This document shows, one piece after another, positions 1-64,000 of a stretch of 64,000 nt of DNA. The notes beneath the pieces were generated by a model. That model ran no database searches. It was not told the DNA's origin and was given only the letters and a program-made list of their open reading frames with translations. A program made the translations under genes and the position numbers. Source of the DNA: Pseudomonas sp. B6002 (GTDB lineage Bacteria > Pseudomonadota > Gammaproteobacteria > Pseudomonadales > Pseudomonadaceae); contig NZ_JACAOY010000007.1 of assembly GCF_013385985.1 (NCBI RefSeq), forward strand, positions 124,001 to 188,000, written 5' to 3'. The number at the start of each line of letters is the position of its first letter. The stretch's first letter is position 1.

Positions 1-42
1 TTAGGTTTTTTTCAGGCGGGCAGACGGGAGCAGCGAAGCTGA

Positions 43-207
43 TCAGCCCGAAATGCCAACACCCGGCGGTGATACGACTGCGTACACCGGCGTGCTGCTG
101 ACAGGAGGGGGGTAGTGACTGATCTGCGCAGGCTGCTTTTCCCCGCACGGCACGACCACAGCGTTGACCGCTGAATCGACTACCGCTATGCGCTGGGAAG
201 CTGGCAT
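43..207 (-). CDS. small hypothetical protein, 54 aa
   Basis: I do not recognise this gene. The frame starts at the ATG at 205-207 (MPASQRIAVV) and ends with TGA at 43-45. The C-terminus is rich in Pro, Val and Gly (SPPGVGISG). There is no membrane segment or signal peptide. The frame stays open upstream to about 309, but a good sigma-70-like promoter at 242-271 would start transcription inside that extension, so the short version is preferred. The ribosome binding site is weak. It is divergent from the CPBP protease gene. It may be non-coding; confidence is low. Confidence 0.35.
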   Translation of the reverse strand: MPASQRIAVVDSAVNAVVVPCGEKQPAQISHYPPPVSSTPVYAVVSPPGVGISG

Positions 208-241
208 GTGCTGATCTTTTTGAAGGAAGGAATACCGGCCG

Positions 242-271
242 ACTATAACCAGCCGCAAACATATTTTGCAA
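242..271 (-). promoter_or_regulatory. sigma-70-like promoter on the minus strand
   Basis: Read on the minus strand, TTGCAA (266-271) is followed after 18 bases by TATAGT (242-247). It points toward the small open reading frame that starts at 207. Confidence 0.4.
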
Positions 272-272
272 T

Positions 273-304
273 AACTCCTCCGGGTCTTTTTGCGTGGAGG
301 AGTT
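273..304. other. 9-bp inverted repeat between divergent genes
   Basis: AACTCCTCC at 273-281 pairs perfectly with GGAGGAGTT at 296-304 across a 14-base loop. A short T run follows on the plus strand. It could be a terminator for a transcript entering from the left or a protein-binding dyad between two divergent promoters. The sequence alone does not decide. Confidence 0.4.
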
Positions 305-331
305 TTCATGCGGCGGCAAAAGACCGGTCGC

Positions 332-337
332 TATAAT
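332..337 (+). promoter_or_regulatory. -10 element upstream of the CPBP protease gene
   Basis: A perfect TATAAT lies 28 bases before the ATG at 365. No convincing -35 hexamer is visible at the usual distance. Its position supports the ATG at 365 over the earlier ATG at 308. Confidence 0.4.
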
Positions 338-364
338 GCCGCCGGGTTTTTCCAAGGATTTCAC

Positions 365-1156
365 ATGATCGCTCTGCCCTGGCTGTACCTGGTGCTTCTC
401 TCCATTGGCTACTCAGTGGCCTTGATCTACGGGCAACTGGGCCTGCTCGCGGCCGTCTCGGTCGGCCTGTTGCTGATCGCCGGTTACGCGGTGCGCCAGC
501 AACGCACGCCTTGGGCGCGCTACCTCGGCCACGGCTTGTTCATCGTCCTGGCGCTGGGCCTGGCGATGCACTGGTTGCCGGGTTTCTACAACGGGCGCGG
601 CATCGACCCGCAACGGTTGACCCCGGACGCCGTGCCGTTCTCGATGTACCTGAACCAGGACAAACCCCTGATCGGTTTCTGGCTGCTGCTGGCCTGCCCG
701 TGGATCGTTGCGCGACGGACGTTGCGGCTGTCGATTTGCGTGGCGGCACTGGCGTTGGCCCTGACGGCTGTTGCAGCGTTAGGCGGGGCGACATTGCTGG
801 GAATTATCAGTTGGGCACCAAAGTGGCCGGAACAGGCGTGGTTATGGGTGTTGAACAACCTGTTGCTAGTGACTTTGGTGGAAGAGGCACTGTTTCGCGG
901 TTACATCCAGGGCGGCTTGAGCCAACGTTTCAAACACCTGCCGTATGGGGAGAACCTCGCACTCTTGCTCGCCTCACTGCTGTTCGGCCTGGTGCACCTC
1001 GGCGCGGGCTGGCATTGGGTGCTGCTGGCGAGCATCGCCGGGGTCGGTTATGGCCTGGCGTACCGGTTTGGCGGGCTGGGTGCAGCGATTGCCACGCATT
1101 TTGGCTTGAATCTGCTTCACTTCGGGTTGTTTACCTACCCAATGCTGGCCGGCTGA
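365..1156 (+). CDS. CPBP family intramembrane metalloprotease
   Basis: A 263-residue polytopic membrane protein of the CPBP (CAAX protease/bacteriocin-processing, Abi) family. The family's paired glutamates and arginine are seen as EEALFRGY (E173-E174). The later histidine motifs FGLVHLG and ATHFGLN complete the putative metal site. About seven hydrophobic segments span the length. The ATG at 365 is chosen because AAGGA lies 7 bases before it and a TATAAT box sits at 332-337; an ATG at 308 would put 19 extra residues ahead. Family members cleave prenylated or bacteriocin-type peptides within the membrane, but the substrate here is unknown. It is monocistronic, with a REP pair directly after the stop. 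Confidence 0.85.
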   Translation: MIALPWLYLVLLSIGYSVALIYGQLGLLAAVSVGLLLIAGYAVRQQRTPWARYLGHGLFIVLALGLAMHWLPGFYNGRGIDPQRLTPDAVPFSMYLNQDKPLIGFWLLLACPWIVARRTLRLSICVAALALALTAVAALGGATLLGIISWAPKWPEQAWLWVLNNLLLVTLVEEALFRGYIQGGLSQRFKHLPYGENLALLLASLLFGLVHLGAGWHWVLLASIAGVGYGLAYRFGGLGAAIATHFGLNLLHFGLFTYPMLAG

Positions 1157-1298
1157 TTGCCCTCTGTAGGAGCGAGCTTGCTCGCGAAAAGCCCGTGAAC
1201 GCCGCGTTTAACCATAAACCCTGCGTTATCGTTGGCGACCTTCGCGGGCAAGCCCGCTCCTACAGGGGTTATGTACCCAATGCTGGCCAGTCGATTGT
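1136..1298. repeat. imperfect direct repeats flanking a REP pair
   Basis: The last codons of the CPBP gene and its stop region (1136-1160) are repeated at 1274-1298. TACCCAATGCTGGCC is identical in both copies, followed by a looser match through GATTG. The two copies bracket the REP pair at 1165-1265. Confidence 0.6.
1165..1265. repeat. REP/REPIN palindromic repeat pair
   Basis: TGTAGGAGCGAGCTTGCTCG is followed about 60 bases later by an inverted relative ending GCTCCTACAG. The two REP arms are imperfect copies of each other in opposite orientation, the usual REPIN layout of fluorescent pseudomonads. Confidence 0.8.
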
Positions 1299-1367
1299 TG
1301 CAAAAATAAGTTAAATAAACGCCTGACCCTGCCGATACCCCTTGAAAGCCTTGCGGATTGAACAATC

Positions 1368-2933
1368 ATGCGTAATAACCAACCCGTTACCCAGCGCGAA
1401 CGTACCTTCCCCGCTCAGCAACGGTTGATCTCCACCACAGATGCCAAGGGTGTCATCACTTACTGCAACGACGCGTTTGTCGAAATCAGTGGGTTCACCC
1501 GTGACGAGCTGATTCGTGCGCCGCACAATCTGGTGCGTCACCCGGACGTTCCGGCGGCTGTGTTCGCGCACATGTGGTCGACGCTCAAACAAGGCTTGCC
1601 ATGGATGGGCATTGTCAAGAATCGCTGCAAGAGCGGTGATCACTATTGGGTTAACGCCTATGTGACCCCCGTTTTCGACGGCAACCAGGTGATCGGCTAC
1701 GAATCGGTGCGCATCAAGCCCACCGCCGAGCAGATCCGCCGGGCCGAAGCGCTCTACCAACGCATCAACCAGGGCAAGTCTGCCGTTCCCCAGCGGGACA
1801 AGTGGCTGCCGGTGCTGCAGGACTGGCTGCCGTTTATCCTGGTCAGCCAACTGAGCTTCATGATCGGCGCGTCGTTGAACTCCCATTGGGGCTTTGCCCT
1901 GGCGGCAGGGTTGTCGGTGCCCTTGGGCCTGCTGGGCCTGAGCTGGCAGCAGCGCGGCCTCAAGCGCTTGTTGCGCTTGGCCGAGCAGACCACCTCCGAC
2001 CCGTTGATCGCACAGATGTACACCGACAGCCGTGGCGCACAAGCGCGCCTGGAGATGTCGATCCTCAGCCAGGAGGCACGCCTGAAGACCTGCCTCACAC
2101 GCTTGCAGGACACGGCCGAGCACCTGAACGATCAAGCCGCGCAGTCCAACACCCTGGCGCACAACAGCTCCAGCGGCCTGGAGCGCCAGCGCGTTGAGAC
2201 CGAGCAAGTGGCCACCGCCGTCAACCAGATGGCCGCGACCACCCAGGAAGTCGCCAGCCACGTACAGCGCACAGCCGATGCGACCCAGGAGGCCAACCGC
2301 CTGACTGGCCGCGGTCGTGATATCGCCGGAGAAACCCGCGAGGCGATTCAGCGCCTGTCGGTTGCCGTGGGTGAAACCGGCGTGACCGTCACACAGCTGG
2401 CCAAGGACAGTGATGAGATCGGCGGCGTGGTCGACGTGATCAAAGGCATTGCCGACCAGACCAACCTGCTGGCCCTCAACGCCGCCATCGAAGCGGCCCG
2501 TGCCGGTGAGATGGGCCGTGGCTTTGCGGTGGTGGCGGACGAAGTGCGCCAACTGGCGCAGCGCACCGCCGAATCCACCGGTCAGATCCACGCCCTGATC
2601 GCCAAGCTGCAGCAGACCGCCGCCGCCGCCGTGCAAACCATGGACGCCGGGCATCGGCAGGCCGAAGAAGGTGTGGCGCGGGTGATGGAGGCGGACCAGG
2701 CATTGGTGGGCATCAGTGAAGCAGTGGCGCATATCACCGACATGACCACCCAGATCGCGGCAGCGACCGAAGAGCAAAGCTCGGTGGCCGAAGAGATCAG
2801 CCGCAACATCAGCACCATTGCGCTGTTGGCGGACCAGACATCGGAGCAGGCGCTGAACTCGGCGCAGTTGAGTGAAGAGCTGACGCATACCGCGAATACC
2901 CAATATTCGCTGGTAGAGCGGTTCAACCGGTAA
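1368..2933 (+). CDS. aer: aerotaxis receptor Aer (PAS-containing chemoreceptor)
   Basis: A 521-residue energy/oxygen-taxis transducer. An N-terminal PAS domain (about residues 15-110, with [13 protein letters not shown] and [10 protein letters not shown]) matches the FAD-binding PAS of Aer. A hydrophobic membrane anchor (about 150-185) follows. The C-terminal half is a methyl-accepting signalling domain with the conserved hairpin tip [19 protein letters not shown]. There is no periplasmic ligand domain and no CheR-binding tail pentapeptide. It would report redox state to CheA/CheW. Its place next to the cbb3 oxidase operons and anr is conserved in Pseudomonas and fits an oxygen-sensing role. 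I found no Anr box in its short upstream region. Confidence 0.92.
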
Positions 2934-2939
2934 ATTGCT

Positions 2940-3004
2940 ATCGCCGGCAAGCCGGCTCCTACAGGTTACGCGATCCTCTGTAGGAGCCGGCTTGCCGGCG
3001 ATGA
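2940..3004. repeat. REP/REPIN palindromic repeat pair
   Basis: ATCGCCGGCAAGCCGGCTCC and its inverted partner meet around a short loop in the convergent gap between aer and the hydrolase gene. The arms are almost perfect complements. Confidence 0.85.
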
Positions 3005-3008
3005 CGGC

Positions 3009-3701
3009 CTAAAGGGCAGCGAGAAACCCAGCCACTTTCACCGCCGCGGCCTCCAGATGCTGCTCATGACTAAACCCCGACGCCTTCAACGGCTTCAAGT
3101 CATGATCCCCCGCCACCCGCCACATCACCTCGATACTCGGCGACAGCTCATACCCTTCCACCGCCGCCCGATTGCCCAGGGCATCCCGCTCACCCTGCAC
3201 AATCAAAGTACGCGTCTTCAGCGCCGCCAGATGCTCGACCCGTGGTTTCTCCGGTTTACCCACGGCATAAAACGGATACCCCAGGCACACCAGCCCATCG
3301 GCACCCAGCTCATCCGCCAACAAACTGGCCATGCGCCCGCCCATGGACTTGCCGCCAATCGCCAGTTTCCCAGCGACATGACGTCGCACCTGCGCATACA
3401 CCTCACGCCAGGTTTCCAGCAGTTTCGGCGCCGGATTCGGTGGGCGCTTGCCACCGTCCAAACGCCGCTGGGCCATGTAGGGAAACTCGAAGCGCACCAC
3501 GTTGACGCCGTGCCCCGCAAGGCGTGCAACCATGTCGTTCATAAAGGATGAGTCCATCGGCGCGCCGGCGCCGTGGGCCAAAATCAGCGTCACAGGCTCA
3601 CGTCCCGCAACGGGCGGGGCGACATCCCATAACCACCCGTGTTCCCGCACACACTGCGCCCATTGATCCCCGTCAATACTGGCCTTGTGCTCTTCTCCCA
3701 T
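3009..3701 (-). CDS. alpha/beta-fold hydrolase (KANL3/Tex30-like)
   Basis: A 230-residue cytoplasmic alpha/beta hydrolase. The nucleophile elbow is [10 protein letters not shown], the oxyanion region [12 protein letters not shown] lies near the N-terminus, and a late GDHDLKP supplies the histidine. It resembles the dienelactone-hydrolase/KANL3-Tex30 group; the substrate is unknown. The ATG at 3699-3701 has GAGG six bases before it. Longer frames from further upstream would run into the ccoN promoter and gene and are rejected. It is divergent from the first cbb3 operon. An Anr-like box lies inside its 5' coding region. Confidence 0.8.
3663..3676. promoter_or_regulatory. Anr/FNR-like box upstream of the first ccoN
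   Basis: TTGATCCCCGTCAA differs from the Anr/FNR consensus TTGAT-N4-ATCAA at one base. It lies inside the 5' coding end of the divergent hydrolase gene. Its centre is about 68 bases upstream of the start predicted from the TATAAC box at 3726-3731, compatible with a class I activator site. Confidence 0.5.
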
Positions 3702-3703
3702 GC

Positions 3704-3731
3704 TTGCCTCGCTTTTTAGTCTGCCTATAAC
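3704..3731 (+). promoter_or_regulatory. promoter of the first cbb3 operon
   Basis: TTGCCT (3704-3709), a 16-base spacer and TATAAC (3726-3731) form a fair sigma-70-type promoter about 50 bases before the ccoN start codon. Confidence 0.5.
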
Positions 3732-3780
3732 TCCAGCCCAAGTGCCGCATCTGCTTGGGTTGAACCGTGGATGGGGAACC

Positions 3781-5205
3781 ATGAACACTACTTTAAGTAC
3801 CGCCTATAACTACAAGGTGGTCCGCCAATTCGCCATTATGACGGTGGTGTGGGGCATCGTCGGCATGGGGCTCGGGGTTTTTCTCGCTGCCCAATTGGTC
3901 TGGCCTGCACTCAACTTCGATCTGCCGTGGACCAGCTTCGGCCGCCTGCGTCCGTTGCACACCAACGCGGTGATCTTCGCTTTCGGTGGCTGCGCGCTGT
4001 TCGCCAGCTCCTTCTACTCGGTGCAACGCACCTGCCAGACCCAGTTGTTCGCGCCGAAAGTCGCCGCGTTCTGCTTCTGGGGCTGGCAACTGGTCATCCT
4101 GTTGGCCGCGATCACCTTGCCACTGGGCTACACCAGCTCCAAGGAATACGCCGAGCTGGAATGGCCGATCGACATCCTGATCACCATCGTCTGGGTGGCC
4201 TACGCCATTGTGTTCTTCGGCACGGTGATGAAGCGCACCACCAAGCACATCTACGTCGGCAACTGGTTCTTCGGTGCATTCATCATCACCGTGGCCATCC
4301 TGCATATCGTCAATAACCTGGAAATCCCGGTCAGCCTGACCAAGTCCTACTCCCTCTACGGCGGTGCGACGGATGCCATGGTGCAGTGGTGGTACGGGCA
4401 CAACGCGGTAGGCTTTTTCCTCACCGCCGGTTTCCTGGGGATGATGTACTACTTCGTGCCCAAGCAGGCCGAGCGCCCGGTGTACTCCTATCGCTTGTCC
4501 ATCGTGCACTTCTGGGCGCTGATCACCCTGTACATCTGGGCCGGCCCGCACCACCTGCACTACACCGCGCTGCCGGACTGGGCGCAGTCCCTGGGCATGG
4601 TGATGTCGCTGGTGCTGCTGGCACCGAGCTGGGGCGGCATGATCAACGGCATGATGACCCTGTCGGGCGCCTGGCATAAGTTGCGCAGCGACCCGATCCT
4701 GCGCTTCCTCGTCGTCTCCCTGGCCTTCTACGGCATGTCGACCTTCGAAGGCCCGATGATGGCGATCAAGACCGTCAACGCCCTCTCCCACTACACCGAC
4801 TGGACCATCGGCCACGTACACGCCGGCGCGCTCGGCTGGGTGGCGATGATCTCCATCGGCGCGCTGTACCACATGATCCCCAAAGTCTTCGGGCGCGAGC
4901 AGATGTACAGCCTCGGCCTGATCAACGCGCACTTCTGGCTGGCCACCATCGGCACCGTGCTCTACATCGCCTCGATGTGGGTCAACGGCATCGCCCAAGG
5001 CCTGATGTGGCGTGCGGTCAACGAAGACGGCACCTTGACCTACTCCTTCGTCGAAACCCTGGTGGCCAGCCACCCTGGCTTTATCGTGCGGCTGGTGGGC
5101 GGCGCCATCTTCCTCAGCGGCATGTTCCTGATGGCTTACAACACGTGGCGCACCGTGCGTTCGGCGCAACCGGCCGAAGTCACCGCTGCAGCGCAGCTGG
5201 CCTGA
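3781..5205 (+). CDS. ccoN: cbb3 cytochrome c oxidase subunit I CcoN (first copy, cco-2 position)
   Basis: The 474-residue catalytic heme-copper subunit of cbb3 oxidase, an inner-membrane protein with about 12 helices that reduces oxygen at low concentration. Ligands appear where the family expects them: H60 (low-spin heme b), H207, H257 and H258 (CuB), H345 and H347 (hemes b3 and b), and Y251, the tyrosine that crosslinks to a CuB histidine. The ATG at 3781 begins [12 protein letters not shown]; longer frames overlap the promoter. It is the first gene of ccoNOQP. By comparison with P. aeruginosa gene order this is the cco-2 (Anr-induced) position, next to aer. It is very similar to the copy at 8275. 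Confidence 0.95.
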
Positions 5206-5215
5206 GGAGTCTGTG

Positions 5216-5824
5216 ATGAAACACGAAACGATTGAAAAGAACGTCGGCCTGTTGATGCTGCTGATGGTGCTCGCCGTGAGCATCGGCGGCCTGACCCAGA
5301 TCGTCCCGCTGTTCTTCCAGGACGTGACCAACAAGCCGGTGGAAGGCATGAAGCCCTACACCGCGTTGCAACTGGAAGGCCGCGACATCTACATCCGCGA
5401 AGGCTGCGTGCAGTGCCATTCGCAAATGATCCGCCCGTTCCGCGCCGAGACCGAGCGCTACGGCCACTACTCGGTGGCGGGCGAAAGCGTGTGGGACCAC
5501 CCGTTCCTGTGGGGTTCCAAGCGCACCGGCCCGGACCTGGCCCGCGTCGGCGCACGCTACTCGGACGACTGGCACCGCGCCCACTTGTACAACCCGCGCA
5601 ACGTGGTGCCCGAGTCGAAAATGCCGGCCTACCCGTGGCTGGTCACCGCCCCAGTCGACAGCAGCCACACCGAGACCAAGTTGAAAGTGATGCGCACCCT
5701 CGGCGTGCCGTACACCGACGACGACATCAGTGGCGCCGTGGCCAGCCTCAAAGGCAAGACCGAGATGGACGCGCTGGTTTCTTACCTGCAAGTGCTCGGC
5801 ACTGCCATCAAGAGCAAGAGGTGA
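5216..5824 (+). CDS. ccoO: cbb3 oxidase monoheme subunit CcoO (first copy)
   Basis: A 202-residue membrane-anchored monoheme cytochrome c of the cbb3 oxidase. An N-terminal transmembrane helix (about 10-30) precedes the heme site CVQCHSQM (C64, C67, H68). A distal methionine is probably supplied by the later SKMPAYPW segment. It passes electrons from CcoP to CcoN. The ATG at 5216 is preferred over the GTG three bases earlier because GAGGAG then has a six-base spacing. It sits 10 bases after ccoN in the same operon. Confidence 0.94.
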
Positions 5825-5827
5825 GCC

Positions 5828-6028
5828 ATGGGATTTGAATTCGATGCAGGCACCATCCGCGGCCTCGGCACGCTGGTGGTCGCCATCGCCTTTATCGGCC
5901 TGTCGCTGTGGGTGTTCAACAACCGGCGCAATGCGGAATTCGAGCAGGCCCGCCTGCTGCCCTTCGCCGATGAACCTTCTCCATCCGACGCTCAAGAAGA
6001 GCCTGCAACAAGGAGCACTCGGCCATGA
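5828..6028 (+). CDS. ccoQ: cbb3 oxidase small subunit CcoQ (first copy)
   Basis: A 66-residue protein with one transmembrane helix (about residues 10-30) and a charged cytoplasmic tail. It matches CcoQ, a non-catalytic cbb3 subunit thought to stabilise the complex. The start is three bases after the ccoO stop, and the stop overlaps the ccoP start (ATGA), so translation is probably coupled. The tail [12 protein letters not shown] is shared in part with the second copy; beyond it the two diverge. Confidence 0.88.
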
Positions 6029-6960
6029 CCCTATTCTGGAGTACATGGATCTGCGTACTGACCCTCGGCAGCCTGATCGGCCTGACTTGGCTGTTGATCG
6101 GCACCCGCAAGGGCGAGACCAAGGGCAGCGTGGACCAGACCATGGGCCACGCCTTCGACGGTATCGAGGAATACGACAACCCACTGCCCCAGTGGTGGTT
6201 CATGCTGTTCGCCGGCACCCTGGTGTTTGCGGTCGGCTACCTGATCCTCTACCCGGGTCTGGGCAACTGGAAAGGCGTGCTGCCGGGCTATGAAGACGGC
6301 TGGACCCAGACCAAGGAATGGGACAAGGAAATGGCCAAGGCCGACGCCAAGTTCGGGCCGATCTTCGCCAAATTCTCGGCCATGCCCCTGGAAGAAGTCG
6401 CCAAGGACCCGCAAGCGCTGAAGATGGGCGGGCGCCTGTTCGCCTCCAACTGCGCGGTGTGCCATGGCTCGGATGCCAAGGGCGCGTTTGGCTTCCCGAA
6501 CCTGGCGGACGACATCTGGCGCTGGGGCGGTTCCGCCGAGGCAATCAAGACCACCATCCTCAACGGCCGCCACGCGGCGATGCCGGCCTGGGGTGACATG
6601 CTTGGCGACGAGGGTGTGAAGAACGTCGCCGCCTATGTGCGTCACGACCTGGCCAAGCTGCCTCTGCCGGCCGACAACACGGCCGATCTGGGCGCGGGTA
6701 AAACTGCATTCAACACCACTTGCGTGGCTTGCCATGGCCCTGAAGGCCACGGCATGGAAGCCATGGGCGCCCCGGACCTGACCAAGCCGGCCGGCTACAT
6801 CTACGGCACCAGCCTGGCGCAGTTGCAGCAAACCATCCGCCACGGCCGCCAAGGCCAGATGCCGGCGCAGGAAGCGTTGCAGGGCAATGACAAGGTGCAC
6901 TTGTTGGCGGCTTATGTTTACAGCCTGTCCCATGGGGACAAGCAGGTTGCAGAAGAGTAA
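6025..6960 (+). CDS. ccoP: cbb3 oxidase diheme subunit CcoP (first copy)
   Basis: A 311-residue diheme cytochrome c that takes electrons from soluble cytochromes into the oxidase. Two N-terminal helices (about 5-28 and 60-80) carry the conserved [11 protein letters not shown] linker. The two heme sites are CAVCH (C143-H147) and CVACH (C233-H237). It is the last gene of the operon and is followed by a strong terminator at 6976. It is 14 residues shorter than the second copy, mostly in the stretch after the second helix. Confidence 0.94.
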
Positions 6961-6975
6961 ACCTCGTCAACCAAC

Positions 6976-7011
6976 AAGCCCCGCCCGGTGAAAACTGGCG
7001 GGGCTTTTTTG
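6976..7011 (+). terminator. rho-independent terminator after the first ccoNOQP
   Basis: AAGCCCCGCC (6976-6985) pairs with GGCGGGGCTT (6997-7006), followed by a T run. It separates the first cbb3 operon from the toxin-antitoxin pair. Confidence 0.9.
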
Positions 7012-7114
7012 TGAGCCATCGCCTTGCAGACGACCGTTCGCGCCCCTGCAGTTGCCGCTCGCCACACCAAGGTAGTAACGTGGCTACATTCAGCTAGATG
7101 AAGGGAGCGCTCCC

Positions 7115-7369
7115 ATGACCATCACCACCATTTCCAGTCGCGAATTCAACCAGGACACAAGCGGTGCCAAAAAAGCCACCCGCCAAGGGCCGGTTTTCAT
7201 CACTGATCGCGGCAAGCCTGCTCATGTGCTGCTAAGCATTGAGGACTACCAGAAATTGACCGGCCTGAACGCCGACATCGTTGATCTTCTGGTCATGCCG
7301 GAAGCGGCCGATATCGACTTCGAAACCGAACGCGCCGTGATCACTCATCGCCCTGTGGACCTCTCTTGA
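7115..7369 (+). CDS. Phd/YefM family antitoxin
   Basis: An 84-residue antitoxin of the Phd/YefM fold. The N-terminal DNA-binding part has the typical SREFNQD start and the GPVFITDRGKPAHVLLS core; the acidic C-terminus would wrap the toxin. AAGGGAG lies about 8 bases before the ATG at 7115. Its stop overlaps the toxin start (TGATG), the usual coupled arrangement. Such antitoxins normally repress their own operon together with the toxin. The pair lies exactly between two cbb3 operons, which looks like an insertion into an otherwise conserved block. Confidence 0.85.
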   Translation: MTITTISSREFNQDTSGAKKATRQGPVFITDRGKPAHVLLSIEDYQKLTGLNADIVDLLVMPEAADIDFETERAVITHRPVDLS

Positions 7370-7779
7370 TGTACCTACTCGATACCAACGTAATCTCGGA
7401 GCTTCGTAAACCCCAGGCAGACGTAAACGTAGTCGCCTGGGCCAGAAGCGTCATCGCGCCGCGCATGTTCATCTCGGCGATTACCCTGAAAGAGTTGGAG
7501 ACCGGGGTGTTACGCATCGAGCGGCGCGATCCGGCTCAGGGAAAGATATTGCGCACCTGGCTCAAGCGCCACGTGATGCCAGCGTTCGACGCCAGGATTC
7601 TGCCGGTGGACGCTGCCGTCGCGCTGCGCTGCGCTCACCTGCATGTTCCCGACAAGGCTAACGAAAGTGACGCACTGATCGCCGCGACGGCATTGGTCCA
7701 CGGGCTGACGGTCGTCACGCGCAACGTCAGCGACTTCAAGTCCAGTGGCGTTGCCGTGATCAATCCGTGGGACGCGTGA
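7369..7779 (+). CDS. PIN-domain toxin (VapC/FitB-like ribonuclease)
   Basis: A 136-residue PIN-domain endoribonuclease. Acidic metal-site residues are visible in MYLLDTNVISEL (D5), TLKELETG, NESDALIAAT and NVSDFK. VapC-like toxins cleave specific tRNAs or rRNA; the target here is unknown. It starts at the ATG at 7369-7371, overlapping the antitoxin stop. All four conserved acidic positions seem present, so it is probably active. Confidence 0.87.
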   Translation: MYLLDTNVISELRKPQADVNVVAWARSVIAPRMFISAITLKELETGVLRIERRDPAQGKILRTWLKRHVMPAFDARILPVDAAVALRCAHLHVPDKANESDALIAATALVHGLTVVTRNVSDFKSSGVAVINPWDA

Positions 7780-8274
7780 ACGGCCATCCTGCAAAAATCC
7801 CCCCTGCTTCACGCGTGAACTGATCCGGGTGCTTGAAGCTTTCACCACGCGACCTGTTGTCACACCCTTCACGCCCCCAACTTTCCCCTCCTGCCATTCG
7901 GGTCTACGCTTGTTCCCACAGTGGATCGGTATTGGCCGGTCGACGGCCGACTTGCACTCAATGGGTTGAACATTTCTGCTCGATGACAGGCGCAAAGGCT
8001 GGCAGTGACAGGCTGTCGTGCCACTGACCCCTTGTCACCCGAACAGCGTGTTTACACACACCAAGTTACAAGTCCCGCCTACCCGCAAATTTTCTTGTCC
8101 ACTCGATCAGCTTTCTATTTTTGATTTTGTCCCTACTCAAAACATGGAAAGGGCGCAGAATCAGGCGTGGAACGCATTGATACAGGTCAGCCATTGCGTT
8201 GCAAAGGCCCCTCGCTTTCTACATACTTGCGGCCGATTTTACCTATAAAAAAACCTAAACCGTGGAACCTTAGA
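7780..8274. other. 495-base intergenic region before the second ccoN
   Basis: I see no credible gene. The stretch holds an Anr-like box at 8177, a possible promoter (TTGCAA 8199-8204, 17 bases, CATACT 8222-8227) and short dyads, for example GGCCG/CGGCC near 7935-7950. It is long for a Pseudomonas operon leader and may include remnants of the toxin-antitoxin insertion. Confidence 0.5.
8177..8190. promoter_or_regulatory. weak Anr/FNR-like box upstream of the second ccoN
   Basis: TTGATACAGGTCAG has a perfect left half-site and a right half-site matching ATCAA at three of five bases. It lies 85 bases before the ccoN start. It is weaker than the box before the first operon, as expected if this copy is mainly constitutive. 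Confidence 0.35.
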
Positions 8275-9717
8275 ATGAGCACAGCAATCAGTCCGACTGC
8301 TTATAACTATAAGGTAGTCCGCCAGTTCGCCATCATGACGGTGGTCTGGGGGATCCTTGGCATGGGGCTCGGGGTGTTCATCGCCTCGCAACTGGTTTGG
8401 CCGGAATTGAATTTCGGTTTGCCATGGACGACCTTTGGCCGCCTGCGCCCACTGCACACCAACCTGGTGATTTTCGCCTTCGGTGGATGTGCATTGTTTG
8501 CCACCTCCTACTATGTCGTGCAGCGAACCTGCCAGACGCGACTGATCTCCGACGGCCTCGCCGCCTTCACCTTCTGGGGCTGGCAAGCGGTCATCGTCGG
8601 CGCGGTAGTCACCCTGCCGCTGGGCTACACCACCACCAAGGAATACGCCGAGCTGGAATGGCCCATCGCCATTTTGCTCGCCATCGTGTGGGTGACCTAT
8701 GCCGTGGTGTTCTTCGGCACCATCGTCAAGCGCAAGACCAAACACATCTATGTCGGCAACTGGTTCTACGGGGCCTTCATCCTCGTGACGGCGATGCTGC
8801 ACATCGTCAACCACGCCTCCCTGCCGGTCAGCCTGTTCAAGTCCTACTCGGCCTACGCCGGGGCGACGGATGCGATGATCCAGTGGTGGTACGGCCACAA
8901 CGCCGTGGGGTTCTTCCTCACCACCGGTTTCCTGGGGATGATGTACTACTTCGTGCCCAAGCAGGCCGAGCGTCCTATCTACTCCTATCGCCTGTCCATC
9001 GTGCACTTCTGGGCACTGATCACCCTGTACATCTGGGCCGGTCCGCACCACCTGCACTACACCGCGCTGCCGGACTGGGCGCAGTCCCTGGGCATGGCGA
9101 TGTCGATCATCCTGCTGGCCCCGAGCTGGGGCGGCATGATCAACGGCATGATGACCCTGTCGGGCGCCTGGCATAAATTGCGCACCGACCCGATCCTGCG
9201 CTTCCTCGTGGTGTCCCTGGCGTTCTACGGCATGTCGACCTTCGAAGGGCCGATGATGGCGATCAAGACCGTCAACTCGCTGTCCCACTACACCGACTGG
9301 ACCATCGGCCATGTACACGCCGGCGCCCTCGGTTGGGTGGCGATGATCTCCATCGGCGCGCTGTACCACATGATCCCCAAACTGTTCGGTCGCCCACAGA
9401 TGCACAGCGTCGGCCTGATCAACGCGCACTTCTGGCTGGCCACCATCGGCACCGTGCTCTACATCGCCTCGATGTGGGTCAACGGCATCACCCAGGGCCT
9501 GATGTGGCGTGCGATCAACGATGACGGCACCCTCACCTACTCCTTCGTCGAAGCGCTGCAAGCCAGCCATCCGGGCTACATCGTGCGCGCCCTGGGCGGT
9601 GCATTCTTTGCCTCCGGCATGTTCCTGATGGCCTACAACGTGTGGCGCACCGTGCGTGCCGCCGACCCGGTAGAAGCCGAAGCCGCCGCCAAGATCGCCG
9701 TTGTGGGAGCTCACTGA
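8275..9717 (+). CDS. ccoN: cbb3 cytochrome c oxidase subunit I CcoN (second copy, cco-1 position)
   Basis: A 480-residue catalytic subunit, a close paralogue of the product at 3781. It retains the same ligand motifs ([34 protein letters not shown]). The ATG at 8275 gives [13 protein letters not shown]; an upstream frame would cover the promoter region. The N- and C-terminal ends differ most from the first copy, while the middle is nearly identical in DNA. By comparison with P. aeruginosa order, this copy, nearest ccoG, corresponds to cco-1. The TGA overlaps the ccoO ATG by one base. Confidence 0.95.
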
Positions 9718-10325
9718 TGAAGCATGAAGTAGTCGAGAAGAATATCGGCCTGCTGGCCTTCTTCATGGTCATCGCCGTGAGCATCGGCGGCCTGACCCAG
9801 ATCGTCCCGTTGTTTTTCCAGGACGTGACCAACAAGCCGGTCGAAGGCATGAAGCCGCGCACCGCCCTTGAGGTTGAAGGCCGTGACGTCTACATCGCCA
9901 ACGGCTGCGTGGGTTGCCACTCGCAAATGATCCGTCCGTTCCGCGCCGAAACCGAACGCTATGGCCACTACTCGGTCGCCGGTGAAAGCGTGTGGGACCA
10001 CCCGTTCCTGTGGGGCTCCAAGCGCACCGGCCCGGACCTGGCCCGTGTCGGCGGACGCTACTCCGATGACTGGCAGCGTGCGCACTTGTACAACCCGCGC
10101 AACGTGGTGCCTGAGTCGAAAATGCCGGCCTACCCGTTCCTCGTGGAAAACAAGCTCGACGGCAAGGACACCGCGAAGAAACTCGAAGTCTTGCGCACCC
10201 TGGGCGTGCCTTACACCGATGAAGACATCGCCGGTGCAGCCGCCGCCGTGAAGGGCAAGACCGAAATGGACGCACTGGTGGCCTACCTGCAAGGCCTGGG
10301 CACCATCATCAAAAGCAAACGGTGA
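9717..10325 (+). CDS. ccoO: cbb3 oxidase monoheme subunit CcoO (second copy)
   Basis: A 202-residue membrane-anchored cytochrome c with an N-terminal helix and one heme site, here CVGCHSQM, where the first copy has CVQCHSQM. The rest of the protein is closely similar ([25 protein letters not shown]). It starts in the ccoN stop (TGATG), so it is translationally coupled. It has the same role as in the first operon: electron relay from CcoP to CcoN. Confidence 0.94.
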
Positions 10326-10330
10326 TCTTC

Positions 10331-10516
10331 ATGGATATCGGGATGATTCGTGGCCTGGGCACCGTTGTGGTGATGGTGGCCTTTGTCGGCCTGGCGTTGT
10401 GGGTGTTCAGCCCCAAGCGCAAGTCGGAGTTTGAAGACGCGACCTTGCTGCCCTTTGCGGATGATCCCGAAGCCATCAAGCACGTCGAGCAAGCTTCTAG
10501 GAGTAACAAAGAATGA
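10331..10516 (+). CDS. ccoQ: cbb3 oxidase small subunit CcoQ (second copy)
   Basis: A 61-residue protein with one transmembrane helix (about residues 6-25) and the [11 protein letters not shown] turn typical of CcoQ. The ATG at 10331 is preferred over the GTG at 10322 that overlaps the ccoO stop. Its own stop overlaps the ccoP start. The tail after LLPFADD differs completely from the first copy. Confidence 0.86.
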
Positions 10517-11490
10517 CTACGTTCTGGAGTCTGTACGTCACAGTCCTCAGTCTGGGTACCATTTTCGCCCTGACCTGGCTGCTGCTGTCGACCCGCCGGG
10601 GGCAGCGTGCCGAACAAACGGACGAAACCGTCGGCCACTCGTTCGATGGCATCGAGGAGTACGACAACCCGCTGCCCAAGTGGTGGTTCATGCTGTTCGT
10701 TGCCACCATTATCTTTGCCCTCGGCTACCTGGCGTTGTACCCGGGCCTGGGCAACTGGAAAGGCCTGCTGCCGGGCTACAACTACCTCGACAACGACAAG
10801 CAAACCCCGTTTGCCAATGGCCAGACCGGCTGGACCGGCGTGCACGAATGGGAAAAGGAAATGGCCAAGTCGGACGCCAAGTTCGGCCCGATCTTCGCCA
10901 AGTTCGCCTCGATGCCGATTGAAGACGTTGCCAAGGACCCGCAAGCCTTGAAGATGGGTGGCCGCCTGTTCGCCTCCAACTGCTCGGTGTGCCATGGTTC
11001 CGACGCCAAGGGGGCCTATGGCTTTCCCAACCTGACTGACGCCGACTGGCGCTGGGGGGGCGAGCCGGCCACCATCAAGGAAACCATCATGAAGGGTCGC
11101 CATGCAGTGATGCCGGCCTGGCTGGATATCCTCAAGGAACAAGGCGTCAGTGATGTGGCCGCGTTCGTGGTGACCAACCTTGATGGGCGCAAGTTGCCCG
11201 AAGGCGCCAAAGCAGACGTGGCCAACGGCGAGAAACTCTTCGCCGCCAACTGCGTGGCCTGCCACGGCCCGCAAGGCAAAGGCACCCCCGCCATGGGCGC
11301 ACCTGACCTGACCCACCCGGGTGCGTTCATCTACGGTTCCAGCTTCGCCCAACTGCAGCAGACCATCCGCTACGGCCGCCAGGGCCAGATGCCTGCGCAG
11401 GAACAATTGCAGGGTAACGACAAGGTGCACTTGCTGGCGGCGTATGTTTACAGTTTGTCCCATGGGGATAAGAAGGCTGAGGAGCAGTAA
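10513..11490 (+). CDS. ccoP: cbb3 oxidase diheme subunit CcoP (second copy)
   Basis: A 325-residue diheme cytochrome c subunit. Two N-terminal membrane segments are followed by heme sites CSVCH (C157) and CVACH (C247). It is 14 residues longer than the first copy, owing to an insertion around [14 protein letters not shown] after the second helix, at the periplasmic surface. It is the last gene of the second operon. No hairpin terminator follows directly; a REP pair begins about 35 bases after the stop. Confidence 0.94.
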
Positions 11491-11524
11491 GGCCAGCCTG
11501 GATTTTGGAACCACAGCAATCCCC

Positions 11525-11616
11525 ATGTGGGAGGGGGCTTGCCCCCGATTGCAGTGTGTCAGTCAGTGCATCTGTCACTGATCCACCGCCATCGGGGGCA
11601 AGCCCCCTCCCACATT
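11525..11616. repeat. REP/REPIN palindromic repeat pair
   Basis: ATGTGGGAGGGGGCTTGCCC and its inverted partner ATCGGGGGCAAGCCCCCTCC lie about 50 bases apart. This is the G-rich variant of the family. Confidence 0.85.
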
Positions 11617-11675
11617 GGATCCGCAGTGTTTCAGAGGACCGAGCCAGCCAAAATCAACCCTACTTGCCAGATCAA

Positions 11676-11689
11676 TTGATCCAGGTCAC
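11676..11689. promoter_or_regulatory. Anr/FNR-like box upstream of ccoG
   Basis: TTGATCCAGGTCAC shares the left half-site and GTCA right half with the boxes before the two ccoN genes. A TATTAT at 11723-11728 downstream could serve as -10 element. Confidence 0.4.
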
Positions 11690-11810
11690 GTAGGTCGCCC
11701 CCTTTCAGCACCACCGGAGGCGTATTATTACGCCACTGCAACACCCCCAAATTTGACCCCGGTTGGCACGTACTGGCCGAGGCAAATCTCCACCGCCGTG
11801 GGATGCAATG

Positions 11811-13214
11811 ATGAGCGACCAGATACCGGTACACGACGTTACCCCCCCAGCCAAGACCGTCGACCTCTACGCCTCGCGCGAGAAAATCTACACCCGTGCC
11901 TTCACCGGCCTGTTCCGCAACCTGCGCATGCTCGGCGGCGCTGCGTTGTTCCTGCTCTACTTCGGCACGGTGTGGCTGAACTGGGGCGGCCACCAGGCGG
12001 TTTGGTGGAACCTGCCGGAGCGTAAATTCTTCATTTTTGGCGCAACCTTCTGGCCCCAGGACTTCATCCTGCTCTCGGGCATTCTGATCGTGGCAGCCTT
12101 TGGCCTGTTCTTTATCACCGTGTACGCCGGGCGCGTGTGGTGCGGCTATACCTGCCCGCAAAGCGTGTGGACGTGGATCTTCATGTGGTGCGAAAAGGTC
12201 ACCGAAGGCGACCGCAACCAACGCATCAAACTCGACAAGGCGCCCATGGGCGCCAATAAATTCCTGCGCAAGTTCAGCAAGCACACCCTGTGGTTGTTGA
12301 TCGGTTTTGTCACCGGCATGACCTTCGTCGGTTACTTCTCCCCCATCCGCGAATTGGTGTTCGACTTCTTCACCGGCCAGGCCGATGGCTGGTCGTATTT
12401 CTGGGTCGGTTTCTTCACCCTCGCCACCTACGGCAACGCCGGCTGGCTACGTGAGCAGGTGTGCATCTACATGTGCCCGTACGCACGTTTCCAGAGCGTG
12501 ATGTTCGACAAGGACACCCTGATCGTCTCCTACGACCCGCGCCGTGGCGAACTGCGTGGCCCGCGTAAAAAAGGCGTGGACTACAAGGCCCAGGGCCTGG
12601 GGGATTGCATCGACTGCACGATGTGCGTGCAGGTGTGCCCCACCGGTATCGACATCCGTGACGGCCTGCAAATCGAGTGCATCGGCTGCGCCGCGTGCAT
12701 CGACGCCTGCGACAACATCATGGACAAGATGGAATACCCGCGCGGCCTGATCAGCTACACCACCGAGCACAACCTGTCGGGGCAGAAAACCCACAAGCTG
12801 CGCCCGCGCCTGATCGGTTACGCGCTGGTGCTGCTGGCGATGATCAGCCTGCTGGTGGCGGCGTTCTTCATGCGCTCGCTGGTGGGCTTCGATGTGAGCA
12901 AGGACCGCGTGCTGTACCGCGAAAACGCCGAAGGCCGCATCGAGAACGTCTACAGCCTGAAGATCATGAACAAGGACCAGCGCGACCACACCTACGTGCT
13001 CGACGCCACGGGCCTGCCAGACCTCAAGCTGCAAGGCCGGCGTGAGATCAAGGTGGCGGCCGGCGATATCGTCAGCATGCCGGTGGAGCTGTCGAGTGCG
13101 CCGGAGCAATTGCCATCGAGCACCAACGAGGTCAAGTTCATCCTCACCGACGCCGATGACGCCAGCGTTCATATTGAAGCCAAGAGCCGATTCATCGGCC
13201 CCCAAGTTCGTTGA
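11811..13214 (+). CDS. ccoG: cbb3 oxidase assembly ferredoxin-like protein CcoG
   Basis: A 467-residue polytopic membrane protein with two 4Fe-4S clusters, needed for cbb3 oxidase maturation, probably as a copper(II) reductase. Membrane helices lie around residues 35-60, 85-110, 160-180, 195-215 and 335-355. Cysteine motifs are CGYTCPQSVW, CIDCTMCVQVCPTG and CIGCAACIDACD. The C-terminal part is an Ig-like periplasmic domain. The start MSDQIPVHDV at 11811 has another ATG directly before it; the choice is uncertain by one residue. It heads the ccoGH(I)S assembly cluster. Confidence 0.93.
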   Translation: MSDQIPVHDVTPPAKTVDLYASREKIYTRAFTGLFRNLRMLGGAALFLLYFGTVWLNWGGHQAVWWNLPERKFFIFGATFWPQDFILLSGILIVAAFGLFFITVYAGRVWCGYTCPQSVWTWIFMWCEKVTEGDRNQRIKLDKAPMGANKFLRKFSKHTLWLLIGFVTGMTFVGYFSPIRELVFDFFTGQADGWSYFWVGFFTLATYGNAGWLREQVCIYMCPYARFQSVMFDKDTLIVSYDPRRGELRGPRKKGVDYKAQGLGDCIDCTMCVQVCPTGIDIRDGLQIECIGCAACIDACDNIMDKMEYPRGLISYTTEHNLSGQKTHKLRPRLIGYALVLLAMISLLVAAFFMRSLVGFDVSKDRVLYRENAEGRIENVYSLKIMNKDQRDHTYVLDATGLPDLKLQGRREIKVAAGDIVSMPVELSSAPEQLPSSTNEVKFILTDADDASVHIEAKSRFIGPQVR

Positions 13215-13232
13215 CTTATAGAGAGCAGAACA

Positions 13233-13772
13233 ATGTCCGTAGCGACTGCCACAAGCCCCTGGTACAAGCACCTCTGGCCCTGGATCATCATCGGGATCCT
13301 GGCCTGCTCGGTGACCTTGACCCTGTCCATGGTAACCATCGCGGTGAACAACCCGGACAACCTGGTCAACGACAACTACTACGAGGCCGGCAAAGGCATC
13401 AACCGCTCCCTGGACCGCGAGCTGCTGGCCCAGACCCTGCAACTGCGCGCCAAGGTGCACCTGGACGAACTGACCGGTGAAGTCGACGTGCACCTGACCG
13501 GCAACAGCAACCCGGCCACCCTGGAACTCAACCTGATTTCCCCGACCCAGCCGGAAAAGGACCGCAAGATCAACCTGGCCCGCAGCGACACCGAACACGG
13601 CCGCTACATCGGTCAAGTCACCGACAAGGTCGAAGGCCGCCGCTTCGTGGAACTGCTGGGCGTCGAGGGCGACAAGACCTGGCGCATGTTCGAGGAAGAA
13701 CAGGTCAGCCACGACAAGGACTTGTTGCTGGGCGATGAGCCATTACAGGGTGCTGAAGACCTGAAAAAGTAA
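13233..13772 (+). CDS. ccoH: cbb3 oxidase assembly protein CcoH (FixH)
   Basis: A 179-residue protein with one N-terminal transmembrane helix (about 15-37) and a periplasmic domain, as in FixH/CcoH, which associates with assembling cbb3 oxidase and is needed for its stability. The motif NPDNLVNDNYYEAGKGIN after the helix is typical. It lies 18 bases after ccoG and is surely co-transcribed. A REP pair separates it from ccoI. Confidence 0.9.
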   Translation: MSVATATSPWYKHLWPWIIIGILACSVTLTLSMVTIAVNNPDNLVNDNYYEAGKGINRSLDRELLAQTLQLRAKVHLDELTGEVDVHLTGNSNPATLELNLISPTQPEKDRKINLARSDTEHGRYIGQVTDKVEGRRFVELLGVEGDKTWRMFEEEQVSHDKDLLLGDEPLQGAEDLKK

Positions 13773-13789
13773 AAAGCTTGCGCTTCGCG

Positions 13790-13857
13790 CATCGCGGGCA
13801 AGCCCGCTCCCACATTGGATCGCGGTCCCCCTGTGGGAGCGGGCTTGCCCGCGATGG
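13790..13857. repeat. REP/REPIN palindromic repeat pair
   Basis: ATCGCGGGCAAGCCCGCTCC and its near-perfect inverted copy lie between ccoH and ccoI. Confidence 0.85.
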
Positions 13858-13886
13858 GGCCCCCCAGCCGACTAAGATCTCTACCC

Positions 13887-16331
13887 ATGACCACCCCCTG
13901 CTACCACTGCGCCCTCCCCGTCCCCGCGGGCAGCCGGTTCACCGCCATCATCCTCGGTGAGCGCCGCGAACTCTGCTGCCCAGGCTGCCAGGCCGTGGCC
14001 GAGGCGATTGTCGCCGGTGGCCTGGAAAGCTATTACCAGCACCGCAGCGAAGCCTCGGCGAACCCCGACGCACTGCCGGTGCAGTTGGTGGACGAACTGG
14101 CGCTGTATGACCGTGCCGACGTGCAAAAACCCTTCGTGCGCCACGCGGGCGATCTCGCCGAAACCACCCTGCTGATGGAAGGCATCAGCTGCGCCGCCTG
14201 TGGCTGGCTGATCGAAAAACACCTGCGCCGCCTGCCCGCCGTGGCCGAGGTACGGCTGAACCTATCCAACCACCGTTTGCATGTGCAGTGGGCCGACGGC
14301 CAATTGCCGTTGAGCCAATTGCTCAGCGAGTTGCGCCATATCGGTTACGCCGCCCATCCCTATCAGGCCGACCGCGCCGCCGAACAACTGGCCAGCGACA
14401 ACCGCCGCGCCTTGCGCCAACTGGGCGTCGCCGGGTTGCTGTGGTTCCAGGCCATGATGGCGACCATGGCCACTTGGCCCGAATTCAATATCGACCTGAG
14501 CCCGGAACTGCACGTCATCCTGCGCTGGGTGGCGATGTTCCTGACAACGCCCATCGTGTTCTACAGCTGCGCGCCGTTTTTCAAAGGCGCCCTGCGCGAC
14601 CTGCGCACCCGCCACCTGACCATGGATGTCTCGGTGTCCCTGGCCATCGGCGGCGCTTACCTGGCGGGTATCTGGACCGCCATCACCGGCGTGGGCGAGC
14701 TGTATTTCGACGCGGTCGGCATGTTTGCGCTGTTCCTGCTGGCGGGCCGCTACCTGGAACGACGAGCCAGGGAACGCACCGCCGCCGCGACCGCACAGTT
14801 GGTTAATCTGCTGCCCGCCTCATGCCTGCGTTTGAAGGGCGATGGCCAGAGCGAACGCATCCTGCTGAGCGAACTGGCCCTGGGTGATCGCGTGCTGGTG
14901 CACCCCGGCGCTGTGCTGCCGGCCGATGGCGTGATCCTCGATGGTCAATCGAGCATCGACGAATCCCTGCTCACCGGCGAATACCTGCCGCAACCCCGAG
15001 ACGTTGGCGACAGCGTCACGGCGGGCACCCTCAATGTCGAAGGCGCGTTGACCGTTGAAGTACGCGCCCTGGGCCATGACACGCGCCTGTCCGCCATCGT
15101 GCGCCTGCTGGATCGGGCTCAGGCCGAAAAACCGCGCCTGGCTCAAATCGCCGACCGCGCTGCGCAATGGTTCCTGTTGTGTTCGCTGATTGCGGCGGCC
15201 GTGATCGGCCTGGTGTGGTGGGAGCTGGACTCATCACGCGCCTTCTGGATCGTGCTGGCCATGCTGGTGGCAACCTGCCCTTGCGCGTTGTCCCTGGCCA
15301 CGCCCACCGCGCTCACCGCTGCCACTGGCACCCTGCACAAACTCGGGCTGTTGCTGACCCGTGGCCATGTGCTGGAAGGCCTGAACCAGATCGACACGGT
15401 GATCTTCGACAAGACTGGCACCCTCACCGAAGGCCGCCTGGCATTACGCGCGATTCGTCCCTTGGGTGCGTTGGGCAGCGATGACTGCCTGAGCCTCGCC
15501 GCCGCCCTGGAAAACCGCTCCGAACACCCCATCGCCCGTGCGTTTGGCCGTGCGCCACTGGCCGCCGACGAAGTGCTCAGCGCGCCAGGCCTGGGGCTGG
15601 AAGGACGTGTGGGTGAGCGCCTGCTGCGCATCGGCCAGCCGGGCTATGTGTGTGAGCTCAGCGGTTGCCCCCTGCCTGATTCACCCGATGAAGCCGGCCA
15701 ATGGCTGCTGCTGGGTGATCGCAGCGGCGCCCTCGCCTGGTTCGTGCTCGATGACCGCCTGCGCAGTGATGCGCCCGCGCTGCTGGCCGCGTGCAAGGCC
15801 CGTGGCTGGCGCACGTTGCTGCTGTCGGGGGACAGCTCGCCGATGGTCGCCAGCGTGGCCCTTGAGCTGGGCATCGATGAAGCCCGTGGCGGCCTGCGCC
15901 CGGACGACAAGTTGCAGGTGCTGCAACAGCTGCACCGCGAAGGCCGCAAGGTGCTGATGCTCGGCGATGGCGTCAACGATGTGCCGGTGCTGGCCGCTGC
16001 CGACATCAGCGTGGCGATGGGCTCGGCCACGGACCTGGCCAAAACCAGCGCTGACGCGGTGCTGCTGTCCAACCGACTCGATGCCTTGGTGCAGGCATTT
16101 ACCCTGGCGCGGCGCACCCGTCGGGTGATCATTGAAAACCTGCTGTGGGCCGGGCTGTACAATGGCCTTATGCTGCCGTTTGCGGCCCTCGGTTGGGTCA
16201 CGCCGATCTGGGCGGCGGTCGGCATGTCCCTCAGTTCGTTGACCGTGGTGTTGAACGCCTTGCGCCTGACTCGCCTACCGAGCGCGCCGGCTGCCAGCGC
16301 CCCCCTGAAAACCCGCCCGCTGCCGGCCTGA
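13887..16331 (+). CDS. ccoI: copper-translocating P1B-type ATPase CcoI (FixI)
   Basis: An 814-residue copper exporter that delivers copper for the CcoN active site. The N-terminus has a Zn-ribbon-like CYHC (C5-C8) and CPGC (31-34), then a heavy-metal-binding CAAC (C102, C105). The membrane CPC motif is at 464-466. The phosphorylated aspartate is D508 in DKTGTLTEG, and the hinge motif GDGVND is near 693. About eight helices. The ATG at 13887 gives MTTPCYHC; a longer frame would run into the REP pair. FixI-type pumps export copper slowly for oxidase assembly rather than for resistance, and the gene context supports that role. Confidence 0.94.
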   Translation: MTTPCYHCALPVPAGSRFTAIILGERRELCCPGCQAVAEAIVAGGLESYYQHRSEASANPDALPVQLVDELALYDRADVQKPFVRHAGDLAETTLLMEGISCAACGWLIEKHLRRLPAVAEVRLNLSNHRLHVQWADGQLPLSQLLSELRHIGYAAHPYQADRAAEQLASDNRRALRQLGVAGLLWFQAMMATMATWPEFNIDLSPELHVILRWVAMFLTTPIVFYSCAPFFKGALRDLRTRHLTMDVSVSLAIGGAYLAGIWTAITGVGELYFDAVGMFALFLLAGRYLERRARERTAAATAQLVNLLPASCLRLKGDGQSERILLSELALGDRVLVHPGAVLPADGVILDGQSSIDESLLTGEYLPQPRDVGDSVTAGTLNVEGALTVEVRALGHDTRLSAIVRLLDRAQAEKPRLAQIADRAAQWFLLCSLIAAAVIGLVWWELDSSRAFWIVLAMLVATCPCALSLATPTALTAATGTLHKLGLLLTRGHVLEGLNQIDTVIFDKTGTLTEGRLALRAIRPLGALGSDDCLSLAAALENRSEHPIARAFGRAPLAADEVLSAPGLGLEGRVGERLLRIGQPGYVCELSGCPLPDSPDEAGQWLLLGDRSGALAWFVLDDRLRSDAPALLAACKARGWRTLLLSGDSSPMVASVALELGIDEARGGLRPDDKLQVLQQLHREGRKVLMLGDGVNDVPVLAAADISVAMGSATDLAKTSADAVLLSNRLDALVQAFTLARRTRRVIIENLLWAGLYNGLMLPFAALGWVTPIWAAVGMSLSSLTVVLNALRLTRLPSAPAASAPLKTRPLPA

Positions 16332-16353
16332 GCCGTGCGGGCATGGAGTGCAG

Positions 16354-16566
16354 ATGCCAGCTCTATACGTGATGATCCCGGCGGCGCTGCTGTTAGTGGG
16401 TGTCGCCATTTACATCTTCTTCTGGGCCGTGGACAGCGGCCAGTACGACGACCTCGACGGCCCGGCCCACAGCGTGCTGTTCGACGACCAGGACCCGAAC
16501 CACCTGGCTGGCGTCGAAGAGGCCAATAGCCCCGAACAACCGCCCAAAGATCCACCCCATGCTTGA
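16354..16566 (+). CDS. ccoS: cbb3 oxidase assembly protein CcoS (FixS)
   Basis: A 70-residue protein with one N-terminal helix and the characteristic IYIFFWAVDSGQYDDLD sequence of CcoS, which is required for heme and copper insertion into CcoN. The ATG at 16354 (MPALYVMIP) has GGAG about seven bases before it. It overlaps the next gene by 8 bases. The C-terminal tail is acidic and proline-rich, and probably disordered. Confidence 0.9.
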   Translation: MPALYVMIPAALLLVGVAIYIFFWAVDSGQYDDLDGPAHSVLFDDQDPNHLAGVEEANSPEQPPKDPPHA

Positions 16567-17242
16567 ATTGGCGCCACTGCTGGTCTCTGCGCTGATCCTC
16601 GGCTTGCTCGGTGGTGGCCATTGCCTGGGCATGTGCGGCGGACTGATGGGCGCCCTCACCCTGGCGATCCCCAAGGAGCAACGCAGCCGCCGTTTCAGGC
16701 TGCTGCTGGCGTACAACCTGGGGCGCATCCTCAGCTATGCGGCTGCCGGCGTGCTGATCGGCCTGGCCGGCTGGGCCGTGGCGAACAGCCCGGCCGCGAT
16801 GTTCATGCGTGTGCTGGCCGGGTTGCTGCTGATCAGCATGGGCCTGTACCTGGCCGGATGGTGGAGCGGCCTGACCCGCATCGAAGCCCTGGGGCGGGGC
16901 CTGTGGCGGCATATCCAGCCGGTGGCCAGCCGCTTGCTGCCAGTGTCCAGCCTGCCCCGCGCCTTGCTGCTGGGCGCGCTGTGGGGTTGGTTGCCCTGCG
17001 GGTTGGTCTACAGCACCTTGCTGTGGGCGGCGAGCCAGGGCAATGCGCTGGACAGCGGCTTGTTGATGTTGGCGTTTGGAGTGGGCACGTGGCCGGTGCT
17101 ATTGGCCACGGGGTTGGCCGCCGAACGCGTCACGGCGCTGCTGCGCAAACGCAGTGTGCGGATGGCGGGCGGTTTGCTCGTGATCCTGTTTGGCATCTGG
17201 ACGTTGCCGGGTCCACACCAGCACTGGCTAATGGGCCATTAA
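16559..17242 (+). CDS. sulfite exporter TauE/SafE family (CcoS-linked) membrane protein
   Basis: A 227-residue protein with about six transmembrane helices. GGGHCLGMCGGLMGAL near the N-terminus is the cysteine-bearing signature of the SafE-like proteins found after ccoS. Proteins of this kind are linked to copper or thiol transport, but the exact role in oxidase biogenesis is not settled. The start overlaps the ccoS stop by 8 bases, so it belongs to the ccoIS operon. It ends about 30 bases before the hemN Anr box. Confidence 0.85.
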   Translation: MLELAPLLVSALILGLLGGGHCLGMCGGLMGALTLAIPKEQRSRRFRLLLAYNLGRILSYAAAGVLIGLAGWAVANSPAAMFMRVLAGLLLISMGLYLAGWWSGLTRIEALGRGLWRHIQPVASRLLPVSSLPRALLLGALWGWLPCGLVYSTLLWAASQGNALDSGLLMLAFGVGTWPVLLATGLAAERVTALLRKRSVRMAGGLLVILFGIWTLPGPHQHWLMGH

Positions 17243-17271
17243 ATCGCCATGTGGCATAGCGCCGCTCCCCG

Positions 17272-17285
17272 TTGATGCAAATCAA
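17272..17285 (+). promoter_or_regulatory. perfect Anr/FNR box of the hemN promoter
   Basis: TTGATGCAAATCAA matches TTGAT-N4-ATCAA exactly. Its centre (17278.5) lies about 41 bases before a start at about 17320, and TAGACT at 17308-17313 sits where the -10 element should be: a textbook class II site. Confidence 0.85.
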
Positions 17286-17345
17286 GATGCCATCTCCACC
17301 GCGCCCCTAGACTCGGCCCATTAGCCTATTCCGGGGAGCGCCCGC

Positions 17346-18728
17346 ATGCTCGACGCCATTCGTTGGGACACAGACCTGATTCACCGCTACGACCTGGCGG
17401 GGCCGCGCTACACGTCCTACCCCACCGCCGTGCAATTCGACAGCCAGGTGGGCACCTTCGATCTGCTGCACGCCCTGCGCGACAGCCGCAAGGCCGCACG
17501 GCCGTTGTCGCTGTATGTGCATGTGCCGTTCTGCGCGAATATTTGCTACTACTGCGCCTGCAACAAGGTCATCACCAAGGACCGTGGCCGCGCCGCGGCT
17601 TACCTGCAACGCCTGGAGCAGGAAATCCAATTGATAGCCTGCCACCTCGACCCGAAACAGCCGGTGGAGCAACTGCACTTCGGCGGCGGTACGCCCACGT
17701 TTCTCAGCCATGACGAGCTGCGCCAGGTGATGACCCGCCTGCGCCAGCACTTCAATTTGCTGGATGATGATTCCGGCGACTACGGCATCGAGATCGACCC
17801 CCGCGAAGCGGACTGGGCCACCATGGGCCTGCTGCGTGAATTGGGCTTCAACCGCGTGAGCATCGGCCTGCAAGACCTCGACCCCGAGGTGCAACGCGCG
17901 GTCAACCGCCTGCAGAGCCTGGAAGAAACCCGCGCCGTGATCGACGCAGCACGCACCCTGCAATTTCGCTCGATCAATATCGACCTGATCTACGGCTTGC
18001 CCAAGCAGACGCCAATCAACTTTGCGCGCACCGTGGAGGAAGTGATCAGCCTGCAGCCAGATCGCCTGTCGGTGTTCAACTACGCGCACCTGCCGGAACG
18101 TTTCATGCCCCAGCGGCGCATCAACACCGACGACTTGCCCTCCCCGGCGGCCAAACTGCTGATGCTGCAAACCACCATCGAGCAGTTGACCCAGGCCGGT
18201 TATCGCTACATTGGCATGGACCACTTCGCCCTGCCGGATGACGAATTGGCCATCGCCCAGGAAGAAGGCACCTTGCAGCGCAATTTCCAGGGCTACACCA
18301 CCCATGGGCATTGCGACTTGATCGGGCTGGGCGTGTCGGCGATCAGCCAGATCGGCGACCTGTACTGCCAGAACAGCAGTGACCTGAACGGCTACCAGAA
18401 CGCACTGGCCGGCGCGCAACTGGCCACCAGCCGTGGCCTGGTCTGCACCACGGACGATCGTTTGCGGCGGGAAGTGATTCAGCAGTTGATCTGCAATTTC
18501 AGCCTGGCATTCGAGGCGATCGAACAGGCCTTCAACATCGATTTTCGCGGTTACTTCGACGACATTTGGCCGCAGTTGGAAACCATGGCCGCTGACGGCC
18601 TGATTGAGCTGGACGCCCAGGGCATTCGTGTACTGCCGGCCGGGCGTTTGTTGGTGCGTTCGGTGTGCATGGTGTTCGATGCCTACCTGGAGCACCAGAA
18701 CAGGCAGCGATTCTCGCGGGTGATCTGA
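17346..18728 (+). CDS. hemN: oxygen-independent coproporphyrinogen III oxidase HemN
   Basis: A 460-residue radical-SAM enzyme that decarboxylates coproporphyrinogen III to protoporphyrinogen IX without oxygen, allowing heme synthesis in microaerobic conditions. The 4Fe-4S motif is CANICYYC (C63, C67, C70). The conserved GGGTPTFLS follows. The length equals the family's usual size. The upstream Anr box makes low-oxygen induction by the nearby anr product very likely. Its heme product is needed for the cbb3 oxidases encoded just before it. Confidence 0.95.
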   Translation: MLDAIRWDTDLIHRYDLAGPRYTSYPTAVQFDSQVGTFDLLHALRDSRKAARPLSLYVHVPFCANICYYCACNKVITKDRGRAAAYLQRLEQEIQLIACHLDPKQPVEQLHFGGGTPTFLSHDELRQVMTRLRQHFNLLDDDSGDYGIEIDPREADWATMGLLRELGFNRVSIGLQDLDPEVQRAVNRLQSLEETRAVIDAARTLQFRSINIDLIYGLPKQTPINFARTVEEVISLQPDRLSVFNYAHLPERFMPQRRINTDDLPSPAAKLLMLQTTIEQLTQAGYRYIGMDHFALPDDELAIAQEEGTLQRNFQGYTTHGHCDLIGLGVSAISQIGDLYCQNSSDLNGYQNALAGAQLATSRGLVCTTDDRLRREVIQQLICNFSLAFEAIEQAFNIDFRGYFDDIWPQLETMAADGLIELDAQGIRVLPAGRLLVRSVCMVFDAYLEHQNRQRFSRVI

Positions 18729-18736
18729 GGCCTGTG

Positions 18737-19204
18737 TTACTTCGCCAAAAGGGCCATCGCTTGCATGTTGGCCTCAGGCGATTCGTTTTTCAGGGCCTTG
18801 GCCAGTTGGGCCTGGGCGTTCATCAAACCGGCCTGGATAGAGGCTACATCACCCTGCAAACCGGCCACTTTCGCCTGGCGGGCTTCCGGGGACAGCGCGG
18901 TGTCATTCATGGCCGCTGAGATCTGGGCCATCTTCTGGGCCAGCTGTTTTCTCAGCTCGCGGATCATCTTCAGCAACTCTTTGATGTTGTCTTTCAGGCC
19001 GCTGTCGTCGATGTCTTTGTTGGGGTTACCCGCCTGGGACGCTTTGAGCCCCGCCCCGGAGATGACCACCTTCACGCCTTCGCCGGGAGTAGGTGGCGGC
19101 GCTGGCTTGTCATCGACCTTTTTGCCGGCAAGCGCGTCAGCCGCTGTCAGAATCTGAGGCTTCTTGGTGGTCACGACAGCGTTATTGAAAGGGAGTACCG
19201 ACAT
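18737..19204 (-). CDS. conserved coiled-coil hypothetical protein
   Basis: A 155-residue protein without a signal peptide. Residues 1-70 are low-complexity with a PAPPPTPGEG linker. Residues 75-150 are a Leu/Ala/Gln-rich helical coiled coil (KELLKMIRELRKQLAQKMAQ) reminiscent of FlxA-like proteins. Function unknown. It sits convergent with hemN (8 bases between stops) and divergent from anr, in a place where pseudomonads keep a hypothetical gene. ATG at 19204 gives MSVLPFNNAV. Confidence 0.7.
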   Translation of the reverse strand: MSVLPFNNAVVTTKKPQILTAADALAGKKVDDKPAPPPTPGEGVKVVISGAGLKASQAGNPNKDIDDSGLKDNIKELLKMIRELRKQLAQKMAQISAAMNDTALSPEARQAKVAGLQGDVASIQAGLMNAQAQLAKALKNESPEANMQAMALLAK

Positions 19205-19358
19205 GGTCTGAGCTCCAGCTCATAAGGATTCACACTGTGTATCGGCGCCGTTACATAAAGCTTTATACCGTCGCCTGTTTTTTGTACAGGCTGGCCTCAC
19301 CTACCCCCGGTGCGTTACCCTTACGTCTTATGTGTGTTTTCCCACAAGGATTTAAGAA

Positions 19359-20093
19359 ATGTCCGAGCCAGTTAAACTGCGCGCTCACAGCCAGGCTCAT
19401 TGCAAGGATTGCAGCCTGGCCCCCCTCTGCCTGCCACTTTCGTTGAATCTGGAAGACATGGATGCGCTGGACGACATCGTTAAACGCGGCCGCCCACTGA
19501 AAAAGGGTGAATTTCTGTTTCGCCAGGGTGACAAGTTCGATTCCGTCTATGCGGTACGTTCAGGCGCGCTGAAGACGTTCAGCCTGAGCGACAGCGGCGA
19601 AGAGCAGATCACCGGTTTCCACCTGCCCAGCGAGCTGGTCGGGTTGTCGGGGATGGACACCGAGATCCACCCGGTGTCGGCCCAGGCCCTGGAGACGACG
19701 TCGGTGTGCGAAATCCCCTTCGAACGCCTGGATGAGTTGGCCCTGCAACTGCCTCAGTTGCGCCGCCAGTTGATGCGGGTGATGAGCCGTGAGATCCGTG
19801 ACGACCAGCAGATGATGCTGCTGCTGTCGAAGAAAACCGCGGACGAGCGTATCGCGACGTTCCTGGTCAACCTGTCGGCGCGGTTCCGCGCCCGGGGTTT
19901 CTCGGCCAACCAGTTCCGCCTGAGCATGTCGCGCAATGAAATCGGCAATTACCTGGGCCTTGCGGTGGAAACCGTGTCCCGCGTATTCACCCGTTTCCAG
20001 CAGAACGAACTGATCGCCGCCGAGGGCAAGGAAGTGCATATCCTCGACCCGATCCAGCTGTGCGCGCTGGCCGGTGGTTCGCTGGAAGGCTGA
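19359..20093 (+). CDS. anr: anaerobic transcriptional regulator Anr (FNR family)
   Basis: A 244-residue oxygen sensor with a 4Fe-4S cluster. The N-terminal cysteines C15, C18 and C24 ([11 protein letters not shown]) and C117 match the cluster ligands of FNR. A cAMP-binding-like domain and dimer helix follow, then a C-terminal helix-turn-helix, [17 protein letters not shown], that recognises TTGAT half-sites. The ATG at 19359 has AAGGA eight bases before it. Low oxygen would activate it on hemN and, by inference, on the cco promoters in this window. No Anr box was found at its own promoter. Confidence 0.95.
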
Positions 20094-20133
20094 CGCAAAC
20101 GCTTGCGGCCGCGCCAACCGGCGAGGCCGCAGG

Positions 20134-20139
20134 TATACT
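20134..20139 (+). promoter_or_regulatory. -10 element before apt
   Basis: TATACT lies 35 bases before the apt start codon. No clear -35 hexamer is seen at the normal spacing. Confidence 0.3.
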
Positions 20140-20173
20140 TCGAGTCCGTTTACAGCCCCAGGACTCTTCGACG

Positions 20174-20722
20174 ATGACCTTTGATTCGTTCGACATCAAA
20201 TCCCTGATCCGCCCCGTCATCGACTTCCCCAAGCCTGGGGTGATCTTCCGTGATATCACGCCGCTGTTCCAATCGCCCCGCGCCCTACGCCTGGTGGCCG
20301 ACAGCTTTGCCCATCGCTATGTCGAAGCCGACTTCACCCATATCGGCGCGATGGACGCCCGGGGCTTCCTGATCGGTTCGATCATCGCCTACCAATTGAA
20401 CAAACCGCTGATCCTGTTCCGCAAACAGGGCAAGCTGCCAGCCGACGTGCTGGCCGAGGGTTACCAGACCGAGTACGGCGAAGCCTTCCTGGAAGTGCAC
20501 GCCGACAGCCTGTGCGAGGGCGATTCGGTGCTGATGTTCGATGACCTGATCGCCACCGGTGGCACCTTGATTGCGGCCGCGAACCTGGTACGGCGCATGG
20601 GGGCGAAGATCTTTGAAGCCGCGGCGATCATTGACCTGCCGGAGCTGGGTGGGTCGCAGCGGTTGGAGGATATGGGCATCCCGACCTTCTGCCTGACGCA
20701 GTTTGGGCTGACTGAAAAATAA
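20174..20722 (+). CDS. apt: adenine phosphoribosyltransferase
   Basis: A 182-residue purine-salvage enzyme that converts adenine and PRPP to AMP. The PRPP-binding loop is [14 protein letters not shown]. The N-terminal [20 protein letters not shown] matches Apt. The ATG at 20174 ([10 protein letters not shown]) is chosen; a longer frame would overlap anr. It lies about 80 bases after anr, with its own -10-like element. Soluble and cytoplasmic. Confidence 0.93.
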
Positions 20723-20740
20723 CCGCTGCCTGAACCGGCC

Positions 20741-20812
20741 TCATCGCAGGCAAGCCAGCTCCCACAGGGGAATGCATTCCAAATGTGGGAGCTGGCTTGC
20801 CTGCGATGAGGC
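20741..20812. repeat. REP/REPIN palindromic repeat pair
   Basis: TCATCGCAGGCAAGCCAGCT and its inverted copy GAGCTGGCTTGCCTGCGATG lie in the convergent gap after apt. Confidence 0.85.
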
Positions 20813-20830
20813 CCGACAGAACACTAAAGA

Positions 20831-21979
20831 TTAAAGTCCCATCTGCTTACTGATGATTTCATTCATCACCTCCCGCGTCCCCCCACCAATCGACAGAATG
20901 CGATTGTCGCGGTACAGCCGCTCCACCAGGCTGCCACGCATGTAACCTTGGCCGCCAAGGATCTGCACCGCGTCATAAGTGACCCGATCGGCAGTGTCAG
21001 TGGCCAGGTTCTTGGCCATGGAAATTTCCTTGATCACACTTTTGCCGGCCGCCATCTTCGCCGCCTGGCGGTAGGTGAACTCGCGGGAGACTTCCACCGC
21101 CGTGGCCATTTCCGCCAGGCGATGCTTGAGCACCTGGAATTTGCCGATGGGTTTGCCAAACGCCTCGCGCTGGGCGGCCCAGGCCAGGCTTTCTTCCAGC
21201 GCCAGTTGCGCGGTCATGTTGGCCATCAAGGCCAGGGCCAGGCGCTCGCTCTGGAAGTTGCCCATGATGCAGGCAAACCCCAGGTTCTCGGTGCCGATCA
21301 GGTTGCCCACAGGCACGCGGCAATCATCAAAGAACAACTCAGCCGTGTCCGACGCCCACCAGCCCATTTTCTTCAGGGGTTTACCGACGGTAAAACCCGG
21401 CGTGCTCTTTTCGATGAGCAACAGGCTGATGCCGCCGAACCCCGGGCCGCCTGTGCGCACGGCGACTGTATAGAAATCGGCACGAATGCCACTGGTGATA
21501 AAGGTTTTGCTGCCGCTGACACGGTAATGTTCGCCATCGCGCACGGCGCGGGTTTGCAGGTTGGCCACATCGGAGCCGCCACCGGGCTCGGTGACGGCCA
21601 GGGCGATGATTTTTTCGCCGGCCAGTACCAAGGGCGCCACACGTTCGCGCACCTCCGGCCGGGCCCATTTGACGACGGGCGGCAGGCCGATATCCAACGA
21701 ACCAAGCCCGGCCACCACGCCGCCTGAGCCGCAGCGCATCAACTCTTCGCTGGCCGCGACCTTGGCAAACAGGTCGCCCTCATGGCTGCCGCCCAGGGCT
21801 TCGGGGTAGCCAATGCCGAGGATGCCCGCCGCGCCAGCCTTGAGGTACAGCTCGCGGGGGAAGGTTTCGGCCTCTTCCCAGTGTTCAATGCCTGGCAACA
21901 ACTCGCGCTCGACAAAACGGCGCACGCTGTCGCGGACCAATTGGTGGCTGGGGTCGAAGTAATCCTGATAGGCAGACAT
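20831..21979 (-). CDS. acyl-CoA dehydrogenase
   Basis: A 382-residue flavoenzyme that oxidises acyl-CoA thioesters in beta-oxidation or amino-acid breakdown. FAD-binding motifs include ALAVTEPGGGSDVANLQT and the C-terminal QILGGQGYMRGSLVERLYRD. The ATG at 21979 gives MSAYQDYF; the frame is open further upstream but has no matching family sequence there. The chain-length preference cannot be read from the sequence. It is monocistronic, flanked on both sides by REP pairs. Confidence 0.9.
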   Translation of the reverse strand: MSAYQDYFDPSHQLVRDSVRRFVERELLPGIEHWEEAETFPRELYLKAGAAGILGIGYPEALGGSHEGDLFAKVAASEELMRCGSGGVVAGLGSLDIGLPPVVKWARPEVRERVAPLVLAGEKIIALAVTEPGGGSDVANLQTRAVRDGEHYRVSGSKTFITSGIRADFYTVAVRTGGPGFGGISLLLIEKSTPGFTVGKPLKKMGWWASDTAELFFDDCRVPVGNLIGTENLGFACIMGNFQSERLALALMANMTAQLALEESLAWAAQREAFGKPIGKFQVLKHRLAEMATAVEVSREFTYRQAAKMAAGKSVIKEISMAKNLATDTADRVTYDAVQILGGQGYMRGSLVERLYRDNRILSIGGGTREVMNEIISKQMGL

Positions 21980-22070
21980 CGGCAAGCTCCACACAGAGGG
22001 TGGAGCGAACTTACCAAGCGCTTGCTTGGTTATCAAGCCAGATGCAAATTTCACCGGCAACACAAAATAA

Positions 22071-22159
22071 ATGTGGGAGCTGGCTTGCCTGCGATACAGG
22101 CACCGAGGTGTGTCAGGTACACCTCGGCGATGTTATCGCAGGCAAGCCAGCTCCCACAT
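22071..22159. repeat. REP/REPIN pair with an extra inner hairpin
   Basis: ATGTGGGAGCTGGCTTGCCT and its inverted partner flank an inner dyad, CCGAGGTG and CACCTCGG, giving a nested structure. Confidence 0.85.
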
Positions 22160-22177
22160 TTTGATCTGTGTCGCTCT

Positions 22178-22780
22178 TTAGAGGGCGATGGGTTTGCGGC
22201 CGGCGAAGGAATGCGCCAGGGTGCCGCCGTCTACCAGTTCCAGCTCGCCACCCAGCGGTACGCCATGAGCGATGCGCGAGGTGATCAGGCCTTTGTTGGT
22301 CAGCAGCTGGGCAATGTAATGCGCGGTCGCTTCACCTTCCACGGTGGGGTTGGTGGCCAGGATCACTTCCGTAAACGTGCCCTGCTCTTCGATACGTGCT
22401 ACCAGTTGCGGGATGCCGATGGCTTCCGGCCCCAGACCGTCCAGCGGCGACAGGTGGCCCTTGAGCACGAAGTAGCGCCCGCGATAACCGGTCTGCTCCA
22501 CGGCGTACACGTCCATCGGCCCTTCCACCACGCACAGCAACGTGTCGTCGCGGCGTGGGTCGGCGCACTGCGGGCAGAGTTCTTCTTCGGTGAGGGTGCG
22601 GCACTGGCGACAGTGGCCAACCCCCTCCATGGCCTGGCTCAAAGCCTGGGCCAACCGGGCGCCGCCGCTGCGGTCGCGCTCCAGCAGTTGCAGCGCCATG
22701 CGCTGTGCAGTTTTCTGGCCCACGCCCGGCAGAATGCGCAGGGCGTCGATCAGTTGGCGAATCAGGGGGCTGAAGCTCAT
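22178..22780 (-). CDS. recR: recombination mediator RecR
   Basis: A 200-residue DNA repair protein that helps load RecA through the RecFOR pathway. An N-terminal helix-hairpin-helix ([16 protein letters not shown]) is followed by a four-cysteine zinc finger ([16 protein letters not shown]) and a Toprim domain ([12 protein letters not shown]). The ATG at 22780 gives [10 protein letters not shown], the usual Pseudomonas start; an in-frame ATG six codons earlier is possible. In many bacteria recR follows ybaB and dnaX; here an oxidoreductase gene is inserted between. Confidence 0.94.
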
Positions 22781-22846
22781 GGGCGAAAGGTCCGACAAAA
22801 CAACGAGACGCGGTTTATACCCGCGCCCCGGATTAGCGTCAAATGG

Positions 22847-23881
22847 TCAATCCTGTGCGACCCGCACCACCAACTTGCCGAAGTTGCGCCCCTCGAGCAA
22901 ACCGATAAAGGCTTCGGGCGCCTGCTCCAGGCCGTCGACCACGTCCTCGCGGAACTTGATTTTGCCGTCACGTACCCAGGGCGCCATCGCACTGAGGAAC
23001 TCGGGCTGGCGATCGCCGTAGTCGTCGAACACGATAAAGCCCTGGATGCGCACGCGCTTGGTCAGCAAGGTGCGTTGCAGTGCCGGCAACCGGTCAGGAC
23101 CGCTCGGTGGCTGGTGGGCGTTGTAACCCGCGATCAGGCCGCACAACGGGATACGTGCCTTGGGGTTGAGCAAGGGCACCACCGCATCGAAGACCTTGCC
23201 GCCGACGTTCTCAAAGTAGATGTCCACGCCTTTGAAGCACGCCAGGGCCAGTTCATTGGCAAAGTCTGCACTCTTGTGGTCGATGCAGGCATCGAAACCC
23301 AACTCCTCCACCACATAGCGGCACTTGTCAGCGCCCCCTGCGATCCCCACCACGCGCAAGCCCTTGAGCTTGGCCACTTGGCCGACCACCGAGCCCACGG
23401 CACCGGACGCCGCCGCCACCACCAGGGTTTCCCCGGCCTTGGGCTGGCCGATGTCCATCAGGCCCATGTAGGCGGTCATGCCCGGCATACCCAGCACACC
23501 CAGCGCCATGGAGGGACTGGCCAAACCCTTGGGCACCGGAATCAGGTTGCGGCCGTCGGAAATACTGTGGCTTTGCCAGCCGGTGGAGCCGACCACCAGA
23601 TCGCCCACTTCGAATTTGGGATTACGTGATTGTTCGATACGGCTGACAGCTCCGCCGGTCATCACCTCGTCGATTTCCACCGGCGCGGCGTAGGACGGCG
23701 CGTCACTCATGCGCCCGCGCATGTAGGGATCGAGGGACAGGTACAGCGTCTTCAGCAAGACCTGGCCGTCTGCCAGTTCGGGCAACGCCACCCGTTCCAG
23801 GCGGAAGTTTTCCGGGGTGGGGGCGCCCTGAGGGCGAGAGACCAGCACGATGCGCTGGTTCAGAGTCAGTTCTTGAGGCAT
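22847..23881 (-). CDS. zinc-free NADP-dependent oxidoreductase (MDR superfamily, CurA-like)
   Basis: A 344-residue medium-chain dehydrogenase/reductase of the leukotriene B4 12-hydroxydehydrogenase/curcumin reductase type, which reduces alpha,beta-unsaturated ketones or aldehydes with NADPH. The nucleotide-binding segment is VVAAASGAVGSVVGQVAK, with GGADKC downstream. No zinc-ligand motif is present. AAGGAG precedes the ATG at 23881. It is inserted between ybaB and recR, which are usually adjacent, and has its own leader. Confidence 0.88.
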   Translation of the reverse strand: MPQELTLNQRIVLVSRPQGAPTPENFRLERVALPELADGQVLLKTLYLSLDPYMRGRMSDAPSYAAPVEIDEVMTGGAVSRIEQSRNPKFEVGDLVVGSTGWQSHSISDGRNLIPVPKGLASPSMALGVLGMPGMTAYMGLMDIGQPKAGETLVVAAASGAVGSVVGQVAKLKGLRVVGIAGGADKCRYVVEELGFDACIDHKSADFANELALACFKGVDIYFENVGGKVFDAVVPLLNPKARIPLCGLIAGYNAHQPPSGPDRLPALQRTLLTKRVRIQGFIVFDDYGDRQPEFLSAMAPWVRDGKIKFREDVVDGLEQAPEAFIGLLEGRNFGKLVVRVAQD

Positions 23882-23962
23882 CAGGAGGCTCCTTGATCGA
23901 ATCCATCGGTACAGGGTGCAGACCATGGTCGAGGGGCTGGGGTTCGATTGGATCGGCACAAA

Positions 23963-23992
23963 CAAAAATGCCAGGCACGAGGCCTGGCATTG
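23963..23992 (-). terminator. rho-independent terminator after ybaB
   Basis: On the minus strand AATGCCAGG pairs with CCTGGCATT across a seven-base loop and is followed by TTTG. It ends the dnaX-ybaB transcript. Confidence 0.8.
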
Positions 23993-24014
23993 GAGTCTAG
24001 CTAAAGCTCGCCGA

Positions 24015-24353
24015 TCAGAACGGCAGCTTCATGCCCGGTGGCAGTTGCATGCCAGCGGTCACACCACCCATTTTTTCCTGGCTGTTGGCTTCGATCTTGC
24101 GCACCGCGTCGTTCACGGCAGCAGCGAACAGCGCTTCGAGCATTTCCAGGTCATCTTCGCCCACACCCGGCAATACGCTTGGGTCGATGCTCACGCGCTT
24201 GATGTCGTGACGACCGGTCATCACCACGCTGACCATATCGCCACCGGCTTTACCGGTGACTTCGGCGTTGGCCAGTTCTTCCTGCATCTTGGCCATTTTT
24301 TCCTGCATCTGCTGCGCCTGCTTCATCAGGCCGGCCATGCCACCTTTCATCAT
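24015..24353 (-). CDS. ybaB: nucleoid-associated protein YbaB/EbfC
   Basis: A 112-residue small dimeric DNA-binding protein of the YbaB/EbfC family. The N-terminal helix [18 protein letters not shown] and the ISIDPSVL-like core ([15 protein letters not shown]) are typical. The ATG at 24353 has GAGG eight bases before it; a second ATG follows at once. It lies 43 bases after dnaX on the same strand, the normal dnaX-ybaB pairing. Confidence 0.92.
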
Positions 24354-24396
24354 GGGAATCACCTCAAAGTACGTGGATCAAGTTAGTAGCCCGGTG

Positions 24397-26445
24397 TCAG
24401 GATGCCTGGGGCACCGGGGCATCGACAGGTTCAATTGTATCGTGACGAACGACTGCACCGAACTGTTGCATCATCTGCTGGATGAGCGGGTCGGCGTGGA
24501 TCGAGCTTTCGGCGTCACGCTGGCGGTTGATACGCCGACGGGTCGCGGCCTGGGCCGGGGTTTCCTGCTCGGGCTTGATCAGTTCGATGGCGATGGTCAG
24601 CGTGCGCTCATGGTACTGGTTCAGTGCGTCATTCAGGCGACGTTGCTGGGTGGCGTTGAACAGGGCGCTGTGGGCCGGGTCCAGGTGCAGCAGCCAGTGG
24701 TCGCCATCGATGGAAATCAGGGTGCAGTTGGCGGCGATGCTGCCGGTCATGCCCGAGATCGGCAATTTCGGGAACAGCTCCAGCCATTGCAGGGCCAGGC
24801 CGGTGGCCGGGGCCGCCGCAGGCTCCACTTCGGGTTCCGGCGCAGGCTCGGCGGTGTGTTCGCTGGCCAGGTCGTCCAGGTAGCTGTAGGCCGAATCCAT
24901 GTCCGGCTCGATGTAATCTTCGTCCAGCGGCGGTTCATCGTCGAGGTCGATGCCGGGCGTGGCCGCATCAACCTGGGCGACCGTCGGCTCGGGAACCGGC
25001 GCAGACACCCACTCCGGCGCGTCCGGCACCACGCTGTCCGGTGTCGGCGTGGGCATTGGTGTCAGTTCGGGCTGCTCACCGATGGTTTCCAGCACGGGCT
25101 CCACGGCAGGCTGTAGCTCGACTTCCACCGGATCGTTCCACGGCAGGTCGACAACGGGCTCGGGCTCGATGACCGGCTCAGGTTCGGGCTGCGGTTCAAC
25201 CACCGGCGCAACGGCCACCGGTTCAGGCGCTGGCGCAACTGGCGCAGGCGCAGCAACCACTGGCGCGACGACTGCCGCGCCAGCCACTGGTTTGGCGGAA
25301 TCAACTGTGGCCTGGCTGATCCCCACTGGCTTTAGCGGCTGTCTCGGTGCGTCTGCCGAGTCGGCGGGCCGGAAGGCCAGCATCCGCAGCAGGACCATTT
25401 CAAAGCCACCACGCGGGTCCGGCGCCAGCGGCAAGTCCCGGCGACCGATCAGGCCCATCTGGTAGTAGAACTGCACATCTTCGGCCGGCAACGCCTGGGC
25501 CAGGGCCAACACGCGATCGCGGTCGCCGTGGCCGTTGTCGACGCCCTCAGGCAGGGCCTGGGCGATGGCGACACGGTGCAGCACATTGAGAATTTCAGAC
25601 AGCACGCCGTTCCAGTCCGGGCCTTGCTCCGACAGGTGACGCACCGCTTCGAGCAACGCCTTGGCGTCACCCTCGATCAGCGCATGCAGCACGTCGAATA
25701 CCTGGCCGTGGTCCAGGGTGCCGAGCATGGCGCGCACATCGGCGGCCATGACCTTGCCTTCACCAAAGGCGATGGCCTGGTCGGTGAGGCTCATGGCATC
25801 CCGCATCGAGCCATCGGCGGCGCGGCCGAGCAGCCACAGTGCGTCGTCTTCGAACGGTACGTTCTCGACGCCCAGCACGTGGGTCAGGTGCTCGACCACC
25901 CGCTCGGGGGTCATGTTCTTCAGGGAGAACTGCAGGCACCGCGACAAGATCGTTGCAGGAAGTTTCTGCGGGTCGGTGGTGGCCAGGATGAATTTGACGT
26001 AGGGCGGCGGCTCTTCCAGGGTTTTCAACAGGGCGTTGAAGGAATGGCTGGACAGCATGTGCACTTCGTCGATCAGGTAGACCTTGAAGCGGCCACGGCT
26101 CGGCGCGTACTGCACGTTGTCGAGCAGCTCGCGGGTGTCTTCAACCTTGGTGCGGCTCGCGGCGTCGATCTCGATCAGGTCGACAAAGCGCCCTTCGTCG
26201 ATTTCCCGGCACACCGAGCAGGTGCCGCACGGCGTGGAAGTGATACCGGTTTCACAGTTCAGGCATTTAGCAATGATGCGCGCAATGGTGGTCTTGCCCA
26301 CGCCGCGCGTGCCAGTGAACAGGTAGGCGTGGTGCAGCCGCTGGCTGTCCAAGGCATTGATCAGAGCCTTGAGCACATGGGTCTGGCCGACCATTTCGCG
26401 GAACGAGCGCGGACGCCATTTACGTGCAAGAACCTGATAACTCAT
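24397..26445 (-). CDS. dnaX: DNA polymerase III subunit gamma/tau
   Basis: A 682-residue clamp-loader ATPase that also holds the polymerase cores together. Walker A is GTRGVGKTT (about residues 45-53). A zinc-binding set of cysteines follows (CLNCETG...CGTCSVC). Then come AAA+ domains I-III to about residue 370. Residues 410-570 are a very long linker of Pro, Val, Glu and Ala (PEPEPVIEPEPVV). The C-terminal tau domain begins at about 575. I see no A AAA AAG slippery site, so a short gamma form by frameshifting is not indicated. ATG at 26445 gives MSYQVLARKW. Confidence 0.95.
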   Translation of the reverse strand: MSYQVLARKWRPRSFREMVGQTHVLKALINALDSQRLHHAYLFTGTRGVGKTTIARIIAKCLNCETGITSTPCGTCSVCREIDEGRFVDLIEIDAASRTKVEDTRELLDNVQYAPSRGRFKVYLIDEVHMLSSHSFNALLKTLEEPPPYVKFILATTDPQKLPATILSRCLQFSLKNMTPERVVEHLTHVLGVENVPFEDDALWLLGRAADGSMRDAMSLTDQAIAFGEGKVMAADVRAMLGTLDHGQVFDVLHALIEGDAKALLEAVRHLSEQGPDWNGVLSEILNVLHRVAIAQALPEGVDNGHGDRDRVLALAQALPAEDVQFYYQMGLIGRRDLPLAPDPRGGFEMVLLRMLAFRPADSADAPRQPLKPVGISQATVDSAKPVAGAAVVAPVVAAPAPVAPAPEPVAVAPVVEPQPEPEPVIEPEPVVDLPWNDPVEVELQPAVEPVLETIGEQPELTPMPTPTPDSVVPDAPEWVSAPVPEPTVAQVDAATPGIDLDDEPPLDEDYIEPDMDSAYSYLDDLASEHTAEPAPEPEVEPAAAPATGLALQWLELFPKLPISGMTGSIAANCTLISIDGDHWLLHLDPAHSALFNATQQRRLNDALNQYHERTLTIAIELIKPEQETPAQAATRRRINRQRDAESSIHADPLIQQMMQQFGAVVRHDTIEPVDAPVPQAS

Positions 26446-26578
26446 CGAAAACCGTCGCAACTGGGAAGCAGAAGCCGGTAATGCTAGCGGAGCAGGGGGG
26501 AAATTGCATCCGGCACGCTCGCCTAATCTGACTAAGCTCTCCTGACTGGCCCCACAAAGGCCTGAACCCGGAGAACCT

Positions 26579-27346
26579 ATGCGCGTAGTCCTGGGCGCTT
26601 TATGGATGATGTCCCTCGCCAGCCTCGCGGCCCCCGCGCCGTTGCGCTTCTCGGTTTCCGACAGCTGGGCGATGCCCATGGCACAAGTGGAGGACGACCA
26701 GCCCACCCAGGGCATCCTGTATGACCTGATGCTCAGCCTGGCCACCCAGGTCGGGCGCCCGGCCGAGTTCCACGTGCTGGCCCGGGCGCGCATCGCAGGC
26801 GCCATGGAACACGGCGACATCGATGTGCGCTGTTATGTCGCCCAGGCCTGGGTCGACAACCTATCGGGCGACTTCACCTGGAGCGTGCCGCTGATGGTGC
26901 AGCGCAACGTGCTGGTGAGCCGCCACGCCACGCCGCCATTGGTACAGGTCGACAAGCTCGCGCCACAGTCAATCGGCACGGTGCTCAACTACCGCTACGC
27001 CGCCCTCGCCCCGCTGTTCGCCAGCGGCCAACTGACCCGCGACGATTCGCGCAGCGAAGACCTGGTCCTGCACAAGCTGGTGGCCGGGCGTTTTACCTAC
27101 GCGGTGATCAATGAGTGGATCCTGGACCGTTTCAACCTGAGCCTGGCGCCAGGCCATCGCTTGCACAAGGTCGCGATCATTGAGGAGCAAAGCCTGGGCT
27201 GCATCGTACGCAACGACCCCGGCGTGCCGGTGCAGCGAATCCTGCGCACACTGTTGCGCATGAAGATGTCGGGCGAGATTGACGACATCATCCAACTCTA
27301 TACCGGAGAAAATCCGCCGCCCCTGCCGACTCCTGACAAAAACTGA
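26579..27346 (+). CDS. periplasmic solute-binding protein (family 3-like)
   Basis: A 255-residue secreted protein with a signal peptide (about residues 1-18, ending SLAAPA). The remainder resembles the amino-acid ABC transporter/lytic-enzyme-associated family 3 solute-binding fold (GILYDLMLSLATQVGRPAEF). No permease or ATPase gene is nearby, so the ligand and partner are unknown. It may instead act as a sensor. The ATG at 26579 follows GGAG. It is divergent from dnaX. Confidence 0.75.
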   Translation: MRVVLGALWMMSLASLAAPAPLRFSVSDSWAMPMAQVEDDQPTQGILYDLMLSLATQVGRPAEFHVLARARIAGAMEHGDIDVRCYVAQAWVDNLSGDFTWSVPLMVQRNVLVSRHATPPLVQVDKLAPQSIGTVLNYRYAALAPLFASGQLTRDDSRSEDLVLHKLVAGRFTYAVINEWILDRFNLSLAPGHRLHKVAIIEEQSLGCIVRNDPGVPVQRILRTLLRMKMSGEIDDIIQLYTGENPPPLPTPDKN

Positions 27347-27400
27347 CAGTTCGGGCTTTTAGACTGGGCCCCGCTAACCGCCCACTCTCAAGGAACTTGA

Positions 27401-27772
27401 ATGAACACCATCGCCCATTACTTCCTGCTGTACGTCGACAGCCCGGCCACCAGCGCCAACTTCTACAGCCGCTTGCTGGACAAGCCACCGGTGGAGTTGA
27501 ACCCGACGTTCGCCCTGTTCATTCTCGACAATGGCGTAAAACTCGGGCTGTGGTCGCGGCACACGGTTGAACCGGCGGCCCAGCACACGGGCGGCGGCGG
27601 TGAAGTCGGCTTCTCCCTGCCCGACAAGGCCGCCATCGATGCCCTGCACGACCAGTGGGTTGAGCGCGGCGCAACCATCATTCAATCACCGACCACCCTG
27701 GACTTCGGCTACACCTTTGTCGCCCAGGACCTCGACGGCCACCGGTTGCGTGCGTTCTGCCTGAGCGATTGA
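27401..27772 (+). CDS. VOC family (glyoxalase/dioxygenase-like) protein
   Basis: A 123-residue protein of the vicinal-oxygen-chelate fold, with paired beta-alpha-beta-beta-beta modules (HYFLLYVDSPATSANFYSRLL and GEVGFSLPDKAAIDAL). Proteins of this size often bind antibiotics or act as glyoxalases; the substrate is unknown. AAGGA precedes the ATG. Its last 87 bases overlap the end of the convergent EamA gene. Confidence 0.8.
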   Translation: MNTIAHYFLLYVDSPATSANFYSRLLDKPPVELNPTFALFILDNGVKLGLWSRHTVEPAAQHTGGGGEVGFSLPDKAAIDALHDQWVERGATIIQSPTTLDFGYTFVAQDLDGHRLRAFCLSD

Positions 27773-28645
27773 TCGCCAGCGCCCTTCCAGGCTGATGGCC
27801 GCCACGCTCGCCAGCACGATCACACCGCCAAGCACCACCTGCATGGCAATGTGCTCACCCAGCAGCGTCGCGGCCATTGTCATGGCCACGGGCGGGATCA
27901 GGTACATCGCCACCGAAGCGCGGCTGACCTCAACATGCTTGAGCACATACCCCCAGGCCAGGTATGCCAGGGCGCTGGGGAAAATCCCGAGCACCAGCAC
28001 CGCCAGGTTCTCCGGCAACGGTGCCTGCACCACGGCGGCCGACAGCCCCGGCAGGTTCACGCAGAGCATCAGCGTGCCCGCCCACACCATGTAGCACGCC
28101 ATGGTCAGCGGGCTGTAGCGGTGGGCGTAATGCTTCTGGATGGCGAAGTACACACTCCACGAAAGCGCCGCCAGCAGTATCAGCAGGCCACGCGGGTCGA
28201 TGTCGCCCACGCCCTGATCGCCCCAGATCACCACCAGCACACCCAGCAAGCCGAGCAACACGCAGCCCCAGCGCCAGAGACTCACCCGTTCCTTCAAGCA
28301 GAAAAACGCAATCAACACGCTGAACAGCGGCGCCGATTGCGCCAGCACGCTGGACGCCGCCGCCGTCACGAATTGCTGCCCGTAGTTAAGGCTGGTGTGA
28401 TGCAGGAACACCCCGAAAAAACTCAGTACCAGCAGCCACGGCACGTCCCGCAGGCGCGGCCGACCGATGCCCATCAGCAGCGCCACGCCGCCCATGAACA
28501 CCGACGCGATCAGAAACCGCAGCAACGCTAGTTGGCCCGGGCTGTAGCTGTGCAAGCCCATGTGCACACCAATGGGCGAATACGCCCAACAGAGGATGAC
28601 GCTGGCGATGACTAGCGTAAGCTTTACGGGTGACGGGGTATTCAT
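27686..28645 (-). CDS. EamA/DMT family exporter
   Basis: A 319-residue protein with about ten transmembrane helices in two EamA repeats, the drug/metabolite transporter superfamily. The substrate cannot be predicted; relatives export amino acids or metabolites. ATG at 28645 gives MNTPSPVKL. It is divergent from a LysR gene, which probably controls it. The C-terminal tail after the last helix runs into the VOC gene on the other strand. Confidence 0.85.
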   Translation of the reverse strand: MNTPSPVKLTLVIASVILCWAYSPIGVHMGLHSYSPGQLALLRFLIASVFMGGVALLMGIGRPRLRDVPWLLVLSFFGVFLHHTSLNYGQQFVTAAASSVLAQSAPLFSVLIAFFCLKERVSLWRWGCVLLGLLGVLVVIWGDQGVGDIDPRGLLILLAALSWSVYFAIQKHYAHRYSPLTMACYMVWAGTLMLCVNLPGLSAAVVQAPLPENLAVLVLGIFPSALAYLAWGYVLKHVEVSRASVAMYLIPPVAMTMAATLLGEHIAMQVVLGGVIVLASVAAISLEGRWRSIAQAERTQPVAVEVLGDKGVAEVQGGR

Positions 28646-28746
28646 CGACGGCGTCCGGCAACAGGAAGGAATGCCGTCAGTCTTGGCCCGGGCAAGGCGC
28701 AGGACAATTAACCGTTTCTGACTTCTGAAATCACTGGAACTGAGCA

Positions 28747-29610
28747 ATGGAACTGGCCCAACTGAAAATGGTGCGAGCCGTGGCGCAAACCGGCAGCGTG
28801 GCCCAGGCCGCCCTGCAACTGCACTGCGTGCCGTCCAACATCACCACGCGTATCAAGCAGCTGGAAAGCGAGTTGGGCACGCCACTGTTTATCCGCGCCG
28901 GACGCGGCTTGGCGATCAGTGCGGCCGGCGAGATCTTCCTGGACTATTGCGAGCGCATCCTGGCGCTGGTGGACGAGTCCAAGCGTGCCGTCGATGCCAA
29001 TGCCATTCCTCGGGGCACCCTGCGCATCGGCGCCGTCGAGTCCAGCGCCAGCGGCCGTTTGCCACCGCTGTTGGCGGAGTACCACCGGCGCTACCCCGAC
29101 GTGACCCTCGAACTGGTGACCGGCGCATGGGCGCAACTGCTGGACGACCTGCAACACCACCGCATCGACGTGGCGCTGGTAGCCTCCGGGGGCAAACGCG
29201 CAAAGCTCGAACACAGCGTGGTCTACAGCGAGCGCCTGGTGCTGATCGCCAGCGCGTCCAGCGCACCGATTCACAGCGCCGCCGACCTGGCCGAGCGCAC
29301 CCTGCTCGTCTGGCCAGCCGGCTGCCCCTATCGCGCCGCGTTGGAAAACTGGGTCAAGCCCCACGACTTCAAGCCGAGCATCGCCAGCTATGCCAGTTGG
29401 GGCACGATTATCGGCTGCGTGAGTGCCGGGATCGGCGTGGCGCTGGCGCCGGAAGGCATCCTGGCGCGCTACGAGCAGGCCAACCAATTGGCGTCTTATC
29501 GGTTCGACGAACTGCAAGCCGTGGACAATCTGCTGTTCTGGCACAAGGACACCCAACGGCACTTGGCACGGGACGCATTTGCCGGGCTGTTGCGGGAGAC
29601 TTTCGGCTAA
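28747..29610 (+). CDS. LysR-type transcriptional regulator
   Basis: A 287-residue regulator. The N-terminal winged helix-turn-helix contains SVAQAALQLHCVPSNITTRIKQLE, and the effector-binding domain spans about residues 90-285. It is divergent from the EamA exporter across a 101-base gap, the usual LysR-target layout. The inducer is unknown. Confidence 0.88.
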   Translation: MELAQLKMVRAVAQTGSVAQAALQLHCVPSNITTRIKQLESELGTPLFIRAGRGLAISAAGEIFLDYCERILALVDESKRAVDANAIPRGTLRIGAVESSASGRLPPLLAEYHRRYPDVTLELVTGAWAQLLDDLQHHRIDVALVASGGKRAKLEHSVVYSERLVLIASASSAPIHSAADLAERTLLVWPAGCPYRAALENWVKPHDFKPSIASYASWGTIIGCVSAGIGVALAPEGILARYEQANQLASYRFDELQAVDNLLFWHKDTQRHLARDAFAGLLRETFG

Positions 29611-29671
29611 CCCGTAACATGATGTTTCAGGTATCCTCCCGCGCAATTAATTCAAATTGTAAGGGACTACC

Positions 29672-30574
29672 ATGAATTACTTCCGCCTGCTAATGGTGGC
29701 GGCCGCCTTGAGCCTGCCTGTCGCACCCGCTTTTGCTGCCACCCCGCCCGCCCCTGTCGAAGCCAGTGCCCCTGCCGAAACGGCCGAGCACTTTCTTGCG
29801 TCGCTCAAGCAGAAGACCGGCACCATCACCCTGCCGAGCGGCATTGCCACCCTCAAGCTCAACGACAACTTCTACTACCTCGACCCGTCCGACACCGAAC
29901 GCTTGCTGACCGATGGCTGGGGCAACCCGCCGGGCTTCAAGACACTCGGCATGATCGTGCCCAAGGCCGTCAGCCCGCTGTCGGAACGCGGCTGGGGCGT
30001 GATCGTCAGCTACAAGAATGACGGGCACATTTCTGACGAAGATGCGGCAAAAATCGACTACGCCGACCTGCTCAAGTCGATGCAGGAAGAAGACGAAGCC
30101 GACAACAAGGAACGCCGTAAACAAGGCTACGCCGGCCTGCACCTGCTGGGCTGGGCCGAGCCGCCGCGCTACGACGACACCACCCACAAGATGTATTGGG
30201 CTCGCGAGCTGAAAGCCGACGACGCGCAACAGAACACCCTCAACTACAGCATCCGCGTCCTGGGCCGTGAAGGCGTCCTGGAACTCAACGCCGTCGCTGC
30301 CATGGCCGACCTGCCGACCATCAAGCAGGAACTGCCTCAAGTGCTGGCCTTCACCAACTTCACCGACGGCAACCTGTACACCGACTTCAACCCGAAAACC
30401 GACAAGCTGGCCGCTTATGGCTTGGCGGCCCTGGTCGCGGGCGGTATCGCGGCCAAGGCCGGGCTGTTCGCCAAGATCGGCATCTTCCTGCTGGCGGCGA
30501 AGAAGTTCCTGGTGATCGGCGTCGTGGCATTGCTTGCCTTCGTTCGCAAGCTGTTCAATCGCAACAAGGCCTGA
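29672..30574 (+). CDS. DUF2167 membrane-anchored protein
   Basis: A 300-residue protein with a signal peptide (cleavage near AFAATPP), a large periplasmic DUF2167 domain (GWGNPPGFKTLGMIVP, ERGWGVIVSYKNDGHI) and two hydrophobic segments near the C-terminus (about 247-262 and 268-290). The function of the family is unknown; members occur near phage-shock or stress genes elsewhere. SD AAGGGA precedes the ATG. It ends in a strong terminator. Confidence 0.85.
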   Translation: MNYFRLLMVAAALSLPVAPAFAATPPAPVEASAPAETAEHFLASLKQKTGTITLPSGIATLKLNDNFYYLDPSDTERLLTDGWGNPPGFKTLGMIVPKAVSPLSERGWGVIVSYKNDGHISDEDAAKIDYADLLKSMQEEDEADNKERRKQGYAGLHLLGWAEPPRYDDTTHKMYWARELKADDAQQNTLNYSIRVLGREGVLELNAVAAMADLPTIKQELPQVLAFTNFTDGNLYTDFNPKTDKLAAYGLAALVAGGIAAKAGLFAKIGIFLLAAKKFLVIGVVALLAFVRKLFNRNKA

Positions 30575-30584
30575 TTACGGGCAC

Positions 30585-30627
30585 AAAAAAACGCCGCAAT
30601 GTGCATGGCGCATTGCGGCGTTTTTTA
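30585..30627. terminator. bidirectional rho-independent terminator
   Basis: AAAAAACGCCGCAATG and CATTGCGGCGTTTTTT form a perfect stem with A and T tracts on both sides, between two convergent genes. Confidence 0.92.
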
Positions 30628-30632
30628 TGGGC

Positions 30633-31229
30633 TCAGTTCTTCGCGACGGGCGCCGCCAGGCGACGGTATTGATCCGAGCTGATCCAGCCGGTGAACGAAC
30701 GGTCGTCCGCGTTGATGAACTCGACCTGGGCCCAGCCATCCTTGAACGCCAGCACACCGACGACATCATTCTTGACGATATACGGGCGCTTGGCGGCTTT
30801 GACGCCGGGGTTCTTCAGCAGGTAAGCCTTGTCGGCAGACACCGTCACCAGGCCGATCCATTTTTTGTTGGCGGTCTGGGTCAGCTCCAGGCCAGTGGCG
30901 ATCTCGGGCATCAGCACATTGATGCAACCGGGGTGCTGGCGGCCCTGCTCCACGGTCAGGGTCACGCCGTCGGATGAGGCGGCGACCTTGCCGGGATAGG
31001 CTTGATCGAGCCAAGTGGTCAGTGCCGCAGGCTTGCCTTGCAGGTAGAACGCGCAACCGCGGGTAACGCCCTCGCCCAGGGTTTCGGCGTAGTAACCTTC
31101 AACCTGATGGTCTGGCGTCACCGCCAGCATCAGCCCTTCATACTTGCCCGAATGCAACGGGGCGCTGCCCGCCAACGCAGGCATTGCGGCACACAACGAC
31201 AACACACCCATCGCCAGAAAACGGATCAT
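30633..31229 (-). CDS. secreted hypothetical protein, partner of the muramidase
   Basis: A 198-residue protein with a clear signal peptide (MIRFLAMGVLSLCAAMPALA). Two cysteines (GCAFYLQG and HPGCINVL) could form a disulfide. The C-terminal third (ADKAYLLKNPG...GWISSDQY) looks like an SH3-type beta barrel. I do not recognise the family. Its ATG lies one base after the muramidase stop, and GAAGGGAAG inside the muramidase end is its ribosome site, so the two are co-translated. A periplasmic inhibitor or immunity protein is an attractive guess but unproven. Confidence 0.75.
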   Translation of the reverse strand: MIRFLAMGVLSLCAAMPALAGSAPLHSGKYEGLMLAVTPDHQVEGYYAETLGEGVTRGCAFYLQGKPAALTTWLDQAYPGKVAASSDGVTLTVEQGRQHPGCINVLMPEIATGLELTQTANKKWIGLVTVSADKAYLLKNPGVKAAKRPYIVKNDVVGVLAFKDGWAQVEFINADDRSFTGWISSDQYRRLAAPVAKN

Positions 31230-31230
31230 C

Positions 31231-32277
31231 TTATTTCTTCCCTTCAAGTTTTTCGTAGGCTTGTTTCATCAGGACGTCGTAGTTGCCGTAGTCCTCGCCG
31301 TTATAGTTGTAGGCCATACCGGTGAAGTCCTTGGACTTCATCGCCTTCATCAACGCCGGGCTCTTGCTGCAAAAACCGAGGAAGGCTTTTAGTTGATTGC
31401 CGGCATTCACTTTTAGTGCGGCGGCAAACTCAAACACGGTCTTGTAACCGCAAGAACCATAGTTGAAGCCCATGATCTGGAACATGCCCCAGGACGCCGA
31501 CATCAACGCCGCTTCCTGGTCCAGGGCAAAAGCAGTGGCCATGGTTTCCCACGCCTTGACCTGATCCTTGTTGTTGACCTGCCACTGCGGCCCGGCCTTT
31601 TTCTTGTAGGGGTAGGACAGCAACGGGTGCGCCTGGTCGTAGATGTGCTTGGTGTACTTGCGGAACAAGTGCCCTTCAAACGCGATCACCGGCAACTTGG
31701 CCGGACCAAACCCCGAACGCCCACCGGACTCCACGGTGGCAAACGCCTTGACGATATTCACCGAGATGCCATTGCCCAACTGCGTGGCGGCGTTCTGAAA
31801 GTCGGCTTCGCTCAGGGTCATGCCGCCGTCGCACGTGGGCTGAAGCATCAGCTGCCGGTTGCGCCGCTCGGCCTCGATCATTGCGCGCATGCGGTCCAGG
31901 TACACATTGACCGTGGCCTGCACGGCATCACCCTGGTTCGTCGCGAACACATTCAAGAAGCTGGGAATACGCACGCTCGGAAAGGCTTTAACCGGTACTT
32001 TCACCGCTTCTTCGATCAGGCTGTTGAAGGTACGCCCGGTGGGGTCGATCACGCCGTCGGGGTGGGCGTACTTGAGATGACGGAACTGGTATTGGCTGAT
32101 GCACTGCACCAACTGGCCGTCGCACTTGCCGTTTTCGGCCAGCGGAAAACCCAGCTTGGGAATGATCAAATTGAACAGATACTGGATGCACTGCACATCG
32201 GCGGGCAAGTTACGGGCTTTTCCAGGCGCGCCAACCGACGCACTGAGAAGACGGGGCAACCCTTCCAGGCTTTTCAT
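31231..32277 (-). CDS. N-acetylmuramidase (DUF3380) with peptidoglycan-binding domain
   Basis: A 348-residue predicted peptidoglycan hydrolase. Residues about 20-90 resemble a peptidoglycan-binding domain. Residues about 155-345 match the DUF3380 N-acetylmuramidase domain found in phage endolysins and secreted lysozymes (VESGGRSGFG with the likely catalytic Glu, PVIAFEGHLF, ASWGMFQIMG). There is no signal peptide, so it must be exported by another system (type VI secretion, holin) or act in lysis. The ATG at 32277 is chosen because AAGGA then has a nine-base spacing; an ATG at 32286 would overlap that site. No type VI or phage genes are visible in the window. Confidence 0.85.
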   Translation of the reverse strand: MKSLEGLPRLLSASVGAPGKARNLPADVQCIQYLFNLIIPKLGFPLAENGKCDGQLVQCISQYQFRHLKYAHPDGVIDPTGRTFNSLIEEAVKVPVKAFPSVRIPSFLNVFATNQGDAVQATVNVYLDRMRAMIEAERRNRQLMLQPTCDGGMTLSEADFQNAATQLGNGISVNIVKAFATVESGGRSGFGPAKLPVIAFEGHLFRKYTKHIYDQAHPLLSYPYKKKAGPQWQVNNKDQVKAWETMATAFALDQEAALMSASWGMFQIMGFNYGSCGYKTVFEFAAALKVNAGNQLKAFLGFCSKSPALMKAMKSKDFTGMAYNYNGEDYGNYDVLMKQAYEKLEGKK

Positions 32278-32286
32278 CACAGACAT

Positions 32287-32430
32287 CCTTGTTAGTTAAA
32301 GAAGTGATAGCACTTCAATATCAACTTTCAGCCCTTGTCATACTCTGAAACAAGTGGCTGGCGGAAACTAACAAGGTGGTTTGGGGTTGTCCAGAGTGAG
32401 TATTAAAACCTGTGAAAGACCCCTCACAGG
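32287..32430. promoter_or_regulatory. dyad-rich leader of the muramidase gene
   Basis: An exact 11-base inverted repeat, CCTTGTTAGTT (32287-32297) and AACTAACAAGG (32366-32376), lies between the muramidase and the lipoprotein. On the muramidase transcript the second arm contains its AAGGA ribosome site, so pairing would hide it. A perfect hairpin GAAGTG-ATAG-CACTTC (32301-32316) and another dyad CCTGTGA/TCACAGG (32409-32430) lie in the same stretch. Confidence 0.6.
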
Positions 32431-32537
32431 CAACGCGTTAAAAAGTATCGATTTTAATTAAGCGAGGCTTTCGCCCACTCGTTGCGCTACTGTCACGCTC
32501 GCAAGACGCACGCATCTGAAAACATTCAAGGATTGAA

Positions 32538-33095
32538 ATGAAAGCTCCCCTATTGATCCTGGCGGTCCTGGCCCTGCTGTCCGGCTGCGCTTCTTCTCCC
32601 ACCCCAGACTTCTCCCGCCCCGCTATCACCCAAACCAAATCGCTGGTGTTTGCCGGCAAGACGTTCGTGCTGAAATTCCAGAAGGATGGCTTGTGGGAAT
32701 ACTTCCCGGAGAACGAAAGCGTCGATGCCTGGACTGAAATGCTCGACTTCACCGTCGTCTCGCGCGGGCTGAGCTGGCAGGAACCCCTCGACCTGGGCAA
32801 ACGTACCGTCCAGCTTCACCAGCTGGAAAACCCGAACATGCCGGCGATCCTGACCACAGACAACCGCACCGGGATCCTGTACCTGATGCTGTTTTATCCC
32901 AAGTCCCTCCGTAAGGACGGGGACTTTTCCGAGATCAGCTTCTTCAAGTACTACCGCGACAGCGTCACGGGCCAGATCATCATCTTTCACTTCGCCAGGA
33001 ATATTCCCACGCCGGCTAACCCGGTGGAGAGCACGCAAGAGATGGGCGCAGAACTGGTGCCGACGTTCAAGGCTTTTCCGTTGTATCGGCAGTAA
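32538..33095 (+). CDS. hypothetical lipoprotein
   Basis: A 185-residue protein with a lipoprotein signal peptide and lipobox LLSGC, cleaved before C17 of MKAPLLILAVLALLSGC. Ser after the Cys predicts sorting to the outer membrane. The mature part is mostly beta-strand and matches no family I know. AAGGA lies seven bases before the ATG. It is divergent from the muramidase and may belong to the same unit. Confidence 0.75.
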   Translation: MKAPLLILAVLALLSGCASSPTPDFSRPAITQTKSLVFAGKTFVLKFQKDGLWEYFPENESVDAWTEMLDFTVVSRGLSWQEPLDLGKRTVQLHQLENPNMPAILTTDNRTGILYLMLFYPKSLRKDGDFSEISFFKYYRDSVTGQIIIFHFARNIPTPANPVESTQEMGAELVPTFKAFPLYRQ

Positions 33096-33199
33096 TGCCG
33101 TTTCGCGGGCAGCAAAAAACCATTCGCAGGCAGTGATTGCCAGCAAAGCATCGATAAACAATAGGATTTGGGAGGGTGTTGCAGGAAGAGCGTTATGGA

Positions 33200-33309
33200 G
33201 GCAACCCCACCAGCCACACCCCGGCACACAATGTTCCCGCTGTGGCTGCTGCCTTCCGGCTCTGACCAGGTTCACGGGTAATCGTTGCGGGGGGACCGAT
33301 GGGGTCACC
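33200..33309 (-). ncRNA. ffs: 4.5S RNA of the signal recognition particle
   Basis: Read on the minus strand, this matches bacterial small SRP RNA. The tetraloop region CCGGAAGGCAGCAGCCA and the CTGGTCAGAG side of the asymmetric loop are the Ffh-binding core. GGTGACCCCA at the 5' end pairs fully with TGGGGTTGCC at the 3' end, and the order of conserved blocks matches E. coli 4.5S RNA (CCCGCAACG, GGAAGGCAGCAGCC, GTGCCGGG). It works with Ffh and FtsY to target membrane proteins. The exact ends are estimated from the terminal helix. Confidence 0.93.
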
Positions 33310-33341
33310 ATAACGACGCCTGCCTCTCGGCAAGCGGGGCC

Positions 33342-33369
33342 ATTGTACCGATCTCATCGGAAGTTACAA
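33342..33369 (-). promoter_or_regulatory. promoter of ffs
   Basis: On the minus strand TTGTAA (33364-33369), a 16-base spacer and TACAAT (33342-33347). The predicted start near 33335 leaves a leader of about 25 bases before the mature RNA, as in E. coli, where RNase P removes it. Confidence 0.65.
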
Positions 33370-33420
33370 CCGTTCGCGGCGGATTAAAAATATTCGATGG
33401 TTCAAGCACTTGCCCGCCCC

Positions 33421-33510
33421 CTGTGGGAGCCGGGCTTGCCCGCGATGACATCAACGCGGAACCCATGAAACACCGAGTCGCCTGCATCGCGGGCAAGCCC
33501 GGCTCCCACA
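33421..33510. repeat. REP/REPIN palindromic repeat pair
   Basis: CTGTGGGAGCCGGGCTTGCC and its inverted copy CGGGCAAGCCCGGCTCCCAC lie about 50 bases apart. Confidence 0.85.
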
Positions 33511-33519
33511 CAGAACGAT

Positions 33520-34686
33520 TTAATACGCCTGAACAGCTTCGTCTGCCCGGCCGCCTTCTTCCTGGATGACCAGGTGGATGAAGTGCAACTTGGCGATCAC
33601 CGGCGGCGGCAGCACGAAGGGGTAGAAATCCGGCTGGCCCATGCTGCGGGACAGTTCGTTGAGCATACCGGCCAGTTCGATCCAGGCGTTGACGAACGAC
33701 AGGAACGCCACGCCACCCGGGTGTTCGGGGTCGTAGAGGGTGGTGAGAGGGAACGGCTGGTAGTCCAGGTCCATCTCGCGGGCGCTCATGCCAAACCCCA
33801 GGGCGGTGTCGACGGCGTCCATCATGTGCAGGTAGTGGGCCCAGGTTTCGGCCCAGTCTTCCCAGGGGTGCATGGTGGCGTAGGCGCTGACGCAGGTCTG
33901 TTGCCAGTCGGGGCGCGGGCCATTCTGATAGTGATGGTCCAGCGCATCGGCGTAGCTGGCGCGTTCGTCGCCGAACAGGTGGCGAAACGGTTCGATCCAG
34001 TGGGTATTGGCGATCAGGCGGTCCCAATAGTAATGGCCAACTTCATGGCGAAAATGCCCGAGCAAGGTGCGGTAAGGCTCGCGCATTTGCACGCGGACTT
34101 TTTCCCGATGGGCGTCGTCGGCTTCCTTGATATCGAGGGTGATCAGGCCGTTGGCATGGCCGGTCATGGGCGCATTGCCTTCCAGGTCGATGCCGACGAA
34201 GTCGAACGCCAAACCGTTGTCTTCATCGATGCTCTTGGGCACCACCTGCAAGCCCAAGCTGATCAGTTGCGCCACCAGCCGGCGCTTGGCGGTTTCGACC
34301 TTGCGCCAGCGTTCGGGGTTTTCCGGGACCGACAGGTCGGGAATGGTGCGATTGAGGCTGCAGGCCACACACAACGGCGCGGTGCTGTGAGCAGGAATCA
34401 GCCAGTTGCACGCGGCGGGTGTGTCGAGGTTGGCGCAGCGGCGGAAGGCACCGGCGTCGAGGTTATCGTCTTGCAGCCAAGTGCCAGCAACGGGGCCGGG
34501 CTGCAAGGACGCCAGTCGGCTTTGTTGCGGCTGATAGCCCAGCAACGCCTGGCAGGCCAGGCATTGGCTGTTGCGAAAGAACAGCGACTGGCCGCACCGG
34601 CATTGCCACACCTTGCTGTTACGCGAGGATCCGGCCACGAACGGTGCAGCGATACGCGAACTGAGTTGCTCGAAGTAACGGAACAT
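33520..34686 (-). CDS. zinc-ribbon and zinc metallopeptidase-like protein (Peptidase_Mx)
   Basis: A 388-residue cytoplasmic protein. The N-terminus holds a four-cysteine zinc ribbon (CRCGQSLFFRNSQCLAC). The central part holds the metallopeptidase motif HEVGH (H214, E215, H218), followed by YYWDRLI. This combination is the putative zinc-binding metallopeptidase family common in Proteobacteria, with no known substrate. GGAGAG precedes the ATG at 34686. It stands alone, with REP pairs at both ends. Confidence 0.85.
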   Translation of the reverse strand: MFRYFEQLSSRIAAPFVAGSSRNSKVWQCRCGQSLFFRNSQCLACQALLGYQPQQSRLASLQPGPVAGTWLQDDNLDAGAFRRCANLDTPAACNWLIPAHSTAPLCVACSLNRTIPDLSVPENPERWRKVETAKRRLVAQLISLGLQVVPKSIDEDNGLAFDFVGIDLEGNAPMTGHANGLITLDIKEADDAHREKVRVQMREPYRTLLGHFRHEVGHYYWDRLIANTHWIEPFRHLFGDERASYADALDHHYQNGPRPDWQQTCVSAYATMHPWEDWAETWAHYLHMMDAVDTALGFGMSAREMDLDYQPFPLTTLYDPEHPGGVAFLSFVNAWIELAGMLNELSRSMGQPDFYPFVLPPPVIAKLHFIHLVIQEEGGRADEAVQAY

Positions 34687-34760
34687 GGCGATCTCTCCCT
34701 GGAAGACAGAGACTAGATCAATTCCCTTCGAAGATCGTTCCGAAAATAAACGTCGCCTCC

Positions 34761-34829
34761 TGTAGGAGCCCGGCTTGCCGGCGATGGCGCATTCAAAATC
34801 GCCATCGCCGGCAAGCCGGGCTCCTACAG
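34761..34829. repeat. REP/REPIN palindromic repeat pair
   Basis: TGTAGGAGCCCGGCTTGCCG and its inverted copy CGGCAAGCCGGGCTCCTACA form a long imperfect hairpin just after the ligA stop. Confidence 0.85.
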
Positions 34830-34838
34830 TGAGGTGTG

Positions 34839-37238
<2,400 letters not shown>

Positions 37239-37286
37239 TCAATATGTTAGTGCACGGATTCTACAGACAACGCTTAAGATCGAACC

Positions 37287-38153
37287 TCAGCGTTTCTGTG
37301 TCAGGGCGCGACGCTCGAACTCGACGATGCGCTGACGGTAGTGTTCGATGGTCTGGGCGGTCAGGACGCTGCGTTGATCGTCCTTGAGTTCGCCATTGAG
37401 CTCCTGGGACAGCTTGCGGGCTGCCGCCACCATCACGTCGAACGCTTGTTTCGGGTGACGCGGGCCTGGCAAACCGAGGAAGAAGCTCACGGCCGGGGTG
37501 CTGAACAGGTCGATGTCGTCCAGATCGAACGTGCCCGGCTTGACCGCGTTGGCCATGGAGAACAGCACTTCGCCGTTACCCGCCATGCTTTCGTGACGGT
37601 GGAAGATGTCCATCTCACCAAAACGCAGGCCGCTTTCCAGGATGTTCTGCAACAGCGCCGGGCCCTTGAAGCCGGCCGCGTCGCGGCAAATCACGCTGAT
37701 CACCAGCACTTCTTCAGCGGCCGGCTGGTCGTTTACCGACTGACGCGGCGCGGTGCTCTTGCCAATGTTCTCGTCCGGGAAATCATCGTCGCGGCTGCTG
37801 AAGCTCGGGCCTTCATCGACGTCGAGGTTCAGGTCGCCCTGATGCGGCTCGGCGACCGCCGCGCTGTTGCGCTTGCCTCGCTTGGAAGACGGCTCACGGG
37901 CTTCACGCAGTGGCGCGCTCATCGACGGCAGGTCGTGCTCGTCCAGTTGCGGTTCTTTATGGGTATCCAGCACACGGGGCGGCCCCAGCAGCTCGGCACT
38001 GCCGTCGTCGTCCGGCAGGTTGGACAGGTTTCGGTCCAGGCGGAACTTGAGCTTGCCCTTGCCGCCGCGCATCCGGCGCCAGCCATCAAAAAGAATACCG
38101 GCAATGACAATAATGCCGATGACGATCAGCCACTCGCGCAGACCGATTTCCAT
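37287..38153 (-). CDS. zipA: cell division protein ZipA
   Basis: A 288-residue inner-membrane protein that anchors FtsZ at the septum. An N-terminal helix ([18 protein letters not shown]) is followed by a basic stretch, a charged disordered linker (about 45-140) and the C-terminal FtsZ-binding domain (about 150-285). ATG at 38153 gives MEIGLREW. It lies between smc and ligA, the conserved Pseudomonas order. Confidence 0.93.
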
Positions 38154-38412
38154 GTAATCCCGTGCCTCTAATAAAAAATGCTGAAAAATAAGGGGTTTAG
38201 CACCGTGCAAACCGCTTTAAAACGTGGCGCCAACTCTATGTTCTGACTGACGTTTTGCCCACGCACACGAAAAATTGACATTAAACTAGCACGACCAAAG
38301 ATAACTTTACACCGTCTGTCAAAATGCCTTGAACAAATATGTCCATTTGCCATATTTCACAGCCGGTTCCATCACCTTACATCCTGCTGAAAATTCTCTT
38401 TCAAAGCGTGGT
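38154..38412. other. 259-base gap between smc and zipA
   Basis: This gap is AT-rich relative to its neighbours and carries no open reading frame of note. It presumably contains the zipA promoter; I cannot place its hexamers with confidence. Confidence 0.4.
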
Positions 38413-41400
38413 TCAGGATTCCACCATCGCCATCGCTTCTTCCACGTCCACCGCCACCAGCCGCGAACAGCCCGGTTCGTGCATCGTCACACCCATCAGT
38501 TGATCAGCCATTTCCATGGCGATCTTGTTGTGGGTGATATAGATGAACTGCACCGTCTGGGACATCTCTTTAACCAAGCGTGCGTACCGTCCAACGTTAG
38601 CGTCATCCAGCGGGGCGTCAACTTCATCGAGCATGCAGAACGGCGCCGGGTTCAACTTGAAGATGGCAAATACCAGGGCCAATGCGGTCAGGGCCTTCTC
38701 GCCGCCGGACAACAAATGGATGGTGCTGTTCTTCTTGCCCGGAGGCCGCGCCATGATCGTTACCCCAGTATCGAGTAGATCTTCGCCCGTCAGTTCCAAG
38801 TAAGCGCTGCCTCCACCGAAAACTTTCGGGAATAAGGCCTGTAAACCGCCATTAATCTGATCAAAGGTATCTTTGAAACGATTACGGGTTTCCTTGTCGA
38901 TCTTGCGGATCACGTTTTCCAAGGTGTCCAGGGCCTCGACCAGGTCGGCGTCCTGGGCGTCCAGGTAACGCTTACGCTCGGACTGTTGCTGGTATTCGTC
39001 GATAGCCGCGAGGTTGATCGCGCCGAGGCGTTGGATACGTGCAGCAATGCGCTCAAGTTCTTCTTCGGCGTCTTTCTCGTTGGCCTGGGCGGTCAGCGTA
39101 TTGAGCACGCCGTGCAGGTCGTAGCCGTCTACGAGCAACTGGTCCTGCAAGGTCTTGCGGCGCACGGTCAGGGCTTGCCATTCCATGCGCTGTTGCTCGA
39201 GCTGGCCGCGGATCAGTTGGGATTGTTGCTCGGCCTGGGTGCGGCGCTTTTCGGCATCACGCAGTTCGCGGTCGGCGTCTTCCAGGGCGATTTGCGCGGT
39301 CTTGAGTTCTTCATCGACGGTCATGCGCTTGTCGAGCAGCTCTTCGAGCTTGAGGCGCAACTCTTCCAGTGGCGCTTCGCCCTCTTCCAAGTTGAGGCTC
39401 AGTTGCTCGCGCTTTTCGGTGAGGCGTTCGGACTGCATCTCCAAACGCTCGAGGGCCTGGGCCGTGGACGCGTGCTGAGCCTTGAGCGAACCCAAACGCA
39501 CCGCCAACTGGTGGGCGTGATCTTTATGCTGACGGGCTTCCTGGCGCACGCGGTCAAGGCGCTCGCGCAGGCTGTCGCGCTGGGCCAGCAGCAGTTCGCG
39601 CTGCTCGGTGTCCAGCGCCATGCTGTCGAGGGCTTCCTGCAAATGCAGGCGCGCCTCGCCAATCTGTTCGTGTTCCAGGGCGCGCTGCTCGCCCATCTCG
39701 GCGACTTCTTCGTCGAGACGGGTACGGCGCAGGGTCAGTTGCTCGACCTTGGCTTTGCTCGCGGACAGCTGGGCTTTCAGCTCGCCTTGCTGGCGCGCTT
39801 CGTCCTGCAACAGGCGGCGCAGGTGTTCGCGGCCGGTCTCTTGCTGGCGCTGGGTGGCGCGCAGGGTTTGCAGCTGGGTTTCCAGGCCTTCAAGGGTGGC
39901 TTCGCGCTCTTCACGCTCGGCGATCAGGTTGACGATTTCCTGGCCGCGAGCCAACACGCCGCTTTCCGCTTCACTGGCGCGACGCACCCGCAAGAAGTGC
40001 CGGCCGACCCAATAGCCGTCGCGGCTGATCAGGCTTTCACCGGCACCCAGTTGACCGCGCTGGGCCAGCGCCTGCTCCAGCGAATCCACCGGTTTGACCT
40101 GGCCCAGCCACGGCGACAGGTCAATCGCCGCCTCGACTTTATCCAGCAAGCTGCCCGGTACTCGCGTGCCGTCCGCTGCCGGGCTGAGCAAACGCAAGTC
40201 ACCCTGGGCAAAACCCGACAGGTCGAACCCGCCAAAATCATCCACCAGCACCGCTTGCAGGTCGGCGCCCAGCACGGTTTCCACCGCCAGCTCCCAACCG
40301 GCTTCCACTTTCAAGCCTTCGGCCAGGCGCGGGCGCTCGGCCAGGTGCTGGTCGCGCAGCCATTCGGCGGTGCCGGTGCCCGGGTCCAACGCGGCTTGCT
40401 GCAAGGCTTCAAGGGACGCCAGGCGCCCGTTCAAGCGCTGCAAATCACCCTGGGCCTGCTGCTGCGCCTGGGTCGCCTGCTGCAGTTGCTGACGCAATTG
40501 CTCCAGGCGCTCCACTTGTTGTTCTTCGCTGGCTTCCAGCTCTTCCAGCGTCATTTCGCTTTCGGCCAGTTGCTCGCTCAACTCCATGATCGCCGCGTCT
40601 TCCGGGTCGGCAGACAGCAACGCGCGCTCTTCCTGCATGCGGCGCTGGCGCTCGGCCAGGCGCTCCATGCTGGTTTCCAGTTGCTGGATGCGCGACTGTT
40701 GCACCTCGGCCTGACGGCGCGGCTCGGCGGATTGCAGGTTGAAGGTGTCCCACTGCTCCTGCCAGCCGTGCATGGTGGTTTCGGATTCTTCCAGGGCGGC
40801 GGCGGCCTCTTCGGCGGCGGCGCTGGTGACCTCCTGCTCGGGGGTGAGCATGTCCAGCTCTTCGCCGAGGGTCAGCAGCAAGGTGCGGTCATGGCCCAGG
40901 TGGGATTCGGTTTCCAGGCGCGCGCGTTCGGCTTCTTTCAAATCATCCTGCAACTGGCGCAGGCGCTGCTGGCCGTGCTGGATGCTTTGCTCGACGCGGG
41001 CGATGTCACCGCCCACCGAATAAAAGCGGCCCTGCACCAGATTGAAGCGCTCGGACAGGTCATGGTGACCGTCACGCAGGCGCTCGATGCTGGCGTCGGC
41101 ATTGCGCTGCTCGGCCACCAGGGCCTCAAAGCTGATTTCCTGGGTGCCGATGATCGCTTCGCGCTGGCCAACCTGATCATTCAGCGCCTGCCAGCGCAGG
41201 GCCGACAGTTGTGCCTTGAGCTGGCGCTCTTCGCCCTTGTATTCCTGATACTTCTCGGCGGCCTGGGCCTGGCGGTGCAGGCGCTCCAACTGGCGCTCCA
41301 GCTCTTCGCGCAGGTCGGTGAGGCGGGCGAGGTTTTCATGGGTACGGCGAATGCGGTTTTCGGTCTCGCGGCGGCGCTCCTTGTACTTGGAAATGCCGGC

Positions 41401-41901
41401 TGCTTCCTCGATAAAGTTGCGCAGGTCTTCGGGCTTGGCTTCGATCAGCTTGGAGATCATGCCCTGCTCGATGATCGAGTAGCTGCGCGGGCCCAGGCCG
41501 GTGCCGAGGAAAATATCGGTGATGTCCCGACGGCGACACTTGGTGCCGTTGAGGAAGTAGCTGTTCTGGCTGTCGCGGGTCACTTTGCGGCGGATCGAGA
41601 TTTCCGCGTAGGCCGCGTACTCGCCGATCAGGGTGCCATCGGAGTTGTCGAACACCAGCTCGATGCTGGCCTGGCTCACGGGCTTGCGGCTGGTGGAGCC
41701 GTTGAAGATGACGTCGGTCATCGACTCGCCACGCAGGTTTTTCGCCGAGCTCTCGCCCATCACCCAGCGTACGGCGTCGATGATGTTCGACTTGCCGCAA
41801 CCATTGGGCCCGACCACTGCCGCCATGTTACTGGGGAAGTTTACCGTGGTCGGGTCGACGAAGGATTTGAACCCCGCCAGTTTGATGCACTTGAGCCGCA
41901 C
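38413..41901 (-). CDS. smc: chromosome segregation protein SMC
   Basis: A 1162-residue condensin ATPase. Walker A is GPNGCGKSN (about residues 32-40). Two long coiled coils flank a hinge at about 500-670. The signature LLSGGEKALTALAL and Walker B PFCMLDEVDAPLDD are near the C-terminus. The start is the GTG at 41899-41901 (MRLKCIKLAGFKSF), two bases after the GntR stop; upstream in-frame codons overlap that gene. It compacts and segregates the chromosome with ScpA and ScpB, encoded elsewhere. Confidence 0.95.
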   Translation of the reverse strand: MRLKCIKLAGFKSFVDPTTVNFPSNMAAVVGPNGCGKSNIIDAVRWVMGESSAKNLRGESMTDVIFNGSTSRKPVSQASIELVFDNSDGTLIGEYAAYAEISIRRKVTRDSQNSYFLNGTKCRRRDITDIFLGTGLGPRSYSIIEQGMISKLIEAKPEDLRNFIEEAAGISKYKERRRETENRIRRTHENLARLTDLREELERQLERLHRQAQAAEKYQEYKGEERQLKAQLSALRWQALNDQVGQREAIIGTQEISFEALVAEQRNADASIERLRDGHHDLSERFNLVQGRFYSVGGDIARVEQSIQHGQQRLRQLQDDLKEAERARLETESHLGHDRTLLLTLGEELDMLTPEQEVTSAAAEEAAAALEESETTMHGWQEQWDTFNLQSAEPRRQAEVQQSRIQQLETSMERLAERQRRMQEERALLSADPEDAAIMELSEQLAESEMTLEELEASEEQQVERLEQLRQQLQQATQAQQQAQGDLQRLNGRLASLEALQQAALDPGTGTAEWLRDQHLAERPRLAEGLKVEAGWELAVETVLGADLQAVLVDDFGGFDLSGFAQGDLRLLSPAADGTRVPGSLLDKVEAAIDLSPWLGQVKPVDSLEQALAQRGQLGAGESLISRDGYWVGRHFLRVRRASEAESGVLARGQEIVNLIAEREEREATLEGLETQLQTLRATQRQQETGREHLRRLLQDEARQQGELKAQLSASKAKVEQLTLRRTRLDEEVAEMGEQRALEHEQIGEARLHLQEALDSMALDTEQRELLLAQRDSLRERLDRVRQEARQHKDHAHQLAVRLGSLKAQHASTAQALERLEMQSERLTEKREQLSLNLEEGEAPLEELRLKLEELLDKRMTVDEELKTAQIALEDADRELRDAEKRRTQAEQQSQLIRGQLEQQRMEWQALTVRRKTLQDQLLVDGYDLHGVLNTLTAQANEKDAEEELERIAARIQRLGAINLAAIDEYQQQSERKRYLDAQDADLVEALDTLENVIRKIDKETRNRFKDTFDQINGGLQALFPKVFGGGSAYLELTGEDLLDTGVTIMARPPGKKNSTIHLLSGGEKALTALALVFAIFKLNPAPFCMLDEVDAPLDDANVGRYARLVKEMSQTVQFIYITHNKIAMEMADQLMGVTMHEPGCSRLVAVDVEEAMAMVES

Positions 41902-41903
41902 GT

Positions 41904-42563
41904 TTAGGCGTCCGCCAACGCAGCGATGACCAGCGAGCAACTGCGCTGGCCATAGGCCGAAAGCACTTGGCGGATTTGCACCAGGTCACGGGCGAGTACG
42001 GCGGCGAGTAGTTGCTCGAACAGCGTCAGGTACTCGCTCATCGACGCCTTGCGCTGATCCAGCGCCAGGTAATAAGCGCGGTTCATCGCCGGTTGCAGGT
42101 TCTCGACGGTTTCCTGCAGGTACGGGTTATTGGCGAAGGGGTACGCGGCGCGCATCACGTTGAAGCTTTCTTCGACGAAGGCGCGGATGTCCTGGCGCTC
42201 GAAACTCGCCACCAGGCGCTGTTGGATCTGCAGGAACGGGCCCATGTCAGCCTGGGTCTGCCAGCCTTGGGCCACGGCGTTGCCCAGCAGGATGTACAGC
42301 TCGCCCATCAAGGTGCACAGGCTCTGCACCTTGTGCGCGGTGAGCTCGGTGACGTGGGCACCACGGCGCGGCAGGATCGCGATCAGGTGGCGGCGTTCGA
42401 GGATCAGCAAGGCTTCACGCACGGAACCACGGCTGACATTGAGTGCCAGCGTGACCTTCTGTTCCTGGATCCGCTCCCCAGGCTTGAGATCGCCGCGAAT
42501 GATACGTTCGGCGAGGTGGTGAGCAATTTGCTCGGCGAGACTGTCCGGCGCCTTGAACGTCAT
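41904..42563 (-). CDS. GntR/FadR-type regulator, probable controller of xdh
   Basis: A 219-residue regulator with an N-terminal GntR winged helix (about 1-75, SRGSVREALLILERRHLI) and an FCD ligand domain (about 80-215). It is divergent from xdhA, and an operator-like repeat overlaps the xdhA promoter, so it probably represses purine catabolism. The ligand could be a purine or urate-pathway metabolite. It is also just upstream of smc on the same strand, with a two-base gap. Confidence 0.85.
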   Translation of the reverse strand: MTFKAPDSLAEQIAHHLAERIIRGDLKPGERIQEQKVTLALNVSRGSVREALLILERRHLIAILPRRGAHVTELTAHKVQSLCTLMGELYILLGNAVAQGWQTQADMGPFLQIQQRLVASFERQDIRAFVEESFNVMRAAYPFANNPYLQETVENLQPAMNRAYYLALDQRKASMSEYLTLFEQLLAAVLARDLVQIRQVLSAYGQRSCSLVIAALADA

Positions 42564-42747
42564 GTTTTCCCTTCAAAATCTTCTATCGGTACAAGCGCGG
42601 CAGTGTAGCGCATTGGCCCGCTGATGGCGCTACGCCCACCGTGGCGAATTTGGCATGAAATAAGCAGCGCTGAAAAGCCAAAAGCCCCTGAAAACGCCGG
42701 TTCCAGAAGACTGGACCATAATTGAAAGTGTTGCGACTGCATTTTCT

Positions 42748-42798
42748 TGACCTTCTGGTCAGAAAATCATTGACCGAAAAGTCAGAGATGACTAGATT
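42748..42798 (+). promoter_or_regulatory. xdhA promoter with overlapping operator repeats
   Basis: TTGACC (42770-42775), 17 bases, and TAGATT (42793-42798) form a promoter toward xdhA. Two dyads overlap it: TGACC-TTCT-GGTCA (42748-42761) and TGAC-CGAAAA-GTCA (42771-42784). The second covers the -35 element, as expected for a repressor site. Confidence 0.6.
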
Positions 42799-42843
42799 CG
42801 GCGCAAAGCGGTTAACAACAATAATGAGTCTGCGAGGCCTTCC

Positions 42844-44284
<1,441 letters not shown>

Positions 44285-44292
<8 letters not shown>

Positions 44293-46684
44293 CCATCACG
44301 CCGTCGTTAAAACCCAGGCTGAACTGGCCGAGCTGTTCGCCCAGGACCTCACCTCAGGTGTGGGCCGCAGCGTCAAGCATGACAGCGCCGCCAAGCATGT
44401 GTCCGGTGAAGCGCAGTACATCGATGACCGCCTGGAATTCCCCAACCAGTTGCACCTGTATGCACGCATGTCCGACCGCGCCCATGCGCGCATCATCAGC
44501 ATCGACACCGCGCCTTGCTACGCCTTTGAAGGCGTGCGCATTGCCATCACCCACGAAGACGTGCCGGGCCTGAAAGACATCGGCCCGCTGATGCCCGGCG
44601 ACCCGTTGCTGGCCATCGACACCGTGCAGTTCGTTGGCCAAGTGGTGCTGGCGGTGGCGGCCCGCGACCTGGAAACCGCACGCAAAGCAGCGATGGCTGC
44701 CGTGATCGAATACGAAGACCTGGAGCCGGTGCTGGACGTGGTCGAGGCGTTTCGCAAGAAGCACTTTGTGCTCGACAGCCACACCCACCAGCGCGGCGAC
44801 TCGGTTGGCGCATTGGCCACGGCAAAACACCGTATCCAGGGCACCTTGCACATCGGCGGCCAGGAACACTTCTACCTGGAAACCCAGATCTCTTCGGTGA
44901 TGCCCACTGAAGACGGCGGCATGATCGTCTACTGCTCCACCCAGAACCCCACCGAAGTGCAAAAGCTGGTGGCCGAAGTGCTGGACGTGTCGATGAACAA
45001 GATCGTCGTGGACATGCGCCGCATGGGCGGCGGCTTTGGCGGCAAGGAAACCCAGGCCGCCAGCCCCGCGTGCCTGTGCGCGGTGGTCGCGCGCATCACC
45101 GGCCAGCCGACCAAGATGCGCCTGCCGCGCGTCGAAGACATGCTGATGACCGGCAAGCGCCACCCCTTCTATATCGAATACGACGTGGGCTTTGACGACA
45201 GCGGCCGCTTGCACGGGATCAACCTGGAATTGGCGGGCAACTGCGGCTGCTCGCCAGACCTGTCCAACTCGATTGTCGACCGCGCCATGTTCCACTCCGA
45301 CAACTCGTATTACCTGGGCGACGCCACGGTCAACGGCCATCGCTGCAAGACCAACACCGCGTCCAATACCGCCTATCGCGGCTTCGGCGGCCCGCAGGGC
45401 ATGGTTGCCATCGAAGAAGTGATGGACGCCATCGCCCGCCACCTGGCGCTGGACCCGCTGGCGGTGCGCAAGGCCAACTACTACGGCAAGACCGAGCGCA
45501 ACGTCACCCACTACTACCAGACTGTCGAGCACAACATGCTCGAAGAGATGACCGCCGAGCTGGAAGCCAGCAGCCAATACGCCGAGCGCCGCGAAGCCAT
45601 CCGCCTGTACAACGCCCACAGCCCGATCCTGAAAAAAGGCCTGGCGCTGACCCCGGTGAAGTTCGGCATTTCGTTTACCGCCAGCTTCCTCAACCAGGCC
45701 GGTGCGCTGATTCACATCTACACCGACGGCAGCATCCACCTGAACCACGGCGGCACCGAGATGGGCCAGGGCTTGAACACCAAGGTCGCGCAAGTGGTTG
45801 CCGAAGTGTTCCAGGTGGAAATCGACCGCGTGCAGATCACCGCGACCAACACCGACAAGGTGCCCAACACCTCACCAACCGCCGCTTCCAGCGGTGCCGA
45901 CCTGAACGGCAAGGCCGCGCAGAATGCCGCCGAAACCATCAAGCAGCGCCTGGTGGAATTCGCTGCACGCAAGTACGACGTGAGCGAAGCGGACGTGGAG
46001 TTCCACAACGGCCACGTGCGGGTGCGCGATCAGATCCTGACGTTCGAGGCGTTGATCCAGCAGGCGTATTTCGCCCAGGTCTCGCTGTCGAGCACCGGCT
46101 TCTACAAGACCCCGAAAATCTACTACGACCGCAGCCAGTCACGGGGTCGGCCGTTTTACTACTTCGCCTTTGGCGCGGCCTGCTGCGAAGTGATCGTCGA
46201 CACCCTGACCGGCGAATACAAGATGCTGCGCACCGACATCCTGCATGACGTGGGAGCCTCGCTGAACCCGGCTATCGACATTGGCCAGGTGGAAGGCGGC
46301 TTCATCCAGGGCATGGGCTGGCTGACCATGGAAGAGCTGGTGTGGAACAACAAGGGCAAGCTGATGACCAACGGCCCGGCCAGCTACAAGATCCCGGCCG
46401 TGGCCGACATGCCCCTGGACCTGCGAGTGAAGCTGGTGGAGAACCGCAAGAACCCGGAAGACACGGTGTTCCATTCCAAGGCCGTGGGCGAGCCGCCATT
46501 CATGCTCGGAATTGCCTCGTGGTGTGCGATCAAGGATGCGGTGGCGAGCCTGGGTGACTATCGCCATCAGCCGAAGATCGATGCGCCGGCGACGCCGGAG
46601 CGGGTGTTGTGGGGATGTGAGCAGATGCGGCAGTTGAGTGCGGCGAAGGCTGTTGAGACTGAAACCGAGCTGGCTTCGCTTTAG
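44285..46684 (+). CDS. xdhB: xanthine dehydrogenase large subunit XdhB
   Basis: A 799-residue molybdenum subunit where the purine is hydroxylated. Cofactor-binding motifs include MGGGFGGKE, AYRGFGGPQG and GGTEMGQGLNTK, with the C-terminal KAVGEPPFMLG that supplies the catalytic glutamate. Translation overlaps the end of xdhA. A REP pair separates it from xdhC. Confidence 0.95.
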
Positions 46685-46696
46685 GACCGAGGTGCT

Positions 46697-46766
46697 GCTA
46701 TCGCCGGCAAGCCGGCTCCTACAGGGAACGCGATCAACTGTAGGAGCTGGCTTGCCAGCGATAGCG
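46697..46766. repeat. REP/REPIN palindromic repeat pair
   Basis: GCTATCGCCGGCAAGCCGGC and an inverted variant with GCTGGCTTGCCAGC lie between xdhB and xdhC. Confidence 0.85.
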
Positions 46767-46793
46767 GTCTCACAGACACCACAAGAGGTGACT

Positions 46794-47633
46794 ATGAATT
46801 ATTGGATCAGCGCCCTCGCCGACCTGCAAAACCGCGGTGAACCCTGCGTACTCGTCACCATCATCGAAGAGCTCGGCTCCACGCCACGCAACGCCGGTTC
46901 CAAGATGGTGATCAGCGCCGCGCAAACCTTCGACACCATCGGCGGCGGCCACCTGGAATACAAGGCGATGCAGATCGCCCGGGACATGCTCGTGCGTGGC
47001 CAGCAGAAAACCCACCTGGAGCGCTTTAGCCTCGGTGCCAGCCTGGGCCAGTGCTGCGGCGGTGTGACCGTGTTGCTGTTCGAACCGATGGGCCAAGTGC
47101 AAGCGCAGATCGCCGTGTTTGGTGCCGGCCACGTGGGGCGTGCACTGGTGCCGTTGCTGGCCAGCCTGCCGTGCCGGGTGCGCTGGATCGATTCCCGTGA
47201 CCAGGAGTTTCCGGAACATATCCCGCAAGGCGTGCGTAAAATCGTCAGCGAAGAGCCGGTCGACGAAATTGCCGACCTGCCGGTGGGCAGTTACTGCATC
47301 GTGATGACCCACAATCACGCGCTGGACCTGGAACTCACCGCCGCCCTGCTCAAGCGCAACGACTTCGCCTACTTCGGCCTGATCGGTTCGAAGACCAAAC
47401 GCGTCAAGTTCGAACACCGCCTGCGTGATCGCGGCTTCGACGCCGCGCAACTGCAACGCATGCGCTGCCCCATGGGCCTCACCGAGGTGAAGGGCAAATT
47501 GCCGGTGGAGATCGCGATCTCCATCGCCGGCGAAATCATCGCCACCTATAACGCCAATTTCGGCCAGCACACCGCCAGCGCCGAACCCATCGCCAAACTG
47601 CTGCCGGCGTCACGCCGCAGCCAAGCCATTTGA
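46794..47633 (+). CDS. xdhC: xanthine dehydrogenase accessory protein XdhC
   Basis: A 279-residue chaperone that matures the molybdenum cofactor and inserts it into XdhB. Conserved parts include NRGEPCVLVTIIEELGSTPR at the N-terminus and a Rossmann-like FGAGHVGRALVPLL. GAGGTG precedes the ATG at 46794. It follows xdhAB and precedes guaD by 12 bases. Confidence 0.92.
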   Translation: MNYWISALADLQNRGEPCVLVTIIEELGSTPRNAGSKMVISAAQTFDTIGGGHLEYKAMQIARDMLVRGQQKTHLERFSLGASLGQCCGGVTVLLFEPMGQVQAQIAVFGAGHVGRALVPLLASLPCRVRWIDSRDQEFPEHIPQGVRKIVSEEPVDEIADLPVGSYCIVMTHNHALDLELTAALLKRNDFAYFGLIGSKTKRVKFEHRLRDRGFDAAQLQRMRCPMGLTEVKGKLPVEIAISIAGEIIATYNANFGQHTASAEPIAKLLPASRRSQAI

Positions 47634-47645
47634 ATTGAGATCACC

Positions 47646-48950
47646 ATGCCTTTGACTCGCAAAGCCTACCGTGCCGCCCTCCTGCACAGCATCGCCGACC
47701 CTGCGCAAGTGGGGATCGAAGCCTCCTATGAGTACTTTGAAGACGGCCTGCTGGTGATCGAAAACGGCCAGATCAGCGCCATCGGCCATGCAGGTGACTT
47801 GTTGCCGACGCTGCCCGCCGACATCGAAGTCACCCATTACCAAGATGCGCTGATTACCCCCGGCCTGATCGACACCCACATCCACCTGCCGCAAACCGGC
47901 ATGGTCGGCGCCTACGGCGAGCAGTTGCTGGATTGGCTCAACACCTACACCTTCCCGTGTGAAAGCCAGTTCGCCGACAAGGCCCATGCCGAAGAAGTCG
48001 CGGATATTTTCATCAAGGAACTGCTGCGCAACGGCACCACCACCGCACTGGTGTTCGGCAGCGTGCACCCGCAGTCGGTGAATGCCTTTTTCGAAGCGGC
48101 CGAGAAGCTCGACCTGCGTATGATCGCCGGCAAGGTGATGATGGACCGCAACGCGCCGGACTACCTCACCGACACCGCCGAAAGCGGCTACCAGGAAAGC
48201 AAGGCGCTGATCGAGCGCTGGCACGGCAAAGGCCGCCTGCACTACGCGGTCACCCCACGCTTTGCACCGACCAGTACGCCGGAACAACTGGCACTCGCCG
48301 GGCAATTGCTGGGCGAATACCCGGACCTGTACATGCAGACTCACATCAGTGAGAACAAGCAGGAAGTGGAGTGGGTGAAAGAGCTGTTCCCGGAGCGCAA
48401 CGGCTACCTGGATGTGTACGACCACTACAAATTGCTCGGCGAACGCTCGGTGTTTGCCCATGGCGTGCACCTGTGTGATGACGAGTGCGCGCGCCTGGCA
48501 GAAACCGGCTCGGCGGTTGCGTTCTGCCCTACGTCAAACTTCTTCCTCGGCAGTGGCTTGTTTAACCTGCCAATGGCGGAAAAACACAAATTGAACGTAG
48601 GCCTGGGCACCGACGTGGGCGGCGGCACCAGCTTCTCGCTGCTGCAAACCCTGAACGAAGCCTACAAAGTCATGCAGTTGCAGGGCGCGCGGTTGAGCCC
48701 GTTCAAGTCGCTGTACCTGGCAACCCTGGGCGGTGCGCGTGCGCTGCGCCTGGAAGACAAGATCGGCACGCTGCAGCCAGGCACCGATGCGGACTTCCTG
48801 GTGCTGGACTACAACGCCACGCCGTTGCTGAGCTATCGCCTGAAGCAGGCGAACACCATTGCCGAGACGTTGTTTGTACTGATGACGCTGGGGGATGATC
48901 GGACTGTGTTGCAGACGTATGCGGCGGGGCAGCTCGTGCACCAACGCTAA
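47646..48950 (+). CDS. guaD: guanine deaminase
   Basis: A 434-residue amidohydrolase that converts guanine to xanthine, feeding XdhAB. Zinc ligands are in GLIDTHIHLPQT (H78, H80), with further histidines in HISENKQE and AHGVHLCDDE and the aspartate in GLGTDVGGGT. It is co-transcribed with xdhC. A degenerate REP follows the stop. Confidence 0.94.
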   Translation: MPLTRKAYRAALLHSIADPAQVGIEASYEYFEDGLLVIENGQISAIGHAGDLLPTLPADIEVTHYQDALITPGLIDTHIHLPQTGMVGAYGEQLLDWLNTYTFPCESQFADKAHAEEVADIFIKELLRNGTTTALVFGSVHPQSVNAFFEAAEKLDLRMIAGKVMMDRNAPDYLTDTAESGYQESKALIERWHGKGRLHYAVTPRFAPTSTPEQLALAGQLLGEYPDLYMQTHISENKQEVEWVKELFPERNGYLDVYDHYKLLGERSVFAHGVHLCDDECARLAETGSAVAFCPTSNFFLGSGLFNLPMAEKHKLNVGLGTDVGGGTSFSLLQTLNEAYKVMQLQGARLSPFKSLYLATLGGARALRLEDKIGTLQPGTDADFLVLDYNATPLLSYRLKQANTIAETLFVLMTLGDDRTVLQTYAAGQLVHQR

Positions 48951-48973
48951 TTTCAGGTACACCACAAAACCAA

Positions 48974-49035
48974 ATGTGGGAGCGGGTTTATGTGGGAGCT
49001 AGCTTGCCTGCTCCCACACAAGCCGGCCCCCACAT
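48974..49035. repeat. degenerate REP cluster
   Basis: Three partial arms (ATGTGGGAGCGGGTTTATGT, GTGGGAGCTAGCTTGCC, TGCTCCCACA) are compressed into 60 bases. It looks like a decayed or rearranged REPIN. Confidence 0.7.
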
Positions 49036-49046
49036 TTTTATTGGGA

Positions 49047-49811
49047 TCAGAGTTTGATCGAGGAGCGCCCTGGCTTCTTGGTCTGCAACAGGTGCGAAAA
49101 CACCGCATGCAAATCATCCGACGCGCTCTCTTCATCGAGGTTGAGCTTGCTGTCGATGTGATCCATGTGATGCATCATCAAATCCACCGCCAGCACCGCG
49201 TCCCGCGCTTCGATCGCATCGATCAACTGGGTGTGTTCATCGTAGGAGCAGTGCGAGCGGTTGCCGCTTTCGTACTGCGCGATGATCAACGAGGTCTGGG
49301 ACACCAGGCTGCGCTGGAAGCTGATCAACGGCGCGTTCTTCGCCGCTTCGGCCAGCTTGAGGTGGAACTCGCCGGAAAGGCGGATACCCGCACCGCGATC
49401 GCCCCGGGAGAAACTGTCGCGCTCGTCGTTGACCATCTGGCGCAGTTCGGCCAGTTGCTCGGCCGTGGCGTGCTGCACTGCCAGCTCGGTGATCGCCCGC
49501 TCCACCAGACGCCGCGCCATGAACACCTGGCGGGCCTCTTCGACACTCGGGCTGGCCACCACGGCACCGCGATTGGGCCGCAGCAACACCACGCCTTCAT
49601 GGGCCAGGCGCGACAGCGCACGGCGAATGATGGTGCGGCTGACGCCAAAGATTTCGCCCAGTGCCTCTTCACTCAATTTGGTACCGGGTGCCAGGCGTTG
49701 TTCGAGGATCGCCTCGAAGATATGCGCGTAGACGATATCGTCCTGGGTTCCGCTGCGACCGGCCTTGCCAGCTCGCGGTTGTTTCTTGAGAGGTTGCAAC
49801 TGTTCGTTCAT
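49047..49811 (-). CDS. GntR-family regulator (FCD domain)
   Basis: A 254-residue regulator with an N-terminal extension, a GntR helix-turn-helix (FGVSRTIIRRALSRLAHEG) and an FCD domain (about 120-245, histidines HCSYDEHTQLIDAI and MMHHMDHI). The ATG at 49811 is chosen; a GTG two codons earlier is possible. Its position between guaD and a divergent transporter suggests control of purine or nucleobase uptake. A TTGT-AC-ACAA dyad lies in the shared upstream region. Confidence 0.84.
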   Translation of the reverse strand: MNEQLQPLKKQPRAGKAGRSGTQDDIVYAHIFEAILEQRLAPGTKLSEEALGEIFGVSRTIIRRALSRLAHEGVVLLRPNRGAVVASPSVEEARQVFMARRLVERAITELAVQHATAEQLAELRQMVNDERDSFSRGDRGAGIRLSGEFHLKLAEAAKNAPLISFQRSLVSQTSLIIAQYESGNRSHCSYDEHTQLIDAIEARDAVLAVDLMMHHMDHIDSKLNLDEESASDDLHAVFSHLLQTKKPGRSSIKL

Positions 49812-49899
49812 GGGCACTCGGGTTTGGAGAACGGCGGCGAATTAACGGTAATACGGCAACAGCGTGTCGCTGGCAAGTATCGCCTAAAAACAGGGCACA

Positions 49900-49909
49900 T
49901 TGTACACAA
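49900..49909. promoter_or_regulatory. TTGTACACAA dyad between GntR and transporter
   Basis: A short palindromic half-site pair lies in the divergent region. It is a candidate operator for the GntR regulator at 49047, by position only. Confidence 0.3.
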
Positions 49910-50039
49910 CCGAATGCGCCAACACACTGTACGGCTGTTTGCGGCCTCGTCTGTATTGCAATGACTGGTTACGTTTGAGTTTAGGCTTGAATTCGCGCCT
50001 TCATCGGTAAAAAGCCTCAGGTAAAAGGAACACCTCGCC

Positions 50040-51230
50040 ATGACACACGCCACCCAAGCGCCGTTGCGCCCGTTGGCCGACACTTCGCCGTCCGCGGTCG
50101 TCGCCGGTTTCATCGCCATGATGACCGGCTACACCAGCTCCCTGGTGCTGATGTTCCAGGCCGGCCAGGCAGCCGGCTTGACCACGGCGCAGATTTCCTC
50201 GTGGATCTGGGCGATCTCCATCGGCATGGCGGTGTGCAGCATCGGCCTGTCCCTGCGCTATCGCACGCCGATCACCATTGCCTGGTCCACCCCCGGCGCG
50301 GCGCTGTTGATCACCAGCCTCGGCGGCGTGAGTTATGGCGAAGCCATCGGCGCCTACATCACTTGCGCGGTGCTGGTGACGATTTGCGGGCTGACCGGCA
50401 GCTTTGAAAAACTGGTCAAGCGTATTCCGGCATCGCTGGCGGCGGCCTTGCTCGCCGGCATCCTGTTCAAGATCGGCAGCGAGATCTTCGTCGCCACGCA
50501 GCATCGCACCGGCCTGGTGCTGGGGATGTTTTTCACTTACCTGGTGATCAAGCGCCTGTCGCCGCGCTACGCGGTGCTGGCCGCATTGGTGATTGGCACC
50601 GCGCTGTCAGGGTTGATGGGGTTGCTGGATTTCAGCGGCTTTCACCTGGAAGTGGCCACGCCGGTGTGGACCACCCCGCACTTCTCCCTGGCCGCCACCA
50701 TCAGCATCGGCATCCCGCTGTTTGTGGTGGCGATGACCTCGCAGAACATGCCCGGTGTTGCCGTGCTACGCGCCGATGGCTACAACGTGCCAGCCTCGCC
50801 GCTGATCACGGCCACCGGCCTGGCTTCCCTGGTGCTGTCGCCCTTCGGCTCCCACGGCATCAACCTGGCAGCGATCAGCGCGGCCATCTGCACCGGCCCC
50901 CATGCCCATGAAGACCGCAACAAACGCTACACGGCGGCGGTGTGGTGTGGCGTGTTCTACGGGATTGCCGGGGTGTTTGGCGCTACCTTGGCGGCATTGT
51001 TCGCCGCCTTGCCCAAGGAACTGGTGCTGTCGATTGCAGCCCTGGCGCTGTTTGGCTCGATCATCAATGGCTTGAGCATTGCCATGAATGAGCCGAAGGA
51101 ACGGGAAGCGGCGCTGATCACCTTTATGGTCACCGCGTCTGGCTTGACGCTGTTTTCCATCGGCTCGGCGTTCTGGGGGATTGTGGCGGGGGTGTTGACG
51201 CTGCTGATTCTGAACTGGCGCAAGGCATAA
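50040..51230 (+). CDS. BenE-family transporter
   Basis: A 396-residue transporter with about 12 membrane helices, similar to the benzoate/H+ symporter BenE (AVVAGFIAMMTGYTSSLVLMF, TPITIAWSTPGAAL). Pseudomonas BenE imports benzoate, but this copy follows a purine catabolism cluster and its GntR regulator, not benzoate genes. A nucleobase or other aromatic acid is possible. It ends in a strong terminator. Confidence 0.85.
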   Translation: MTHATQAPLRPLADTSPSAVVAGFIAMMTGYTSSLVLMFQAGQAAGLTTAQISSWIWAISIGMAVCSIGLSLRYRTPITIAWSTPGAALLITSLGGVSYGEAIGAYITCAVLVTICGLTGSFEKLVKRIPASLAAALLAGILFKIGSEIFVATQHRTGLVLGMFFTYLVIKRLSPRYAVLAALVIGTALSGLMGLLDFSGFHLEVATPVWTTPHFSLAATISIGIPLFVVAMTSQNMPGVAVLRADGYNVPASPLITATGLASLVLSPFGSHGINLAAISAAICTGPHAHEDRNKRYTAAVWCGVFYGIAGVFGATLAALFAALPKELVLSIAALALFGSIINGLSIAMNEPKEREAALITFMVTASGLTLFSIGSAFWGIVAGVLTLLILNWRKA

Positions 51231-51262
51231 AAAAACGGCGACCCTCAGGTCGCCGTTTTTTT
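51229..51262. terminator. rho-independent terminator
   Basis: AAAAAACGGCGACC, a CTCA loop and GGTCGCCGTTTTTTT form a strong stem between convergent genes. Confidence 0.92.
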
Positions 51263-51267
51263 CAGTA

Positions 51268-51612
51268 TCACTTAGCCGCGTTGATCGGCTTTTCCGGATA
51301 CCACACGTCCAGCAGCGGGCTGACTTCAGCCTTGGTCAGCTCGGAACGGGTTTTCAGCCAGGCTTCAACAGCAGCACGTTGCTCTTCGGACACCGAGCCG
51401 CGCTTCTGCAGGCAAACCAGACCGAAGTCGTCGCCGCCCACGTAGCCCAGGCCGTTGGCTTCCATGGCTTCTTTGATGAATGCTTCGAGGAAAGCGTCGA
51501 TAGCTTCTTCACTCAGGCCTTCGTTGAAGTCCAGGTTCAGTTCGAAACCCAGCTCTTGAAATTCATCAACGCACAGTTTTTTGCGCAGACGCTGGGAACG
51601 GTTAGTCGCCAT
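51268..51612 (-). CDS. yggL: YggL family 50S ribosome-binding protein
   Basis: A 114-residue protein of the DUF469/YggL family, which binds large ribosomal subunits. The highly charged N-terminus NRSQRLRKKLCVDEF and the acidic centre FNEGLSEEAIDAFLEAF are typical. ATG at 51612 gives MATNRSQR. Monocistronic, divergent from dacB. Confidence 0.88.
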   Translation of the reverse strand: MATNRSQRLRKKLCVDEFQELGFELNLDFNEGLSEEAIDAFLEAFIKEAMEANGLGYVGGDDFGLVCLQKRGSVSEEQRAAVEAWLKTRSELTKAEVSPLLDVWYPEKPINAAK

Positions 51613-51850
51613 TGGAACAATCCTCTTAAGTAATAACGGGCGGCACTTTAGCAGTTTAAGGCGGCGATTGCCCGACTCTCTGGGACAGGCGGCCATTGGC
51701 CCGCAAAAAAAACGCCCAATACCAGCTATCGTTCAGCTACAAGTGGATCCACCTTGGGGCATAATGCCGACACTTTCATGACCATTGAGGGATTTTTCCT
51801 ATTTACCCCTCGCCTTTTTCACCCTCCTCAGCAGTAGGGTTTTACTTCTT

Positions 51851-53311
51851 ATGATCAAATCTTTGCGTCCATTTCTGCTTGCCAGCGTTCTCCTGCCACT
51901 GGCCTTTTCCGTCACCGCCGCCCCGATCAACAACACCCTGCCGCCGAATGTCCAACAGGCTCTGCAGAAAGCCAAGATTCCCAATACCTCGCTGTCCCTG
52001 GTGATGCTGCCGCTCAACGGCCCCGGTACACCGACCGTGTTCAACGCCGACGTGTCGGTCAACCCCGCCTCCACCATGAAGCTGGTGACCACCTACGCCG
52101 CCCTGGAAATGCTCGGCCCCAACCACCAGTGGAAAACCGAGTTCTACACTGACGGCACCCTCAGCGGCGGCGTGTTGCACGGCAACCTGTACCTCAAGGG
52201 CGGCGGCGACCCCAAGCTGAACATGGAAAAGCTCTGGCTGCTGATGCGTGACCTGCGTGCCAATGGCGTGCAGCAAGTCACCGGCGACCTGGTGCTGGAC
52301 CGCAGCTTCTTCAACCAACCGCAATTGCCCGAGTTCAACGACGACGGCAATGACGAGAACAAGCCGTTCCTGGTCAAGCCGGACGCTCTGTTGGTCAACC
52401 TCAAGGCCCTGCGCTTCGTGACCCGCAACGATTCGGGCCGGGTGATCGTATCGGTAGAGCCACCGATCGCCAGCATTCGCATCGACAACCAAGTGAAAGT
52501 CTCCAACGCCAAGCAGTGCACCGGCGACGTGCGCTACAACCCGGTCACGGCGGCCGATGGCAGCGTGACCGTCACCGTCAGCGGCCAGTTGGGCGATGGC
52601 TGCAGCTCGCAGACCTACCTGTCGCTGCTGGACCACGCCACCTACACCGCCGGCGCCGTGCGTGCGATCTGGCAGGAACTGGGCGGCACCATCCAGGGCC
52701 GTGATATCCAGGCGCCGGTACCCAAAGACGCCAAGGTGCTGGCCCGCGCATTCTCGCCGGACCTGGCGGAGATCATCCGCGACATCAACAAATACAGTAA
52801 CAACACCATGGCCCAGCAGCTGTTCCTGAGCCTGGGCGCGCAGTTCCGCAACGATGCCGACGGCGACGATGCCAAGGCCGCGCAACGCGTGGTGCGTCAA
52901 TGGCTGGCGAAAAAAGGCATCACGGCACCGCACCTGGTGATGGAGAACGGCTCCGGCCTGTCCCGCGCCGAACGGGTCAGCGCCCGTGAGATGGCGGCCA
53001 TGCTGCAAGCGGCCTGGAAAGGACCTTACGCGGCCGAATACATCAGCTCGCTGCCGATTGCCGGCACCGACGGCACCATGCGTAAACGCCTGAAAACCAC
53101 GGCCATGCGCGGCGAAGCCCACGTGAAGACCGGCACCTTGAATACCGTGCGCGCCATCGCCGGGTTCAGCCGCGACAACAACGGCAACAGCTGGGTAGTG
53201 GTGGCGATCCTCAACGACTCGAAACCGTGGGGCGCTTCGTCTGTGTTGGACCAGGTGTTGCTGGACCTGTATCGCCAGCCCAAAGCCGTGGCTGCCGCCC
53301 CGGTCTTATAA
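51851..53311 (+). CDS. dacB: D-alanyl-D-alanine carboxypeptidase/endopeptidase (PBP4)
   Basis: A 486-residue periplasmic class C penicillin-binding protein. The signal peptide (residues 1-23, ending SVTAAP) is followed by the catalytic SxxK at S74-K77 (PASTMK), SxN at S316 (YSNNTM) and KTG at K426 (HVKTGTLN). It trims or cleaves peptide crosslinks in peptidoglycan; in P. aeruginosa its loss induces AmpC through AmpR. ATG at 51851 gives MIKSLRPF; a frame extending upstream lacks signal-peptide character. Confidence 0.94.
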   Translation: MIKSLRPFLLASVLLPLAFSVTAAPINNTLPPNVQQALQKAKIPNTSLSLVMLPLNGPGTPTVFNADVSVNPASTMKLVTTYAALEMLGPNHQWKTEFYTDGTLSGGVLHGNLYLKGGGDPKLNMEKLWLLMRDLRANGVQQVTGDLVLDRSFFNQPQLPEFNDDGNDENKPFLVKPDALLVNLKALRFVTRNDSGRVIVSVEPPIASIRIDNQVKVSNAKQCTGDVRYNPVTAADGSVTVTVSGQLGDGCSSQTYLSLLDHATYTAGAVRAIWQELGGTIQGRDIQAPVPKDAKVLARAFSPDLAEIIRDINKYSNNTMAQQLFLSLGAQFRNDADGDDAKAAQRVVRQWLAKKGITAPHLVMENGSGLSRAERVSAREMAAMLQAAWKGPYAAEYISSLPIAGTDGTMRKRLKTTAMRGEAHVKTGTLNTVRAIAGFSRDNNGNSWVVVAILNDSKPWGASSVLDQVLLDLYRQPKAVAAAPVL

Positions 53312-53316
53312 GCCTT

Positions 53317-53401
53317 TGTAGGAGCCGGCTTGCCGGCGATGGCACCCGAAAGATCACCCTTGAACTTTCGGGCCTCATCGCCGGCAAGCCGGCTCCTACA
53401 C
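53317..53401. repeat. REP/REPIN pair with an inner hairpin
   Basis: TGTAGGAGCCGGCTTGCCGG and its inverted copy flank an inner stem CCCGAAAG/CTTTCGGG. Confidence 0.85.
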
Positions 53402-53407
53402 GGAGAA

Positions 53408-55792
53408 TCAGGCGCTCAGGCGTTCAGCCTCCACACGGTCCCGGCCCGCCTGTTTAGCCACATACACCGCCGAGTCCGCACGCAGCAGCAGCCCATCGAT
53501 GCCTTCATCGATACGCCAACTGGCCACGCCAAAGCTGGCGGTCACCACCCCCACCGACTCCATCGGCGCACCGCGCAACGCTTGCCACAGCTCCATCGCC
53601 AGGCTGTAGGCCTGGCCTGCATCGGTGTTGGGGCACAGCACCACAAACTCTTCGCCCCCCAGGCGGCAGAACACGTCGGTGCGGCGCAGGCGCTGGCTGA
53701 TGCGTTTGCACACTTCCTGCAACACGCCGTCGCCCACACCGTGGCCGTGCTGATCGTTGATGCGCTTGAAGTGATCGATATCGAGCATGATCAGCGACAG
53801 CGCCCCCGACGTGCGATTGAGCCGGATCATCTCGGCCTTGAGGCGATCCTGGAAATAGCGCCGGTTATGGATGCCGGTCAGGGCGTCGGTAATCGAGAGC
53901 GCACGCAGCTCCTCCTCCACCCGCTTGAGGTCGGAAATGTCCGACACATAGCCATGCCACAACGTACCGCCGCCCGGCAGTTCTTCTGGCGTCGCTTCAC
54001 CCCGAATCCAGCGCAGGCCGCGTTGCGGCAACAGCACGCGATACTCTTCGCGCCAATGACTCAACTGCAACGCTGACAGGCGAATCGACACCCGCACCCG
54101 CTCTGCGTCCAGCGGGTGAATGCGCTCGAACACCTTGCTCGCGTCCTGCTGCAGCACGCCCGGCTCGATTTCATAGATATCGCGCATGCCATCGCTGGCG
54201 TAGATGAAACGCCACTGGTCCTGGGGTTCCAGGGTGAACTGGAAGATCCCGCCGGGCACATGGGCGCTGAGCTTTTTCAGCAGGCGGTCGCGCGCGGCCA
54301 AGGCTTCGTAGGCGCGCTTTTGCTCGGTGACATCCAGGTAGATCGCCAGGTGCCCGATCCACAGACCATGGTCATCCAGCAACACGGTGCCAAGCATGTT
54401 CACGGTCAACGGGCTGCCGTCCTGGCGCAGCAGGGTCCATTCCCGGGCCTCGTGCAGGTTGTCCGGGCTTTCCACCAGCATCGCCTGGCTGGGGGGAATG
54501 CGCTTGCCCAAGGTCACGCTCAAGCTGGCGGCGCGTGCGTCCAGCTCCGATGCCAGGTGCAGGCTTTCCAGGGTCATGCGCCCCAGCACCGCGTCAGCCT
54601 TGAACCCCAGCATTTGCTCGGCACCGGCGTTAAAGGTGTTGATGACCCCGCGCAAGTCCGTGGCGATGATCGCGACCTGGGTGGCGGCATTCAGCACACT
54701 GCGCAATTGCCCATGGGCGCCGCGCAATTCCTGCTCACGCAAACGCAACTGCTCGGTACGCTGCTCGACCATTTTCAGGGCCCGCTGGCGCTGGCTGACC
54801 AACACATAGAGCAAGGCGCTGAGCAACAGGCTGAGCAGCCCGCCCATGGTCAAGATGGTGCTCAGGGAAGAATGGTTGGCCAGGTCAAAAACCTTGCTTG
54901 CCCGCAGGTTCAGCGCGTAGACATGGTCGCCCAGGCTGAGACGACGCGCAGCAGCAAGGTCGCTGTCACCCACGGCATTGCTGGAGGCGTACAGCACCCG
55001 TTGCTGGGTGTCGGAGGTGTCGATTATCTGCATCACCAGGTTGTCACGGTTCGGCTTGGGCAAGCCGTCGGCGACCAGTTGGCGCATGCTGATCACCGCC
55101 ATCACAAAACCGAAAGGTTCGGTTTCCGACAGCTTGCTGACCGGCGCCACCAGCAACACGCCGGCAGCATAAGCGGGCTCAACGCCCACCAGTTGCATGG
55201 GTTGGGACACCGCAGGCTTGCCGGTCTTCTGTGCACGTTCAAGGGCCGAACGCCGCAGGGGCTGGGCCAGCAGGTCAAAGCCCAGGGGCGAGCCGAGCAA
55301 GCTCTGGGTCTGGCTGTACAGCACCGGCACGTATTCATCCCGTTCGGCAGCGGGAGCCAGGTCGCCCGACGAATTCAGCTCCCGAATGCTGAAGGGCGTG
55401 CCGCGCTGACGGGAGATTTCCTGTTCAAACTGGCTGCGCTGGTCGCGAAAAATCCGAGGGGCCCAGGCGTAGGCCCGGGCGCGCAACAATAGGGGCTGGG
55501 CGAAGCCGTCAAACTCTTCGCGGGAGACATCATCGGAGTTGACGAAGAAACGCCGCAGGCTGCCCAGGCGTTGTTCCTGGTCCTCGAAGCGCTCTTGAAG
55601 GCGGGTGTAGCGTTCGTTGACGAGCAGCTGGAAACGCTGGCGAACTTGCTGTTGATAGAGGTCGGCAGCCGCCCAGGCGATGATGGCCGTCAGCGCGCAA
55701 CCGGCCAATAACACCACCAATGCCACCAGCCAAGCCGACGCCTGCTCACTGATAAAGCCAAGGATTTTCGGGCGGACGGCTTGCATCGGCAT
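53408..55792 (-). CDS. CHASE-PAS-PAS-GGDEF diguanylate cyclase
   Basis: A 794-residue membrane sensor that makes c-di-GMP. An N-terminal helix (about 15-40) leads to a periplasmic CHASE domain (about 75-250), a second helix (about 305-325), two PAS/PAC regions (about 365-480 and 500-620) and GGDEF. The active site is GGEEF at 712-716. The product-inhibition I-site RRTD (703-706) is intact. No EAL domain is present. The CHASE ligand is unknown. The start could be the ATG at 55792 or a codon within nine bases. Confidence 0.88.
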   Translation of the reverse strand: MPMQAVRPKILGFISEQASAWLVALVVLLAGCALTAIIAWAAADLYQQQVRQRFQLLVNERYTRLQERFEDQEQRLGSLRRFFVNSDDVSREEFDGFAQPLLLRARAYAWAPRIFRDQRSQFEQEISRQRGTPFSIRELNSSGDLAPAAERDEYVPVLYSQTQSLLGSPLGFDLLAQPLRRSALERAQKTGKPAVSQPMQLVGVEPAYAAGVLLVAPVSKLSETEPFGFVMAVISMRQLVADGLPKPNRDNLVMQIIDTSDTQQRVLYASSNAVGDSDLAAARRLSLGDHVYALNLRASKVFDLANHSSLSTILTMGGLLSLLLSALLYVLVSQRQRALKMVEQRTEQLRLREQELRGAHGQLRSVLNAATQVAIIATDLRGVINTFNAGAEQMLGFKADAVLGRMTLESLHLASELDARAASLSVTLGKRIPPSQAMLVESPDNLHEAREWTLLRQDGSPLTVNMLGTVLLDDHGLWIGHLAIYLDVTEQKRAYEALAARDRLLKKLSAHVPGGIFQFTLEPQDQWRFIYASDGMRDIYEIEPGVLQQDASKVFERIHPLDAERVRVSIRLSALQLSHWREEYRVLLPQRGLRWIRGEATPEELPGGGTLWHGYVSDISDLKRVEEELRALSITDALTGIHNRRYFQDRLKAEMIRLNRTSGALSLIMLDIDHFKRINDQHGHGVGDGVLQEVCKRISQRLRRTDVFCRLGGEEFVVLCPNTDAGQAYSLAMELWQALRGAPMESVGVVTASFGVASWRIDEGIDGLLLRADSAVYVAKQAGRDRVEAERLSA

Positions 55793-55881
55793 AGGCAACA
55801 CTCACAACGCCAGCGTGCGGGGGGGTGTCACTTTGGCTAGGCCTTAGTTATAGCGAGCGGCCCAAGGTTTGACCAGCGTAA

Positions 55882-55920
55882 AAAAGCCGCAAACCCGGAA
55901 TAATCAGGCGTGCGGCTTTT
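55882..55920. terminator. bidirectional rho-independent terminator
   Basis: AAAAGCCGCA and TGCGGCTTTT form a stem with a 19-base loop after rlmKL, before the diguanylate cyclase start. Confidence 0.75.
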
Positions 55921-55932
55921 GTGTCACGGCGA

Positions 55933-58197
55933 TCAGCGCGCGGTGATTTTCCACGCGCGATGGATCTTGGCGTTGCGCGCAAAATCCGGGTCGATGGTCT
56001 TGTCGCTGATTTCCTCGACCGCGTAGCGTTCGCTGAGGTTGTCCTCCAGCGCGAACTTGCGGAAGTTGTTCGAGAAGTACAGCACGCCGCCCGGCGCCAG
56101 GCGCGCCATGGCCAGGTCGAGCAACTGCACGTGATCGCGCTGCACGTCGAATATGCCTTCCATGCGCTTGGAGTTGGAGAAGGTTGGCGGGTCGATGAAG
56201 ATCAGGTCGAACTCATCGCGGCTGGCCTCCAGCCAGGCCATCACATCACCCTGCTCCAGGCGGTTCTTGTCGGAGAAACCGTTGAGGGAGAAGTTGCGAC
56301 GGGCCCAGTCCAGGTAGGTCTTGGACAGGTCGACGCTGGTGGTGCTGCGTGCGCCGCCCTTGGCTGCGTGCACACTGGCGGTCGCGGTGTAGCAGTACAG
56401 GTTGAGGAAGCGCTTGCCGGCCGCTTCTTTCTGGATGCGCAGGCGCATCGGGCGGTGGTCGAGGAACAGGCCGGTGTCCAGGTAGTCGGTGAGGTTGACC
56501 AGCAGCTTCACGCCGCCTTCGCTGACTTCGGTGAACTTGCCCTGGGCGCTCTGACGCTCGTACTGCTTGGTGCCACTCTGACGCTCGCGGCGCTTGACCA
56601 CCACGCGGCTCTTGTCGATGTTCAGCGCCTGGGGAATCGCGGCCAGGGCATCGAACATGCGTGCGGAGGCTTTTTCCGGGTCGATGGACTTCGGCGCCGC
56701 ATATTCCTGCACGTGCACCCAATCGTGGTACAGGTCGATGGCCATGGAGTATTCCGGCATATCGGCGTCGTACACACGGTAGCAATCCACGCCTTCACGC
56801 TTGGCCCACTTGCCCAGCAACTTGAGGTTCTTCTGCAGGCGGTTGGCGAACATCTGCCCGCCCTCGCTCAGCCGCGCTTGCTCGACCACAGGTGCCGGTG
56901 CGGGTTTGATCGGGTTGCCGTTCTTGTTGTACTGGCGCTCTTGTGGTGCGGCCGGGGCTTGATCATAAGCGGCTTGCTCACGCTCGGCCTGACGCTGTTC
57001 CGGGGTACGGCGCTCGCCGGTGACGAACTGATCCGGGTTGACCTTGATCAGCAGCAACTTGCACGGCAACGCACCGTTCCAGAATGAATACTGCTTGTGG
57101 CTGCGGATGCCCATGCGCTTGCCCAGGTCCGGCGCGCCGGTGAACACCGCGGCTTCCCAGCCCATGCACGCCTGGCGCAGACGCTCGCCGAGGTTCTGGT
57201 AGAGGTACAACAGGCTGGCTTCGTCACCCAGGCGCTCGCCGTACGGCGGGTTGCAGATGACCAGGCCTTTCTGGTTCTGGTCCGGGCGCGGCTCAAAAGT
57301 ACCGACTTCGCCCTGGTACACCTTGATCCAGTGGCTCAGGCCGGCACGTTCGATGTTGTTGCGCGCGGGCTGGATCAGGCGCGGGTCGGCTTCGTAGCCA
57401 CGGATCCACAGCGGCGGCTTGTTCATGCCGATGGAGGCACGTTCGGTGGCCTCGGCGTGCAGCTTCTTCCACAACGCCGGGACGTGGCCGAGCCAAGTGG
57501 TGAAGCCCCACAGTTCGCGGTTCAGGTTGGGCGCCATGTCGGCGGCGATCATCGCGCCTTCGACCAGGAAGGTGCCCACGCCGCACATCGGGTCGCTCAG
57601 CGCACCGCCCTCAGCAGCAATACGCGGCCAGCCGGCGCGGATCAGGATCGCGGCGGCCAGGTTTTCCTTCAACGGTGCCGCGCCCTGCTGCAGGCGATAG
57701 CCGCGCTGGTGCAGGCTGTGCCCGGACAGGTCGAGGGAGAGGATGGCTTCGCCACGGTCCAGGCGCAGGTGGATGCGCAGGTCCGGGTTGATTTTGTCGA
57801 TGGACGGGCGCTCACCGGTCGGCGTGCGCAGCTTGTCGACGATGGCGTCCTTGACCTTCAAGGCGCCGAAGTGGGTGTTGTCGATGCCCGAACCGTGGCC
57901 GCTGAATTCCACCGCGAGGGTGCCGTCAGGGACCATGTGGTCGGCCCATTCGATATCCAGCACGCCGTGGTAGAGGTCTTCGGCATCCTTCATCGGGAAG
58001 CGCTTGAGGACCAGCAACACGCGGTTGGCCAGGCGTGACCAGAGGCACAGGCGGTAGGCGGTTTCCATGTCGGCCATGCCGCGCACGGCCGAGGTGTGCT
58101 CGCGGGCTTCCTCAAGGCCAAGCCCGACGGCTTCCTCGATCAGCAGGCCTTCGAGGCCCTTGGGGCAGGTGAGGAAGAGTTCAAAACGGTCCGACAT
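55933..58197 (-). CDS. rlmKL: bifunctional 23S rRNA guanine methyltransferase RlmKL
   Basis: A 754-residue fusion enzyme. The N-terminal half (THUMP plus methyltransferase, motif NPPYGERLGDE) makes N2-methyl-G2445. The C-terminal half (motif FIDPPTFSNS) makes 7-methyl-G2069. The linker VVEQARLSEGGQMFAN joins the two. ATG at 58197 gives MSDRFELFLTC. Its position upstream of divergent rmf is conserved. Confidence 0.93.
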   Translation of the reverse strand: MSDRFELFLTCPKGLEGLLIEEAVGLGLEEAREHTSAVRGMADMETAYRLCLWSRLANRVLLVLKRFPMKDAEDLYHGVLDIEWADHMVPDGTLAVEFSGHGSGIDNTHFGALKVKDAIVDKLRTPTGERPSIDKINPDLRIHLRLDRGEAILSLDLSGHSLHQRGYRLQQGAAPLKENLAAAILIRAGWPRIAAEGGALSDPMCGVGTFLVEGAMIAADMAPNLNRELWGFTTWLGHVPALWKKLHAEATERASIGMNKPPLWIRGYEADPRLIQPARNNIERAGLSHWIKVYQGEVGTFEPRPDQNQKGLVICNPPYGERLGDEASLLYLYQNLGERLRQACMGWEAAVFTGAPDLGKRMGIRSHKQYSFWNGALPCKLLLIKVNPDQFVTGERRTPEQRQAEREQAAYDQAPAAPQERQYNKNGNPIKPAPAPVVEQARLSEGGQMFANRLQKNLKLLGKWAKREGVDCYRVYDADMPEYSMAIDLYHDWVHVQEYAAPKSIDPEKASARMFDALAAIPQALNIDKSRVVVKRRERQSGTKQYERQSAQGKFTEVSEGGVKLLVNLTDYLDTGLFLDHRPMRLRIQKEAAGKRFLNLYCYTATASVHAAKGGARSTTSVDLSKTYLDWARRNFSLNGFSDKNRLEQGDVMAWLEASRDEFDLIFIDPPTFSNSKRMEGIFDVQRDHVQLLDLAMARLAPGGVLYFSNNFRKFALEDNLSERYAVEEISDKTIDPDFARNAKIHRAWKITAR

Positions 58198-58624
58198 GGG
58201 GCATTCCAGGCTTTTCAGCAATAAATGAACGGGCGACGCATCGCCGGTTCGGTTTTCAATCAAGCACTTTTCTTGAAGAGCGCTCGCGTGGCACGAATGT
58301 ACCGTCCCACCCCGGCTGCCGGGCCTTTGGGCCGTGATTGCCGGGGCAGATAAATAAATAGTTGCAACAAAAAGAAATATTCCGACCCTTCGTCGAATAA
58401 TAACCGACTGCAACGAGCGGGCATTCTCACTAAAGGATTAAACCCATCCTCTATGCAGGGTGCATCATAGCTGGCTTTGCCAGACAAATGGGGCGAAAAG
58501 CCAGCCCAGCTTATGGCTATAGCATCGTTATCGTTACGTGCTTATGACAAAACGGTCATTGAATCCATGTGACCTATTGGTTAGAACTCAACACAGGTTG
58601 GCGCCGTAACGACGCCGACACATT
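58198..58624. other. intergenic stretch between rlmKL and the rmf leader
   Basis: No gene is visible. It contains the divergent promoters of rlmKL and rmf, which I cannot pinpoint. Confidence 0.4.
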
Positions 58625-58689
58625 GGCTCGCCACGCCGGCAGCGAGCCCACCAACGGCAGAAAAACTCTGCCCGGCCTCGGACGAGGCC
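58625..58689 (+). promoter_or_regulatory. structured leader region of rmf
   Basis: Three perfect inverted repeats follow one another before rmf: GGCTCGC/GCGAGCC (58625-58648), GGCAG/CTGCC (58656-58672) and GGCCTC-GGAC-GAGGCC (58674-58689). The last exposes GGA in a short loop, the form bound by RsmA/CsrA proteins. It lies about 40 bases before the start codon. Confidence 0.5.
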
Positions 58690-58729
58690 GAAGGATATCT
58701 AGACAGTCAACAAGTGAGGGAAACACCCT

Positions 58730-58945
58730 ATGAGAAGACTTAAGCGTGATCCGTTGGAAAGAGCATTTTTACGCGGATATCAATATGGCGTTCATGGAAA
58801 ATCCCGTGAGCTTTGCCCATTTACTCTACCGTCGGTACGCCAAGCCTGGATCAACGGCTGGCGAGAAGGACGCGGCGACAACTGGGACGGTATGACTGGC
58901 ACTGCGGGCATCCACAGACTCAACGAACTTCACGCCGTCGGCTAA
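58730..58945 (+). CDS. rmf: ribosome modulation factor
   Basis: A 71-residue basic protein that pairs 70S ribosomes into inactive 100S dimers in stationary phase. The family pattern LERAFLRGYQYGVHGKSRE and RQAWINGWREGRGD is complete. GAGGG lies about nine bases before the ATG. A GC-rich terminator follows at 59032. In pseudomonads it contributes to survival in starvation. Confidence 0.95.
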   Translation: MRRLKRDPLERAFLRGYQYGVHGKSRELCPFTLPSVRQAWINGWREGRGDNWDGMTGTAGIHRLNELHAVG

Positions 58946-59031
58946 TCAGGGCACTTAATTCCGACACACCACCTTTGGATTTGTAACGACTTACCACGCA
59001 CGCCCCATCCGGGCGGCGGGCTTCGGCCCAG

Positions 59032-59055
59032 GGGCTCCTTTATGGAGCCCTTTTT
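59032..59055 (+). terminator. rho-independent terminator after rmf
   Basis: GGGCTCC, a five-base loop, GGAGCCC and TTTTT. Confidence 0.9.
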
Positions 59056-59109
59056 ATTGGCTGGAAAAAACTACCCGACGTACTCGGACTCAGGGTGGGA
59101 GCGGGCGTG

Positions 59110-59199
59110 TGTGGGAGCCGGGCTTGCCCGCGATGCAGCCACCTCGGTGTGTCAGTCACACCGCAGTGATGCCATCGCAGGCAAGCCAGCTCCCACACA
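59110..59199. repeat. mixed REP/REPIN pair
   Basis: One arm is GTGTGGGAGCCGGGCTTGCC and the other ATCGCAGGCAAGCCAGCTCC. The two belong to different stem variants, suggesting a recombined element. Confidence 0.8.
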
Positions 59200-59222
59200 A
59201 GCCTGCTCCTGCAATAAAAGTG

Positions 59223-60242
59223 TCAGCGCAGTGCAGCGATCGCATCCACCGACTGGCGAATCAGTTCCGGGCCCTTGTAGATAAAGCCCGAGTACAACTG
59301 CACCAGGCTGGCACCGGCCGCGATTTTCTCGGCCGCATGCTTGCCTTCGGTGATGCCACCCACGGCGATGATCGGCAGGCGCCCTGCCAGTTCGGTCGCC
59401 AGCACCTTGACGATATGGGTACTCTTGTCACGCACCGGCGCGCCCGACAGACCGCCCGCCTCGTCACCATGGGCGAGCCCTTCGACGCCAATACGGCTGA
59501 GGGTGGTGTTGGTGGCGATCACTGCGTCCATGCCCGAGTCCACCAGGGCCTGGGCCACCAACACGGTTTCCTCATCGCTCATGTCCGGAGCAATCTTGAT
59601 GGCCAGCGGCACGCGCTTACCGTGGCGCACGGCCAGGTCTTCCTGGCGCTGGCGCAGGGCTTCAAGCAGTTGCTTGAGGGAATCACCAAACTGCAGGCTG
59701 CGCAGGCCCGGGGTATTCGGCGAGCTGACGTTGACGGTGACGTAGCTGGCATGGGCGTAGACCTTGTCCAGGCAGATCAGGTAGTCATCCACCGCACGTT
59801 CAACCGGGGTGTCGAAGTTCTTGCCGATATTGATCCCGAGAATGCCGGTGTACTTCGCCGCCTGCACCCGTGACAGCAGGTGATCAACCCCCAGGTTGTT
59901 GAAGCCCATGCGGTTGATGATCGCCTCGGCTTCCGGCAAGCGGAAGATGCGTGGCTTGGGGTTGCCCGGTTGTGGCCGTGGGGTCACGGTGCCGATTTCG
60001 ACAAAACCGAACCCCAACTGTGCAAAACCATCGATGGCCGCGCCGTTCTTGTCCAGGCCGGCAGCCAGGCCGACCGGGTTGGGGAAGTCCAGCCCCATTA
60101 CCGACACCGGCATTTTCGCCGGGGCCTTGCATACCAGGCCATTGAGCCCCAGTCGGCCACCGGCACCGATCAGGTCCAGGGACAGATCGTGGGAGGTTTC
60201 CGGGGAGAGTTTGAACAACAGCTGGCGGGCCAGGGTATACAT
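59223..60242 (-). CDS. pyrD: quinone-dependent dihydroorotate dehydrogenase
   Basis: A 339-residue flavoenzyme of the inner membrane surface that oxidises dihydroorotate to orotate in pyrimidine synthesis. FMN-binding and catalytic parts include [28 protein letters not shown] and [12 protein letters not shown]; the class 2 N-terminal helix for quinone access is present ([17 protein letters not shown]). ATG at 60242 gives MYTLARQL. It follows rmf in convergent orientation. Confidence 0.94.
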
Positions 60243-60327
60243 GGGCGGGCTAGACTCGGATGGCGGTAAAGGTGGCGGCGATTATAGCCGGGGTGGCCGT
60301 GTACACGCGAGGCATGCCGTCCAATCG

Positions 60328-60789
60328 TCAATAGCGCTGCGCGACCAGCGCCTCATAGTGCGCCCAGATTTTCTGCGCGTAGCGCATGCGCAAGGTCTCA
60401 CGCTGCGGCCCCGGGCCTGCGCCGATGTTGTAGGAACCCACCGCCGTCCAGTTGTAGCCGAAACGCTGGACGAACTCGGCGAGAATCGAAGCGCCCACCT
60501 CCACCGACAGGCAAGGCTCGCTCAACAAGCGTTCCTCGGTGATACCCTGCTTGAGCAGGCGCGGCAAGTGAATGCTGTTGATCTGCATCAAGCCGATGTC
60601 ACGCGTGCCGTTGCGGTTGGCGTGGTTTACCGCTTGCGTGCGATAACCCGACTCCACGGCAGCGATGGCCTGTAGCAGCTCGGGCTCAAGGTCATAGCGG
60701 CTGGCAGCCTCGTTCCAGCAGTTGGCCAGCGCTTGATTGCCGCCCAGGCACGCCACCAGCAACAGGCTTTTGCTCCAGGTACTAGCCAT
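60328..60789 (-). CDS. IagB-like lytic transglycosylase (type III secretion type)
   Basis: A 153-residue secreted protein with a signal peptide (MASTWSKSLLLVACLGG...ALA). The SLT domain has the catalytic Glu in AAVESGYR and the GLMQINSIHLP motif. Size and sequence resemble IagB of Salmonella SPI-1, which opens peptidoglycan for the needle complex. Its ATG overlaps the stop of the HilA-like gene (ATGGCTAG), just as iagB follows hilA in SPI-1. No strong ribosome site, so translation is probably coupled. A housekeeping transglycosylase is the main alternative. Confidence 0.8.
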   Translation of the reverse strand: MASTWSKSLLLVACLGGNQALANCWNEAASRYDLEPELLQAIAAVESGYRTQAVNHANRNGTRDIGLMQINSIHLPRLLKQGITEERLLSEPCLSVEVGASILAEFVQRFGYNWTAVGSYNIGAGPGPQRETLRMRYAQKIWAHYEALVAQRY

Positions 60790-61150
60790 TGCTGGCTTGC
60801 CCACAGGCGGAACACACACCCCGCTTTTCAGCCTGCACCGGGCAGGTAAAGCGATAACCCCGGCCGTAGATCGTCTTGATAAACCCCTTGTCGGTCTTCA
60901 AGTGCTTGCGCAACGCGTAAATGCACCGCGTCAGCGACTCCTCGGCCACTTCGCCCCGAGGCCACGCCTGCTCCAGCAAACGGTCCTTGGTCATCAGCGC
61001 GCCACCGGAGCCCAATAATAGACGCAGAACCTGGCCCTCCTTGGGAGGCAACTGAATATCCGCGCCCACTCCCGTCAACCGCCCATCGCCGTGCAAGGTC
61101 CAGCGATCAAACACGAGGGACGTCGACACTCCATCACTTGCGACGGCCAT
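60782..61150 (-). CDS. HilA-like DNA-binding domain protein (short)
   Basis: A 122-residue protein that is almost only an OmpR/PhoB-type winged helix (about residues 12-105: PPKEGQVLRLLL, TRCIYALRKHLK, IKTIYGRGYRF). Salmonella HilA has this domain at its N-terminus but is about 550 residues long; everything after the DNA-binding part is missing. Instead a cysteine-rich tail appears (CPVQAEKRGVCSACG). GAGG precedes the ATG at 61150. It is coupled to the IagB-like gene. Confidence 0.75.
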   Translation of the reverse strand: MAVASDGVSTSLVFDRWTLHGDGRLTGVGADIQLPPKEGQVLRLLLGSGGALMTKDRLLEQAWPRGEVAEESLTRCIYALRKHLKTDKGFIKTIYGRGYRFTCPVQAEKRGVCSACGQASNG

Positions 61151-61364
61151 GCACACCTCTGTATTCGACTTTCGACATTGAAACCCTCATTGCCACTACT
61201 GGCTGCCCAATCAACGCCATGACTATAAAAACCTGTTCCGCAACCCACGCCAGGACAAAGCCGATTTACCCGTCGATTTTCAGAAGTACCCGGTAAGAAA
61301 ATTCTCCACCCACGCCAAGGCTCACCACTGCTCATTCATTTGCCCGCCAATACATCGAACGAAT
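61151..61364. other. gap between the HilA-like and secretin-fragment genes
   Basis: I find no remnant of a secretin pore domain here. A TATAGT on the minus strand (61222-61227) may belong to the regulator's promoter. Confidence 0.35.
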
Positions 61365-62168
61365 TCAGGGGGGCGCTGGCTCGTTCGCCTGCTGGGGTAC
61401 GTCCAACTCCGCCACCCATTGCTTGATCAACTTGACCTGCGCCGGTGTGCCCCTGACCAGCAAACTGTTGATGTCGGGATAGGCAATGACGGCGAACCCC
61501 TTGTCGGCCAAAAGGTGCTTGCGGTTACGCACCAGCAAGGTCTCGATCATGGAGTTCATCCCCGGCACCGTAGGTTCATCTGCACCGGCCCCGGACTTAC
61601 GGTCCGCCACAAAGTGATGGAGCACTGCCACCACCCCAAACGCCTGCTCGGGCACCTTTGCAGGCTGGCGATCCATCAATTGCGCCAACCGCAGCACGCG
61701 GTCGACATAGCTCGGCGGCCCGGACACATAGAACATGCGCTGCCCGCTCTCACGCAGAGGGAAGCGGGACTCATCCAGCCCTGTCCCTTGCATGAGGCTG
61801 CGCAGCCTGCTGACGGAAATATGCCGGAGCACGACGGCCGAACGTCTAATCTCGGCAGCCTCGTAGAGGTACAGCGCTTGTCGGTCACGGTGCCAGATCA
61901 GCCCCTCCTGCCTGGCCAGAGCCTCCAACACCTGCTCGGGCGCAGCAAAATCGAACGATCCACTGACGCGCTTGCGATCCACCTGCCGGCTGACCACAAC
62001 CGCAACCCCCAGAGGCCCGGACAACGCGTTGAGTACGCTGCCCAGGCTTGCATCCTGCGTCTGATAGACCTCGCCCCAGGCCGCCGCGCAACAGAGCAGC
62101 AACACAGCACACAACACCCACCGGCATAGCCAGTGACAGGTCAACGTTGCGGCGGAGTCAGCGTGCAA
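61365..62168 (-). CDS. type III secretin N-domains, InvG/MxiD-like, lacking the pore
   Basis: A 267-residue secreted protein. After a hydrophobic signal (about residues 12-32) come an N0-like domain (QTQDASLGSVLNALSGPLGV), an N1-like domain and an N3-like domain ending LLVRGTPAQVKLIKQWVAEL. InvG-type secretins continue with some 250 residues of beta-barrel pore; here the protein stops at DVPQQANEPAPP. The start appears to be TTG at 62168 with GAGG ten bases upstream; no ATG is available. It may be a decayed secretin or a repurposed periplasmic ring fragment. Confidence 0.75.
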   Translation of the reverse strand: MHADSAATLTCHWLCRWVLCAVLLLCCAAAWGEVYQTQDASLGSVLNALSGPLGVAVVVSRQVDRKRVSGSFDFAAPEQVLEALARQEGLIWHRDRQALYLYEAAEIRRSAVVLRHISVSRLRSLMQGTGLDESRFPLRESGQRMFYVSGPPSYVDRVLRLAQLMDRQPAKVPEQAFGVVAVLHHFVADRKSGAGADEPTVPGMNSMIETLLVRNRKHLLADKGFAVIAYPDINSLLVRGTPAQVKLIKQWVAELDVPQQANEPAPP

Positions 62169-62404
62169 AGTGGGTTTACCTCGGCGGTCTGGCGTAGAGA
62201 AGCGGCCATACTGAAAGGCAAGCGGCGCTCAATCTTGATGAAAAGCTGATGACATTGCGTGGCATGTGCCTTGCTACACACTTGGCATCAGGGCCCACAC
62301 CAACGTCGGAGCGGGCCTACGGACAAAGGCGTCGTTACCCTCCAATGGCCCATAGCGCCCGCCGAGGGAACGACGCTTTTTTTTGAGAGAAAAGGTAGGT
62401 GTTG
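62169..62404. other. divergent intergenic region between secretin fragment and nasS
   Basis: No gene is visible. It should hold the nasS promoter; I cannot assign hexamers reliably. Confidence 0.35.
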
Positions 62405-63631
62405 ATGAACGATTCGGTCGGCAACAGCCCGGTGAATAATCCACTGGCGTGGGTCAACGGCAGTGATGCTCCGGAAAAGAGCAGCCTGGACCTGGGTTTC
62501 ATGGCGCTGACCGATTGCGCATCGCTGGTGGTCGCCGCCACCCAGGGTTTCGCCCAACCCTACGGGCTGACACTGAACCTCAAGCGCCAGTCCTCCTGGG
62601 CCAACCTGCGCGACAAACTGGTCAGCGGTGAGCTGGACGCCGCCCATAGCCTGTACGGGCTGATCTACGCCGTACACCTGGGTATTGGCGGTGTAGCGCC
62701 CACCGAGATGGCGGTGCTGATGGGGCTCAATCAAAACGGCCAGAGCATCAACCTGTCCCACGGTTTGCAACAGCAGGGCGTGACCACTCCCGAGGCACTG
62801 GATCGCCACGTGCACCAAAGCCGAACAAAACTGACCTTCGCCCAGACATTTCCCACGGGCACCCACGCCATGTGGCTGTATTACTGGCTGGCGAGCCAGG
62901 GCATCCACCCCTTGCAGGACGTGGACAGTGTGGTGGTCCCGCCGCCGCAGATGGTCGCGCACCTGCAGGCCGGGCGCATCGACGGTTTTTGTGTCGGTGA
63001 GCCCTGGTGTGCCAGCGCAGTCAAGCAACAACAGGGCTTCACCCTGGCGACCACCCAGGCGATCTGGCCCGACCATCCGGAAAAGGTACTCGGCTGTACC
63101 CAGGCGTTCGTCGAGCAATACCCCAACACGGCGCGGGTGCTGGTGATGGCCATTCTTGAAGCCAGCCGTTTTATTGAAGAAAGCCAGGAAAACCGTCGCT
63201 CTACCGCACAACTGCTCAGCGCCCGCGACTACCTGGATGCCCCGCTCGACTGCATCGAACCCCGACTGCTGGGCACCTATGACGATGGCCTGGGCAACCA
63301 ATGGCAAGACCCTCACGCACTGCGCTTTTTTGCCGATGGCGAGGTAAACCTGCCCTACCTGTCGGACGGCATGTGGTTCATGACCCAGTTCCGCCGCTGG
63401 GGTCTGTTGCGCGAAGACCCGGACTACCTGGGCGTCGCCCGCCATGTCCAGCAACTGGACCTGTACCGTCAGGCCGCCAGCGCGGTGGGCGTTTCAAGCA
63501 ACCCCCAGGACATGCGCAGCAGCCAACTGATCGACGGCAAGGTCTGGGACGGCAGTAACCCCGCCGCCTATGCGCGCAGCTTCCGCCTGCACGCCATGGC
63601 CGACCACGCCAGCCGCCAAGCCTTGCGCTGA
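62405..63631 (+). CDS. nasS: nitrate sensor NasS
   Basis: A 408-residue protein of the NrtA/NasF nitrate-binding fold, without a signal peptide. NasS binds nitrate or nitrite in the cytoplasm and otherwise holds the antiterminator NasT inactive. Family features include LGFMALTDCASLVVA, FPTGTHAMWLYYWLASQG and VGEPWCASAV. ATG at 62405 has AGG five bases before it; a GTG two codons earlier is possible. It is followed 13 bases later by nasT. Confidence 0.88.
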   Translation: MNDSVGNSPVNNPLAWVNGSDAPEKSSLDLGFMALTDCASLVVAATQGFAQPYGLTLNLKRQSSWANLRDKLVSGELDAAHSLYGLIYAVHLGIGGVAPTEMAVLMGLNQNGQSINLSHGLQQQGVTTPEALDRHVHQSRTKLTFAQTFPTGTHAMWLYYWLASQGIHPLQDVDSVVVPPPQMVAHLQAGRIDGFCVGEPWCASAVKQQQGFTLATTQAIWPDHPEKVLGCTQAFVEQYPNTARVLVMAILEASRFIEESQENRRSTAQLLSARDYLDAPLDCIEPRLLGTYDDGLGNQWQDPHALRFFADGEVNLPYLSDGMWFMTQFRRWGLLREDPDYLGVARHVQQLDLYRQAASAVGVSSNPQDMRSSQLIDGKVWDGSNPAAYARSFRLHAMADHASRQALR

Positions 63632-63644
63632 CAGGAGCACGGAT

Positions 63645-64000
63645 ATGTTGCGAATCCTGTTGATCAACGACACACCGCGTAAAGTCGGCCGGCTCCGGGC
63701 CGCGCTGATTGAGGCAGGGTTCGAGGTCATTGATGAGTCGGGCCTGACCATCGACCTGCCGGCACGCGTCGAAACGGTGCGACCGGACGTGATCCTGATC
63801 GATACCGAGTCACCCGGGCGCGATGTGATGGAGCAAGTGGTGCTGGTCAGCCGCGACCAGCCACGGCCGATCGTGATGTTTACCGACGAGCACGACCCGA
63901 ATGTGATGCGCCAGGCGATCAAGTCGGGCGTCAGCGCCTACATTGTCGAAGGCATTCAGGCCCAGCGCCTGCAGCCGATTCTCGACGTGGCCATGGCGCG
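63645..64000 (+). CDS. nasT: nitrate-responsive antiterminator NasT (partial, cut by window end)
   Basis: The first 118 residues of a response-regulator-like protein; the C-terminal ANTAR RNA-binding domain lies beyond the window. The receiver fold is seen in LRILLINDTP, VILIDTESPGRD and ISGVSAYIV-like KSGVSAYIVEG. NasT releases nitrate-assimilation genes from leader termination when NasS binds nitrate. AGGAG lies seven bases before the ATG at 63645. The open frame continues past position 64000. Confidence 0.88.
   Translation, partial: MLRILLINDTPRKVGRLRAALIEAGFEVIDESGLTIDLPARVETVRPDVILIDTESPGRDVMEQVVLVSRDQPRPIVMFTDEHDPNVMRQAIKSGVSAYIVEGIQAQRLQPILDVAMA

Follow-up and report, generated by a model that had tools for sequence, protein, structure and literature searches.

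Two ends of an SPI-1-type secretion island are retained as a three-gene module between nasS and pyrD in a Pseudomonas clade

Is a three-gene fragment of a type III secretion system (T3SS) debris, as remnants of secretion systems are commonly classed, or has it been kept? The question is raised by three minus-strand open reading frames at positions 60328-62168 of a 64,000-nucleotide stretch of the Pseudomonas sp. B6002 genome (termed here the window), which an initial annotation, made from the letters alone, had read as an InvG/MxiD secretin without its pore, a HilA DNA-binding domain and an IagB transglycosylase. They are flanked by a nasS-like gene on the plus strand (62399-63631, followed by nasT), which forms the left border of the slot, and by pyrD on the minus strand (59223-60242), which forms the right one. 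As that annotation had also stated, no needle, ATPase or export genes adjoin the module: between nasS and pyrD lie only the N-terminal part of sctC, the DNA-binding domain of hilA, and iagB. The locus is therefore a remnant and not a member of the SPI-1 T3SS type, which is recognized by export apparatus, ATPase, needle and both membrane rings together. A remnant bordered by nasT and pyrD, comprising invG, iagB and a "pseudogene related to hilA", was described by Redondo-Nieto et al. in 2013 for P. fluorescens subgroup V, including SBW25, A506, SS101, BG33R and other strains, according to the accessible part of that paper (PMC3570484). Within the open-access part of the literature, the remnant is described there without mention of selection, of a CxxCG tail or of a repeat.

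Profile searches and PDB sequence matches bear out all three gene identities. The sctC/invG fragment (61365-62168, minus strand) encodes 267 aa from a TTG start and matches the SPI-1 N0 domain (T3S_SPI-1_N0, PF21304, E-value 1.3e-19, 70.6 bits) and Secretin_N (PF03958, 1.4e-18, 67.3 bits), as well as positions 4-234 of the 463 in the SctC model (TIGR02516, 1.8e-48), where its 165 bits fall under the whole-family cut-off of 238. No match to the pore domain PF00263 was found in the profile search up to an E-value of 1, and the protein consists of a signal peptide (recognized by eye), N0, N1 and N3, with neither the beta-barrel nor the C-terminal tail. With PDB sequence matches to InvG (1.6e-40) and MxiD (2.6e-38), the fragment belongs with the SPI-1 secretins and not with a non-type-III family.

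The second gene, mini-hilA (60782-61150, minus strand), encodes an OmpR-type winged helix with the HilA recognition helix, followed by a short CxxCG tail. It matches Trans_reg_C (PF00486, 2.1e-15) and, over residues 12-108, the HilA/EilA family (NF009037, 4.2e-29), with 101 bits against a cut-off of 589; the large C-terminal domain is missing, and the mini-HilA proteins of 74 loci measure 121-144 aa versus 414-553 aa in eight full HilA proteins. The recognition helix ESLTRC...LRK is common to all 74 mini-HilA and all eight full HilA sequences, whereas the CxxCG motif, encoded in the window as CSACG at 60800-60814 (minus strand), occurs in 74/74 of the former and 0/8 of the latter.

The third gene, iagB (60328-60789, minus strand, 153 aa), encodes a lytic transglycosylase of the SLT type. 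Searched as the frame 60328-60819, it matches SLT (PF01464, 6.9e-26, 90.6 bits) and IagB (NF011856, 2.3e-51), which is its best NCBIfam match at 173.5 bits, under the whole-protein cut-off of 208; the PDB sequence match is the EscI-EtgA chain (4.1e-25). Like the IagB/EtgA transglycosylases of T3SSs, it has the SLT domain with the VES and GLMQIN motifs, but it stays below the NCBIfam cut-off and has no adjoining T3SS. A signal peptide is visible by eye, and the VES motif, which contains the presumed catalytic Glu, is found in all 73 iagB copies. Alignment with relatives indicates that mini-hilA probably starts at ATG 61150 (the initial annotation used a frame from GTG 61156) and iagB probably at ATG 60789; the overlap between the two genes, noticed earlier, is thereby refined to about 8 bp, the iagB start lying over the hilA stop.

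In order to trace the origin of the module, 299 Pseudomonas genomes (one per species, the window's own included) were searched with the secretin fragment. Some match was found in 110 of them, many being remote secretins. The module is carried by 47 genomes, 46 in addition to the window's own (class A, sctC identity 47-62%), and the order nasT-nasS-sctC-hilA-iagB-pyrD is kept in 44 of the 46 relatives, the exceptions being one locus at a contig end (L060) and one without iagB (L078). The three genes are thus inherited together and in order, not separately. Another 25 genomes (class B) carry full-length secretins with 40-44% identity, one of them ended by a contig border (G232). Among 15 class B loci (L086-L099 and L106), nasS lies beside the secretin in 11 and not in the other four, within the stretch examined. 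Extended DNA of nine class B islands revealed hilA and iagB in eight (G275, G262, G267, G044, G125, G037, G146 and G026), with pyrD beyond them in six of these eight; in the ninth (G217) none of hilA, iagB and pyrD was seen in the DNA examined. Five islands (G275, G262, G267, G044 and G125) show both borders, with invG on the nasS side and hilA-iagB on the pyrD side. Genomes that belong to neither class yielded 27 nasS loci, and pyrD directly adjoins nasS in 23 of these.

The complete Pseudomonas islands (class B, and those of F113 and 2P24) share with the module the homologous invG, hilA and iagB, the slot, the order, the strand and a direct repeat described below, and differ in having a full HilA without CxxCG, a secretin with full PF00263 and many frames between invG and hilA. 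Since complete islands occupy the same slot with the same order and strand, synteny and trees show that the window module represents the two ends of an SPI-1 (Inv/Mxi/Spa) island, the interior of which was lost before the clade diversified. The earlier proposal of an SPI-1/Inv remnant is hereby confirmed, in line with the accessible description in PMC3570484. We saw no sign of a mobile carrier: a plasmid search in distant mode returned seven records with 8-9% query coverage each, in genes for lytic transglycosylases or hypothetical proteins.

The initial annotation had left two readings of the remnant, orderly decay and a small retained module, and the distribution of the genes favors the latter. 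A search with pyrD found 47 genomes at an identity of at least 96%, and this set coincides with the 47 genomes of class A (the best of the remaining genomes, G225, has 93%, and three incomplete or odd genomes gave no match). Within this clade sctC is present in 47 genomes, hilA was seen in 46, with one locus ended by a contig border, and iagB in 45. For a broader sample we added 60 named loci from species genomes, 50 of which are class A, and dropped identical triplets, which left 75 distinct class A loci of 97, the window included. Every copy present is uninterrupted (sctC 75/75, hilA 74/74, iagB 73/73), in agreement with the intact frames noted for the window; "uninterrupted" means here that an open frame covers the match up to at most 30 bases from either end, so that changes at the very ends escape, and altered ends do occur in sctC of L132 and L153 and in iagB of L043. 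Lengths of the spacer that separates sctC from hilA run from 132 to 476 bp and include all three classes modulo 3; as the spacer length varies while the genes are uninterrupted, insertions and deletions do occur here, yet none is seen inside the genes.

The substitution pattern agrees with this picture. Between the window and its nearest relative, L122 (Pseudomonas sp. P7548), dN/dS is 0.19 for sctC (bootstrap interval 0.13-0.28), 0.06 for hilA (0.02-0.13) and 0.12 for iagB (0.07-0.21), i.e. well below 1 and higher than for the flanking genes pyrD (0.05) and nasS (0.04); all values are Nei-Gojobori (NG86) estimates without a codon-bias model, and the last 13 hilA codons, near the iagB overlap, were dropped beforehand. 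Eleven other pairs with barrel-less secretins gave 0.08-0.34, with the highest upper bound at 0.64, and for sctC over 775 pairs at moderate synonymous distance dN/dS has a median of 0.21 and reaches at most 0.54. In the N-domains the median is 0.27 among barrel-less forms (95 pairs) versus 0.18 among long forms (290 pairs), which indicates that constraint is weaker in the former. Retention, uninterrupted frames and dN/dS together show that the two ends of the island are kept by selection as a three-gene unit. Synonymous divergence between the window and L122 is about 0.56 in the three module genes, 0.16 in pyrD and 0.28 in nasS; recombination or a constraint on codon usage could lie behind the higher value of the module.

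Analysis of the secretin forms reveals a stepwise loss of parts. The secretin of L122 (265 aa) likewise lacks barrel and tail, and the C-terminal tail is missing in the window, L122, L132 and L153, while a C-terminal helix resembling that of full secretins, which persists after loss of the barrel, is present in 70 of the 74 loci not ended by a contig border (68 recognized by pattern, L127 and L156 by eye). Even the long class A secretins are altered: alignment of the 480-aa protein of L048 with that of the class B locus L108 shows that L048 lacks the stretches that we take to be the gate strand and the lip motif, and PF00263 matches L048 over positions 1-137 of 169 (39 bits) and L108 over positions 1-166 (111 bits); the other long class A forms resemble L048 by eye. 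In one lineage (L084 and L085) N0 is gone. The beta domain was probably lost twice, once in a group of 18 sequences that includes the window and once in a group of five (L079-L083). A first quick tree required up to five losses, its starred branches forcing two. On the flanking-gene tree, which omits L055, with its split nasS, and L060, which has no pyrD, a single loss for all 23 barrel-less forms is disfavored (AU test, p 0.027), and holding together the 18 forms, a group defined after sight of the first tree, gives a better likelihood (AU p 0.75); the sctC tree also groups them, with a support of 99. As to the enzyme, L078 (genome G101, apparently the same genome as the P. grimontii record L165) has lost iagB, with pyrD following hilA within about 260 bp. 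The locus keeps sctC and hilA, which argues that the enzyme is not always needed; their dN/dS against two relatives is 0.18-0.24, although part of this divergence may predate the loss.

The regulatory DNA is conserved along with the genes. Upstream of sctC we found a candidate HilA-type operator (62231-62254, minus strand), consisting of TCATCA-N5-TCATCA, a direct repeat with an 11-bp period that is perfect in the window, followed by AGATT. The corresponding pattern TCA-N8-TCA-N-GA was detected upstream of sctC in 73 of the 75 class A loci versus 0.16 expected from shuffles. L055 was at first counted as a miss on account of its split nasS, which had misplaced the search, and was regained by a search upstream of sctC, raising the total to 74/75 with L049 as the miss. 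The nasS of L055 (genome G176) is divided into two frames, with the break near residue 117, and the adjoining module is uninterrupted. All 20 class B loci with nasS in the stretch also carry the repeat (two pairs among them appear to be the same genome, and five loci without nasS in the stretch are left out of the count). Since alignments of class A and B served to define the pattern, these counts are descriptive, and the independent control is provided by nasS loci without the module, where the repeat is present in 0/27; these came from 30 genomes hand-picked among those of neither class, one of which had no match and two only remote ones, and one genome's second copy is not counted. The same control rules out the repeat as a control site of nasS. 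A scan of the window genome with a related pattern gave a sole perfect match, the one before sctC, and no second good match near another T3SS of this genome; with two further sites at two mismatches each, global regulation by mini-HilA through this repeat is rejected.

OmpR-type winged helices bind direct repeats one helical turn apart, and the HilA box of Salmonella is such a repeat. In strain 2P24, deletion of hilA lowers the expression of invG, as stated in the accessible part of the report (PMC8490769). Phylogenetic footprinting further revealed a conserved CTTTCAGTATGG block (62206-62217, minus strand), a possible -10 region of sctC. A neighboring GG-N10-GC block (62258-62274, plus strand), seen by eye in loci with and without the module, belongs to the divergent nasS promoter outside the module and presumably is sigma54-like. 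The mini-hilA promoter region (61221-61304, minus strand) is conserved in an alignment of 14 module loci and comprises a TCTTAC block (61290-61304), a TTTGTCCT block (61248-61263) and TTTTTATAGTC (61221-61232), all on the minus strand. The TATAGTC element that precedes mini-hilA is found before hilA in six of the eight full islands. A strict TATAGTC plus TTCCT pattern was detected in only 48 of the 74 loci, in some at other spacings, the misses being small variants by eye, and for this reason only the 14-locus alignment was used. A consensus promoter scan over 60200-62450 predicted no promoter before either sctC or mini-hilA.

Compared with the remnant of PMC3570484, taking its strains as the accessible text describes them, where hilA is called a pseudogene and the locus is not treated as retained, our analysis adds an uninterrupted and constrained mini-hilA with a conserved new tail, resolved secretin forms and a conserved repeat. 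What is new is thus the retention itself: a module carried throughout the sampled clade, free of interruptions, under purifying selection after loss of the pore, and sharing a candidate control site with the intact island. Such intact, ordered retention across a group of Pseudomonas from soil and plants suggests that the genes have a job of their own and are not simply rotting.

As the explanation with the better chance of being right, we favor that the ends of the SPI-1 island are kept for local remodeling of the cell wall without protein secretion, by a periplasmic SctC scaffold and IagB under the control of mini-HilA. Since the recognition helix and the repeat are conserved together, mini-HilA would bind the candidate operator before sctC and control that gene. 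SctC, in the window form without barrel and tail, would be exported and form a periplasmic N0-N1-N3 ring or scaffold, and IagB, with its presumed active site intact, would cut peptidoglycan where this scaffold sits. The module would thus remodel the wall at that site and secrete no proteins, and its small regulator might respond to redox state or metals; wall remodeling under a winged-helix regulator, as envisaged in the initial annotation, fits the parts as predicted from their sequences. The fuller version, in which a disarmed T3SS locus has turned into a new envelope module, fixed in the clade and independent of secretion, with a pore-less ring that positions the wall enzyme and CxxCG as a redox or metal switch, we put forward only tentatively, as doubtful in its entirety. 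If this role were true, it would make a clean case of the wall-working parts of a weapon kept for another use, in plant-associated strains.

The main rival, which we judge unlikely, if worth serious attention, is that another T3SS of the cell makes use of the module, which would lend accessory parts to a system of the Hrc1/Rsp type, IagB opening the wall and the N-domains of SctC aiding assembly. IagB is by family a wall-clearing enzyme of T3SSs. Outside the locus, the window genome does contain type III secretion genes: two SctV genes, at C34 and C20, score above the family cut-off. Rsp systems are carried by six strains of the fluorescens group, SBW25 and A506 included, according to the accessible text of PMC3390384. 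SctV over the cut-off was detected in 46 of the 47 module genomes versus 45 of the 227 genomes without module or SPI-1 island; however, all module genomes form one clade, which makes this close to a single coincidence and not 46. G234 (locus L052) moreover has no SctV over the cut-off and keeps three uninterrupted module genes with dN/dS of 0.13-0.20 against two relatives, and the absence of another good match to the repeat in the vicinity of those systems also speaks against the loan.

Less probable still is that the regulator alone matters, with mini-HilA controlling genes elsewhere and sctC and iagB persisting by linkage or mild use. The dN/dS values for the window pair, lowest in mini-hilA, the promoter region that it has in common with full islands and the CxxCG tail in every locus agree with this possibility, but sctC and iagB are likewise constrained and uninterrupted, and the sole perfect repeat in the genome precedes sctC. 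A precedent is found in ETT2 of E. coli, an SPI-1-related island with a HilA-family regulator, YgeH, which we take to be a full-length HilA-like protein. From the window, ETT2 is set apart in that only the DNA-binding domain with its CxxCG tail is kept here, in a module of three genes. ETT2 is often degenerate (PMC5005338), and its HilA-like YgeH is still functional in E. coli strain 042 (PMC4210603), both as described in the accessible parts of these papers. Plain decay, i.e. a slowly eroding pseudogene cluster as implied in 2013, can draw on the stepwise loss of secretin parts, the loss of iagB in one lineage, the altered ends in L132, L153 and L043 and the pseudogene label in the accessible text of PMC3570484, but it is very improbable given 75 distinct loci without an interrupted copy despite insertions and deletions in the spacer, dN/dS values that stay far under 1 once the secretin was truncated, a repeat that is kept and an sctC never lost among 47 genomes, and the present data argue against that printed label for hilA.

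The second T3SS locus of the window genome, at C20, shows features of its own. Beside its SctV gene lies a split secretin (L102:8260-11680), with one frame for the N-domains and a separate frame for the pore. This pair resembles the split secretin of the Rhizobiales-type T3SS (presumably RhcC1/RhcC2), which also includes a separate pore-less N-domain protein comparable to the window sctC; in that system, in contrast, the pore comes from a second gene, and export genes are found as well. Near this second T3SS we also found another small winged-helix protein (G000:C20, L102:16440-16922), whose best NCBIfam match is HilA/EilA with 43 bits, and which likewise consists of the DNA-binding domain only and carries a CxxC tail of its own. 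Regulators made of a DNA-binding domain plus CxxC may therefore be a wider type near T3SS loci.
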